In this document: positions 1 to 42,878 of the stretch, piece by piece | Position numbering within the stretch: position 1 is the first letter of the stretch | Layout of the letters: each line of letters starts with the position of its first letter | NCBI GenBank assembly: GCA_963205025.1 | Contig: CAUJHO010000020.1 | Span: 1-42,878, forward strand | Source of the DNA: Pseudomonadota bacterium | GTDB lineage: Bacteria; Pseudomonadota; Alphaproteobacteria; Caulobacterales; Caulobacteraceae | DNA length: 42,878 nt | Direction of reading: 5' to 3' | Made by a program: the position numbers and the translations under genes | The notes under the pieces: generated by a model | What the model saw: only the letters and a program-made list of their open reading frames with translations | What the model was told of the DNA's origin: nothing | Databases searched by the model: none

Positions 1-2960
1 GCGGCTCCCTGAATGGCCGCTTCCACGGCTGGGAGACCTTGGTCCAAGCGCTCACGGATGGCCTGCATCAGAACCAGTCCGTTCAGGGTGGCGACGCCCG
101 AGACGGCGATGAAGCCGACCGCCGCGCTGATCGACAGCGGCATCCCGCGCAGGGCCAGGGTCAGGGCCCCGCCGATCAGGGCCAGCGGCACCCCGGCGAA
201 CACCAGGGCCGCATCCTTCCAGCTTCGCAGCGCCATCCACAGCAGGCCGCCGATGGTCAGAAAGACGATCGGCACGATCAGGGCCAGGCGCTGCGACGCG
301 CGCTCGAGGTTTTCGAACTGGCCGCCCCAGTCGATCCAGCCGGCGCGCGGCGGCTCGACCTCGGCGGCGATGCGGCTCTGCGCCTCGGTGACGAAGCTGC
401 CGAGATCGCGGCCCCGAACATTGACCTGCACGATCATGCGACGCTTGCCGTTGGAGCGGCTGATCTGGTTGGGCCCTTCCGCCACATCGAAACGGGCGAC
501 CGAGGACAGGGGCACGGTCGGGGTCCCGGCCTCGGACTCCTCGGGCATGACCGGCAACTGGGTCATCACCACCGGGTCGTTTCTGAGGCTGTCGTCCAGA
601 CGCACCACAACGTCGAAGCGGCGGTCGCCCTCATTGACCTGTCCGGCCGACTGGCCCGCCAGGCCGATGGCCAGGGCGTCGGCGGCGTCCGAGGCATGGA
701 CGCCCAGCGCCGCCGCTGCGGTGCGGTCGACCGAAGCCGTCAGGGTCGGCTGGCCCGAGACCTGTTCGACCCGGACATCGGCGGCCCCCTCGATCTGGCC
801 GAGAATCTCGGCGACCTCCTGGGCCGTGCGGGTCATGGCGTCGAAATCGTCGCCATAGACCATGACGGCGACGTCCGACCGGACCCCGGCGATCAGTTCG
901 TTGAAGCGCATCTGGATCGGCTGGGTGAACTCGTAGTTCTGGCCGATCAGGCCCGCCAGCTCCGCCTCCATGCGGGCGACCAGCTCGGCCTTGGGCAGGC
1001 GCGGGTCGGGCCATTCAGAGCGGTCGCGCAGGATGACGAAGGTGTCCGAGATCGACGGCGGCATCGGGTCGGACGCCACCTCGGCGGTGCCGGTGCGGGT
1101 GAAAACGTGGGCGACCTCGGGCTGGGCCATCAGGGCGCGTTCGACCTGAAACTGCATCGCCTGGGACTGTTCCAGCGAGGTCGAAGGCACGCGAATGGCC
1201 TGGACCAGCAGGTCGCCCTCGTCGAGCTGGGGCACGAACTCCTGGCCGAGGCTGGCGAAGGCGATGCCCCCCGCCACCAAGGCAGCAACCGCCCCGAGAA
1301 TGACCGCACGCGGGCGGGCGATGGCCTGTTCCAGCAGGGGCCGATAGCGGGCCGTGGCGACGCGGGTCAGGCGCGTTTCCTCATGGTCGGCCTTCGGCTC
1401 GCGCACCACGAGCGCCGCCATGGCGGGCACGAAGGTGAACGACAGGATGAAGGCCCCCAGCAGGGCGAACATCACCGTCCCGGCCATCGGGCCGAACATC
1501 TTGCCCTCGACGCCCTCGAACATGAGCAGCGGCGCATAGACCAGCAGGATGATGGCCTGGCCGAAGGCGGCGGGGCGGACCATTTCACGCGCCGAGGCGG
1601 CCGCGACCGACAGGCGCTCCGAGGCCGTCAGGGCGCGGCCCGTCTCCTCACGCTTGAGGCCAAGGCGTCGGAGCGTATTTTCGATCACCACCACGGCCCC
1701 ATCGACGATCAGGCCGAAGTCGAGCGCACCCAGGCTGAGCAGATTGGCGCTGATGTTGAAGCGGTTCATGGCCGCCGCCGCGAACAGGAAGCTGAGCGGG
1801 ATGACCAGGGCGGTGATGATGGCCGCGCGCACATTGCCCAGCGCAAAGAACAGCACCGCAATGACCAGCAGGGCCCCCAGCGCCAGATTATGCTCGACGG
1901 TGCGGATGGTAGCCTCGACCAGCTCGGTGCGGTCCAGCACCGGTCGGATGGCGACGCCTTCAGGCAGGCTGGTTGAGATCGCCTCGATGCGCTCGCCGAC
2001 GCGGTGGGCGACCTCGCGCGAGTTCTCACCCTGGAGCATCAGGGCGGTGCCGATGACGGTCTCGCGTCCATTGGCGCTGGCCGAGCCGAGACGCGGTGCG
2101 CGACCGATCTGGACGGTGGCGACGTCGGAGACGCGGATCACCTGGCCGCCCCGGTTCAGGATCGGGGTGGCGGCCAGTTCCTCCAGCGTGCGGATCCGGG
2201 CGTCGGCGCGCACGATAAAGGCCTCGCCCGCCCGGTTGACATAGCCGGCCCCGGCGATGCGGTTGGCGTGTTCGAGCGCCTCGACCAGCTGAACCAGGCC
2301 GACACCATAGGCGGCCAGCCGGGCCGGATCGGGATGGACCGCATATTCCTTGACGTAGCCGCCCAGCACATCGACGCCGGCCACGCCGGGAACGGTCAGC
2401 AGCTGGGGCCGCACGATCCAGTCCTGGACGGTACGCAGATAGGTCGCCTTCTCCGCGTCGGTGACCAGGCGTTCGGCCTCGGGCGTCACATAGGGTACGC
2501 CGGGCCGGGCCGCCTCGCCTTCCAGCTCCAGCGTCCAGATGAAGACCTCGCCCAGCCCCGTGACCACCGGGCCCATCGACGGCGTGAGCCCTTCGGGCAG
2601 GTCCTCGCGCGCGGACTGGATGCGCTCATTGACCAGGCTGCGGGCGAAATAGATGTCCGTGTCGTCGGTGAAGACGGCGGTGATCTGGGAGAAGCCGTGG
2701 CGCGACAGGGAGCGCGTCTCGGTCAGGCCCGGCAGGCCCGCCAGCGCCGTCTCCATCGGGAAGGTGACCTGACGCTCGACCTCCTCAGGCCCCAGCGCCG
2801 GGGCGACAGTGGTGATCTGGACCTGCCGGTTGGTGATGTCCGGCACGGCGTCGATCGGCAGGCGCAACAGTTCGCGTACGCCGAAGACGGTGAAGACGAC
2901 CGCCAGCACGACGATCAGCCAGCGGAAACGCACCGAGGCGTCGATGATTTTCCCGAGCAT
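1..2960 (-). CDS. czcA: Heavy-metal RND efflux pump (CzcA/CusA family), 3' end outside window
   Basis: Inner-membrane proton/metal antiporter of the HME-RND family, which drives periplasmic or cytosolic metal export through a tripartite complex. About 986 codons are visible; the family is usually 1,030-1,070 residues, so only the last roughly 50-80 residues are missing. The N-terminus MLGKIIDASVRFRW leads into TM1. The TM4 proton-relay motif DFGLIVDGAVVVIEN is intact, with D414, D420 and E427. That spelling is the CzcA-type (Co/Zn/Cd) signature rather than the CusA-type one, although the operon otherwise looks copper-directed. The ATG overlaps the TGA of the upstream membrane-fusion gene by one base (TGATG), so the two are translationally coupled. 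Substrate is therefore uncertain: Cu/Ag by context, Zn/Co/Cd by motif. Confidence 0.93.
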   Translation of the reverse strand, partial: MLGKIIDASVRFRWLIVVLAVVFTVFGVRELLRLPIDAVPDITNRQVQITTVAPALGPEEVERQVTFPMETALAGLPGLTETRSLSRHGFSQITAVFTDDTDIYFARSLVNERIQSAREDLPEGLTPSMGPVVTGLGEVFIWTLELEGEAARPGVPYVTPEAERLVTDAEKATYLRTVQDWIVRPQLLTVPGVAGVDVLGGYVKEYAVHPDPARLAAYGVGLVQLVEALEHANRIAGAGYVNRAGEAFIVRADARIRTLEELAATPILNRGGQVIRVSDVATVQIGRAPRLGSASANGRETVIGTALMLQGENSREVAHRVGERIEAISTSLPEGVAIRPVLDRTELVEATIRTVEHNLALGALLVIAVLFFALGNVRAAIITALVIPLSFLFAAAAMNRFNISANLLSLGALDFGLIVDGAVVVIENTLRRLGLKREETGRALTASERLSVAAASAREMVRPAAFGQAIILLVYAPLLMFEGVEGKMFGPMAGTVMFALLGAFILSFTFVPAMAALVVREPKADHEETRLTRVATARYRPLLEQAIARPRAVILGAVAALVAGGIAFASLGQEFVPQLDEGDLLVQAIRVPSTSLEQSQAMQFQVERALMAQPEVAHVFTRTGTAEVASDPMPPSISDTFVILRDRSEWPDPRLPKAELVARMEAELAGLIGQNYEFTQPIQMRFNELIAGVRSDVAVMVYGDDFDAMTRTAQEVAEILGQIEGAADVRVEQVSGQPTLTASVDRTAAAALGVHASDAADALAIGLAGQSAGQVNEGDRRFDVVVRLDDSLRNDPVVMTQLPVMPEESEAGTPTVPLSSVARFDVAEGPNQISRSNGKRRMIVQVNVRGRDLGSFVTEAQSRIAAEVEPPRAGWIDWGGQFENLERASQRLALIVPIVFLTIGGLLWMALRSWKDAALVFAGVPLALIGGALTLALRGMPLSISAAVGFIAVSGVATLNGLVLMQAIRERLDQGLPAVEAAIQGA

Positions 2961-4186
2961 CAGTGCGCGTGCTCCGCCTCGCCCCGGCCCAGTTCGGCCT
3001 TGAGCAGGAAGGCATTGGCCCCGGCGATGCGCTCATCGCCGTCGAGGCCGGACACGATTTCGATCGCGCCGCCCGAGGTGGCACCGGTCACAACCGGGGT
3101 GGCACGAAAGCCCTCGCCGGTGAAGACGAAGACCGACGGCACGCCCTCGACCGACTGCACGGCGTCCAGCGGCACGGTCAGGGCACCCGATCCGCTGCTG
3201 GAGGCCAGCCGGGCCGACACGACCGTGCCGACCGCCGGCAGCGCGCCCGAGGCGCGGGCGCGCACGACCACCACCCCCGCCTCATTGACCGGGGCGATGG
3301 CGGTGATCACCGCCGAGATCGGCTCGGTGCCCGGGGCGATGGCGGTCAGGCTGTTGCCGACGCGCAGCTGTCCGGCCGCCTGTGGCGGGGCCTCAAACGC
3401 CAGCTCGACCCGGCGCGCATCGGAAACCGAGGCGACCTGCTGGGCCTCTTCGTGGAGGAACTGGCCGGGGGTGACGCTGACGGCGGTGACGATGCCGCCG
3501 ATGGGGGTCCGCACGGCGACCCGGCCATCGGCACCGGGCGAGCCCCAGGTCGCGACCCGGGCGCGGGCGGCGCGCAGGTCGGCCTCGGCCTGGCGGGCCT
3601 GGGCGACGGTGACGTCGAGGCGAGACTCGGCGATCCAGCCCTGATCGAATAGGGAGCGGTCCCGGCGCTCGGCGGCCAGGGCGGCATCCACCGTAGCGGA
3701 GGCCGCATCGACGTCGGCGCGCGAGGCGGCACCGTCGGGGCTACGGATGGTGGCGAGCACGGCACCCGGCGCGACCCGGTCACCGGGGCCGACATGGACG
3801 GCGATAACCACGCCCGCCAGCGGCGAATCGACCGAGGCCTCGGCCCCGGGGATCAGCGACACCCGGCCCGGCAGCGTCAGTTCACCGCCCCCCCCGCGAC
3901 CGACCGCGACAATGCCGATCTCAAGCCGCTCGGCCGCTTCGGCCGACAGGGGCACAAAGCCCTCCGCGCCTTCGCCCTCGGCGTGTTCGTCGCCCTGTTC
4001 ATCGCCGTGTTCGTCGGTGTGCTCGCCTTGCTCGGCGTGGGCATCCGGCGCGGCGGGGGCGGTCAGGCGGGCGAGGCCGAAGCCTGCCCCCACAGCCAGG
4101 ACGAGGGCGGCGGCACCGCCAATGAGACGGCGTTTGTCGAGCTGGCGGCCACCGGTTGAGCCGGGTCGGCGATCGAAAGGGGTCAT
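2960..4186 (-). CDS. czcB: RND membrane-fusion (periplasmic adaptor) protein, CzcB/CusB family
   Basis: Adaptor subunit that links the RND pump to an outer-membrane channel, 408 residues. It has an N-terminal membrane anchor (RRLIGGAAALVLAVGAGFG, about residues 20-38). Next comes a His/Asp/Glu-rich stretch at about residues 50-72 with repeated H-x-x-E/D pairs, likely metal-binding. Barrel-sandwich (lipoyl-like) halves and an alpha-hairpin follow (ERRDRSLFDQGWIAESRLD). The C-terminal beta domains include FVFTGEGFRATPVVTG. The protein ends in EAEHAH, one base into the pump ATG. It lies 58 bp after the small His/Cys protein gene. No CzcC/CusC-type outer-membrane factor is present in the visible operon. 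The exact metal is not decided by the sequence. Confidence 0.92.
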   Translation of the reverse strand: MTPFDRRPGSTGGRQLDKRRLIGGAAALVLAVGAGFGLARLTAPAAPDAHAEQGEHTDEHGDEQGDEHAEGEGAEGFVPLSAEAAERLEIGIVAVGRGGGGELTLPGRVSLIPGAEASVDSPLAGVVIAVHVGPGDRVAPGAVLATIRSPDGAASRADVDAASATVDAALAAERRDRSLFDQGWIAESRLDVTVAQARQAEADLRAARARVATWGSPGADGRVAVRTPIGGIVTAVSVTPGQFLHEEAQQVASVSDARRVELAFEAPPQAAGQLRVGNSLTAIAPGTEPISAVITAIAPVNEAGVVVVRARASGALPAVGTVVSARLASSSGSGALTVPLDAVQSVEGVPSVFVFTGEGFRATPVVTGATSGGAIEIVSGLDGDERIAGANAFLLKAELGRGEAEHAH

Positions 4187-4244
4187 GGATCAGGGTCCCA
4201 CAGAGTGTTGAAGACGAACGGGCGCGCACGGGCGCGCAGGCGCG

Positions 4245-4589
4245 TCAGCCTCTGGGGGGTCGGATCAGGCCGTCGGGTGCGGTGGAGGTGGGGGCGTGGC
4301 CGGGCGGCGCACCCAGACGCATGGATGTCGTCCAGATGTGGGGCCCCTCGAGCGCGACCGGCGGCAAGGTGCCGGGCGCATGGCAATGCCCGTGAGAACA
4401 CGCCTGGCCCGGCGTGCAGCCGTCGCCCGCCTCATCGGCGTCGGCATTGACCAGCAGGACCGAAGCGGTCGCCTCAGCCTGTTCCGGCCCACAGGCCAGG
4501 GCATCGGCGAAAGGCACCAGCACGAACAGGCCGACGATCAGCGCCAGGAGCGCTGGGACGTACCGATGCGGGCGCGACGACTGAGACAC
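4245..4589 (-). CDS. Small exported His/Cys-rich protein of the metal operon (CzcI-like in position)
   Basis: 114 residues with an N-terminal signal or anchor segment (YVPALLALIVGLFVLVPFADALA) followed by ACGPEQAE. A Cys/His cluster CTPGQACSHGHCHAPG sits at about residues 57-72 and could bind a metal ion. The C-terminus is proline-rich (RPPRG). Short exported proteins with a CxxGxC/HxH cluster are common between copB-like genes and RND pump genes, and CzcI is the best-known analogue. I cannot assign the family from sequence alone, so CzcI-like describes position and architecture. It lies between copB (74 bp upstream) and the membrane-fusion gene (58 bp downstream), in the same orientation. 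The likely role is periplasmic metal buffering or sensing; this is inference. Confidence 0.75.
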   Translation of the reverse strand: MSQSSRPHRYVPALLALIVGLFVLVPFADALACGPEQAEATASVLLVNADADEAGDGCTPGQACSHGHCHAPGTLPPVALEGPHIWTTSMRLGAPPGHAPTSTAPDGLIRPPRG

Positions 4590-4663
4590 ACACGCCCCCT
4601 AGCACGGGCGCCCCCGCGATTGAATGCCGATCTGCCCGGCCGGCCTGCGCCACCTCGCCACGG

Positions 4664-5722
4664 TCAGAACCACGCCCGCAGCCCGATCAGCAGCCGGGTG
4701 TCCTCGACCGAATGGCCGCCGGCGCGGGCCAGATCGGCCGCACCGCCCAGCGCCCGGTGCCACTCGACCCCGACATAGGGGGCGAACTCGCGCCGGATCT
4801 CGTAGCGCAGTCGCAGGCCCGCCTCGATGCTCGTGAATCCGGACGTCAAGCCGCGCGCCGGGTCGTCAGCAGCCGACAGATCGAGCTCGCCGCGCGGCTG
4901 AAGGATCCAACGCTGGGTCAGGCGGATATCCCATTCGGCCTCGGCCCGGGCGGTCAGATCGCCCTCGGTCGACAGGAACAGGGCCGCATCGACCTCCCAC
5001 CAGCCGGCAGTCATGCCCTGGACGCCGGCGACCAGATGAGTGACGTCTTCGCCGTCGTCGACGACATCGTGGCGGACCCCGACCTGAACGTCCCAGAAGG
5101 GCAGGACGGCGCGGCTGTACAAGGCCTGGACCTCGAATTCCTCGGTGCCGCCATCGGCATTGCCCTCGCCCTCGGTCTTCCAGACGAAGCGGTGGATGTC
5201 ACCGCCGATCCAACCCTGGGCGTCCCAGACCAGGGCGGTGTCGTCGTCGCCAAAACCGGCCTCAAGTCGCTCCAGCATGACGGCGGTGGTCCCCATGGCC
5301 CCGGTTTCCTCCAGCACCCGGGCGCGCGCAGCGGCCATGGCCTCGGTCCCGAAGATGGCGTCGGCGGCATGGGCCGGGCCTGAGAAGGCGGCTGGCGGCG
5401 GCGGGGCTTGGGGCGCGCGACCCGCATCATCGGCGCTGGTGGGAATTTCGCGGGGCGTCGGTCCGGCCATGACATGCCCCGCGTGCGGATCGGGCTGGGC
5501 CGGCGGCATGACATGCCCCGCGTGCGGATCCGGCTGGGCCTGAGGCGTGCCGTGCCCCGCGTGTGGATCGGGCTGGGCCGGCGGCATGACATGCCCGGCG
5601 TGCGGATCGGGCTGGGCCTGAGGCGTGCCGTGGCCTGCATGATCCGCATGGCCATCCTGGGCGAAGGCGGGCGTCGTGACGCCCAGCATCGAACCGACGA
5701 AGATCAAAACGGCCCATCTCAT
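4664..5722 (-). CDS. copB: CopB-type outer-membrane copper resistance protein
   Basis: Outer-membrane protein of the CopAB copper-resistance system, 352 residues. A signal peptide (MRWAVLIFVGSMLGVTTPAFA) is followed by a Met/His/Pro-rich repeat region at about residues 22-86. The repeat is a 13-residue unit, DPHAGH plus VMPPAQP or GTPQAQP, that alternates. The CopB beta-barrel domain starts near FSGPAHAADAIFGTEAMA. The barrel part has the family blocks GWIGGDIHRFVWKTEGE, LYSRAVLPFWDVQVGVR and APYVGVEWHRALGG, and ends LLIGLRAWF with the terminal aromatic expected for BAM recognition. The start codon overlaps the copA stop (ATGA, four bases). The repeats are likely methionine/histidine copper ligands. 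Confidence 0.95.
   Translation of the reverse strand: MRWAVLIFVGSMLGVTTPAFAQDGHADHAGHGTPQAQPDPHAGHVMPPAQPDPHAGHGTPQAQPDPHAGHVMPPAQPDPHAGHVMAGPTPREIPTSADDAGRAPQAPPPPAAFSGPAHAADAIFGTEAMAAARARVLEETGAMGTTAVMLERLEAGFGDDDTALVWDAQGWIGGDIHRFVWKTEGEGNADGGTEEFEVQALYSRAVLPFWDVQVGVRHDVVDDGEDVTHLVAGVQGMTAGWWEVDAALFLSTEGDLTARAEAEWDIRLTQRWILQPRGELDLSAADDPARGLTSGFTSIEAGLRLRYEIRREFAPYVGVEWHRALGGAADLARAGGHSVEDTRLLIGLRAWF
5466..5640 (-). repeat. 39-bp in-frame tandem repeats in copB
   Basis: About four and a half near-identical 39-bp units encode the 13-residue DPHAGH repeat. Two unit types alternate (VMPPAQP and GTPQAQP), which makes a 78-bp higher-order duplication. All units stay in frame, so the array can expand or contract without breaking copB, giving a variable number of His/Met metal-binding modules. 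Confidence 0.88.
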
Positions 5723-7476
5723 GCCGGTTCTCCGTCCAGGGGCCGCACCGTCACCACATTGAACATGCCCGCGTGCATGTGCATCAGGAGATGACAGTGA
5801 AAGGCCCAGTCCCCCGGCTCCGAGGCGGTCAGGTCAAAGCTGACCTGAGACCCCGGCGCGACATTGACGGTGTGTTTCCACGGCTGGCGATCGGGGGCTG
5901 CGCCCGTCACCAGCTCGAAGAAATGGCCGTGCAGATGGATCGGGTGCGACATCATGGTGTCGTTCACCAGGGTCACCCGGACCCGTTCGTTGCGGGCAAA
6001 ACGGATCGGCTCGACCAGTTCCGAGAACCGGCGCCCGTCAAAGCCCCACATGAACCGTTCCATATTGCCGGTCAGGTGGATTTCCAGATGCCGCGTCGGC
6101 GGTGTCGCCGCCGGATTGGGCCTCAGCGCCACCAGATCCGTATAGACCAGCACCCGGTGCGGCACATCGGCCAGGCCGAGTGGCCGCTCGCCCAGCCGGT
6201 TGGCCGGGGCCGGTGAGATCATGTCCACGCCCACGCCGACCTGCATGTCGGCCGGGGCGTTTTCAGGGTCGCGCATGGCCATGTCGCCATGATCCATCGG
6301 GGCCGGCGGGGCCCCCATATCGTGACCCATCGCCGCGTGATCCATGCCGCCCATGCCGCCCATTCCCATGTCGGCCATCGTCAGGTTCGGCACCTCGCGC
6401 AGCGGCGGCACCGCCGCCTGCATTCCCTGACGCGGGGCCAGCATTCCCACCGCCATGCCCGACCGGTCGATGGCCTCGGCCACCACCGCATAGGCGGCGT
6501 CGGCGCGGGGCTGGACGATGACATCATAGGTTTCGGCCACCGAGATCTGGAACTCGTCCGTCTCGACGGGGCGGACATCAATGCCGTCCACGGCCACCAC
6601 CGTCATGGCCAGACCCGGAATCCGGAAGTTGAAGATCGACATGGCGGCCGCGTTGATGATGCGAAGCCGCACCCGCTCGCCGGGCCGGAACAGGCCGGTC
6701 CAGCCCTCGGCTGGGCCATGGCCGTTGATCAGATAGGTATAGACCGAGCCGTTGACGTCGAGGATGTCGCGCGGGTCCATCCGCATGCCCGCCCACATCT
6801 GGCGTTCAGCCAGGCTCATCCGGTCCTCGCCGGTAATCAGCCCCTCGACCGTGGTGCGCTGGCGATTGAAATAGCCGGGGCTCTGCTTCAGCCGCGCCAG
6901 CAGTTCGTGCGGATGGATGAAGCTCCAGTCCGACAGCATCAGGACATGCTCGCGGTCATAGGCGACCGGATCGGCCCCTGCCGGGTCGATGATGATCGGC
7001 CCGAAATGGCCCATCGCCTCCTGCAGGCCGGAATGGCTGTGGTACCAGTAGGTGCCCGACTGCCGCACCGGGAATTCATAGTCGAAGGTCTGGCCGGGCC
7101 GGATGCCCGGAAAGCTGATGCCGGGCACCCCGTCCATCTGGAAGGGCAGGAGCAGTCCGTGCCAGTGGATCGAGGTATCCTCATCCAGCGTATTGGTCAC
7201 CGACAGCCGTGCCGTCTGCCCCTCGCGCAGGCGGATCAGGGGGGCCGGCATCGTCCCGTTGACGGTGACGGCATGGCCGGTCTGGCCGCCCACGGTGAAC
7301 GGCGAATGGCCGACGCTCAGCTGGATGTCGGCACCGCTCAGGGTCGGCAGGGCGGGCGCGATCCCGGGCGTCCCCGACCGGGCCCAGGCCGGCATCAGCC
7401 CCTGGGCCGCCAGCAGGCTGCCCCCCAACAGGGCCTGTTTCAAAAGCGTTCTGCGGTCAGGTTGCACGGGCATCAT
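5719..7476 (-). CDS. copA: CopA-type multicopper oxidase (Tat-exported)
   Basis: Periplasmic multicopper oxidase of the PcoA/CopA copper-resistance family, 585 residues. The N-terminus carries a twin-arginine signal (DRRTLLKQ followed by a hydrophobic stretch, AxA-like site near MPAWARSG). Copper ligand motifs are all present: HWHG (H104-G107), WYHSHSG, HPIHLHGHFFEL, and HCHLLMHMHAGM at residues 560-571 with C561 as the type-1 copper cysteine. A Met-rich insert (MADMGMGGMGGMDHAAMGHDMG, shown here as its key residues M, G, D and H) lies at about residues 368-400, as in other CopA proteins. It is the first gene of the operon, so the promoter should lie in the 171 bp between it and the divergent lipoprotein gene. 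It overlaps copB by four bases. Confidence 0.96.
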   Translation of the reverse strand: MMPVQPDRRTLLKQALLGGSLLAAQGLMPAWARSGTPGIAPALPTLSGADIQLSVGHSPFTVGGQTGHAVTVNGTMPAPLIRLREGQTARLSVTNTLDEDTSIHWHGLLLPFQMDGVPGISFPGIRPGQTFDYEFPVRQSGTYWYHSHSGLQEAMGHFGPIIIDPAGADPVAYDREHVLMLSDWSFIHPHELLARLKQSPGYFNRQRTTVEGLITGEDRMSLAERQMWAGMRMDPRDILDVNGSVYTYLINGHGPAEGWTGLFRPGERVRLRIINAAAMSIFNFRIPGLAMTVVAVDGIDVRPVETDEFQISVAETYDVIVQPRADAAYAVVAEAIDRSGMAVGMLAPRQGMQAAVPPLREVPNLTMADMGMGGMGGMDHAAMGHDMGAPPAPMDHGDMAMRDPENAPADMQVGVGVDMISPAPANRLGERPLGLADVPHRVLVYTDLVALRPNPAATPPTRHLEIHLTGNMERFMWGFDGRRFSELVEPIRFARNERVRVTLVNDTMMSHPIHLHGHFFELVTGAAPDRQPWKHTVNVAPGSQVSFDLTASEPGDWAFHCHLLMHMHAGMFNVVTVRPLDGEPA

Positions 7477-7533
7477 CCTACCCGGTCGGGCCGGGGCATC
7501 GTCTATTCAACTTGCCAATAGCGGCCCTTTTGG

Positions 7534-7551
7534 CCCTGATCGCCATCAGGG
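7534..7551. promoter_or_regulatory. Perfect 7+4+7 palindrome between copA and the divergent lipoprotein gene
   Basis: CCCTGAT-CGCC-ATCAGGG lies 57 bp upstream of the copA start and about 95 bp upstream of the lipoprotein start. It could be the operator of a metal-responsive regulator, or a transcript hairpin. It does not match the CueR or CusR/CopR box patterns I know. No regulator gene is visible next to the operon in this window. Confidence 0.4.
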
Positions 7552-7647
7552 TCCAGTTTGGAAGCCTGGGGCTGTCGCCATCCGAACGGCGCTGTCCGGT
7601 TTCAATCTCGAATTGCGTAGGTGTCATCACATAGCGGGAGAGGTCTC

Positions 7648-8118
7648 ATGAATCGTGTTCTGACAACCGGGCTGGCTGTCGCCGCCGTCGCACTGCTCAC
7701 CGGCTGCGGCAATCCTGACGAACACACGATCCGCGATCCGGCGACCGGCCAGGAGGTCACGGTCCAGACCGGCAGCCGCATGCAGGCTCCGCGCAACCTG
7801 CCCGATTTCGCCCCCATCTACCCGGGCGGCGAGATCCAGAACGTGGTCGAAAGCACATCCTCCGGTGAACAGGGGGCGGGCCTGGGCGGCATGGTCGTGT
7901 TCCAGACCGACGCCGACCTCGAGACGGTCGCCCGCTTCTACCGCGAGCGGCTGGATGCCTCGGGCCTGAGCGAGCGCGGCGATGTGAGCATGGGCGAATC
8001 CATGATCCTGACGGCAACGGCGGCGGACAATCCGGCCAACGGCGTGCATGTCACCCTGTCGCCAGGCGACAGCGGCTCCGGCACGACGGTCAATCTGACC
8101 TATACGCGGGGTTCTTGA
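7648..8118 (+). CDS. Small predicted lipoprotein, function unknown
   Basis: 156 residues starting MNRVLTTGLAVAAVALLTGC. The hydrophobic signal ends in the lipobox LTGC, so the mature protein would be lipidated at that cysteine. The ATG is chosen over an upstream in-frame GTG at 7621 because GGGAGAGG precedes it at proper spacing and because it places the signal peptide at the N-terminus. The mature part has short segments such as DFAPIYPGGEIQNVVES and ETVARFYRERLDASG. The latter resembles the 'YPGA...FY...L...G' layout seen in many small lipoproteins of unknown role. It is divergent from copA and upstream of the kinase gene (49 bp gap). Confidence 0.8.
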   Translation: MNRVLTTGLAVAAVALLTGCGNPDEHTIRDPATGQEVTVQTGSRMQAPRNLPDFAPIYPGGEIQNVVESTSSGEQGAGLGGMVVFQTDADLETVARFYRERLDASGLSERGDVSMGESMILTATAADNPANGVHVTLSPGDSGSGTTVNLTYTRGS

Positions 8119-8167
8119 CCTAAACTCCTGGCATCCGGCAGGGTCCCCAGACACGCAGGGGGTGCGA

Positions 8168-10552
8168 ATGTCGGACTGGGCCAGGATCGAACAGGTCTTT
8201 GATGCGGCGATGGATCTGCCGTCGGACCAAAGGCTCGATCATGTGCGCGCGGCCCTGGCCGACGCGCCCGAGCTTCAGGCCGAGGTCATCGGTCTGATCG
8301 CGGCCGCCACCGCGTCGGACGGCTTTCTCGAAGCCCCCACCGCCGAGGTCACGACCCTGACCGAGGGCGCGCGCATCGGCGACTGGCGCATCGCCGGCCT
8401 GATTGGCGCGGGCGGCATGGGCCAGGTCTATCGCGTCCAGCGCGCCGACGGGGCCTTTGAACAGGACGCTGCGCTGAAGATTATGCGCGCCCTGCCGCCG
8501 GCCTATTGGGCGCGGTTTCAGGCCGAACGTCAGATCCTCGCCAACCTCGAACACCCCGGCGTCGCGCGCCTGCTCGACGGCGGCCTGGGGCCGGACAATC
8601 GGCCCTATATGGTCATGGAGTATGTCGAGGGGGCGCCGATCGACGCCTGGGCCGGCGAGCGACGACTCGATCCGGTCGCGCGGGTGCGGCTGATCCTGCA
8701 AGCAGCCGAAGCCGTCGCCCATGCCAACGCCAAGCTGGTCGTCCACCGCGATATCAAGCCCTCCAACATCCTGGTGACCCAGGAGGGCCGCACCCGCCTG
8801 ATCGACTTCGGCGTCGCCCGGCTGATGACCGGCCAGGACGCGCGCCGGACCGAGACGCCGATCTCGGTCGAATATGTCGCCCCGGAGTTGCTGGAGGGTC
8901 AGGCCGCTTCCGTGATGACGGATGTCTATGGCTTGGGCGCGACCCTCTATGAGCTGCTCAGCGGCCGCGCGCCGATCCCGGTCCAGGGCGAGGCCATCGC
9001 CGTGGCCGTGCGCCGCATTGCCGACGAAATCCCGCCGCCGGTTTCCAGCCTGATCCGGCCGCCCGTGCGTGATCGCGGCCTGGCGCGCGATCTGGACGCC
9101 ATCCTCGCCAAGGCCCTGAGAAAAGAGCCGGGCGAACGCTATTCGACCGTCGAGGCCTTTGCCGAAGACCTGCGGCGCGCCCTCGACGGTCAGGCGGTGC
9201 AGGCCCGCTCGGGCGAGGGCGGCTATGCCGTGCGGCGGTTCCTCCGCCGCCGGCGCTGGCCCATCGCAGCGGGCGTCGCCATCGTCGCCAGCCTCAGCGG
9301 CGGCCTGGGGCTGGCCCTGCATCAGGCCGAGCGCGCCGAGCGCGAGCGCGACATCGCCCGTCAGGAACAGGCCCGCCTCGAAGCGGTGCAACAGTACCTC
9401 TATTTCATGCTCCGCAACGCCGCCGACAGCGGCGGACCCGACGCCGACGCGTCGCAGATCCTCGACAATGCCGCCGCCCAGGTCATGGCCCAGTTCCAGA
9501 CCGATCCCGAACAGGGCGGCCCGATCCTGAAGATGCTGGGCGAGCTGTATTTCTACCTCAATGACTATGAGGCGGCGGCTCCTATCCTGACGCGGCTGGT
9601 CGAGTCCGACCGGATCGATCCGGCCCTGCGCGCCTCGGCCGCCTACGATCTGGCCCAGGTCACCCTGCGCCAGGGTGACCTCGACCAAGCCACCGTCATG
9701 CTGGGCCGCGCCCAGACTTTCTGGAACCGGGACCCGGTCCGCTGGCGCGCGGAACTGGTGGCCAGCCGTCTGGTTGAAGCCCGGGTCCTGCGCGACCGCG
9801 GCCAGGTCGAAGCCGCCGTTCAGCTGTTGCAGGACACCCTGCCCCAGCGCATCGCCATCAGTGGGGCTGACCACCGCGAAACCGGCGTCTTCCATAATGA
9901 CATCGGCGTGATGCTGGTCGCCGCCGGCCGGCCCGACGAGGCGATGCCGTCCTTCCGGTCCGCCCTGGCGGTGTGGCGCGCGTCCGGTCTGGAAACCAGC
10001 CCCGACGCCCTCAACACCCTGAACAATCTGGCCGCCATCGAGGTGTTGTCGGGTCGCCCCGGACAGGCCGAGCCCCTGTTCCGCCGCGCCGTCGAAATCC
10101 GCCGGCAATTCTATGGCCCATCGGCGGCGACCGCCGCCCTGCTCAGCAATTTCGGCAAGACCCTGGTTCAGCTTGACCGGGCCGAAGAGGCCGTCCCCAT
10201 CCTTCAGGAGGCCGCCGACATGGCCCGCTCGACCGCCGGGACCGGCAGCCTGCATTTCGCCTCGGCCACCGCCGGCCTCAGCGAGGCCCTGGTCGAGGTC
10301 GGTCGCACCGACGAAGCCGCCGCCATCGCCGAGGCGGGCCTGAACGATGTGCGCGCAGCTCTCGGCCCGGACCATCCCGGCGTCGGGGTTGCTGCGGTCG
10401 GCCTGGGCCGGGCCCGCGCCGCCCAGGGCCAGGATGCCGAGGCCGATGCCCTGCTCGACCTGGCCGAGACCAACCTGGCCGCGCTGGGACCGGCGGCCGC
10501 GTCCCAGTTGCGCGCCATCGCGCAGATCAGGACGCGATACGGTCTGGAATGA
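8168..10552 (+). CDS. Ser/Thr protein kinase with transmembrane segment and C-terminal TPR domain
   Basis: Hanks-type (PknB-like) kinase, 794 residues. A short N-terminal helical region precedes the catalytic domain at about residues 75-345. The glycine loop GAGGMG starts at G80, the ATP lysine is K104 (AALKIM), the catalytic loop HRDIKPSN has D195, the DFG metal-binding motif has D213, and an APE-like VAPELLE follows. One TM helix (about 365-385) leads to a C-terminal TPR region of repeated A/L-rich helix pairs (for example DALNTLNNLAAIEVLSGRPGQAEPLFRRAVEI). ATG 8168 is preferred over GTG 8162, being close behind GCAGGGGGTG. Its 3' end overlaps the convergent sigma-factor gene by 26 bp. Kinases of this layout beside a sigma factor of this family suggest phospho-control of the sigma factor, which is inference. 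Confidence 0.95.
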   Translation: MSDWARIEQVFDAAMDLPSDQRLDHVRAALADAPELQAEVIGLIAAATASDGFLEAPTAEVTTLTEGARIGDWRIAGLIGAGGMGQVYRVQRADGAFEQDAALKIMRALPPAYWARFQAERQILANLEHPGVARLLDGGLGPDNRPYMVMEYVEGAPIDAWAGERRLDPVARVRLILQAAEAVAHANAKLVVHRDIKPSNILVTQEGRTRLIDFGVARLMTGQDARRTETPISVEYVAPELLEGQAASVMTDVYGLGATLYELLSGRAPIPVQGEAIAVAVRRIADEIPPPVSSLIRPPVRDRGLARDLDAILAKALRKEPGERYSTVEAFAEDLRRALDGQAVQARSGEGGYAVRRFLRRRRWPIAAGVAIVASLSGGLGLALHQAERAERERDIARQEQARLEAVQQYLYFMLRNAADSGGPDADASQILDNAAAQVMAQFQTDPEQGGPILKMLGELYFYLNDYEAAAPILTRLVESDRIDPALRASAAYDLAQVTLRQGDLDQATVMLGRAQTFWNRDPVRWRAELVASRLVEARVLRDRGQVEAAVQLLQDTLPQRIAISGADHRETGVFHNDIGVMLVAAGRPDEAMPSFRSALAVWRASGLETSPDALNTLNNLAAIEVLSGRPGQAEPLFRRAVEIRRQFYGPSAATAALLSNFGKTLVQLDRAEEAVPILQEAADMARSTAGTGSLHFASATAGLSEALVEVGRTDEAAAIAEAGLNDVRAALGPDHPGVGVAAVGLGRARAAQGQDAEADALLDLAETNLAALGPAAASQLRAIAQIRTRYGLE

Positions 10553-11117
10553 CGCCGTCTTCGGGTGGCTCGGTCTGAAGCTCACGAAACAGCCAGGCCC
10601 GTGCCTTGACCCAGTCGCGGCGCACGGTCCGGTCCGTCACACCCAGAATGCGCGCCGACTGTTCCTCGCTGTAACCGGCGAAGAATCTCAGCTCGACGAC
10701 CTGGGCCAGGCGATTGTTGACGCCCCCGAGCCGCTGAAGCGCCTCGTCCAGATCGACCAGACGCTCATCACTTTCCCAGAACGGTTCGATGTCGTCGGTC
10801 AGGGCGTCGATCTTGCCTGACCCACGCTTGGCCGTCATGCGCGCACGCGCGTGATCGACCAGCACATGACGCATGGCCAGGGCCGCCGCCCTCAGGAAAT
10901 GTTCGTCGTCCATCCAGCCTTCGGAGCGGCGCAGCTTCAGCCAGGCTTCGCTGATCAGGGCGGTGGTCCGCAGCGTCTCGCCGGCACCGACGCGATAGCG
11001 TTCGCGGCGGGCGATCCGGCGCAGCTCGCCCCACAGTTCCGGTGCCAGACGGTCGGCCGCCGCCTGGATCACCGGCGGCGTCTTCCCGTGGCTATGGACA
11101 ACCGGCTCCGCACTCAT
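10527..11117 (-). CDS. ECF-type RNA polymerase sigma factor
   Basis: 196-residue sigma-70 family protein. The N-terminal region 2 block includes LWGELRRIARRERYR, LISEAWLKLRRSEGW and EHFLRAAALAMRHVLVDHARARMTAKRGSG. This matches the TIGR02999-like ECF branch (FLRxAAxxMRxxLVDHARxR). Region 4 has LAQVVELRFFAGYSEEQSARILGVTDRTVRRDWVKARAWL with a helix-turn-helix. No anti-sigma gene is adjacent; instead a Ser/Thr kinase gene converges and overlaps it by 26 bp. Other ECF groups, such as ECF43, are known to work with Ser/Thr kinases. The start ATG at 11117 is chosen because AGGA lies six bases upstream; an in-frame ATG at 11138 is the alternative. Confidence 0.9.
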   Translation of the reverse strand: MSAEPVVHSHGKTPPVIQAAADRLAPELWGELRRIARRERYRVGAGETLRTTALISEAWLKLRRSEGWMDDEHFLRAAALAMRHVLVDHARARMTAKRGSGKIDALTDDIEPFWESDERLVDLDEALQRLGGVNNRLAQVVELRFFAGYSEEQSARILGVTDRTVRRDWVKARAWLFRELQTEPPEDGVIPDRIAS

Positions 11118-11272
11118 TGCTGTTCCTGACCCCTCCATCGGACCCCGGCCAGACTATCGCCGATACGGTCGGGCGTCACGAGGTGTCGATATCTGACGTC
11201 CGGTTGCGCCGGGCGTGTCCGGGCCTCGCGCCATTTCCCGTTACCGGATTCAGACAAGGAGGAGATCCGACC

Positions 11273-11740
11273 ATGAAGCGCCTGCCCCACCTGTTGCTCA
11301 GCGCCGCCGTCCTGGGCCTGTGTGCCTGCAATTCCTCAACCGGAGCCGGTTCCGAGGCGGGCGGGTCGGACGCCGGAGGCTCAGCTCCGGCGGCGAGCGA
11401 AGCCGTCCCCAGCGCCAATCCCGAGCTGCTCGAGGCCCTGCGCTGCTGGGGCTATGTGAAGGCGTCCTTCTATATGCACCAGGCGACACCCGAACGGGTC
11501 GGCGACCTGCCCCAGGCGACGCAGCTTCAGATGGAAGCCTGGCACAATCGGGCCACTACCCTAGCCCACGCCGATGACCTGACGCTGAGCGCCTATGACG
11601 CTCTGCGTGATGAGGTCGCCATCTCCAACTACGATCTGATGGACGAGGAATTCCGCAACGCGGCAATCGAACCGACGCGGACATGCATCGACACGACGCC
11701 TGAGATGACCGGCATCACGCCGGATCTGCGGCAGGGCTAG
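11273..11740 (+). CDS. Small predicted lipoprotein, function unknown
   Basis: 155 residues. MKRLPHLLLSAAVLGLCAC gives a lipoprotein signal with lipobox LCAC, followed by a low-complexity Ser/Gly/Ala linker (GAGSEAGGSDAGGSAPAASE) and a compact helical domain with four cysteines overall. The ATG has a near-perfect Shine-Dalgarno, AAGGAGG. It is divergent from the ECF sigma gene with about 155 bp between starts, so it is a candidate target of that sigma factor. I do not recognise the domain. Confidence 0.8.
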   Translation: MKRLPHLLLSAAVLGLCACNSSTGAGSEAGGSDAGGSAPAASEAVPSANPELLEALRCWGYVKASFYMHQATPERVGDLPQATQLQMEAWHNRATTLAHADDLTLSAYDALRDEVAISNYDLMDEEFRNAAIEPTRTCIDTTPEMTGITPDLRQG

Positions 11741-11758
11741 TTCGATGTGGGCTCAGGG

Positions 11759-12259
11759 CTATTCGGGAGCCCGCTCGATCACAATTTCGATCGGGGCGTC
11801 CATATTGGGTGACTGATAATAGCCGGTGCGCAGGTCGCCGCCCCCGCTCGGTATCCGCAGCGTGTGGGCGGCCCCGTCGGCTCCGGGTCGCAGCACCAGC
11901 CGGACCCAGCCGCGTCGAACGCGCGCCGGAGAATCAAGATCGCCGCCAGTGTCGGTGAACTCACAGTCTTCAGCCGACGGCCGCGGCAACGGCAGCTCGA
12001 CGCCGCAGAACGGCTGGAACAGGGCGTAACTCCCTTCCACCACGTTGCCCTCATGGATCAGTTGGATCGCCATTATGGCACCGTCGCTCGGGTCTCCAGC
12101 CCGCACGATCCGCCAGGTGCCCTGGAGCGGGCCGACAGGGGTGAGCCGCTCGCTCGCGTCCGGCCCATTTCCCTGGTCGTCGGCGCGCGGTCGCTTCTGC
12201 GCCTGGGCCGCCGGTGCCGCCAGCGTCAGACAGACAAGACCCAAGACGATGGGACGCAT
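11759..12259 (-). CDS. Exported protein of unknown function
   Basis: 166 residues with a clear Sec signal (MRPIVLGLVCLTLAAPAAQAQ, AQA cleavage). The mature part begins with a charged stretch and then GPLQGTWRIVRAGDPSDGAIMAIQLIHEGNVVEGSYALF, a beta-rich pattern like small lipocalin-like 'GxW' domains. I do not recognise the family. Start 12259 is chosen because AAAGGAA lies just upstream; an in-frame ATG at 12274 is possible. It converges with the lipoprotein gene 18 bp away. Confidence 0.75.
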   Translation of the reverse strand: MRPIVLGLVCLTLAAPAAQAQKRPRADDQGNGPDASERLTPVGPLQGTWRIVRAGDPSDGAIMAIQLIHEGNVVEGSYALFQPFCGVELPLPRPSAEDCEFTDTGGDLDSPARVRRGWVRLVLRPGADGAAHTLRIPSGGGDLRTGYYQSPNMDAPIEIVIERAPE

Positions 12260-12352
12260 CTCAATTCCTTTCATCAGCCTTACGCCGCCTCAACTGGATC
12301 ATACGGGGCTGACAGGCAGATCCGGACATCGGGAGGCGCGTGCGGGCCGGCC

Positions 12353-12973
12353 TCAGACCCCGCCGACCGTCGCCAGGCCGCAGGCTCCGCTGGCGCTCAG
12401 GCCCGGGGCCGTCTGGGCCGTGATCCCGCCCAACGCATAGACAGCGATGCCGGCGGCCTCGACCCAGGCCTGGAACGTCTCGGCCCCCAGCGCCGCGCCC
12501 GCCGAGGGACTGGCGCTGGCGAAAACGGGCGACACCAGCACGGCATCCAGTCCAGCCCGGGACGCCGCCTCCAGGGCTTCGGGTGAATGCGCTGCTGCGG
12601 TGATGATCCAGGTCGGACACCGCCGTCGCGACTGCGGGGCCGCGGCCAGATCCCGCTCCGGCAGATGCAGGCCGTCGGCTGCCAGCGCCTCGGCCAGCCC
12701 GGCATCGGCACCGACCAGAAACACCAGCCCACGCGCCCGACAGACCGCCGCCAGCCGCTGCCCGACCTCCAGGCTGTCGGTCCGCCCGAACCAGCGCAGC
12801 ACCACCCCGGCCCCCCGCGGCAGGCGCTCGGCCTGGTCCCACGGACGCGGCGTCCGCTCCGGGTCGGTCAGAAACAGCAGCGGCGGCAGGACCGGCCCCC
12901 CGGGGTTGGCCTCGGCCCAGCGGCAACCTAGATCATGGGCCGTCGCCAGAAGCGGATTCGATGACCAGTCCAC
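12353..12973 (-). CDS. Thiamine-phosphate synthase (ThiE/TenI)-like TIM-barrel protein
   Basis: 206 residues. It shows the ThiE/TenI fold landmarks: PPLLFLTDPERTP near the N-terminus, LAADGLHLPERDLA (the ADGVHLG block), TWIITAAAHSPEALEAA (the G-x-S-x-H-T block, weakly conserved), GLDAVLVSPVFASASPS (the D-Y-x-x-x-G-P-x-F-x-T-x-T-K block, diverged) and IAVYALGGITAQ. The canonical LRxKD pyrophosphate/HMP-binding segment reads VVLRWFGRTD, so activity as a true ThiE is doubtful. The annotated start at 12973 overlaps the divergent YggS gene start at 12961 by 13 bp, so a later start (for example the GTG at the V of GGPVLPPLL) is possible. Family clear, exact reaction unsure. Confidence 0.8.
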   Translation of the reverse strand: MDWSSNPLLATAHDLGCRWAEANPGGPVLPPLLFLTDPERTPRPWDQAERLPRGAGVVLRWFGRTDSLEVGQRLAAVCRARGLVFLVGADAGLAEALAADGLHLPERDLAAAPQSRRRCPTWIITAAAHSPEALEAASRAGLDAVLVSPVFASASPSAGAALGAETFQAWVEAAGIAVYALGGITAQTAPGLSASGACGLATVGGV

Positions 12974-13665
12974 ACCCGGCCCTTTCGGCCATTCGCCACA
13001 AGATCGAGCGCGCGGCCCGTTCGGCCGGTCGCGACCCGGCCGATGTGACCCTGACCGCCGTCTGCAAGCAACAGCCGTGGGTCCGAATTCAGCCGGTGCT
13101 GGACGCCGGCCAGCGCGTCTTCGGCGAGAACCGGGTCCAGGAGGCGCAAGCGCGATGGGCCGAGCGGCGCGCCGGCATCCCCGGCCTCAACCTTCGTCTG
13201 ATCGGCCCGCTGCAGTCCAACAAGGTGCGCGAGGCCGTCGCCCTGTTCGACGCCATCGAATCGCTCGACCGCGAATCCCTGGCGGTGGCCCTGGCCACCG
13301 AGATCGCCCGCTCGGGCCGCGCGCCCGAACTGCTGATCCAGGTCAACACCGGCGACGAGCCCCAGAAGTCCGGCGTTTCCCCGCGCGAGGCCGACGCCTT
13401 CATCGCCCGTTGTCGCGAGGGTCTCGGCCTGACCATCGCCGGCCTGATGTGCCTGCCGCCCGCTGATGAAGAGCCCGCCATGCACTTTGCCCTGCTCGGC
13501 AAGATCGCGCGCCGCAACGGCCTGACCGAGCTGTCCATGGGCATGAGCGACGACTTCGAAACCGCCGTCCGCCATGGCGCGACACGGGTGCGCGTCGGCT
13601 CGGCCCTGTTCGGCGGGCGGGGCGACAGGACCGGTTTGCACCCGACGAACGAAGCGTCCACATAG
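12961..13665 (+). CDS. yggS: YggS/PROSC family pyridoxal-phosphate homeostasis protein
   Basis: 234 residues, PLP-binding alanine-racemase-fold barrel that buffers free pyridoxal phosphate in the cytoplasm. The PLP lysine is K36 in LTAVCKQQP. Other family blocks are FGENRVQEAQARW, LRLIGPLQSNKVREAV, LLIQVNTGDEPQKSGV, GLMCLPP and the phosphate-binding SMGMSDDFETAVRHGATRVRVGSALFG. Length matches the family. The response-regulator gene follows after five bases, so they probably form an operon. The ATG begins 13 bp inside the divergent ThiE-like reading frame. Confidence 0.93.
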   Translation: MTSPHPALSAIRHKIERAARSAGRDPADVTLTAVCKQQPWVRIQPVLDAGQRVFGENRVQEAQARWAERRAGIPGLNLRLIGPLQSNKVREAVALFDAIESLDRESLAVALATEIARSGRAPELLIQVNTGDEPQKSGVSPREADAFIARCREGLGLTIAGLMCLPPADEEPAMHFALLGKIARRNGLTELSMGMSDDFETAVRHGATRVRVGSALFGGRGDRTGLHPTNEAST

Positions 13666-13670
13666 GGACC

Positions 13671-14357
13671 ATGGCCCAGGCGACCTCCCTCCTCATTATC
13701 GACGACGACGACGACCTGCGCGAGGCGCTGGCCGAGCAGCTTGAACTGTCCGGCGAGTTCGCGGTCGAACAGGTCGACAACGGCCTGGACGGCGTCAGGA
13801 AGGGCTCGGAGGGCCGGGCCGAACTGATCCTGCTGGACGTCGATCTGCCGGACATCAACGGTCGCGAGGTCTGCCGGCGTCTGCGCCAGGCCGGCGTGCG
13901 CGCGCCCATCGTCATGCTGACCGGGGCCGACGGCGAGGCCGAAACCATCGGCGGGCTCGAGGCCGGTGCCACGGACTATGTCACCAAGCCGTTCCGCTTC
14001 GCCGTCCTGCTGGCGCGCATCCGCGCCCATCTGCGGAATGTGGAACAGTCCGAGGAGGCCGTCTTCCGCATCGGCCCCTATCAGTTCCGCCCGGCGCAAA
14101 AATCCCTGACCGACGAGAACGACAAGCGCATCCGCCTGACGGACAAGGAAACCTCGATCCTGAAGTATCTGCTGCGCGCGCGCGGCGAGGCCGTGGCCCG
14201 CGAGGAGCTGCTGGCTGAGGTCTGGGGCTACAATGCCGGGGTCACGACCCACACCCTGGAAACCCATATCTACCGGCTTCGCCAGAAGATCGAGCCCGGC
14301 AAGGGCAGCGCCCGCCTGCTGATCACCGACGGCGGCGGCTACCGGCTTCAGGCCTGA
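13671..14357 (+). CDS. cenR: OmpR-family response regulator, CenR-like
   Basis: 228 residues. The receiver domain (about 1-120) has the acidic pocket IIDDDDD, the phosphorylation site D56 in LILLDVDLPD and the switch lysine in DYVTKPF. The winged-helix DNA-binding domain (about 130-228) ends in VTTHTLETHIYRLRQKIE and a GYRL tail. The overall sequence reads like CenR, the regulator that with CenK controls cell-envelope integrity and is essential in Caulobacter. The cenK gene is usually unlinked, and no sensor kinase is seen here. The symbol is assigned from memory of the family and would need an alignment. It follows yggS by five bases. Confidence 0.85.
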   Translation: MAQATSLLIIDDDDDLREALAEQLELSGEFAVEQVDNGLDGVRKGSEGRAELILLDVDLPDINGREVCRRLRQAGVRAPIVMLTGADGEAETIGGLEAGATDYVTKPFRFAVLLARIRAHLRNVEQSEEAVFRIGPYQFRPAQKSLTDENDKRIRLTDKETSILKYLLRARGEAVAREELLAEVWGYNAGVTTHTLETHIYRLRQKIEPGKGSARLLITDGGGYRLQA

Positions 14358-14390
14358 AGGCCACACTCGGCGGGTTTTTTGCAAGCCTTC
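14346..14390 (+). terminator. Possible weak terminator after the CenR-like gene
   Basis: A perfect 14-bp palindrome, CTTCAGGCCTGAAG, straddles the stop codon. About 25 bp further on there is a run of six T (14385-14390) after CACTCGGCGGG. The hairpin is not directly next to the T-run, so termination here is plausible but not convincing. Confidence 0.3.
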
Positions 14391-14470
14391 CCCTACGGCA
14401 TCTTGTCTGACGCCGCGAAGCGCGCACAGTACCGCCCATAGACCGCTGATCGACGGTCGGGAGGAAATTC

Positions 14471-16270
14471 ATGCGCATCAAACTCGCCTTGGCGGCTTCC
14501 ACGCTCGCCCTCGGCCTGGCCATGGCCGGCACCGCTTCGGCCCAGACCTACGGTCGGATCATCACCTTCGGCGACAGCCTGTCGGACAACGGCAATCTGT
14601 ACTTCGTCACTGGCAACACGACCCCGCCCTCCCCGCCCTATTACCAGGGTCGATTCTCGAATGGCCCGGTTTGGACGGAACTCCTGGGCTGGACCCAGAG
14701 CCGCTTCACCGGCCCCTTCACCGGCAGCTATAACGGAGCCTTCGGCGGCGCGCGCACCGACAGTTCGGCCTCCCCGCCCGGAATGCGCGTTCAGGTCAAT
14801 AACTACATCGGCGGCGGCGGTACGTTTAGGTCCACTGACCTGGTGACCCTGTGGGGCGGGGCCAACAACATCTTCCAGGGCCTGCCGGCGGCGTCGATTG
14901 CGGCCGATCCGTTCGGGACCATTGCGGCAACCTCGGTCGCCTCAGCGGCGGACATGGGCTTCCTGATCAACCAGGTCTCGACCGCCGGTGCCGGGACGGT
15001 GCTGGTGGCCAACCTGCCGAATCTGGGGACGACGCCCCAGTTCATCGGGACCTCGGGCCAGGGCCTGGCAACCCATGCCACCAACGCCTTCAACAACGCC
15101 CTGTTCGCCCAGCTCAGAACCCAGGCGGCGGCGCATCCGACCACCAACATCATCTTCATGGACGTCAACCGGGCCTTTAGCGTGCTCCAGGGCGCGCCGG
15201 GCCGCTTCGGCTTCTCGAACGCCACGGCCCGCTGCTTCAACGGCCTCGCCGTTTGTGCGACCCCAGACACCTACGCCTTCTGGGACGGCGTGCATCCGAC
15301 CGCCGCCGGTCATCGCCTCGTCGCCTCGTTGGCCACCGACTATCTCTACTATGGCAACTTCGGGGCCCACTCTGCCGTCCAGGGCGAGATTGCCGTGCGC
15401 GCCCGCGCCGATGGCCTGGATGCCGTGACCGGACGTCTAGGGACCGGTTCGGCCGAGACCCGCCCGGGTGGTCTGTACATGGGCCTGACCTATGACCAGA
15501 ACGAGTTCGACGCCCGCGACGTCATCCCCGAAGGGGACATGACCGGCGGCACCCTGATCATCGGGGCCGACGGCGATCTGGCCCAGGGCCTGCGCGCCGG
15601 CGCGGCGCTGCAGCTTCGGACCGGTGATGTCGATCTGGGCCTGGTCAACTACACCGCCGATGGGGCGTCGCTGGACGCCTATCTCGGCTGGCGCGAGGGC
15701 GCGTTCTTCGTCAATGCCGCCGCCGGCTACAGCTGGGACCAGTACAGCGACATCGCCCGCCAGACGGCGACGCCGGGCGTCGTCGCCCAGTCCTCGACCG
15801 CCGGCTCGACCTTCGGGGCCAAGGCCGAGGCCGGGATGGTCTTCGACATGGGCGGTCTGGCCTTCGTGCCGCGCGCTGGGCTGTCGTGGATCTCGACCAC
15901 GGTGGACGGCTACGTCGAAGAAAACGCCTTCGGGGCCCAGCACCAGATCGCCGAGCGCAACATCGACGCCGTCTCCGGTGAAATCGTCCTGCGCGTCGAG
16001 AGCGACATGGGCGGCCTGGGCCTCTGGGGCGAAGGCGGCTACCGCGACGTCCTCAGCCATGACGCCGACGACGCCGTCATCGGCCTGGCCGGCAACACGG
16101 CCCTGCCGCTGGCGATCCACGCCGAAGACCCCGACGGCGGCCAGGCCCTGCTCGGGGCCGGCCTGTCGACCCACTGGGGCCCGGCTGAAATCGCCTTCGG
16201 CTATCGCGGCCGCATCGGCGAGTCCTACAGCACCCACCAGGGCGGCGTTGAGGTCACCGTCCACTTCTAG
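14471..16270 (+). CDS. GDSL-type esterase/lipase autotransporter
   Basis: 599-residue type Va secreted enzyme of the EstA kind. A signal peptide is cleaved after ASA (residues 22-24). The SGNH hydrolase passenger follows: block I FGDSLSDNGN with nucleophile S36, an N-containing WGGANNIF block, and the catalytic pair in DGVHPTAAGH (D272, H275). The C-terminal autotransporter beta-barrel (about 330-599) ends in GGVEVTVHF, with a terminal Phe for outer-membrane insertion. The Shine-Dalgarno GGGAGGAAA precedes the ATG. It is a single-gene unit with a strong terminator 32 bp after the stop. The likely role is cell-surface lipid or ester hydrolysis; substrate not predictable. Confidence 0.95.
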   Translation: MRIKLALAASTLALGLAMAGTASAQTYGRIITFGDSLSDNGNLYFVTGNTTPPSPPYYQGRFSNGPVWTELLGWTQSRFTGPFTGSYNGAFGGARTDSSASPPGMRVQVNNYIGGGGTFRSTDLVTLWGGANNIFQGLPAASIAADPFGTIAATSVASAADMGFLINQVSTAGAGTVLVANLPNLGTTPQFIGTSGQGLATHATNAFNNALFAQLRTQAAAHPTTNIIFMDVNRAFSVLQGAPGRFGFSNATARCFNGLAVCATPDTYAFWDGVHPTAAGHRLVASLATDYLYYGNFGAHSAVQGEIAVRARADGLDAVTGRLGTGSAETRPGGLYMGLTYDQNEFDARDVIPEGDMTGGTLIIGADGDLAQGLRAGAALQLRTGDVDLGLVNYTADGASLDAYLGWREGAFFVNAAAGYSWDQYSDIARQTATPGVVAQSSTAGSTFGAKAEAGMVFDMGGLAFVPRAGLSWISTTVDGYVEENAFGAQHQIAERNIDAVSGEIVLRVESDMGGLGLWGEGGYRDVLSHDADDAVIGLAGNTALPLAIHAEDPDGGQALLGAGLSTHWGPAEIAFGYRGRIGESYSTHQGGVEVTVHF

Positions 16271-16301
16271 GACGCGTCATCGAAGCTGAAACGAACAGAG
16301 G

Positions 16302-16333
16302 GGCCCCGTCGGCGCGATCCGGCGGGGCCTTTT
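16302..16333 (+). terminator. Rho-independent terminator of the GDSL autotransporter gene
   Basis: An 11-bp GC-rich stem (GGCCCCGTCGG pairing with CCGGCGGGGCC, one G-T wobble) with a six-base loop is followed immediately by TTTT. It sits 32 bp after the stop codon. Confidence 0.85.
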
Positions 16334-16403
16334 CGTTGCCCCGGACGTCACCCGAAACGACGACGACCCCGCCTCGCCGGGAGACAGGGCCGTCCGAAAG
16401 ATC

Positions 16404-16477
16404 TGGAGCGGGTGAAGGGAATCGAACCCTCGTCGTCAGCTTGGGAAGCTGCTGCTCTACCATTGAGCTACACCCGC
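16404..16477 (-). tRNA. tRNA-Gly (anticodon CCC)
   Basis: On the minus strand the 5' end GCGGGTG pairs with CACCCGC at the 3' end. The D-arm is GCTCAATGGTAGAGC, the T-arm is AGGGTTCGATTCCCT, and the anticodon loop is TTCCCAA, giving CCC, which reads GGG. The 3' CCA is genome-encoded. Length is 74 nt. The first anticodon-stem pair is a G-A mismatch, the rest are paired. Confidence 0.95.
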
Positions 16478-16569
16478 AGCGGCCCTGTCCTAGTGCGGCA
16501 CGCGCAGGCGGGCAACGAAAAAGGCGGCGGGTCACCCCGCCGCCTGATGCGTCTGCCGAAACGCCGGCG

Positions 16570-17502
16570 CTACTGGACGCGCTCGACCGTCACCCCGGCG
16601 GCCTGCAACTGGGCCTGAACGCTGTCCGGTCCGGCCAGGTGCAGGGCCCCCACGGCGATGAAGACGGTGCCGGACCCGGCCAGTTCGTCCTGGATCTGGC
16701 CGACCCAGTCGGCATTCCGGCGCGTCAGCATCATGTCGTAGATGGCCGGATAGTCGGTCTTCATCTCGTCACCCCCCAGGCCGTACATGGCCTCGACATC
16801 GCCGGTCGCCCAGGCCCCGGCCATGGCGTCCAGCAGCGTGGCACTCTCGTCAAAGCTCTCCAGGGTCGAGCGCAGGAAGTCGAGTTCGACCTCCGGCTCC
16901 ATACCGGCGAAAAACATCAGCTGCTGTTCGATCGTCTCCAGCCCGTGAACCGGCTTGCCGGACTCCACCGCGTGCTGACGCAGCACCACATCGACCCCGG
17001 CCGCCGGGTCGTAGCCAGCCTGGGTCAGCGGGGCGACCGACAGGGTGAGGGCCGCCAGCCAGGGCCGCATCGGATCCAGCATCTGGCGCGTCGCCCCCAT
17101 GGCGGCGACGGCGGCATCCAGCGACGCCAGCTCCTCGGCATTCAGGCGGCTCGAAAGGGGCGTCTGCGGCGACAGGCCGTGCTGCATGATCAGGGGCGCG
17201 GCGGCCGCCTGGTCGGTCGGATCCTCGATCTCCAGCCACAGTTCCTCCGAGGCGTCGAAGGCATCGGCGACCTGCGGGGTCATCCAATCGCCGCCGGGGC
17301 GCAGCAGATGCACCGTGCCGAACAGATAGAGCGTCGAATCCGCGTCGCGGACGACCCACAGGGCCGGTCCCGCCGGGGGCGTATCCTGGGCCAGGGCCAG
17401 GTCGGGCACGGCGGCGACCACCAGGCCAAGGCCGAGCGCGGCCCCGCAGACGGTCCGGGCCAGTCGGCCGGCGAAGGATGAAGCGTGTTTGATGATCGAC
17501 AT
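16570..17502 (-). CDS. TraB/GumN family exported protein
   Basis: 310 residues with a signal peptide ending ALA near residue 40 (RTVCGAALGLGLVVAAVPDLALAQ). The TraB/PrgY/GumN family motifs are present: LYLFGTVHLL near the start and FIAVGALHLAGPDSVQ near the end. These GTxH and GxxH motifs are thought to form a metal site shared with the Tiki metalloprotease superfamily. Start 17502 (MSIIKH) is chosen because the longer frame upstream encodes arginine/proline-rich sequence that belongs to the opposite strand of the XRE gene. Substrate and role unknown. It lies 22 bp after the XRE regulator gene and may be cotranscribed with it. Confidence 0.88.
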   Translation of the reverse strand: MSIIKHASSFAGRLARTVCGAALGLGLVVAAVPDLALAQDTPPAGPALWVVRDADSTLYLFGTVHLLRPGGDWMTPQVADAFDASEELWLEIEDPTDQAAAAPLIMQHGLSPQTPLSSRLNAEELASLDAAVAAMGATRQMLDPMRPWLAALTLSVAPLTQAGYDPAAGVDVVLRQHAVESGKPVHGLETIEQQLMFFAGMEPEVELDFLRSTLESFDESATLLDAMAGAWATGDVEAMYGLGGDEMKTDYPAIYDMMLTRRNADWVGQIQDELAGSGTVFIAVGALHLAGPDSVQAQLQAAGVTVERVQ

Positions 17503-17524
17503 GGATACTCTCGGGGTTGGGGGG

Positions 17525-17731
17525 TCAGGATTGCGCCGCGTCCGGATCGAGAAAGATCGACTCGATCGGCAGGGCGAAGGTTCGGGAAATCTTGAAGGCC
17601 AGGGGCAGGGACGGATCATAGCGTCCGGTTTCCAGCGCATTGACGGTCTGGCGCGAGACGCCCAGCGCCGCCGCCAGGTCGGCCTGGCTCCAGTCGCGCT
17701 CGGCGCGCAGGACCTTGAGACGGTTCTTCAT
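17525..17731 (-). CDS. XRE-family helix-turn-helix regulator (small, YozG/Cro-like)
   Basis: 68 residues, essentially one HTH domain: MKNRLKVLRAERDWSQADLA with the recognition helix in VSRQTVNALETGRYDPS, and a C-terminal tail FALPIESIFLDPD typical of the YozG/HTH_3 group. Its ATG follows the TAG of the membrane-protein gene with no spacing (TAGATG), so the two are cotranscribed and probably coupled. Small regulators of this type are often paired with a multi-TM partner gene. Likely autoregulates the promoter at 18217-18244. Confidence 0.93.
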   Translation of the reverse strand: MKNRLKVLRAERDWSQADLAAALGVSRQTVNALETGRYDPSLPLAFKISRTFALPIESIFLDPDAAQS

Positions 17732-18172
17732 CTAGCGGCTCTTCCACAGCCACCAGTACAGCCATGCCAGCGCATAGCCGATCAGCAGCGTCGAGATGAC
17801 GGCCATGCCGCCGGTGGCCACATAGCCGGCCGGATTGGCCTCAAGCCCGGGCCAGAGCGGAACCGCCGCGTCCGGGGTCTGGAGCAGGACCGCCAGTCCC
17901 ATCATCAGCGGCAGCAGCGCGACATTGCCGCCCCAGTACCAGGCCCATTTGTGGGCTTCGCGCGCGGCCTCGTCGATCTGGTGCCAGTAGATCGAGATCA
18001 GCCAGCCCCCCAGGGCCGCCAGCGCGATCACCAGGACGACCGCCAGGATCAGGGCCCCGAGGCCCAGGCCGGGAGCAGCATTGCTCGCCACGGCCAGCAC
18101 GCCTCCCAGCAGGGCCGAAACGACCACCAGGGCTATCAACCACTGCCATGGCGCTGTATGCGCTCCGCCCAT
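17732..18172 (-). CDS. Four-TM membrane protein paired with the XRE regulator
   Basis: 146 residues with about four hydrophobic segments: WLIALVVVSALLGGVLAVA, LGALILAVVLVIALAALGGWLIS, NVALLPLMMGLAVLL, and TGGMAVISTLLIGYALAWLYWW. A conserved-looking cytoplasmic loop YWHQIDEAAREAHKWAWYWGG joins segments two and three, a layout seen in membrane partners of YozG-type XRE regulators. ATG 18172 is chosen because GGGAGGAAACA precedes it; an in-frame ATG lies at 18193. Function unknown, possibly signal input for the regulator. Confidence 0.82.
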   Translation of the reverse strand: MGGAHTAPWQWLIALVVVSALLGGVLAVASNAAPGLGLGALILAVVLVIALAALGGWLISIYWHQIDEAAREAHKWAWYWGGNVALLPLMMGLAVLLQTPDAAVPLWPGLEANPAGYVATGGMAVISTLLIGYALAWLYWWLWKSR

Positions 18173-18216
18173 TGTTTCCTCCCGTCCGGCCAACTCAGCT
18201 ATGAAGACAACGACCC

Positions 18217-18244
18217 TTTACATACGCCGCACCGGCGATGTCAA
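18217..18244 (-). promoter_or_regulatory. Promoter and candidate operator of the membrane protein/XRE operon
   Basis: On the minus strand a perfect -35 TTGACA (18239-18244) is followed by TATGTAAA, which gives a -10-like element 14-17 bases downstream. Between them lies an imperfect palindrome, CGGCG on each side of GTG and flanked by CAT/ATG (18221-18240). An operator placed between -35 and -10 fits repression by the XRE protein of its own operon. Confidence 0.55.
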
Positions 18245-18350
18245 GCGACCTGTACATTAGGTCTGGAAAGCTTGTCATTCACCCGGGTCTGACCTGCGCC
18301 ATTTCAAGGGCTGCGGACTGACCGTTCCTGACACGATCCCCGCCGGGAGA

Positions 18351-18410
18351 TCACGAACCCGTGAAAATCCTTCATAGGGCGTGGCGGGGGCGACGATCAC
18401 GAGTTTGTGA
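18351..18410. promoter_or_regulatory. Two copies of the TCACG-N4-YGTGA palindrome upstream of the wecB-nfr operon
   Basis: TCACGAACCCGTGA (18351-18364) and TCACGAGTTTGTGA (18397-18410) are spaced 46 bp start to start. The second is followed by ATGAATATTGGAC, which resembles the sequence after the last copy before opgH (ATGCACATTAGGAC). This suggests the box abuts a -10 element. The regulator is unknown. Confidence 0.65.
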
Positions 18411-18529
18411 TGAATATTGGACAACGAACCCCTCAGCTTCGATCCATCGCAGGTGCGTCAAACGGTCGCGTCAAGACGGACAGGTTTCGCCAGGGGGGTG
18501 ACGCCGCCCGTCTCCCCCAGGGGGTCGAC

Positions 18530-19654
18530 GTGAAAGTCGCCATCGTTGCCGGGACCCGGCCCGAAGTCATCAAACAGGCGCCCGTGCTGGCTGCGCTGCA
18601 GGAACGCCCGGGCTTCGCGCCCATCTGGATCTCGACCGAGCAGCAGTCCAGCCTGAACAGCCAGACCCTCGAGGTCATGGGCGTGACCCCCGATGTGGTC
18701 ATGGCCCCGCCCTCGCCGGACCGGTCGCTCGGCGGCCGCTTCGCGGAGGTCATGGACCGGCTTGACCAGGCCTTCGGCGAGCTCGAGCCGGACTTCGTCC
18801 TGGTCCAGGGCGACACCTCCACCACCGCCGCCGGGGCCATGGCCGCCTTCGCGCGCCGCATCCCGATCGCCCATGTCGAGGCCGGTCTTCGGACCTTCGA
18901 CCTGGACCGCCCCTTCCCCGAGGAAGGCTGGCGTTGCGTCGTCGGCCAGCTGGCCAGCCTGCACTTCGCCCCGACCCAGGCGGCCGCCGCCAATCTGATC
19001 CGCGCCGGCATCAGCCCGGGCAAGGTCCATGTCACCGGCAACACCGGCATCGACAGCGTGCGGCTGACCGGCGACCGCGTCCGTCCCGAACCCCTGACCA
19101 ACGGCCTGCGCCGGGTCCTGGTGACCGTTCACCGGCGCGAGAACTGGGACGGGGCCCTGGACCGGATCCTCTCGGCCCTGGTCATGCTGCGCGATCATGT
19201 CCCCGATATCGAGATCGTCTTCGTGGCCCACGCGAATCCGATGCTGCGCGAGCGCGTCTTCGCCTATCTCGGCCAGCAGTCCCGCATTCGTATCATCGGC
19301 CCCTTGGATTACCTCTCCTTCATCTCCTTCCTGAAGAGCGCCACCCTGGTTCTGTCGGACTCCGGCGGCGTGCAGGAAGAGGCCCCGGTCTTCGGCGTGC
19401 CGGTGCTGGTCCTGCGCCAATCGACCGAGCGCATGGAAGCCGTCGAGGCCGGCGTCGCCCGGCTGGTCGGGGTCGAGCGCGACACCGTGCTCCAGACCGC
19501 CTCGCGCCTGCTGCTCAACGAGGCCGAGCGTCAGGAAATGGTCCGGGCCGTGTCGCCCTTCGGGGACGGCTTCGCCGCGCGCCGGATCGTCGACATCCTC
19601 CAGAGCACGCCGCTGAGCGAACGCGAGGTCGCCCTGACGCGAGCGGCGGTCTGA
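18530..19654 (+). CDS. wecB: Non-hydrolysing UDP-N-acetylglucosamine 2-epimerase (WecB family)
   Basis: 374 residues, the usual family length. It converts UDP-GlcNAc to UDP-ManNAc in the cytoplasm. Family blocks visible are AIVAGTRPEVIKQAPVL, FVLVQGDTSTTAAGAMAAF, HVEAGLRTFD, PFPEEGWRCVVGQLA, TGNTGIDSV, VTVHRRENW and LSDSGGVQEEAPVFGVPVLVLR. Start GTG 18530 is preferred: it has Shine-Dalgarno AGGGGG five bases upstream and gives the canonical KVAIVAGTRPE start. A longer frame from 18407 would begin inside a regulatory palindrome. The NfrB-like glycosyltransferase gene follows after four bases. In E. coli, WecB supplies UDP-ManNAc for NfrB-made polysaccharide, so here it is probably dedicated to that pathway. 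Confidence 0.94.
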   Translation: MKVAIVAGTRPEVIKQAPVLAALQERPGFAPIWISTEQQSSLNSQTLEVMGVTPDVVMAPPSPDRSLGGRFAEVMDRLDQAFGELEPDFVLVQGDTSTTAAGAMAAFARRIPIAHVEAGLRTFDLDRPFPEEGWRCVVGQLASLHFAPTQAAAANLIRAGISPGKVHVTGNTGIDSVRLTGDRVRPEPLTNGLRRVLVTVHRRENWDGALDRILSALVMLRDHVPDIEIVFVAHANPMLRERVFAYLGQQSRIRIIGPLDYLSFISFLKSATLVLSDSGGVQEEAPVFGVPVLVLRQSTERMEAVEAGVARLVGVERDTVLQTASRLLLNEAERQEMVRAVSPFGDGFAARRIVDILQSTPLSEREVALTRAAV

Positions 19655-19658
19655 GCCC

Positions 19659-21971
19659 ATGGACCCCTCCCTTATCCAGGACGCGCAGACCGCCTGGGCT
19701 GACGGCTCCGCCTGGCTGGCCGCCCACGGCGTCACCGGCGAGGCCGCCGTTCAGTGGCTGACGGCCTACTGGGGCTTCATCCAGTGGTCGATCATGATCT
19801 CGGCGGTCCTGATCCTGATCTCGTCGATCGACGACATGATCATCGACCTGGCCTACTGGATCCGGGCGATCGTGCGCTTCTTCACCTTCTGGGAGCGGCC
19901 GCCGCCCCAGAAGTGGCTGGACCGGCACCCCCAGAAGCGGATCGCCATCATGGTCCCGGCCTGGCAGGAATCCGACGTCATCGCCAACATGGTGGCCAAC
20001 ACCAACAAGTCGTTCGACTACGGCCCCTTCGACATCTTCGTGGGCGTCTATGCCAATGATGCCGATACCCGCCGCGAGGTCGAGAAGATCCGCCGGCGCT
20101 TTCCCAACGTCCACCGCGCCGAGGTGCCGCATGACGGCCCGACCTCCAAGGCCGACTGTCTGAACTGGCTGATCCAGAACATCCTCCTGCACGAGGAACG
20201 GACGGGCCAGCGCTTCGACGTCTTCCTCATGCACGACGCCGAGGATGTGGTGCATCCCTATGGGCTGAAGGCGGTGAACTGGTTCATCGACGAGGCCGCC
20301 ATGATCCAGATGCCGGTGCTGTCGATGCAGCGCCCCTGGAACCGGCTGGTCGCCTGTCACTACATGGACGAGTTCGCCGAGTTCCACACCAAGGACCTGC
20401 CGGTCCGCACGGCCCTGACGCGCATGACCCCCTCGGCGGGGGTGGCGACGGCCTTCCACCGCGCCGCCATGCTGGCGCTGGTGCGCGAGAAGAACGGCCA
20501 GCCGTTCAACACCGACAGCCTGACCGAAGACTATGACGTCGGCCACCGCCTCTCGGCCATGGGGTTTCCGTCGGAGTTCGTGCGCTACCACGCCCGCGTC
20601 AAGCGCCAGCGCAAGGCCTGGTTCCGCAAGGGCATGGTCACCTACTATCCGCGCGAACTGGTGGCGACCAAGGAGTTCTTCCCCGACAAGTTCACCACCA
20701 GCATTCGCCAGAAGACGCGCTGGATGCTGGGCATTTCGATCATGGGCTGGGCCCAGCTCGGCTGGTTCGGGTCCCTGATCAATCGCTACTACCTGTTCCG
20801 CGACCGCAAGGCCCTGTTCACCGCCCCGACCGGCATGTTCGGCTATTTCATCGTCCTGCAGGTGCTCGGCTACTGGGGCCTGAAGCTGATCTGGCCCGAG
20901 GTCGTCGACCTGCCGCCGGTGATCGAGCACGACTGGGTCTGGCTGATCGTGGCGATCAACTTCTTCTTCCTGGTCAACCGCATCCTCCACCGCGCCTGGT
21001 TCACCGGCATCAACCACGGCCTCGTCCATGTGCCGCTGACGCCGATCCGCATCGTGGTGTCGAACCTGATTTCGTTCGGGGCCTTCTGGCGGGCCAGCCG
21101 CCAGTATCTCGGCCATCTGATCACCGGCCGACCGATCGCCTGGGACAAGACCCAGCACGCCTATCCCTCGCTCAGCGAGCTGCAGCAGGGCTCGGGCCGT
21201 CTCGGCGAGACCCTGCGCTTCTGGAATGCCCTGTCCGAGGACGATCTGAACCGCGCCCTGGCCGCCCAGAAGACGCGCTACCGGCCGCTGGGCCTGATGC
21301 TGCTGGACCTCGGCGCGACCGATGACGAGCATCTGTCCGAGGCCTTTGCCGAACGCCTGGAGACCTATGCCTCGATGTTCGATCCCTTCCAGATCGAGTC
21401 CGGGGTCCGCGGCCTTCTGACCATGGACGAGGCCCGCCGCTTCGGCGCGGTCCCCCTGCGGCGCCAGGGCGGCTCGCTCGACGTCGCCGTGGCCGAGCCG
21501 ATGCCGGCGGCCCTGCGCCAGGAGATGGAGCGCCTGCTCGGCCGTCGCGGCGTCAAGGGCGTCCGGGTCCTGTTCGCGCCGCTTTCGGATGTGGCCTTCG
21601 CCCTGCGTTTCGCCTGGGCCCAGGACCCCTTCACCCAGGTGCGGGCGCGTCTGGATCAGATGCGCCGTCGGGGCGACATGGACGCCTCGCGTGAGGCCCT
21701 GCTGTGGCGCTCGGTGCGCGCCGGCTACGTCCGGCTCGGCGACCTTCTGGTTCGCGACGGCACCGTCAGCCATGCCGACCTGCAGTCCGCCCTGGATGTG
21801 GCACGCCGCAACGGACGTCATCTGGGCGAAACCCTCGTGGCCCTGAAGCTGGCGTCGCGGGCCGCCGTCGATGCCGCCCTGGCCCGCCAGAAGTCGGCCA
21901 CCTGGGTCAATGACGCCCTCGCCCAGGCCCTCGCCCAGGCCCCGGCCGAAGATTTTCATCCTGTGACTTAG
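19659..21971 (+). CDS. nfrB: NfrB-like inner-membrane family-2 glycosyltransferase with two MshEN modules
   Basis: 770 residues. TM helices lie near 40-60 and a cluster at about 385-470. The GT2 catalytic domain is at about 95-360: nucleotide-binding MVPAWQES, HDAED (D193-D196), the acceptor-site TEDYD (289-293) and the processive-enzyme QxxRW motif QKTRW (351-355). The C-terminus has two regions each made of paired RLGxxL...LxxxLxxQ repeats, starting at R514 and R692. These are the signature of MshEN c-di-GMP-binding domains; the second pair (RLGDLLVRDGTVSHADL, then HLGETLVALKLASRAAV) is near-canonical. E. coli NfrB is a c-di-GMP-dependent polysaccharide synthase and part of the phage N4 receptor system. 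Expected role: synthesis and export of a ManNAc-containing surface polysaccharide under c-di-GMP control. It follows wecB by four bases. Confidence 0.93.
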   Translation: MDPSLIQDAQTAWADGSAWLAAHGVTGEAAVQWLTAYWGFIQWSIMISAVLILISSIDDMIIDLAYWIRAIVRFFTFWERPPPQKWLDRHPQKRIAIMVPAWQESDVIANMVANTNKSFDYGPFDIFVGVYANDADTRREVEKIRRRFPNVHRAEVPHDGPTSKADCLNWLIQNILLHEERTGQRFDVFLMHDAEDVVHPYGLKAVNWFIDEAAMIQMPVLSMQRPWNRLVACHYMDEFAEFHTKDLPVRTALTRMTPSAGVATAFHRAAMLALVREKNGQPFNTDSLTEDYDVGHRLSAMGFPSEFVRYHARVKRQRKAWFRKGMVTYYPRELVATKEFFPDKFTTSIRQKTRWMLGISIMGWAQLGWFGSLINRYYLFRDRKALFTAPTGMFGYFIVLQVLGYWGLKLIWPEVVDLPPVIEHDWVWLIVAINFFFLVNRILHRAWFTGINHGLVHVPLTPIRIVVSNLISFGAFWRASRQYLGHLITGRPIAWDKTQHAYPSLSELQQGSGRLGETLRFWNALSEDDLNRALAAQKTRYRPLGLMLLDLGATDDEHLSEAFAERLETYASMFDPFQIESGVRGLLTMDEARRFGAVPLRRQGGSLDVAVAEPMPAALRQEMERLLGRRGVKGVRVLFAPLSDVAFALRFAWAQDPFTQVRARLDQMRRRGDMDASREALLWRSVRAGYVRLGDLLVRDGTVSHADLQSALDVARRNGRHLGETLVALKLASRAAVDAALARQKSATWVNDALAQALAQAPAEDFHPVT

Positions 21972-22015
21972 GCCGCGTCCATGCCATCGTTTGATCTCCA
22001 GCCAGGAGCCCGCCC

Positions 22016-22783
22016 ATGAGTGGCCCCGCCCATCTGATCGGAATGACCGCCGCCGCTGCGGTCCTGTCCTATGCGCCGACGCTCGCCTCTGTGGACATCA
22101 ATCCCTCATCCCAGGCCGCGGCCCTGGCCTATGGTCACTACGCCTCGGGCCGGGCCGAGGCCGCCGTGACGGCGGCGCTGCGGGCGGTCGAGGAAGACCC
22201 GACCAATCTCGACTACCGCCTGTTGCTGGCCGATTCCCTGACCCTGGCGGACCGGCCTTCCGAGGCGCTCGAGGTGCTGGTGCCCCTGCGCGACCAGGCC
22301 GACTACCGGGTCCAGTCGCGCCTGGCCCAGGCCGCCTGGGACAGTCACGAGCCGGACCTGGCGGCCCAGGCCTTCCTGGCGGCGGCGGACCTGGCGGATG
22401 ATCGGGACGCGCGCGCCTATCTCTCGCGTGCGGCGATCCTGGCCCTGCTCGAAGCCGGTCGCCGCGACGAGGCCGTGCAGACCTTCGACACCGCCTGGTC
22501 GGAGCAGACCCTGCAGGGCTTCGCCTCGCTCGATACCGCCAACGTCGCCCTGGCGGTCGGGCGCGACGCCCAGGCCCTGTGGGCCTTCGAGGATGCCCAG
22601 CGCACCGCCCCCCTGACCGGCCTGGCCGCCATCAATGCCGGCTATGCCGCCCAGCGTCTGGGCCTGCCCGAATGGGCCGCCAACTACTTCCATCTGGCCC
22701 TGAGCAACTGGCCGGCCGAGGTCGATCCCGAGCGTCGCGCCGAGATCGAGGCCTTTGTCCAACAGCAGATTCCCAACACCTAG
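22016..22783 (+). CDS. Exported TPR protein of the Nfr-like operon
   Basis: 255 residues. An N-terminal signal (LIGMTAAAAVLSYAPTLAS) is followed by TPR-like helix pairs (AAALAYGHYASGRAEAAVTAALRAVEEDPTNLDYRL and on). The C-terminal part (LDTANVALAVGRDAQALWAFEDAQRTAPL, INAGYAAQRLG) is clearly related to the N-terminal part of the next gene (LDAANIAVSVGRDAEAQTAFRQAEAASPL, LNAGYSARRIG), so they look like products of a duplication. E. coli NfrA carries such repeats before its barrel in a single chain. Here they appear split onto a separate periplasmic protein, probably a polysaccharide-guiding scaffold. ATG has Shine-Dalgarno CAGGAG. Confidence 0.85.
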   Translation: MSGPAHLIGMTAAAAVLSYAPTLASVDINPSSQAAALAYGHYASGRAEAAVTAALRAVEEDPTNLDYRLLLADSLTLADRPSEALEVLVPLRDQADYRVQSRLAQAAWDSHEPDLAAQAFLAAADLADDRDARAYLSRAAILALLEAGRRDEAVQTFDTAWSEQTLQGFASLDTANVALAVGRDAQALWAFEDAQRTAPLTGLAAINAGYAAQRLGLPEWAANYFHLALSNWPAEVDPERRAEIEAFVQQQIPNT

Positions 22784-22813
22784 ACCCGCCGCCGCTTCGT
22801 CGAGGAACGCGCC

Positions 22814-23704
22814 ATGTCCATCCGTTACAGTCTTCCCCTGGCCCTGATCGCCGCCGTTGCAGGCGGGTCCGCCGCCCTGGCCCAGACCCCCGCCGCCGCC
22901 GACCAGGCCACCGACGCGGCGGCCGCCTGGCAGGACGCCGACAGCCGTGCCTATGCCTCGCGGCTCCAGATCATGGAACTGGTGCAACAGGGCCGGACCG
23001 ACGAGGCCCGAGCCGCCTTCGACCGTGACTGGGCCGCCGGCATCCTGCCCGGTCCCGCCCCGCTGGACGCCGCCAACATCGCCGTCTCGGTCGGTCGCGA
23101 CGCCGAGGCCCAGACCGCCTTCCGCCAGGCCGAGGCCGCGTCGCCCCTGTCCGGTGCCACGGCCCTGAACGCCGGCTACAGCGCCCGGCGTATCGGCGAC
23201 GACGCCACCGCCATCTACTGGTTTCAGCGCGGCCTCGACACCTGGCCGACCGAAGCCGGCTTCGACGAGCAGCGCCGCTTCGAGATCCGCCGCGAGGTCG
23301 AGACGCTGCAGCGGACCTGGGGCGCGACGGCATCGGTGTCCTATGGCTCGACCTCGACGGTGTCGTCCGGCATCGTCGGGGCCGATACGGTCCTTCAGGC
23401 CGGCGGCGAGGTCTATCGCCGCATCAGCGGCTACAACAACGGCCGCACCCTGGACGTCTTCGCCCGCGCCTTTTCGACCCTGGATTCGGATCTGGGCGGC
23501 CCGACCGGCGGCGACACCACCCAGGGCTGGGTCGGGGTTCGCTACCGGCCGTTCTCCCAGACCAACCTGATTCTCGAGGCCAGCCGCATGATCGCCCTGG
23601 GCGATCTCGCCCGCGACGACTGGATGCTGCGCGCCGCCTGGTCGGCCGAGCGCGGCAGCGACCTGCGCTATGATCGCAGCCACTGGCCGGCGTGGCGCCT
23701 CTAG
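22814..23704 (+). CDS. nfrA: NfrA-like outer-membrane protein, N-terminal part up to an in-frame amber codon
   Basis: 296 codons to a TAG at 23702-23704. A signal peptide (LALIAAVAGGSAALAQ) is followed by a TPR-like region (about 40-160). A beta-rich C-terminal region then starts near ATASVSYGSTSTVSSGIVGADTVLQAGGEVYRRI and runs into YNNGRTLDVFARAFSTLD and WVGVRYRPFSQTNLILEASRM. This resembles the NfrA C-terminal barrel that exports the NfrB polysaccharide. The frame continues without change after the TAG for another 103 codons, so the gene is nonsense-interrupted rather than short. Without the last strands the barrel is unlikely to close. Shine-Dalgarno GAGGAA precedes the ATG, 30 bp after the TPR gene. 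Confidence 0.8.
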   Translation: MSIRYSLPLALIAAVAGGSAALAQTPAAADQATDAAAAWQDADSRAYASRLQIMELVQQGRTDEARAAFDRDWAAGILPGPAPLDAANIAVSVGRDAEAQTAFRQAEAASPLSGATALNAGYSARRIGDDATAIYWFQRGLDTWPTEAGFDEQRRFEIRREVETLQRTWGATASVSYGSTSTVSSGIVGADTVLQAGGEVYRRISGYNNGRTLDVFARAFSTLDSDLGGPTGGDTTQGWVGVRYRPFSQTNLILEASRMIALGDLARDDWMLRAAWSAERGSDLRYDRSHWPAWRL

Positions 23705-24016
23705 GGCGACCTCGCCCATATGGTCGACGCCGAACAGACCCTGGGCGTGGCCGAGGCCCGCTACGGTCACGCCTGGCGCACGTCCGAGCGCGATGTGGTC
23801 ACGCCCTTCGTCACCGTGCGCGGCTATTACGACAGCGTCCTGGCCGAAGAGACGGCGGTAGGGGCCGGCCCCGGCGTGTCATGGCGGCACTGGTTCCGCG
23901 AAGGGCCCTATGCCGCCCCGGCCTCGTGGATCGACCTGATCCTCGGCTATCAGTTCAGCGTCTCGGGTGATGCCCGTGGCGAAGGCGTCTTCGTCGGCGT
24001 GGCCATCAGCTACTAG
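23705..24016 (+). pseudogene. nfrA: C-terminal barrel remainder of the NfrA-like gene after the amber codon
   Basis: This continues in the same frame directly after the TAG: GDLAHMVDAEQTLGVAEARYG, then beta-strand-like segments VTPFVTVRGYYDSVL, WRHWFREGPYAAPASWIDLILGYQFSVS and a final GVFVGVAISY. The terminal aromatic residue is what BAM recognises in outer-membrane barrels. Codon usage matches the upstream part, so the break is recent or a sequencing error. One base change (TAC or TAT to TAG would give Tyr) restores a 400-residue protein. Translation from the internal ATG 23720 alone would make no sense as a barrel. Confidence 0.75.
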
Positions 24017-24156
24017 CGGGCGCTCCCACGCCCCTTTGTCATCCGGCCACCGCACACCCCACGCCCTGTCGCGGCCGGGGCGGGAGGACAGGTCGTGCCG
24101 GCGACATCGCCGGCCCGCCATATTGAGGCCGGAAACACCGACCATTTGACCTGCGT

Positions 24157-24170
24157 TCACGAAACCGTGA
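24157..24170. promoter_or_regulatory. TCACG-N4-YGTGA palindrome upstream of the acyltransferase gene
   Basis: TCACGAAACCGTGA is a copy of the box found before wecB and opgH. It lies 43 bp before the GTG start of the acyltransferase fusion. This intergenic stretch also has a self-complementary segment, GCCGGCGA-CA-TCGCCGGC, at 24097-24114. Confidence 0.65.
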
Positions 24171-24213
24171 TCATGGAACCGCCTTCCCCTCCCCGAGACC
24201 CGACCGACCGACC

Positions 24214-26010
24214 GTGACGACGACTGCCGCTGCCGCTGCCGCTTCGAGCCGACGCGCCGACCTGGACTGGATCCGGGTGGCGGCGTTCGGCCTGTTGATC
24301 CTGTTCCATACGGCGCTCGTCTATTCGCCGTACGACTGGCACATCCAGTCCGAGCACCGTCTCAGCTGGATGCCCCAGCTCCTGACCCTGACCGGGCCGT
24401 GGCGGCTGACGCTGCTGTTTTTGGTGTCGGGTGCCGCCATCAGCTTTATGACCACGCGCCGGACCCCCGGCGAGGTGCTGCAGGCCCGCATCGAGCGTCT
24501 CGGCCCGCCGCTTCTGATGGGGGTGCTGCTGCTGGTGCCGATCCAGTCCTGGATCGAAGCCATGGACAATGGGGCCTGGGGCACCGACTACCTCGGCTGG
24601 CTCGGCCATGAGTTCGGCCCCGAAGGTCTGCTGGACGGCGTGCCGGTCAACCACCTGTGGTTCGTCAACTACATCGCCGTCTATAGCCTGGTCATCGTGG
24701 TGCTGATGCTCAGGCCCGACCTGATCGAGCGTCTGCGCGGCTGGCTCGCGCCCCTGGTCGCCGGGCCGCGCGTGATCTGGGTGCCGCTGCTCTATCTGGT
24801 CGTCATCCGCCTGACCCTCTATCCGCTGTTCGGGGCAACCAACGGCCTGGTCGGCGACTGGTACAACCACGCCCAGTCGCTGGGCGCCTTCCTGTTCGGC
24901 TTCCTCCTGGCCCGGCACGAGCCGTTCTGGCAGGCCCTGGAACAGTACCGCCGCTGGGCCGTCGGCCTGGCCCTGGCGGTGCTGCCGATCCTGGTCTTTC
25001 AGGCCGGATATTTCCCCAACAACGTGATCTATGACGCCTCGAAATTCGCCATCCAGGCGATCTATCAGTGGGCCGTCATCGCCGCCATTCTCGGCTATGG
25101 CAGCCGCTATCTGCGCCGCCGCGACGGACCGGTCCTGCGCTATCTGACCGAGGCCGTCTTCCCGCTGTATCTGGCGCACCAGACGGTTCTGGCCGTGGCC
25201 GTCTGGCTGATCCGCCCCGCCGCCCTGGCACCGGTGCTGGAAGCGACGCTGCTGGCCCTGATCACCTTCGGCGGCAGCTTCCTGATCTATGAGATCGTGC
25301 GACGGGTCGGCTGGCTGCGTCCGGCCTGGGGGCTCAAGCCGTTTGCGCCGGCCCGCCCCCCCCTGCCCTTCTCCGGCCGACGCCGGCTGCTGGTCATCGG
25401 CGCGACCGCGCCGGTCGTGGTCCTGATCGTGTTTCTGATCTCGGTTGCGGCCTATCCCGGCTTTGACCACGCCAGTCAGTACCTGTCCGAACTGGGCGGG
25501 ACCGAGGCCCGCTACCCCCAGATCTTCAACATCGGCGTCTTCCTGTCCGGCGTCATGGCGGCCCTGACGGGCATCGGCTTCGGCTGGGCCATCATGGCCC
25601 TGACCGGCGCGCGCCTGACCGGCCTGATGACCGCCGCCGCCTTCATCCTGGCCGGCTATGGCCTGTCGGCCTCCAGCCTCTATCCCTGGCCGGACCCCCG
25701 CCACATGGTGATTTCCCTGGGCCTCGGCATCCAGATCGCGCCGCTCCTGATGCTGTGGGGCCTGCGCCGCCGCACCGATGTGCCGCGACTGAAGCTGTTC
25801 CTGATCAGTGCCTTCGCGGCGATGGCGGTGCTGACCCTGTTCACCAAACACCTGGTCCTGCCCGGCACCGTCAATGATCTGAATGTCGGCTGGTGGGAAA
25901 CCGCCTATGCCACGGTTCTGATCGGCTGGGCCGGTGTCGCCGCCCTGATGCTCGAACGCGCCGTCCGCGCCGAGGCGGCGCAGCGCGGGTCGGCCACGAC
26001 CCCGGCCTGA
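24214..26010 (+). CDS. Acyltransferase-3 (OpgC-like) fused to a DUF998-like membrane domain
   Basis: 598 residues, polytopic. Residues 1-370 are an acyltransferase-3 domain of the OpgC/OatA superfamily: ADLDWIRVAAFGLLILFHTALVY with the conserved D-x-x-R and H, FLVSGAAISFM, WFVNYIAVYSLVIVVL and YLAHQTVLAVAVWLI. From about 388 a second membrane domain begins (RRLLVIGATAPVVVLIVFLISVAAYPGF). It contains DHASQYLSELGGTEARYPQIFNIGVFLSG, the S-x-x-L-G...N-x-G pattern of DUF998, with about six TM helices. Start is GTG; the only ATG nearby is out of frame. No good Shine-Dalgarno is seen, and a CGAC tetranucleotide is repeated about 3.5 times directly before the start. Likely substituent transfer to periplasmic or surface glycan; substrate unknown. 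Confidence 0.88.
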   Translation: MTTTAAAAAASSRRADLDWIRVAAFGLLILFHTALVYSPYDWHIQSEHRLSWMPQLLTLTGPWRLTLLFLVSGAAISFMTTRRTPGEVLQARIERLGPPLLMGVLLLVPIQSWIEAMDNGAWGTDYLGWLGHEFGPEGLLDGVPVNHLWFVNYIAVYSLVIVVLMLRPDLIERLRGWLAPLVAGPRVIWVPLLYLVVIRLTLYPLFGATNGLVGDWYNHAQSLGAFLFGFLLARHEPFWQALEQYRRWAVGLALAVLPILVFQAGYFPNNVIYDASKFAIQAIYQWAVIAAILGYGSRYLRRRDGPVLRYLTEAVFPLYLAHQTVLAVAVWLIRPAALAPVLEATLLALITFGGSFLIYEIVRRVGWLRPAWGLKPFAPARPPLPFSGRRRLLVIGATAPVVVLIVFLISVAAYPGFDHASQYLSELGGTEARYPQIFNIGVFLSGVMAALTGIGFGWAIMALTGARLTGLMTAAAFILAGYGLSASSLYPWPDPRHMVISLGLGIQIAPLLMLWGLRRRTDVPRLKLFLISAFAAMAVLTLFTKHLVLPGTVNDLNVGWWETAYATVLIGWAGVAALMLERAVRAEAAQRGSATTPA

Positions 26011-26025
26011 AAAAAGTCACCCTTT

Positions 26026-26060
26026 TCACGATTCTGTGATTGCGCCTCACGAAGTCGTGA
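26026..26060. promoter_or_regulatory. Two copies of the TCACG-N4-YGTGA palindrome upstream of opgH
   Basis: TCACGATTCTGTGA (26026-26039) and TCACGAAGTCGTGA (26047-26060) are 21 bp apart, two helical turns, so two dimers could bind the same DNA face. The second is followed by ATGCACATTAGGAC, a possible -10 region. The first contains a GATTC site (GANTC), which would be a CcrM methylation site if the host is a Caulobacterale. Confidence 0.68.
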
Positions 26061-26149
26061 TGCACATTAGGACGACATGCTGCATCGCAGCACAGATCGC
26101 CGTTCCTCCCCGGAAACTAAAGCGGCGATCCTGAGGAAGGGATGATCCG

Positions 26150-28060
26150 GTGATGGTCGATTTGGCGACCCGAGTGGACGCGGACGCGCGCGAGGTTGAG
26201 GGCTTCGACCCGCAACCCTGGCTGCCGGCCGAAGCCCCGCTGGCCATGCCGCGCCAGTCGCTCGAGGTCGCCCCGCGCGCGCCGGTCGATCCCCTGCCGA
26301 CCTCGCCGGAAACCGTGTCCCGCCGCCGCTGGACCCTGCTGATCTGTACCCTGACGCTGTCGGCCCTGGCCCTGATCGCGCCGGTCGTCACCTGCGCTCG
26401 CTTTAGCTTCACCGCCCTGGAAGTCTTCGGCCTGGTCTGTCTGGCCGGCCTGCTGACGGCCATGTCGTGCTGGTTCACCTCGGCCTGCATGGGCCTGTGG
26501 GTCCTGGCCACCGACCGCGAACAGCAGGACCTGGCCTTCGCTGCCCGCCCCGACATCCCGATGAGCCGCACCGCCATCCTGATGCCGGTCTATAATGAAG
26601 ACGCCGACGCCTCCTTCGCGCGGCTGGCCCATCTGGATGCGTCCCTGGCCCGGCTCGGGGCCTCGGCGGCCTTTGACTTCTTCGTCCTGTCCGACACCAA
26701 CAAGTCCGCCGCCGCCGCCCATGAGACGGCGGTTTACGTCACCCAGCGGGCCCGCTTCGCCAGCCGCCTGTTCTATCGCCGGCGCATGGCCAACACCGAG
26801 CACAAGGCCGGCAACCTGGGTGACTGGGTGCGCCGCTTCGGGGCCGCCTATGAGCAGATGGTCGTGCTCGACGCCGATTCGACCATGGCCGGCGAGACGG
26901 TCCTGCGCCTCGTCGATGCGATGGAGATGAATCCGCGCATCGGCCTGATCCAGACCACCCCGACCATCATCAAGGCCTCGACCCTGTTCGCGCGCGTCTC
27001 ACAGTTTTCGGTGCGCCTGTACGGCCGTGTCGCCGCTGCGGGTCTTGCCTGGTGGACCGGGTCCGACAGCTCCTACTGGGGCCACAACGCCATCATCCGC
27101 ACCCGCGCCTTCGCCGAATGCGCCGGCCTGCCGATCCTGCCGGGCGTCAAGCCGTTCGGCGGCAATGTCCTCAGCCACGACGTCGTCGAAGCCGCCATGC
27201 TGCGCCGCGCCGGCTGGGCCGTGCATGTCACCGCCGCCCTGGACGGGTCGTGTGAGGAAACCCCGCCGACCATCACCGACTTCATCCGCCGTGAGCACCG
27301 CTGGTGTCAGGGCAACCTCCAGCACCTCAAGCTGGTCGGGGCCGCCGGTCTGCATCCCATGAGCCGCCTGCAGCTGATCCTGGGCTGCGCCGCCTATCTG
27401 GCCTCGCCCCTGTGGCTGGCCTCGCTGGCGACCGGCCTGGCCATCCAGCTCGGCTATCCGATCGACTGGGGCAGCTGGTGGTATGTGCTGAACCCCGAAT
27501 TCACCGCCTTCACCCTGGCGTCCCTGTTCGCGGCGATCCTGCTCATCGGTCCCAAGGTGATGGGCGCGGCCCTGGTGCTCAGTCGGCCGGCCGAGCTACG
27601 CGCCTTCGGGGGCGCGACCCAGCTGACCAAGGGCGTCCTGTCCGAGGTCGCCGTCTCGGCCATCCTCGCGCCGATCCTGATGGTCGCCAACACCCACGCC
27701 GTGCTCCAGATCGTGCGCGGCCAGGACGCCGGCTGGCAGGTGCAACAGCGAGACGCCGACGGCCTCACCCTGGCCGATGCCTTCAAGTCGATGCGCTGGC
27801 AGATGGTGGTGGGTGTCTGTTTCGTCATCGCCCTGGCCTTCCGCCCGGACCTGTCGATGTTCTTCGCGCCGATCGTGCTGCCGCTCCTGGCCTCGCCCTG
27901 GATCGCCATGTGGACCTCGCGCCGCCGTGCCGGTGACGCCTTTGCCGCACGCGGCTGGATGATCATCCCCGAAGAGGACGGCTCGGTCGCCGTCGCCGCC
28001 CTGCCGCCGGCCCGTCCGGGCTCTGAGCCGGCCCGCCGTCCGGTCGCCCAGCCGGCCTGA
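26150..28060 (+). CDS. opgH: Periplasmic glucan glucosyltransferase OpgH (MdoH)
   Basis: 636 residues. Inner-membrane GT2 enzyme that builds the beta-glucan backbone of osmoregulated periplasmic glucans from UDP-glucose. An N-terminal Pro-rich cytoplasmic tail is followed by two TM helices (about 60-125). The GT domain has ILMPVYNED, FVLSDTNKS, the D-x-D in VVLDADSTM (about 240) and SYWGHNAIIR. The acceptor-site SHDVVEAAMLRRAG and the motif RREHRWCQGNLQH (about 380-392) follow. C-terminal TM helices begin near 410. E. coli OpgH is longer (847 residues). GTG 26150 is used, nine bases after AGGAAGG; ATG 26153 is equally possible. No opgG or opgD is in the window. Confidence 0.94.
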   Translation: MMVDLATRVDADAREVEGFDPQPWLPAEAPLAMPRQSLEVAPRAPVDPLPTSPETVSRRRWTLLICTLTLSALALIAPVVTCARFSFTALEVFGLVCLAGLLTAMSCWFTSACMGLWVLATDREQQDLAFAARPDIPMSRTAILMPVYNEDADASFARLAHLDASLARLGASAAFDFFVLSDTNKSAAAAHETAVYVTQRARFASRLFYRRRMANTEHKAGNLGDWVRRFGAAYEQMVVLDADSTMAGETVLRLVDAMEMNPRIGLIQTTPTIIKASTLFARVSQFSVRLYGRVAAAGLAWWTGSDSSYWGHNAIIRTRAFAECAGLPILPGVKPFGGNVLSHDVVEAAMLRRAGWAVHVTAALDGSCEETPPTITDFIRREHRWCQGNLQHLKLVGAAGLHPMSRLQLILGCAAYLASPLWLASLATGLAIQLGYPIDWGSWWYVLNPEFTAFTLASLFAAILLIGPKVMGAALVLSRPAELRAFGGATQLTKGVLSEVAVSAILAPILMVANTHAVLQIVRGQDAGWQVQQRDADGLTLADAFKSMRWQMVVGVCFVIALAFRPDLSMFFAPIVLPLLASPWIAMWTSRRRAGDAFAARGWMIIPEEDGSVAVAALPPARPGSEPARRPVAQPA

Positions 28061-28195
28061 GCACAGGTCTGCGGCCTCGCATCCGGGTCACCGCCCGGAC
28101 CGGAATGACCGGCGGGTCGCCTCAAACGGGTGCCGCCTTGGCACGCCGGCACCGTGTGGTTAACCCTCGGGCCCTGAGAGCTCGGGGGGGCGTTC

Positions 28196-28939
28196 ATGGA
28201 CTCATGGATCGAGGCGTTTCACAGCATCGCTGCGGTCGTCGAGCCGCTTTTCGACCTGGCGTATGACGCGCTTTGGTCTCTCGCGGCCCAGCGCATCTAC
28301 CTGCTCGAAACCGCCGTCGCCCTGTTGGCGGTCAGTCTCTATGGAGCCTTCCGGGCTGACCGGTGGGCGGACGACAACATCAAGGACGCAACCGTCGAGA
28401 TACCCAGAGCCTTCCTGGGGCCGACGGTCACGCTCGGGGGCTCCTTCGACAGACAGCAGGCCGATATCCGCAATCGCGCCAGGCCGCTGCGCCAGAAGGC
28501 CGCCCTGTCATTCCTGGCCAGCCTTCTGGCCGGGGTCGTTGTCCCGACCGGGATGCTGATCGCGGCGACTCAATACTACAGCTGGCTTGACCCCGGCGCG
28601 GCCCACCTTCTGGGTTCAGCCGGCGAACCCCTCTCCAACCCGACCTGGACGCAGACGCTCCTGTTTGCCGGCGATCAGACGTTTCGGGGCGGGGTTTTCG
28701 ATCTGATGGAAGTCTTCGACTGGACGATCACACCGCTCGACAACAATCCGGCGAACCCTGCTTTCACGACAGGCGTGTTCGTCCATCACCTGTTCATCGA
28801 GGCCTTCATCTTTTCCGGCGTGGGCCTGTTCGCGCTTAGCCTGTGGCGAATCCGACGGCTGGTCCGGCAGACCCTGGCCAACCATCGGGCCAAACACGAA
28901 GCCGCCGTCGCAGCCAAGCTAGCGAAGACACCTGCCTAG
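28196..28939 (+). CDS. Membrane protein of unknown function
   Basis: 247 residues with about three TM segments: RIYLLETAVALLAVSLYGAF, FLASLLAGVVVPTGMLIAAT and FIEAFIFSGVGLFALSLWRI. A cytoplasmic-looking charged stretch lies between the first two (DRWADDNIKDATVEIPRAF and FDRQQADIRNRARPLRQKAA). The C-terminus is basic and alanine-rich. I do not recognise a family. Codon use is slightly less GC-biased than its neighbours. It follows opgH after 135 bp that contain no TCACG box, so it is probably a separate unit. Confidence 0.75.
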   Translation: MDSWIEAFHSIAAVVEPLFDLAYDALWSLAAQRIYLLETAVALLAVSLYGAFRADRWADDNIKDATVEIPRAFLGPTVTLGGSFDRQQADIRNRARPLRQKAALSFLASLLAGVVVPTGMLIAATQYYSWLDPGAAHLLGSAGEPLSNPTWTQTLLFAGDQTFRGGVFDLMEVFDWTITPLDNNPANPAFTTGVFVHHLFIEAFIFSGVGLFALSLWRIRRLVRQTLANHRAKHEAAVAAKLAKTPA

Positions 28940-28968
28940 GCCAGGCGGCCATGGCCCACCGGGACGCG

Positions 28969-29028
28969 GGACCGGGCCAGGCCGGTCCATCGCGCGCGCG
29001 GCGCTTGCCCGCAACGCAGCGGGCAAGC
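28969..29028. repeat. Two adjacent perfect hairpins in the gap before the DoxX-like gene
   Basis: GGACCGG and CCGGTCC (28969-28988) are separated by six bases. GCTTGCCCGC and GCGGGCAAGC (29003-29028) flank AACGCA, a perfect 10-bp stem. No T-run follows on either strand, so these are not standard intrinsic terminators. They may be an mRNA structure or a repeat element. The 226-bp gap holds no other supported feature. Confidence 0.5.
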
Positions 29029-29165
29029 AGACGGGAGAGGTGCCGCTGTTCACTCCCGCCCGCCCATCACCTCGTGCCCAGGCCCAGGCCGGCGTGGCGC
29101 GGCCCCTTGACGCCTCTGTGGCCAGATCGTTTTCTGCCGGCCCCCAGCCGCACAGGACCCCGCCC

Positions 29166-29588
29166 ATGACCGGCCCCCTCTTCGGCTCCCCCGCGCCAGC
29201 CACCCGTGCGGCCCAGGGCCTTGAGCTGGTGCGGATCGTCACCGCGCTTCTGATCCTGATCCACGGCGTCTATCGCGCCCTGACCGGCGGCGTCGTGCCC
29301 TTCGGCGACTGGCTCGACGGCCTGGGCTTTCCCCAGGGCGTCGCCTGGGCCACGGCCGTCACGGCGCTGGAGTGGATCGGACCGGTGCTGATCCTGACCC
29401 GGCGCTGGGTCTTCTGGGTCTGTCTGGCGCACATGGGGGTGCTGGCGCTGGGCCTGGTGCTGGTCCACCTGCCCTTCGGCTGGTTCGTCGTCGGGGCCGG
29501 ACGCAACGGCGTGGAATACAGCGTCCTCTTGCTGACCTGTCTGGCCGCGACCGCCTGGGCCTATCGCCCGACGCGCGCCCCGGCCTGA
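29166..29588 (+). CDS. DoxX-like small membrane protein
   Basis: 140 residues with four TM segments: GLELVRIVTALLILIHGVYRAL, VAWATAVTALEWIGPVLIL, WVFWVCLAHMGVLALGLVLVHL and YSVLLLTCLAATAWAY. The pattern of R-x-x-x-A-x-x-x-x-x-H-G early in TM1 and a short F/W-rich loop resembles the DoxX superfamily. The ATG at 29166 gives a normal N-terminus; an upstream in-frame GTG (29040) would add a low-complexity Arg/Pro segment and is rejected. It converges on the DUF885 gene, with stops seven bases apart. Function unknown. Confidence 0.75.
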   Translation: MTGPLFGSPAPATRAAQGLELVRIVTALLILIHGVYRALTGGVVPFGDWLDGLGFPQGVAWATAVTALEWIGPVLILTRRWVFWVCLAHMGVLALGLVLVHLPFGWFVVGAGRNGVEYSVLLLTCLAATAWAYRPTRAPA

Positions 29589-29595
29589 CCCCCAC

Positions 29596-31428
29596 CTAGC
29601 TCCGGCTCGCCACCCACTGGTCGATCACCCGGCCCAGCACATCCAGCGGCATGGCCCCGCCGTCGAGCACGGTGGAGTGGAAGCCCTTGATGTCGAAGCG
29701 CTCGCCCAGCCGGGCGCGGGCCTGGGTCCGCATCCGGTCCATCTCGATCTGGCCGATCTTGTAGCCACAGGCCTGACCTGGCCAGACACAGTAGCGCTCG
29801 CACTCGCTCTCGGCGGCTCCGGGGGCCAGGCCGACCGTCTCGATCATGTAGCTGATCGCCTGTTCGCGGCTCCAGCCCTGGGCGTGGATGCCGGTGTCGA
29901 TGACGATGCGCGCCGCCCGGTACAGGAACGACTGGTGGAAGCCCAGCATCCCCTCGGGGAAGGCGTCATACATCCCCAGCTCGGACGCCAGCTGCTCGGC
30001 ATAGAGGCCCCAGCCCTCGCCATAGGCGTTGAAGCCCATGACCTTGAGCAGCAGGGGCGTATCGGTCGCCTCCAGCGCCAGCGATCCCTGCAGGTGATGG
30101 CCCGGCAGGCTCTCGTGGTAGGTCAGGGTCGGCAGCGCCCACTTCGGCCAGATCGCCGTGTCATGCAGGTTGATGTAATAGGCCCCCGGTCGCGACCCAT
30201 CCAGCGAGCCGGACTGGGCATAGCCGCGCGGCGCCCCCAGCTCGATTGCCGGCGGCACACGCCTGACCTCGACCCGTGCCCGGGGCATGCGCGCGAACAC
30301 CTCCGGCATCCGCGCCGTCACAGCTTCGACCTGACGGTTCAGGTCGGCCAGCAGCTCGGCCCGTCCCTCGTCCGTGTTCGGATAGAGCCAGGCCGGATCC
30401 TGGCCGAAGGCCGTCAGCCGCGCCCCGACCGACCCTTGGGTATAACCTTTTGCCACGAGCAGGGGATGGGCCTGGGCCTGGATCGCCGCCACCTGTTCCA
30501 GCCCAAGCTGGTGCGCCTCCTGCGGGCTGAGCCCCGTCGAGGTCTGGAACCTCAGACACATGTCGTAATAGCGCTCGCCGTCGCGCCGGGATCCGATGCC
30601 GGCGTCGTGGACGGCCTGGGGCCGGTGCCGGGTCAGGAAGTCGATCTGCTGATCCAGGGCGGCCGCCACCGCTCCGCTGGCGATCTGTCCGGCCCGCCCC
30701 GACCAGTCGCCCGCGACCCCGGCCTCGCCGGTCTTGCGGACCAGCGGCTGTACCAGCATGGCCTCCAGGTTGCCGCGCAGGGCCCGAACCTGGGTCAGGG
30801 CCTTGTCCATGATGAAGTCGGGCGGCAGGATCCGGTAATCCGAGGCATCGGCGCGGGCGCGCTCGGCCTCATGGCCCAGGCCTTCGGCAAAGCCCTGAAG
30901 CCGCGCCAGATAGGCCTCGGCGTCGGCCGCCGTGGCGATCGAATGCTGGTTGTCGAGGAAGTCGGGTACCGACTGATACAGGCCCGTCAGCTGGCTGATG
31001 ACATAGGGACAGGGGTACATGTAGCTGTCGACGCCGCCGAACGGGAAGGCAGCGATCTCGCCGGCCATACCGGCCATCCATTGCACCGTGTCATAGTCGG
31101 ACCGGTCGCGTCCGCTCAGCGTCCCCGCATCGATCCGGGCCAGGGCCGCGCGCCCCTCGGCCAGGGGTTTCAGCACATTCAGCCGGTCGGCATAGGTCCG
31201 GCTGTCGATCTGTGATTTCAGGGCCGCGTGCGCGCCCGTATCCAGCCCCAGGCCGGTCGCGCCGATCGGCGAGGCCACCAGCACCTGCTCGGACAGGGCA
31301 TCGTACAGCGCCCGCGCCTGGTCCCGTGTCGCGCCGCCGGTCACCCCCGGTGTCCCCGCCAGCGTCCCGCATCCGGCCAGCAGCCCGGCCCCGGCGGCCC
31401 CCATCAAGAGATGACGACGATTGAGCAT
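29596..31428 (-). CDS. DUF885 family lipoprotein, putative zinc peptidase (paralog 1)
   Basis: 610 residues starting MLNRRHLLMGAAGAGLLAGC: an RR-containing signal with lipobox LAGC, so likely a Tat- or Sec-exported lipoprotein. The metal-site motif HESLPGHH is at residues 438-445 and a glutamate follows in GFNAYGEGWGLYAEQLASELG, the layout of DUF885 proteins, which resemble metallocarboxypeptidases. ATG 31428 is chosen because upstream codons would precede the signal peptide. It is a paralog of the gene at 33277-35136 (shared blocks include RPGAYYINLHDT, LPTLTYHE and RYCVWPGQAC). It is divergent from the GNAT-nitrilase gene. Confidence 0.9.
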   Translation of the reverse strand: MLNRRHLLMGAAGAGLLAGCGTLAGTPGVTGGATRDQARALYDALSEQVLVASPIGATGLGLDTGAHAALKSQIDSRTYADRLNVLKPLAEGRAALARIDAGTLSGRDRSDYDTVQWMAGMAGEIAAFPFGGVDSYMYPCPYVISQLTGLYQSVPDFLDNQHSIATAADAEAYLARLQGFAEGLGHEAERARADASDYRILPPDFIMDKALTQVRALRGNLEAMLVQPLVRKTGEAGVAGDWSGRAGQIASGAVAAALDQQIDFLTRHRPQAVHDAGIGSRRDGERYYDMCLRFQTSTGLSPQEAHQLGLEQVAAIQAQAHPLLVAKGYTQGSVGARLTAFGQDPAWLYPNTDEGRAELLADLNRQVEAVTARMPEVFARMPRARVEVRRVPPAIELGAPRGYAQSGSLDGSRPGAYYINLHDTAIWPKWALPTLTYHESLPGHHLQGSLALEATDTPLLLKVMGFNAYGEGWGLYAEQLASELGMYDAFPEGMLGFHQSFLYRAARIVIDTGIHAQGWSREQAISYMIETVGLAPGAAESECERYCVWPGQACGYKIGQIEMDRMRTQARARLGERFDIKGFHSTVLDGGAMPLDVLGRVIDQWVASRS

Positions 31429-31538
31429 GGCGTGAATCCTCCTGAGACCGACCGCGAATAGAGCGGTCCACCCCTCGCCTGGCAAGCGCGGGGTGATTTT
31501 AGGTTGATCCCAAGCGTGGCTTGCGCGTTACCACCCCC

Positions 31539-33086
31539 ATGACCGAAACCAAGAAGCCCGCCGTCCTGACCATCCGCAATGCCCGGATGGCCGATCTCCC
31601 CGCCATCTCGGCCCTCGTCGCCAAGGTCTATAAGACCATGCCCGCCTATTCCGACGGCATGCTGCGCGGCCAGATCTCCGGCTTTCGCGACGGCCAGTTC
31701 GTGGTCGAATACGAAGGCGACATCGTCGGCTATGCCGCCGGCTTCCGCATCGACGAAAAGACCGCCCTGGCCCCCCACACCTGGAGCGCCATCACCGGCG
31801 GCGGCTATGCCGCCCGGCACGACCCGGCCGGCGACTGGTTCTACGGCATGGAGGTCTGCGTCGACCCGGATCGCCGCCGCCTTCGCATCGGCCAGCGGCT
31901 CTATGACGCGCGCCGCGACCTGTGCGAAAGCCTGAACCTGAAGGGCATCGTCTTCGGCGGCCGGATGCCCGGCCTGGCTCGCCGCAAGAAGGAGTTCTCC
32001 GACCCGCAGGACTATCTCGACGCCGTCACCGCCCGACGCATCAGCGATCCGGTCATCGGCTTTCACCTGCGCTCTGGCTTCGAGCCGATCGGGGTTCTGA
32101 ACGGCTATCTGCCCAGTGATGCGGCGTCACTGGGCCACGCCGCCCACATGGTCTGGCGCAACCCCTACTATGCCGAGGCCACCGGCAAGGGCGCGGCCTT
32201 CGCCACCAAGGAAAACGTCCGCATCGCCACGGTCCAGTTCCAGGCCCGCAAGGTCTCGTCCTTCGACGAGTTCATCGCCAACATCGAATATTTCGTCGAC
32301 ATCACCTCGGACTATCGTTCGGACTTCGTGATCTTCCCCGAGCTGTTCACGCTTCAGCTGCTGGCGCTGGAACGCAAGCGCCTGACCCCGGCGGAATCCA
32401 TCGAGGCCCTGACCCGCTACACGCCGCGCTTCGTCGAGGCCCTGCGAAACATGGCGGTGTCCTACAACATCAACATCATCGGCGGTTCGCACCCCACCCG
32501 CACCGACGACGGCGACATCCAGAATGTGGCCTATGTCTTCCTGCGCGACGGCTCGGTCCACGCCCAGGAGAAGATCCACCCGACCCCCAACGAGCGCCAC
32601 TGGTGGAACATCAAGGGCGGCGACAGGGTCCATGCCATCGACACCGACTGTGGCCCGATCGGGGTGCTGATCTGCTACGATTCCGAGTTCCCGGAACTGG
32701 CGCGGCGCCTGGTCGATGAGGGCGCGCGGATGCTGTTCGTGCCGTTCTGTACCGACAACCGCCAGGGCTATCTGAGGGTGCGCTATTGCTCTCAGGCCCG
32801 GGCCATCGAGAACCAGTGCTACGTCGCCCTGTCGGGCAATGTCGGCAACCTGCCCAATGTCGAGAACATGGATGTGCAATACGCCCAGTCCTGCATCCTG
32901 ACCCCGTGCGACTTCCCCTTCGCGCGCGACGGCATCGCCGCCGAGGCCTCCGAAAACGTCGAGACCATCACCGTCGCCGACCTGGACCTGTCGGACCTGG
33001 CCTGGGCCAAGTCGCAGGGCACCGTCCGCAACCTGCGCGACCGGCGCTTTGACCTCTACAAGACCGTCTGGAGCGACGGGGGATAG
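31539..33086 (+). CDS. GNAT acetyltransferase-nitrilase fusion (carbon-nitrogen hydrolase)
   Basis: 515 residues. The N-terminal GNAT domain (about 8-200) includes TIRNARMADLPAISALVAKVY, FYGMEVCVDPDRRRLRIGQRLYDARRDL (acetyl-CoA loop R-R-x-x-I-G) and FGGRMPG. The C-terminal nitrilase-superfamily domain (about 225-510) has the catalytic triad E268 (FPELF), K345 (EKIHPTPNE) and C379 (ICYDSEFPE). This two-domain architecture is a known bacterial family; its substrate is not established. ATG 31539 gives MTETKKPAVLTIRN; a TTG at 31521 is less likely. It is flanked by two DUF885 peptidase-like paralogs, so a role in amide or amino-acid derivative turnover is possible (inference). Confidence 0.95.
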   Translation: MTETKKPAVLTIRNARMADLPAISALVAKVYKTMPAYSDGMLRGQISGFRDGQFVVEYEGDIVGYAAGFRIDEKTALAPHTWSAITGGGYAARHDPAGDWFYGMEVCVDPDRRRLRIGQRLYDARRDLCESLNLKGIVFGGRMPGLARRKKEFSDPQDYLDAVTARRISDPVIGFHLRSGFEPIGVLNGYLPSDAASLGHAAHMVWRNPYYAEATGKGAAFATKENVRIATVQFQARKVSSFDEFIANIEYFVDITSDYRSDFVIFPELFTLQLLALERKRLTPAESIEALTRYTPRFVEALRNMAVSYNINIIGGSHPTRTDDGDIQNVAYVFLRDGSVHAQEKIHPTPNERHWWNIKGGDRVHAIDTDCGPIGVLICYDSEFPELARRLVDEGARMLFVPFCTDNRQGYLRVRYCSQARAIENQCYVALSGNVGNLPNVENMDVQYAQSCILTPCDFPFARDGIAAEASENVETITVADLDLSDLAWAKSQGTVRNLRDRRFDLYKTVWSDGG

Positions 33087-33093
33087 GTTCGAG

Positions 33094-33268
33094 TCTCCTC
33101 CCTAACGGCGAAGCCGTTGGGGAGGGGGACCGCGAAGCGGTGGAGGGGAATAAGGCCTCGCCGCTCTAACAGCCTGTCGGTCCGCGCTTCATCGAACCCC
33201 ATGAAGCGGCGGAGAGAAGCCCCTCCACCCCTTCGGGGTCCCCCTCCCCATCAAAGATGGGGAGGAGA
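33094..33268. repeat. Large palindromic intergenic repeat (REP-like) between convergent genes
   Basis: The left arm 33094-33148 and the right arm 33220-33268 are near reverse complements. Each arm contains its own small hairpin, ACCGC-GAA-GCGGT on the left and ACCCC-TTC-GGGGT on the right, with paired compensating changes that keep both foldable. The middle has another stem, GCTTCAT with ATGAAGC (33185-33207). It fills the 190-bp gap between the convergent GNAT-nitrilase and DUF885 genes and may act as a bidirectional terminator. Similar elements occur dispersed in alphaproteobacterial genomes. Confidence 0.85.
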
Positions 33269-33276
33269 CATTCGCC

Positions 33277-35136
33277 TCAACCCCCCGCCGACCACTCGCG
33301 AATACGGCGTTCCAGCACCGCCAGCGGCATGGCCGCCGACAGCAGGCCCGCGTCGTGGAAACCGGCCAGGTCGAAGCGGTCGCCCATGCGGGCGCGGGCC
33401 TCGGTCCTCAGATTGTCCCACACCGTCTGGCCGACCTTGTAGGAACAGGCCTGGCCCGGCCACACACAGTAGCGTTCGATCTCGGTGACCCAGTTGGATT
33501 CCGGCTCGCCCAGGTGCTCGGTCATGTAGCGGATGGCCTGCTCGCGGCTCCAGCGCAGCTTGTGCATGCCGGAATCGACCACCAGGCGCACGGCCCGGAA
33601 CAGGAACGATTGCAGATATCCGATCTTGCCCCACGGATCGTCGGCATACATGCCGATCTCGTCGGCCAGCTGTTCGGCATACAGGGCCCAGCCCTCCGAA
33701 TAGGCCGAGAAACCCACGACCTTTCGCAGCATCGGAATGCCCTCGGCCTCCAGGCTCAGAGCGATCTGCCAGTGATGGCCCGGATTGGCTTCATGATAGG
33801 TCAGGGTCGGCAGGGTCCAGCTCGGGTTCTCTCCCGTGTCCCTCAGGTTGATGTAATAGGCGCCCGGTCGCGACCCATCCAGCGTCGGTGCATTGTAATA
33901 GCCGCCCGGCGCCCCCGCCTCGATCGACGGCGGCACGCGCCGCACCTCGACCGCCGCGCGCGGGTGCTGGCCGAACAGGGGCGTCAGCCGCGGCGTCACC
34001 ACCTGGATCTGGCGGTTCAGGTCGGCCAGCAGCTGTTCCTTGCCGGCGTCGGTGTTGGGATAGAGGAAGCGCGGATCGCGGCCCATGGCGGTCAGCCGCT
34101 CACCGGTCGTACCCTGCGTCAGGCCGTTTTCACGCATCAGGGCGTCCATCCGCCCCTCAATCTCGGCCACCTGTTCCAGACCCATGCGGTGGATTTCTTC
34201 GCCGGTCATGGTCGTGGTGGTGAAGGTCTTCAGGCCCCAGTCGTAATAGGCCTCGCCGTCCGGCAACCGCCACACACCCGCCTCGTGGGTCGCGCTCGGG
34301 CGCATGGCCTCCAGCGCCGCGATCTGGCGATCCAGCGCCGGATAGACACTTGCCTCGATGAGGCGCGCGGCCTCCGGTCCGGCGTCGGGCAGGCCGGCCT
34401 CGGTCGATTTACGCGTCGCCGCCACCGCCAGCACCGCCTCGGCGGCGGGCGTATTGCGCGCGCCGCGCAGCTGCAGCAGCGCCTTGTCGATCATGAAGTC
34501 AGTCGGGGCGGCCCCGCGCGAGGCGTCGTCGACGGCCCGCTCCGTCTCCTGATCCAGGGCCGTGCCATAGGCCCCGACGCGGCTGAGGAAGGCGGCCATG
34601 TCCTCGGCCGTCTCGACCGTCGCCTGGCTGTCGAGGAAGTCGGGGATGCTGGTGTAGGCCGACGACAGCTGGTTGACGACATAGGCCTGGGGGAAGCCGC
34701 GCGCGCCGTAGTTGAACCGGCGGCCCTCTTCGGACGTATCGCCGACGAAGACGATGGTGTCATAGTTGACCGCGTCCATGCCGCTCAGCCGCGACCGGTC
34801 CAGCGCCTTCAGCTCGTTCATCAGGGCCCGGCTGCGGTCAGCCTGTTCGTTGAAGTGCGCGACCGTGCGGTTATCCAGCTGCGAGCGCGCCCAGGCGAAC
34901 TGGGGCTGGCGATCCAGGCCCAGCGAGGTCAGGCCCTCGGCGCTGTCGGCCAGGGCCATCTGGAAGGCGCGGTCGTAGATGGCATTGGCGGCGGCCACCA
35001 CCTCGGGGTCCGACCCCGCCAGCGGCGGCACCGTCGGCGTCACCGTCTCCGGCTGGCTCGGCAGCACCCCACACCCGGACACCGCCAGGGCGCTCCCGGC
35101 AGCAGCAGTCATCATCAGATGGCGACGGTCGATCAT
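33277..35136 (-). CDS. DUF885 family lipoprotein, putative zinc peptidase (paralog 2)
   Basis: 619 residues with the signal MIDRRHLMMTAAAGSALAVSGC (lipobox VSGC). The metal motif HEANPGHH begins at H448 and GFSAYSEGWALYAEQLADEIG supplies the downstream glutamate. Core blocks (RPGAYYINLRDT, LPTLTYHE, ERYCVWPGQACSYKVGQ) are shared with paralog 1, so the pair derives from a duplication, although the two now differ over most of their length. DUF885 proteins look like dipeptidyl carboxypeptidase-type enzymes; substrate unknown. Upstream is a 255-bp gap. Confidence 0.9.
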   Translation of the reverse strand: MIDRRHLMMTAAAGSALAVSGCGVLPSQPETVTPTVPPLAGSDPEVVAAANAIYDRAFQMALADSAEGLTSLGLDRQPQFAWARSQLDNRTVAHFNEQADRSRALMNELKALDRSRLSGMDAVNYDTIVFVGDTSEEGRRFNYGARGFPQAYVVNQLSSAYTSIPDFLDSQATVETAEDMAAFLSRVGAYGTALDQETERAVDDASRGAAPTDFMIDKALLQLRGARNTPAAEAVLAVAATRKSTEAGLPDAGPEAARLIEASVYPALDRQIAALEAMRPSATHEAGVWRLPDGEAYYDWGLKTFTTTTMTGEEIHRMGLEQVAEIEGRMDALMRENGLTQGTTGERLTAMGRDPRFLYPNTDAGKEQLLADLNRQIQVVTPRLTPLFGQHPRAAVEVRRVPPSIEAGAPGGYYNAPTLDGSRPGAYYINLRDTGENPSWTLPTLTYHEANPGHHWQIALSLEAEGIPMLRKVVGFSAYSEGWALYAEQLADEIGMYADDPWGKIGYLQSFLFRAVRLVVDSGMHKLRWSREQAIRYMTEHLGEPESNWVTEIERYCVWPGQACSYKVGQTVWDNLRTEARARMGDRFDLAGFHDAGLLSAAMPLAVLERRIREWSAGG

Positions 35137-35391
35137 GGTCGGGGCCTCCCAGCCTCAAAATCTGGCGCGGACCCTAGCGCCGCCCCAAACGCCGGGCGAG
35201 TGAAAGGTTGGTAAGGGTGGCTGTGGCCGGCAAGCGCCAGGACCGGGCACGATTTCCCGTCGGCCCGGCCGGGCGGACAGACGACAGGCGATGACAAAGC
35301 GGGCATCCAGCCCCCGTCGACGGGGCCTCCATCCCCGTCCCGGACGATGGCCCCACACTGATGGCTCTGGTCAGCAAGCGGGGCGCGGCGA
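35137..35391. other. 255-bp gap between DUF885 paralog 2 and the terminase gene
   Basis: This must contain divergent promoters, but I see no clear -35/-10 pair. A short frame MALVSKRGAASAGL starts at 35359 and stops within the terminase start region. It is too short to call as a gene, but it may be a remnant or a leader of the terminase unit. Confidence 0.35.
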
Positions 35392-36891
35392 GTGCAGGGC
35401 TTTGAAGTAGATCCATCGGACCGGTTGGGCACCATTGTGAAGCTTGACCGCCAGATCTGGGACCGTCTGGCCGCCGGCGATGCGGCAGAGGTCAAGCGGC
35501 TCTGGAGCATCCGCAGCATGGTGGCCCAGCAGCTGGGCATCACCGGTGCCGAACTGCGCCATTACCATGAGGCCCCCGGGCCCGATGATGACGCCGACGC
35601 CGCGCCGGACCCGGCTGACGACGACCCGCCGGCCCCGGATCCTGCACCGACCGGACCGCCGCCCGCCCCCCTCATCCTGCATCCGCACCAGACGCCGCCG
35701 GACAAGGCGGACGACGGCGGCACCTGGTCGACCTGGCTCGTGCTCGGGGGGCGCGGGGCCGGCAAGACCCTGGCAGGGGCGTCGTGGATCGCCGACCAGG
35801 CTGAGGCTCTCAGGGACGGCGGGCGTCTCGCCCTGATCGGCGCGACCCTGCACGATGTGCGCGAGGTGATGATCGACGGGCCCAGTGGCATCCTCAGCCT
35901 GCCGCGCTGGCGACAGCCGGACGGGTCGTGGAAGGGGCCGACCTTCCATCCGTCGCGCCGCCGGCTGGTGTTTCCCGGCGGCTGCGAGGCCCAGACCTTT
36001 TCAGCCGAGGATGCCGACAGCCTCAGGGGGCCTCAGTTCCATGCCGCCTGGGCCGACGAATTCTGTGCCTGGATCGGCGACGAGGCCCTGGCCATGGCGC
36101 GGCTGGGGTTGAGGCTCGGAGGCCAGGACTGGAAACCGCGCCTGATGGTGACGACGACGCCGCGCCCGACGCGGGCGCTCAAGGGGCTGATGGCCGAGCC
36201 GGGCTGTGCCGTGACGCGGGCGGGAACCCAGGCCAATGCCGAACATCTGGCAGCGGGCTTCGTCGCGGGCCTGCGGCGGCTCTATGGCGGCACCCGGCTG
36301 GAGGCCCAGGAGATCGAGGGGCAGATCGTCGATGACGGCCTGTCGCTGTGGTCGGCCCCGATGCTGACGGCCTGTCGGGGGGCACCGCCGGGCGGCTATG
36401 ACCAGGTGGTCGTGGGCGTCGACCCCAGCGTCACCCGTCAGGGTCACGCCTGCGGCATTGTGGTGGCCGGCCAGATCGGCGACCGCGCCTATGTCCTGGC
36501 CGACCGGACGGTGGCGGGGGTGTCGCCCGACGCCTGGGGCCGCGCCGTGGTCCAGGCCGCCGACGACTATGGGGCCCAGACCATTGTGGCCGAGGTCAAC
36601 CAGGGTGGCGAACTGGTCACCGGCCTGTTGCGGGCGGTCGGCGCGCGCATGAAGCTCAAGGGTGTGCGCGCCCGGATCGGCAAGCGGGCCCGGGCCGAGC
36701 CGGTGGCGGCCCTGTACGAACAGGGGCGGGTGATCCATGCCGGGTCCGGACTGGAGGCGCTGGAGGAAGCCCTGATGGACTTCGATGCCCTGGGGCCGGG
36801 TCAGGACCGGGCCGACGCCCTGGTCTGGGCGATCACGGCGCTGATGCTGGGCGAGCCGCCGCTATGGCCCCGCATCCGGCGGCTGGGATGA
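35392..36891 (+). CDS. GTA-type terminase large subunit with N-terminal extension
   Basis: 499 residues, DNA-packaging ATPase/nuclease of the gene-transfer-agent and phage TerL family. Walker A is GGRGAGKT at 119-126, the Walker B-like acidic pair is in AAWADEF, and the coupling motif VTTTPRPT follows. The RNase H-like nuclease keeps its acidic residues in VVVGVDPSV, IVAEVNQGG and DRADALVWAI. All key residues are present, so it looks functional. GTA TerL proteins are usually about 420-450 residues. Here roughly 95 extra residues precede HPHQTPP: a helical segment (LDRQIWDRLAAGDAAEVKRLWSIRS) and an Asp/Pro linker. No portal, protease or capsid gene follows. Start is GTG 35392; GTG 35436 is possible. 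Confidence 0.9.
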   Translation: MQGFEVDPSDRLGTIVKLDRQIWDRLAAGDAAEVKRLWSIRSMVAQQLGITGAELRHYHEAPGPDDDADAAPDPADDDPPAPDPAPTGPPPAPLILHPHQTPPDKADDGGTWSTWLVLGGRGAGKTLAGASWIADQAEALRDGGRLALIGATLHDVREVMIDGPSGILSLPRWRQPDGSWKGPTFHPSRRRLVFPGGCEAQTFSAEDADSLRGPQFHAAWADEFCAWIGDEALAMARLGLRLGGQDWKPRLMVTTTPRPTRALKGLMAEPGCAVTRAGTQANAEHLAAGFVAGLRRLYGGTRLEAQEIEGQIVDDGLSLWSAPMLTACRGAPPGGYDQVVVGVDPSVTRQGHACGIVVAGQIGDRAYVLADRTVAGVSPDAWGRAVVQAADDYGAQTIVAEVNQGGELVTGLLRAVGARMKLKGVRARIGKRARAEPVAALYEQGRVIHAGSGLEALEEALMDFDALGPGQDRADALVWAITALMLGEPPLWPRIRRLG

Positions 36892-36935
36892 AGATGCCGG
36901 CTTCGCCCCGCGACCTCGACCCGCTATCACGACGC

Positions 36936-38120
36936 ATGAGCCAGAGTTTTGACGTCCTGATCGTCGGGGCCGGGGCCGCCGGCATGATGTGCGCCGTCGA
37001 GGCCGGGCGGCGCGGGCGGCGCGTGCTGGTCGTCGACCATGCCCAGGCTCCGGGCGAAAAGATCCGCATCTCGGGCGGCGGCCGCTGCAACTTCACCAAC
37101 CTGGGGGCCGGGGTCGGGGCCATGCTGGGTGAAAACCCGCGCTTTGCCACCTCGGCCCTGAAGCGGTTCAGCCAGCGTGACTTCATCGCCCGCGTCGATC
37201 AGGCCGGCATCGCCTGGCACGAAAAGACCCTGGGCCAGCTGTTCTGCGACGGCTCGGCCCGGCAGATCGTCGCCATGCTGACCGACCAGATGGCCGGGGC
37301 CGGCGTGTCCTTGCGGCTGGGCGTCGGGGTGGCCGGGGTGACGCGCGCGGGCGACGCCTATCAGGTGCGCCTATCGGACGGGGCGGCGGTTCACGCGGCC
37401 TCGCTGGTGCTGGCGACCGGCGGCAAGTCGATCCCCAGGATGGGGGCGACCGGCTGGGCCTATGAGACGGCGCGGGCCTTCGGGTTGCGGGTGACCGACA
37501 CCCGCCCCGGCCTGGTGCCCCTGACCTTCGAGGCGGGGTTGCTGGAGGAGACCAGGGCGCTGTCGGGCCTGTCGGTGGATGCGGTGGTCTCCGGCGGCGG
37601 CGCGCGGTTCCGCGAGGGCCTGCTGTTCACCCACCGGGGGCTGTCGGGGCCGTCGATCCTGCAGATCAGTTCCTACTGGCGCGAGGGCGAGGCGATCACG
37701 GCCGATCTGGCCCCCGGCGTGGACGTCTTTGCCGAGCTGAAGGCGATGAAACAGGCGCAGGGCAAACAGGCGGCGGCAACGGCCCTGGGCCAGGTGGTGC
37801 CGCGCCGGCTGGCCGACTGGATCTGCCAGCGGGCCGGGGTCGAGGGGCGGCTCGGCGACCAGAAGGATGCGACGCTGGCGACCCTGGGCGGGGCGGTCAA
37901 CCGCTGGAGCGTCAAGCCGGTCGGCTCCGAAGGCTATCGCACCGCCGAGGTGACCCTGGGCGGCATCGCCACCGACCAGCTCGATCAGGGGACGATGCAG
38001 GCCCGAACCGTGCCGGGCCTGTTCTGCGTCGGCGAGGCGGTGGACATCACCGGCTGGCTTGGCGGCTATAATTTCCAGTGGGCCTGGTCGTCCGGCTGGG
38101 CCGCCGGCCAGGCGTGCTGA
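36936..38120 (+). CDS. HI0933/YhiN family FAD-dependent oxidoreductase
   Basis: 394 residues. The Rossmann motif VGAGAAGMMCAVEAG is at the N-terminus, followed by GEKIRISGGGRCNFTN, which is diagnostic for this family, then LVLATGGKSIPRMGATGWAYETA and a C-terminal GLFCVGEAVDITGWLGGYNFQWAWSSGWAAG. Members bind FAD/NAD; the physiological reaction is not established for this subfamily. ATG 36936 (MSQSFDVLIVG) is chosen; upstream in-frame codons from 36864 lie inside the terminase gene. It begins 44 bases after the terminase stop, with the same orientation. Confidence 0.95.
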   Translation: MSQSFDVLIVGAGAAGMMCAVEAGRRGRRVLVVDHAQAPGEKIRISGGGRCNFTNLGAGVGAMLGENPRFATSALKRFSQRDFIARVDQAGIAWHEKTLGQLFCDGSARQIVAMLTDQMAGAGVSLRLGVGVAGVTRAGDAYQVRLSDGAAVHAASLVLATGGKSIPRMGATGWAYETARAFGLRVTDTRPGLVPLTFEAGLLEETRALSGLSVDAVVSGGGARFREGLLFTHRGLSGPSILQISSYWREGEAITADLAPGVDVFAELKAMKQAQGKQAAATALGQVVPRRLADWICQRAGVEGRLGDQKDATLATLGGAVNRWSVKPVGSEGYRTAEVTLGGIATDQLDQGTMQARTVPGLFCVGEAVDITGWLGGYNFQWAWSSGWAAGQAC

Positions 38121-38145
38121 GGGCACCGGCACGGCCCTGCCGGGG

Positions 38146-38847
38146 TCACGGTCGCCGAAAGAGATACAGGCCGAACCCAAGGGTCGCGCGGCTGGCCGGG
38201 CCGTAGAGCGCCACCAGGGCCGCCGCCCGCGCCGCAATCTGGGACCGCGCCGGATCGTCCGGGTTGGCCTCGACCCAGGCCGCCGTCGCCGCCGTCAGGG
38301 CCGCGACATAGGCCTCCCATTCGGCCTCGGGCGAGATCCGCGCATCGACCAGCCGCAGGCCCGCCTCGGCCCCGCGCCGCCGCCAGCCGGCGTCGGTGTC
38401 ATAGTCCAGGCCCGGCACGGGTACGGTCGGGGCCTGGTGCCAGAAGATGTCGCCCCAGAGCAGCCACCCGCCCGGTTCGAGCCAGCGGGACAACTGCCCG
38501 AAATCCCCCAACTGGGTCGTGCCCAGGGCGGCGATCAGCCGGAACGGCCCAGCGGCCTCTGCCGCCGCCCCGGCCTCGGCGGCGACCACCTCGATGCGGT
38601 CGGACAGGCCCGCCTCGACCACCCGTGCCCGCGCCAGGTCGGCCATGGCCTCGCCCCGGTCCACCGCCAGCACCGTCAGTCCGCGCCGCGCCAGCAGCCG
38701 CGCCACCTCGGCGTTGCCACAGCCCAGCTCGGCCCCGCGCTCGCCGGGCTTGAGGTCGGTCTGATCCAGCAGGGCCAGGATTGCCTCCTCCGACACCGGG
38801 TTGGCGATCCCCATACGGGCGTAGGCGGCGAGGTTGAGGTCGGTCAC
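38146..38847 (-). CDS. Class I SAM-dependent methyltransferase
   Basis: 233 residues. SAM motif I is GERGAELGCGNAEVARLLARRG with the acidic residue VLAVDRGEA at the end of beta-2, then IEVVAAEAG, and FRLIAALGTTQLGDF as motif IV. GGWLLWGDIFWHQAP follows. The C-terminal half has helical sequence of the type found in small-molecule methyltransferases. Substrate not predictable. Its start lies seven bases after the stop of the upstream gene at 38855, so they are probably cotranscribed. It is convergent with the flavoprotein gene. Confidence 0.88.
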   Translation of the reverse strand: MTDLNLAAYARMGIANPVSEEAILALLDQTDLKPGERGAELGCGNAEVARLLARRGLTVLAVDRGEAMADLARARVVEAGLSDRIEVVAAEAGAAAEAAGPFRLIAALGTTQLGDFGQLSRWLEPGGWLLWGDIFWHQAPTVPVPGLDYDTDAGWRRRGAEAGLRLVDARISPEAEWEAYVAALTAATAAWVEANPDDPARSQIAARAAALVALYGPASRATLGFGLYLFRRP

Positions 38848-38854
38848 CCGCCCC

Positions 38855-39370
38855 TTATAGCTTGGAAAAGGCCACGCCCTTCCAGCCCCAGCCGGCGGCC
38901 AGGACCGTTTCTTTCAGCGGCCCTTTGATCTCGGCGGTGTTGAACCGGTACTCATAGACCTTGCCGTAGCTGAGGTCCTCTTCGCGGAAGGCATAGGCCG
39001 TGCCGAAGCTGACCTCGGCCTTCTGGCCGCGAAAGCCCGACGCCGCCAGGCTGAGGCTCGGCACGCCGGCCGACCATTCGACCGTCCATTCCCGGTCGAC
39101 GGCGCGCACCTCGCCCTTTTCGGCATCGAACTTCATCAGGACCTGGAAGACCTTTTCCAGGCCCGCACGGGCGAAGATCTCGTACCAGCTGGCGTCCACG
39201 ATCCGCCATTCCGCGACCAGATCGACGCCTTCGGGTGCCCCGTCGCGGACCTGCCAGGGCGATGTCGGGCGATTGTGCGCCACCAGCCGCGCACGCAACT
39301 CCTCGACCGGCACTCTCGACACGCCGTCGCGCGCTGATTTGCTGCCGCTCAGAAAATCGAACAGTCCCAT
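38855..39370 (-). CDS. Conserved protein of unknown function
   Basis: 171 residues, no signal peptide or [22 protein letters not shown] begins a soluble alpha/beta protein, with distinctive blocks [45 protein letters not shown] and [35 protein letters not shown] recognise it only as a conserved uncharacterised alphaproteobacterial type. It is first in an operon with the methyltransferase and divergent from def across 115 bp. Confidence 0.8.
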
Positions 39371-39485
39371 CGAATGGCCTCCACCGCGCCCCCGCTCCGA
39401 CCTTTGCGCGAACAGAGGTCTTTCACAAGTCTTCCTGCGCGCGCTTCGCCTTGACCCTGACAGGACCTGCGCCTACCTGATCGGC

Positions 39486-40016
39486 ATGGCTATCCGGCGC
39501 ATCCTGACCTGTGACACGCCCGCCGATACGGCGGTGCTCAAGACGATCTCCAGGCCCGTGGAGGCCGTCGACGACGCTCTGCGCGCCCTCATGGATGACA
39601 TGCTGGACACCATGTACGACGCCCCCGGCATCGGCCTGGCGGCCGTCCAGATCGGCGAGCCGGTCCGCGTCATCGTCATGGACCTGGCGCGTGAGGGCGA
39701 AGACCCCCAGCCGCGTCACTTCGTGAATCCCGAGATCACCTGGCGCTCCGAAGAGGTCAGCGTCTATGAGGAGGGCTGCCTGTCGGTCCCCGAGTATTTC
39801 GACGAGGTCGAGCGCCCGGTGCGGGTGCGCCTGACCTATCTGGACTATGACGGCAAGCCGGTGGAAGAAGAGGCCGACGGCCTGTTCGCCACCTGTATCC
39901 AGCACGAGATGGATCACCTGGAGGGTGTCTTGTTCATTGATCATCTTTCGCGCCTGCGGCGCGACCGCGCCGTGACCAAGGTCAAGAAGGTCATGCGCGC
40001 CAAGGCGGCCGCGTGA
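39486..40016 (+). CDS. def: Peptide deformylase
   Basis: 176 residues. It removes the formyl group from nascent N-terminal formyl-Met. All three family motifs are present: [10 protein letters not shown] (motif 1), EGCLSVP (motif 2, metal Cys) and QHEMDHLEG (motif 3, HExDH with two metal His). The TGA overlaps the ATG of the next small gene by one base (TGATG). It is followed by fmt and truA, a common arrangement in which the formyl-Met adding and removing enzymes share an operon. ATG 39486 gives [12 protein letters not shown], as in other alphaproteobacterial deformylases. Confidence 0.97.
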
Positions 40017-40222
40017 TGGGCCGGCGCTTTCGTCTTCCCGCCCGCCGTCGCCTGACGCGCGCCGAAACCGCCGGGGCCGTGGGCGTCGGGGCCATTCTGG
40101 TCTTCGCCCTGGCCGGCGTCGTGGCCGGCATCCTGATCGACCGCCTGCTCGATTTCGACGAGACGCTGGACGCCGGCGGCGAGTGGGACGAGGGCGGCGG
40201 GGTCTCGACCCGCTGGTATTGA
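40016..40222 (+). CDS. Small single-TM membrane protein inserted between def and fmt
   Basis: 68 residues: a basic N-terminus ([20 protein letters not shown]), one TM helix ([21 protein letters not shown]), and an acidic C-terminus ([17 protein letters not shown]). Topology would be N-in, C-out. It is translationally coupled to def by the TGATG overlap and lies 28 bp before fmt. No family is recognised and the function is unknown. Confidence 0.72.
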
Positions 40223-40250
40223 TCCGGTCCGTCCGCTAGAGGGCGCGACC

Positions 40251-41162
40251 ATGCGTCTCGCCTTCATGGGAACCCCCGACTTCGCCGTGCCGTCCCTGGC
40301 CGAGCTTGTCTCGTCCGGGCACGAGATCGTGGCCGTCTATTCCCAGCCGCCGAAACCGCGCGGACGCGGCCAGCAGCTGCAGCCCTCGCCCGTCCACGCC
40401 TTTGCCGAAGGATTGGGCCTTGAGGTTCGCACCCCCGCCTCGATGAAGGACCCCGAGGCCATCGCCGCCTTTGAGGCGCTCGACCTCGATGCCGCCGTGG
40501 TCGTGGCCTATGGCCAGATCCTGCTGCCGGCGGTGCTCGACGCCCCGCGTCTGGGCTGTTTCAACGTCCACGCCAGCCTGTTGCCGCGCTGGCGCGGGGC
40601 CGCCCCGATCCAGCGCGCCATCATGGCCGGAGACCGCGTCACCGGGGTCCAGGTCATGCGGATGACCGCCGGGCTGGACGAAGGCGATGTCTTGCTCTCC
40701 GAGGCGACGCCGATCACCGCCGACGACACCGCCGCCAGCCTGTCCGAACGGCTGTCGCGGCTGGGCGCGGGCCTGTTGCCGCGTGCGCTCGGGGCCGTCT
40801 GGCGCGGCGCGGTGGTCGAGACGCCTCAGTCCGGCGAGCCGACCTATGCCAGGAAGATCAGACCCGCCGAAGCGCGCATCGACTGGACCCGTCCGGCCGC
40901 CGAGATCGACTGCCACATCCGGGGCCTGTCGCCGTTTCCGGGGGCGTGGTTCGAGATCGAGGGCGTGCGCTGCAAGGCCCTGATGTCGCGCCTGGCCGAG
41001 GGGTCCGGCACGCCGGGCGAGGCCCTGGATGTCCAGCTGAAGATCGCCTGCGGCGACGGCGCGGTGCAGCTTCTGACCGTCCAGCGCGAGGGCAAGGGCC
41101 GACAGTCGGCCGAAGAGTTCGTACGCGGCTTTCCCGTTCCCGCAGGCCGGGTCGTCGGCTGA
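40251..41162 (+). CDS. fmt: Methionyl-tRNA formyltransferase
   Basis: 303 residues. It formylates initiator Met-tRNA using 10-formyl-THF. The N-terminal formyltransferase fold starts [19 protein letters not shown]. The catalytic region has [21 protein letters not shown] (Asn, His and the tRNA-contact loop) and GLDEGDVLL (catalytic Asp). The C-terminal domain (about 205-303) contains [14 protein letters not shown]. Its TGA overlaps the truA ATG by one base. Length is typical. Confidence 0.97.
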
Positions 41163-41911
41163 TGCCGCGCTATCGCCTGACGATCGAATATGACGGCGGC
41201 CCCTATCACGGCTATCAGGCGCAAGGCCCCGGCCTGCCTTCGGTGCAGGCGGCGCTCGAGACGGCGATCTTCAAGTTTTCGGGTGAGCGCATCCGGCTGC
41301 AGGCGGCGGGCCGCACCGACACCGGCGTCCACGCCACCGGCCAGGTCGTCCACGCCGACCTGGAAAAGGACTGGCCGGCCCGCACGGTGCTCAATGCCAT
41401 CAACGCCCATCTGGTCGGCGAGGCCGTCTCGGTGCTGGAGGCCCAGATCGCCGAGGGCGACTGGCACGCCCGCTTTTCGGCGACCGAGCGCCGCTACCTC
41501 TATCGCATCCTCAACCGTCCGGCCCCGCCGGCGCTGGACCGCGGCCTGGTCTGGCATGTGAAAAAGCCGCTGGATGTCGAGGCCATGCACGCCGCCGCCC
41601 AGGTGCTGATCGGCCATCACGACTTCACCACCTTCCGCGACCTCCAGTGTCAGGCCAAGTCGCCGATGAAGACCCTGGACCACGCCGCCGTCGCGCGGGT
41701 GGGAGAAGAAGTGCATCTGACCTTTGCCTCGCGCTCGTTCCTGCACCGTCAGGTCCGCTCGATGACCGGCACCCTGGTCGAGGTCGGCACCGGCCGCTGG
41801 ACCCGTGCCGACGTCAAGGCGGCGCTGGACGCCCGCGACCGTACCGCCTGCGGCCCCGTCGCCCCGCCCCAGGGCCTGTATCTGACGGGCGTGGGGTACA
41901 ACGAAATCTAG
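41162..41911 (+). CDS. truA: tRNA pseudouridine(38-40) synthase TruA
   Basis: 249 residues. It makes pseudouridine at positions 38-40 of the tRNA anticodon arm. The catalytic aspartate is D53 in [14 protein letters not shown]. Other family blocks are [34 protein letters not shown] and [19 protein letters not shown]. Translationally coupled to fmt through TGATG. An inverted repeat starts at the last base of its stop codon and probably ends the operon. Confidence 0.97.
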
Positions 41912-41958
41912 CTTGTCATCCCGGCCCAGCCGCTTCGCGGCGCAGAGCCGGGACAAGC
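41911..41958. repeat. Inverted-repeat element between convergent truA and TPR genes
   Basis: GCTTGTC-AT-CCCGGC (41911-41925) pairs with GCCGGGACAAGC (41947-41958), with a small inner hairpin CCGC-TTC-GCGG (41930-41940). The inner hairpin resembles those in the 33094-33268 element. No T-run follows, so it is a REP-like structure that could still slow or stop transcription from both sides. Confidence 0.7.
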
Positions 41959-41968
41959 CCTCGGCCCG

Positions 41969-42878
41969 CTATTCGTCCCCGTCCGCCAACCGCGCCGCTT
42001 CCGACGCTGCCAACTCTGCCATTCGCCGGGTTTCCGCATGGGTGGGGCTGATGTCCAGGATGGCGCGGAACTGGCGCTCCGCCTCCAGGAACCCGGCCCG
42101 CCCACCCGCCCGATCCCCCAGCGCCTCGGCCACCTGCGCCAGCTTGGCATTCGAAACGGCCCGATCTCTCAGCCACTCGGTGTTGCCGGGATCGCGCCCG
42201 GAAAGGTCCTGAGCAATTGTCAGCCCGGCCTCATAGGCCCGCCGCGCCCCGGCCAGGTCGCCCTCGGCCACGGCGATGTCGCCAAGCTTGTTATGGCTGA
42301 TCGACAGGTCTCTCAGCCACGCGGTGTTGCCGGGGTCGCGCCCGGAAAGGTCCTGAGCAATTGTCAGCCCGGCCTCATAGGCCCGCCGCGCCCCGGCCAG
42401 GTCGCCCTCGGCCACGGCGATGTCGCCAAGCCTGTCATGGCTGACCGACAGGTCTCTCAGCCACTCAGTATTGCCGGGGTCGCGCCCGGAAAGGTCCTGA
42501 GCAATCGCCAGCCCGGCCTCATAGGCCCGCCGCGCCCCGGCCAGGTCGCCCTCGGCTCGGGCGATACTACCAAGTTCATCGATCGCACAGCTGTTGTCGC
42601 GCGGCTCTGTGGCGGCGGCCAGGGCGGCCTCGGCCGATGCGCGGGCGGCGGTCAGATTGCCGGCAGCGCGATACAGCCGACTGAGAAAGATGTGGGTCCA
42701 GACATCTGTGGGGTCGAGCGCGGCCACCTTGGCATAGATCCGCAAGGCGCGCTGGACATCAATGGCATAGGCGATGCTGGCCGCCTGGCGCAGGCGCACA
42801 AGGGCGTCTGACACCGCCGCCGCCTCAAGGCCGTCAATCAGCGCGATGGGGTCCTGATCATCGAGCGCCTCGCGGGCT
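41969..42878 (-). CDS. TPR-repeat protein, N-terminus outside window
   Basis: The reading frame stays open to the window edge, so the true start is beyond 42878; a GTG at 42814 is only an internal possibility. About 302 codons are visible. The C-terminal part is built of TPR-like 48-residue units (GDLAGARRAYEAGLTIAQDL, DPGNTEWLRDLSVSHDRLGDIAVAE), three almost identical plus degenerate ends. The unit resembles those of TPR tails on toxin-like or signalling proteins with the DPxNxxWxRDLxxSxxxLGD pattern. The missing N-terminus may carry an effector domain such as TIR, caspase or kinase, which are commonly joined to this TPR type; this is inference. Confidence 0.85.
   Translation of the reverse strand, partial: AREALDDQDPIALIDGLEAAAVSDALVRLRQAASIAYAIDVQRALRIYAKVAALDPTDVWTHIFLSRLYRAAGNLTAARASAEAALAAATEPRDNSCAIDELGSIARAEGDLAGARRAYEAGLAIAQDLSGRDPGNTEWLRDLSVSHDRLGDIAVAEGDLAGARRAYEAGLTIAQDLSGRDPGNTAWLRDLSISHNKLGDIAVAEGDLAGARRAYEAGLTIAQDLSGRDPGNTEWLRDRAVSNAKLAQVAEALGDRAGGRAGFLEAERQFRAILDISPTHAETRRMAELAASEAARLADGDE
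42170..42558 (-). repeat. 144-bp near-identical tandem repeats in the TPR gene
   Basis: Units begin at about 42204, 42348 and 42492, each exactly 144 bp apart (48 codons), with a partial unit at the left end. The DNA is nearly identical, including synonymous sites, which indicates recent duplication or gene conversion. Confidence 0.9.

Follow-up and report, generated by a model that had tools for sequence, protein, structure and literature searches.

A 14-bp palindrome before envelope-glycan genes in Caulobacteraceae is a predicted operator of the response regulator CenR

Introduction

The closest described system is the CenR regulon of Rhodobacter sphaeroides, in which a 14-bp site near TSRCR-N4-YGTGA accompanies envelope genes, with activating sites upstream of the -35 element and repressing sites in the core promoter (PMC9275681). 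That study presents the motif as a direct repeat of the form TGA-N8-TGA and also reports it for cenR and tolQ of C. crescentus. In Sinorhizobium meliloti, purified CenR binds AGTCAC-N6-GTGACT, mutations in either arm lower promoter activity, and the TCAC-N6-GTGA element bound at srlA adjoins the -35; a related CenR site reads ATTCACGACGTTGTGAAT (PMC9561847). In Caulobacter the CenKR system is essential, its regulon was stated to be unknown in 2024, and the OpgH protein falls on cenR overexpression, a functional link for which the available part of the account gives neither an operator nor direct binding (PMC11389396).

Here we analyzed a 42,878-nucleotide stretch of a Caulobacteraceae genome (the window) that holds five copies of a 14-bp palindrome and an ortholog of cenR, the gene of a known regulator of envelope stress. 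As detailed below, we consider it highly likely that this box is the operator of the CenR protein encoded in the same window. The family would thereby gain a readable operator and a set of candidate direct CenR targets.

Results

The first-pass annotation of the window had picked out five copies of TCACG-N4-YGTGA. A pattern scan recovered all five at the same positions and found no further match in the window. The two copies before wecB lie at 18351..18364 (distal, TCACGAACCCGTGA) and 18397..18410 (proximal, TCACGAGTTTGTGA), their starts being 46 bp apart; both were also found with the CenR matrix described below and in the comparison with the relative G083. The third copy (24157..24170, TCACGAAACCGTGA), before an acyltransferase gene, is flanked by TTGACC (from 24146) and GATCAT (to 24174). 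The opgH copies start 21 bp apart, as first described: the distal one at 26026..26039 (TCACGATTCTGTGA) is followed at once by TTG (26040), and the proximal one at 26047..26060 (TCACGAAGTCGTGA) is flanked, by eye, by TTGCGC (26040-26045) and ACATTA (26064-26069). No strand is assigned to the boxes. The scan of the window gave 8 rows, each perfect palindrome scoring on both strands, against a shuffle mean of 0.22 and a maximum of 3 in 100 shuffles. When up to two mismatches were allowed the count did not exceed chance level (15 rows against 13.35 expected).

The boxes precede three units on the forward strand, and the families of the encoded proteins agree with the envelope-glycan roles first proposed for them. 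The first unit comprises wecB (UDP-GlcNAc 2-epimerase, 18530..19654), an nfrB-like glycosyltransferase gene with a c-di-GMP-binding domain (19659..21971) and a TPR protein gene (22016..22783), all recognized by family match, followed by an nfrA-like gene (22814..24016) in two ORF pieces (22814-23704 and 23720-24016). The longest wecB ORF starts at 18407, within the proximal box. The GTG at 18530 is the likely start, because the WecB family match begins there (residue 42) and conservation with G083 rises. This gene set shares wecB, the nfrB-like c-di-GMP-binding gene and the nfrA-like gene with the E. coli NfrA/NfrB/WecB glycan pathway (PMC8669472, PMC8669469); here the operon bears CenR-type boxes. 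The other two units, also assigned by family match, are an OpgC/MdoC-like acyltransferase fused to DUF998 (24214..26010) and the glucan glucosyltransferase gene opgH/mdoH (26150..28060). A sequence ATGnAnATT(a)GGAC is present after 18410 and after 26060, as the first-pass annotation had observed; its suggested role as a -10 is unproven because G083 keeps only the opgH copy, in part (ACATAGTGA), and does not keep the wecB copy.

The earlier remark that no regulator was known for such a box proved wrong, since CenR sites of this kind have been published (PMC9275681, PMC9561847). A scoring matrix was derived from 31 sites published for R. sphaeroides CenR (PMC9275681 Table 1) and applied to all 85,728 15-mers of the window. 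The five boxes, each on both strands, took the top 10 places. Their better-strand scores were 15.7-18.7, whereas the highest score in each of 12 simulated windows lay between 12.3 and 14.9. With 300 column-permuted matrices the top 10 contained none of the boxes in 292 cases, one in 7 and three in 1. The TCAC-N6-GTGA inverted repeat of S. meliloti srlA is present in all five boxes. This speaks for a CenR site with inverted symmetry in Caulobacteraceae, like the one of Sinorhizobium. The description of the R. sphaeroides motif as a direct repeat counts against the CenR assignment.

Clean 5-4-5 palindromes are typical of TetR-, MarR-, XRE- and CRP/FNR-type regulators, and the CRP/FNR half-sites are TGTGA and TTGAT, pointing inward. 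An unrelated dimeric regulator of one of these types, with an operator similar to that of CenR by coincidence, would fit the shape of the boxes, and OmpR-type regulators often take direct repeats (PMC9275681). We nevertheless regard such a protein as very improbable, since the boxes agree in half-site and spacing with CenR sites from two other orders, and since the Rhodobacter set and the opgH sites across the family alike have their stronger half on the right. The layout is that of an FNR site, as had been pointed out, with a different half-site. A CRP/FNR site was rejected because the boxes read TCACG-N4-YGTGA without inward TGTGA or TTGAT; the known half-sites are either in the opposite orientation or different.

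The gene at 13671..14357 on the forward strand, about four kilobases from the boxes, encodes an OmpR-family response regulator that we name CenR by orthology. One ortholog with 57-71% identity was found in 58 of the 59 other family genomes, the next protein reaching at most 39% among the matches listed. The window protein and all four Rhodobacteraceae orthologs share the recognition stretch VTTHTLETHIYRLRQKIE without a change. At three of those four loci an ACACG-N4-YGTGA-type site lies 74-91 bp before the ortholog's own start, resembling the site ACACGAGCGCGTGAG of R. sphaeroides cenR (PMC9275681). The OmpR-type DNA-binding domain has 10 matches in the genome, one of them CenR, and another response regulator (a CenR partner like EssR, or a further OmpR-type protein) might bind the box alone or with CenR. 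In Brucella, 33 ChIP peaks are common to CenR and its partner EssR, so that a regulator other than CenR could occupy the box. Moreover, the R. sphaeroides targets cenR and tolQ mostly lack a site here: with thresholds borrowed from the opgH null, 0 of 28 tolQ and 3 of 29 cenR upstream regions in Caulobacteraceae exceeded the 95% null, and no perfect box was found near either gene in the family. These two, the R. sphaeroides targets compared here, do not appear to be shared. Against another regulator stand the unchanged recognition stretch in the Rhodobacteraceae orthologs and the match of R. sphaeroides CenR sites to the boxes, and we judge this alternative unlikely. A histidine kinase gene with a box at its start (L009, L091) was considered as a possible cenK; it follows genes for the ribosomal proteins L21 (by Pfam) and L27 (by eye), and as no observation ties it to cenK the assignment is at most tentative.

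The prediction that the box is a real transcription-factor operator was borne out by counts against controls and by half-site conservation. Scanning of the whole source genome gave the box at 10 places, compared with 1 row for a reversed control pattern. In the genus (24 genomes including the source genome) the hand-summed counts were 126 forward against a reversed-control total of 11. Elsewhere in the family not every genome shows such an excess, G101 for example giving 4 forward and 9 control. In the source genome and 12 genus genomes, with the cluster left out, 73 of 81 box places lay outside gene cores, for which the background is 24%; equal abundance within genes, which would have spoken against an operator, was thus not observed. 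Between the source genome and G083, changed positions amounted to 1 of 50 in the half-sites, 5 of 20 in the spacers and 203 of 582 in the surroundings. Of 190 class genomes, 53 contained the stricter pattern TCACGAANNCGTGA, which outside the family usually occurred in one or two copies.

The idea of a surface-glycan regulon held in part. The three glycan units do carry boxes, but the box is not glycan-specific, as genes for small lipoproteins, a PBP1A-like protein, a PAP2 protein and a DUF4349 protein recur among its neighbors. At all 11 Ala-rich lipoprotein loci the box stands 8-9 bp before TTGC-N19-TTA, and at all 11 PAP2 loci it precedes GGAAC-N16/17-CGTT by 2-18 bp, in each case just upstream of a candidate -35, the promoter elements in the window being uncertain. 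This placement bears on an RNA hairpin or terminator: TCACG-N4-CGTGA can fold, as read from sequence alone, into a five-pair stem with a tetraloop, and some copies stand directly after a stop codon. Since the box precedes a -35-like element at all 22 lipoprotein and PAP2 loci, it should be absent from those transcripts. Half-site changes such as TCACAAATCCGTGA would disrupt the stem of a sense transcript, and the window scan reported no terminator at any box. An RNA element is therefore extremely unlikely.

The family-wide picture at opgH is graded. Of 69 opgH-like upstream regions scored with the CenR matrix, 43 passed the 95% null and 18 the 99% null; 26 did not exceed the 95% null, and many of the 69 come from close relatives and are not independent. 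Two mismatches or no match at all were found at 8 of 11 opgH loci in genus g22, which is probably Caulobacter. The low-scoring loci count against the CenR assignment. At the nfr loci of nine genomes from other genera, the 11-18 kb retrieved held neither a perfect box nor a match to the acyltransferase or to opgH; the few one-mismatch boxes lay kilobases from nfrB. Since these stretches lack a perfect box, the wecB-nfr boxes look like a lineage-specific addition.

Discussion

CenR binding, phosphorylation and the direction of control are what we infer from these sites. CenK-CenR would act here as the alphaproteobacterial envelope system, with CenK phosphorylating CenR and the phosphorylated dimer probably binding two CGTGA half-sites. 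A box just upstream of the -35, as at the Ala-rich lipoprotein and PAP2 genes, would mediate activation. Within the core promoter or next to the start codon, as for the acyltransferase, the DUF4349 lipoprotein and the proximal opgH box, it would mediate repression. The NfrB-type exopolysaccharide operon would also have come under the box in the source genome and G083. The periplasmic-glucan gene opgH is essential in Caulobacter. We predict that CenR acts directly on it and, at high activity, represses it, which might link the state of the envelope and the synthesis of periplasmic glucan in a feedback loop. A direct site would offer a possible direct route, and a simple explanation, for the fall in OpgH on cenR overexpression.

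The two proposed positional geometries would be those of R. sphaeroides CenR, also an OmpR-type regulator. By contrast, Table 1 of PMC9275681, in its available form, has no opgH, PBP1A, PAP2 or nfr genes, and in S. meliloti the candidate sites in the available text were only four: srlA, an ArsR-type regulator, a hypothetical gene and chvI (PMC9561847). A CenR operator at opgH was not reported in the literature searched, which largely excluded subscription papers; the CenR-OpgH link itself is that of PMC11389396.

More tentatively, the opgH boxes may be tandem operators two helical turns apart, the distal one abutting the -35 and activating at low CenR~P, the proximal one inside the promoter and repressing at high CenR~P. 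Feedback between the state of the envelope or periplasm and periplasmic glucan would then be bell-shaped. In one lineage, probably Brevundimonas, the NfrB-type c-di-GMP-gated exopolysaccharide operon and the OpgC-like gene would have been recruited by the same operator. We hold this combined scheme to be possible and on balance doubtful.

A second dyad, CTGC-N3-GCAG, lies before opgH at 26080..26090 (no strand assigned) and resembles the putative C. crescentus ChvI motif TTGC-N3-GCAA. That motif is unlike the box and absent from all five copies, and ChvI was rejected as the box binder. The separate dyad, in the form YTGC-N3-GCAR, is present in the 10 closest opgH orthologs with a readable upstream region.

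Distribution and conservation of the box

Matches to the palindrome TCACGNNNNYGTGA start at 18351 and 18397 (before wecB), 24157 (before the acyltransferase gene) and 26026 and 26047 (before opgH), with no sixth place in the window, as the first-pass annotation had described; the 8 rows observed compare with a mean of 0.22 and a maximum of 3 in 100 shuffles. Genome-wide (2.54 Mb in 99 contigs) the box occurs at ten places, half of them within 8 kb, against 1 row for the reversed control pattern. Across the genus (24 genomes including this one) hand-summed totals were 126 forward and 11 reversed. The pattern is present in 144 of 149 family genomes, in some of which the control equals or exceeds the box count (e.g., box 4 vs. 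control 9 in G101), and a stricter form is scarce class-wide (53 of 190 genomes).

An NfrB match was found in only 2 of the 24 genus genomes, this one and its relative G083, which carries all five boxes at corresponding places. Alignment of the three upstream regions showed changes in 1 of 50 half-site columns, 5 of 20 spacer columns and 203 of 582 other columns, the last figure being inflated by poorly alignable flanks. Substitutions in half-sites differed from the rest with a Fisher p of 5e-8, with gapped columns dropped and columns non-independent.

The first-pass annotation had also raised the case of boxes equally common inside genes. This was not borne out: outside the cluster, 73 of 81 box places in 13 genus genomes fell outside gene cores, against a 24% background taken from positions distant from boxes in 55 of these loci. 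The 13 genomes are this one and 12, picked by us, of the 23 others in the genus, and every such box in them is included; orthologous boxes were counted once per genome and the places are thus not independent. Gene cores, delimited with a simple custom gene caller, exclude the first 150 bp of a gene, or its first third when shorter. The box is a predicted operator.

CenR as the probable regulator

The first-pass annotation knew of no regulator for this box. CenR, the OmpR-family response regulator of the envelope system CenK-CenR, is however known from other orders, and its sites match the boxes. With a matrix derived from the 31 CenR sites tabulated for Rhodobacter sphaeroides (PMC9275681, Table 1), the five boxes on both strands were the ten best of 85,728 window positions, scoring 13.9-18.7 against 13.5 for the next position. 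Better-strand scores were 15.7-18.7 versus peaks of 12.3-14.9 in 12 simulated windows; weaker-strand scores by themselves would not stand out from these. None of 300 column-permuted matrices placed all five boxes in the top ten. Purified CenR of Sinorhizobium meliloti binds an inverted repeat, AGTCAC-N6-GTGACT, of which mutating either arm cuts promoter activity (PMC9561847). The regulator of the box here is very likely CenR. An EssR-like partner of CenR could share the boxes. ChvI was rejected as binder, its putative motif TTGC-N3-GCAA being unlike the box.

With the same matrix and the thresholds of the opgH null, 0 of 28 tolQ upstream regions and 3 of 29 cenR upstream regions exceeded the 95% null. 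In Caulobacteraceae cenR and tolQ are mostly without a CenR-type site, which counts against CenR as the regulator.

Of 59 other family genomes searched, 58 contain a single ortholog of the response regulator at 13671-14357 (+), with 57-71% identity; among the matches listed, the next best reach at most 39%. An ortholog from the genus g22, probably Caulobacter, is 95% identical to a Caulobacter MAG protein and 68-69% to Rhodobacteraceae proteins, close to the 69.5% reported between the C. crescentus and R. sphaeroides CenR proteins. For the window regulator the identity to Rhodobacteraceae proteins is 62-64%, and the stretch VTTHTLETHIYRLRQKIE is identical in it and four of them. Promoters were scored for 22 of 80 regulator loci. 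In three of the four Rhodobacteraceae loci, an ACACG-N4-YGTGA-type site resembling the one published for R. sphaeroides cenR (ACACGAGCGCGTGAG) lies at positions -74 to -91; by eye, the remaining locus has a weaker one. The six Caulobacter and Brevundimonas loci among those scored gave no promoter site above the threshold used. The name CenR is assigned to the window regulator by predicted orthology.

This CenR has nine database matches at 94-77% identity before a drop to about 74%, and 71% identity to five other genus members among the matches listed; G083 has the same cenR neighbourhood (95% identity). It would be a rather diverged core regulator adjoining its proposed targets.

The opgH upstream region

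In Caulobacter, OpgH protein falls on cenR overexpression (PMC11389396). We scored 69 of 82 opgH-like upstream regions, leaving out 12 fragmentary or more distant rows and L146, too near a contig end; many of the genes in the set are closely related, and some are paralogs or second copies. Scored with the Rhodobacter matrix, 43 of the 69 exceeded the 95% null (about 3.5 expected) and 18 the 99% null (about 0.7 expected). The distal box is followed immediately by TTG in the 10 closest orthologs with readable upstream, and by the variant GTTATTG in four further orthologs. Tandem boxes 21 bp apart occur in 7 of 8 genus genomes with an opgH-like match, both carrying two mismatches in 4 of the 7; in g22, 8 of 11 opgH loci scanned had two mismatches or no match. 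A predicted direct CenR site at opgH would be the simplest CenR-OpgH link.

A second dyad, YTGC-N3-GCAR (26080-26090), occurs in 10 of the 69 upstream regions (3% expected), namely those same 10 closest orthologs. It resembles the putative ChvI motif, whose strict form fits in 1 of 69 only; joint control of opgH by ChvI and CenR is possible.

Targets and promoter geometry

Among the 13 genomes, a PAP2-superfamily gene transcribed divergently from ribonucleotide reductase has the box in 11 (including G002, in which the gene caller found the reductase alone), a PBP1A-like transglycosylase/transpeptidase in 10 and a DUF4349 lipoprotein in 6. A small Ala-rich lipoprotein, mostly between MotA-like and mnmC-like genes, has one common promoter layout at 11 loci (protein inspected by eye in four). 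A small lipoprotein after glucokinase was called four times, with two further boxes next to glucokinase itself. For each group, Pfam was applied to one or two representative proteins. The DUF4349 and post-glucokinase groups are absent from this genome's ten places, and boxes close to fba and at a gene for a histidine kinase occur in this genome and G083 only. At the kinase gene (L009, L091) the box TCACATGGCCGTGA spans the likely start codon. The first-pass annotation had proposed a surface-glycan regulon; the glycan cluster does carry boxes, but since lipoprotein, PBP1A-like and PAP2 targets recur, the regulon is cell-envelope wide and the cluster its local part.

Core promoter elements around the boxes are predictions. 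The box lies 8-9 bp upstream of TTGC-N19-TTA at 11 of 11 Ala-rich lipoprotein loci and 2-18 bp upstream of GGAAC-N16/17-CGTT at 11 of 11 PAP2 loci beside ribonucleotide reductase (L002, L077, L086, L092, L100, L104, L106, L109, L112, L118 and L370, the last with both strands tried). Because the box precedes the promoter elements, these positions suggest activation. The PAP2 element is presumably an EcfG-type promoter, making it a possible meeting point of general and envelope stress. TTGACC and GATCAT, which have hardly changed in G083, flank the acyltransferase box; the proximal opgH box sits between TTGCGC and ACATTA (by eye), and the DUF4349 box at most about 30 bp from the start codon. These would be positions of repression. 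A consensus promoter scan found none at wecB and, in 24010-26180, only the acyltransferase promoter. Whether the boxes in the window activate or repress is uncertain.

The glycan cluster

NCBIfam models identified wecB, MdoH(OpgH) above its cut-off, an MdoC(OpgC)-like acyltransferase (100.6 bits, cut-off 338) and an NfrB-like glycosyltransferase with a c-di-GMP-binding domain (555.9 bits, below the cut-off of 1170). A perfect box was not found at nfr loci in nine genomes of other genera. New and testable here are a predicted CenR-box regulon for the family, the predicted direct opgH link and the proposed recruitment of an NfrB-type glycan operon into the control of an envelope-stress regulator.

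The nfrA gene is in two ORFs, 22814-23704 (NfrA_C 1-70) and 23720-24016 (NfrA_C 80-172), and its G083 counterpart is a single ORF (locus L057, 6647-7852); the split may be a frameshift or similar break, genuine or sequencing-derived. At 35392-36891, a gene for the large subunit of a phage-type terminase (Terminase_6N/6C) lies beside ordinary chromosomal genes.
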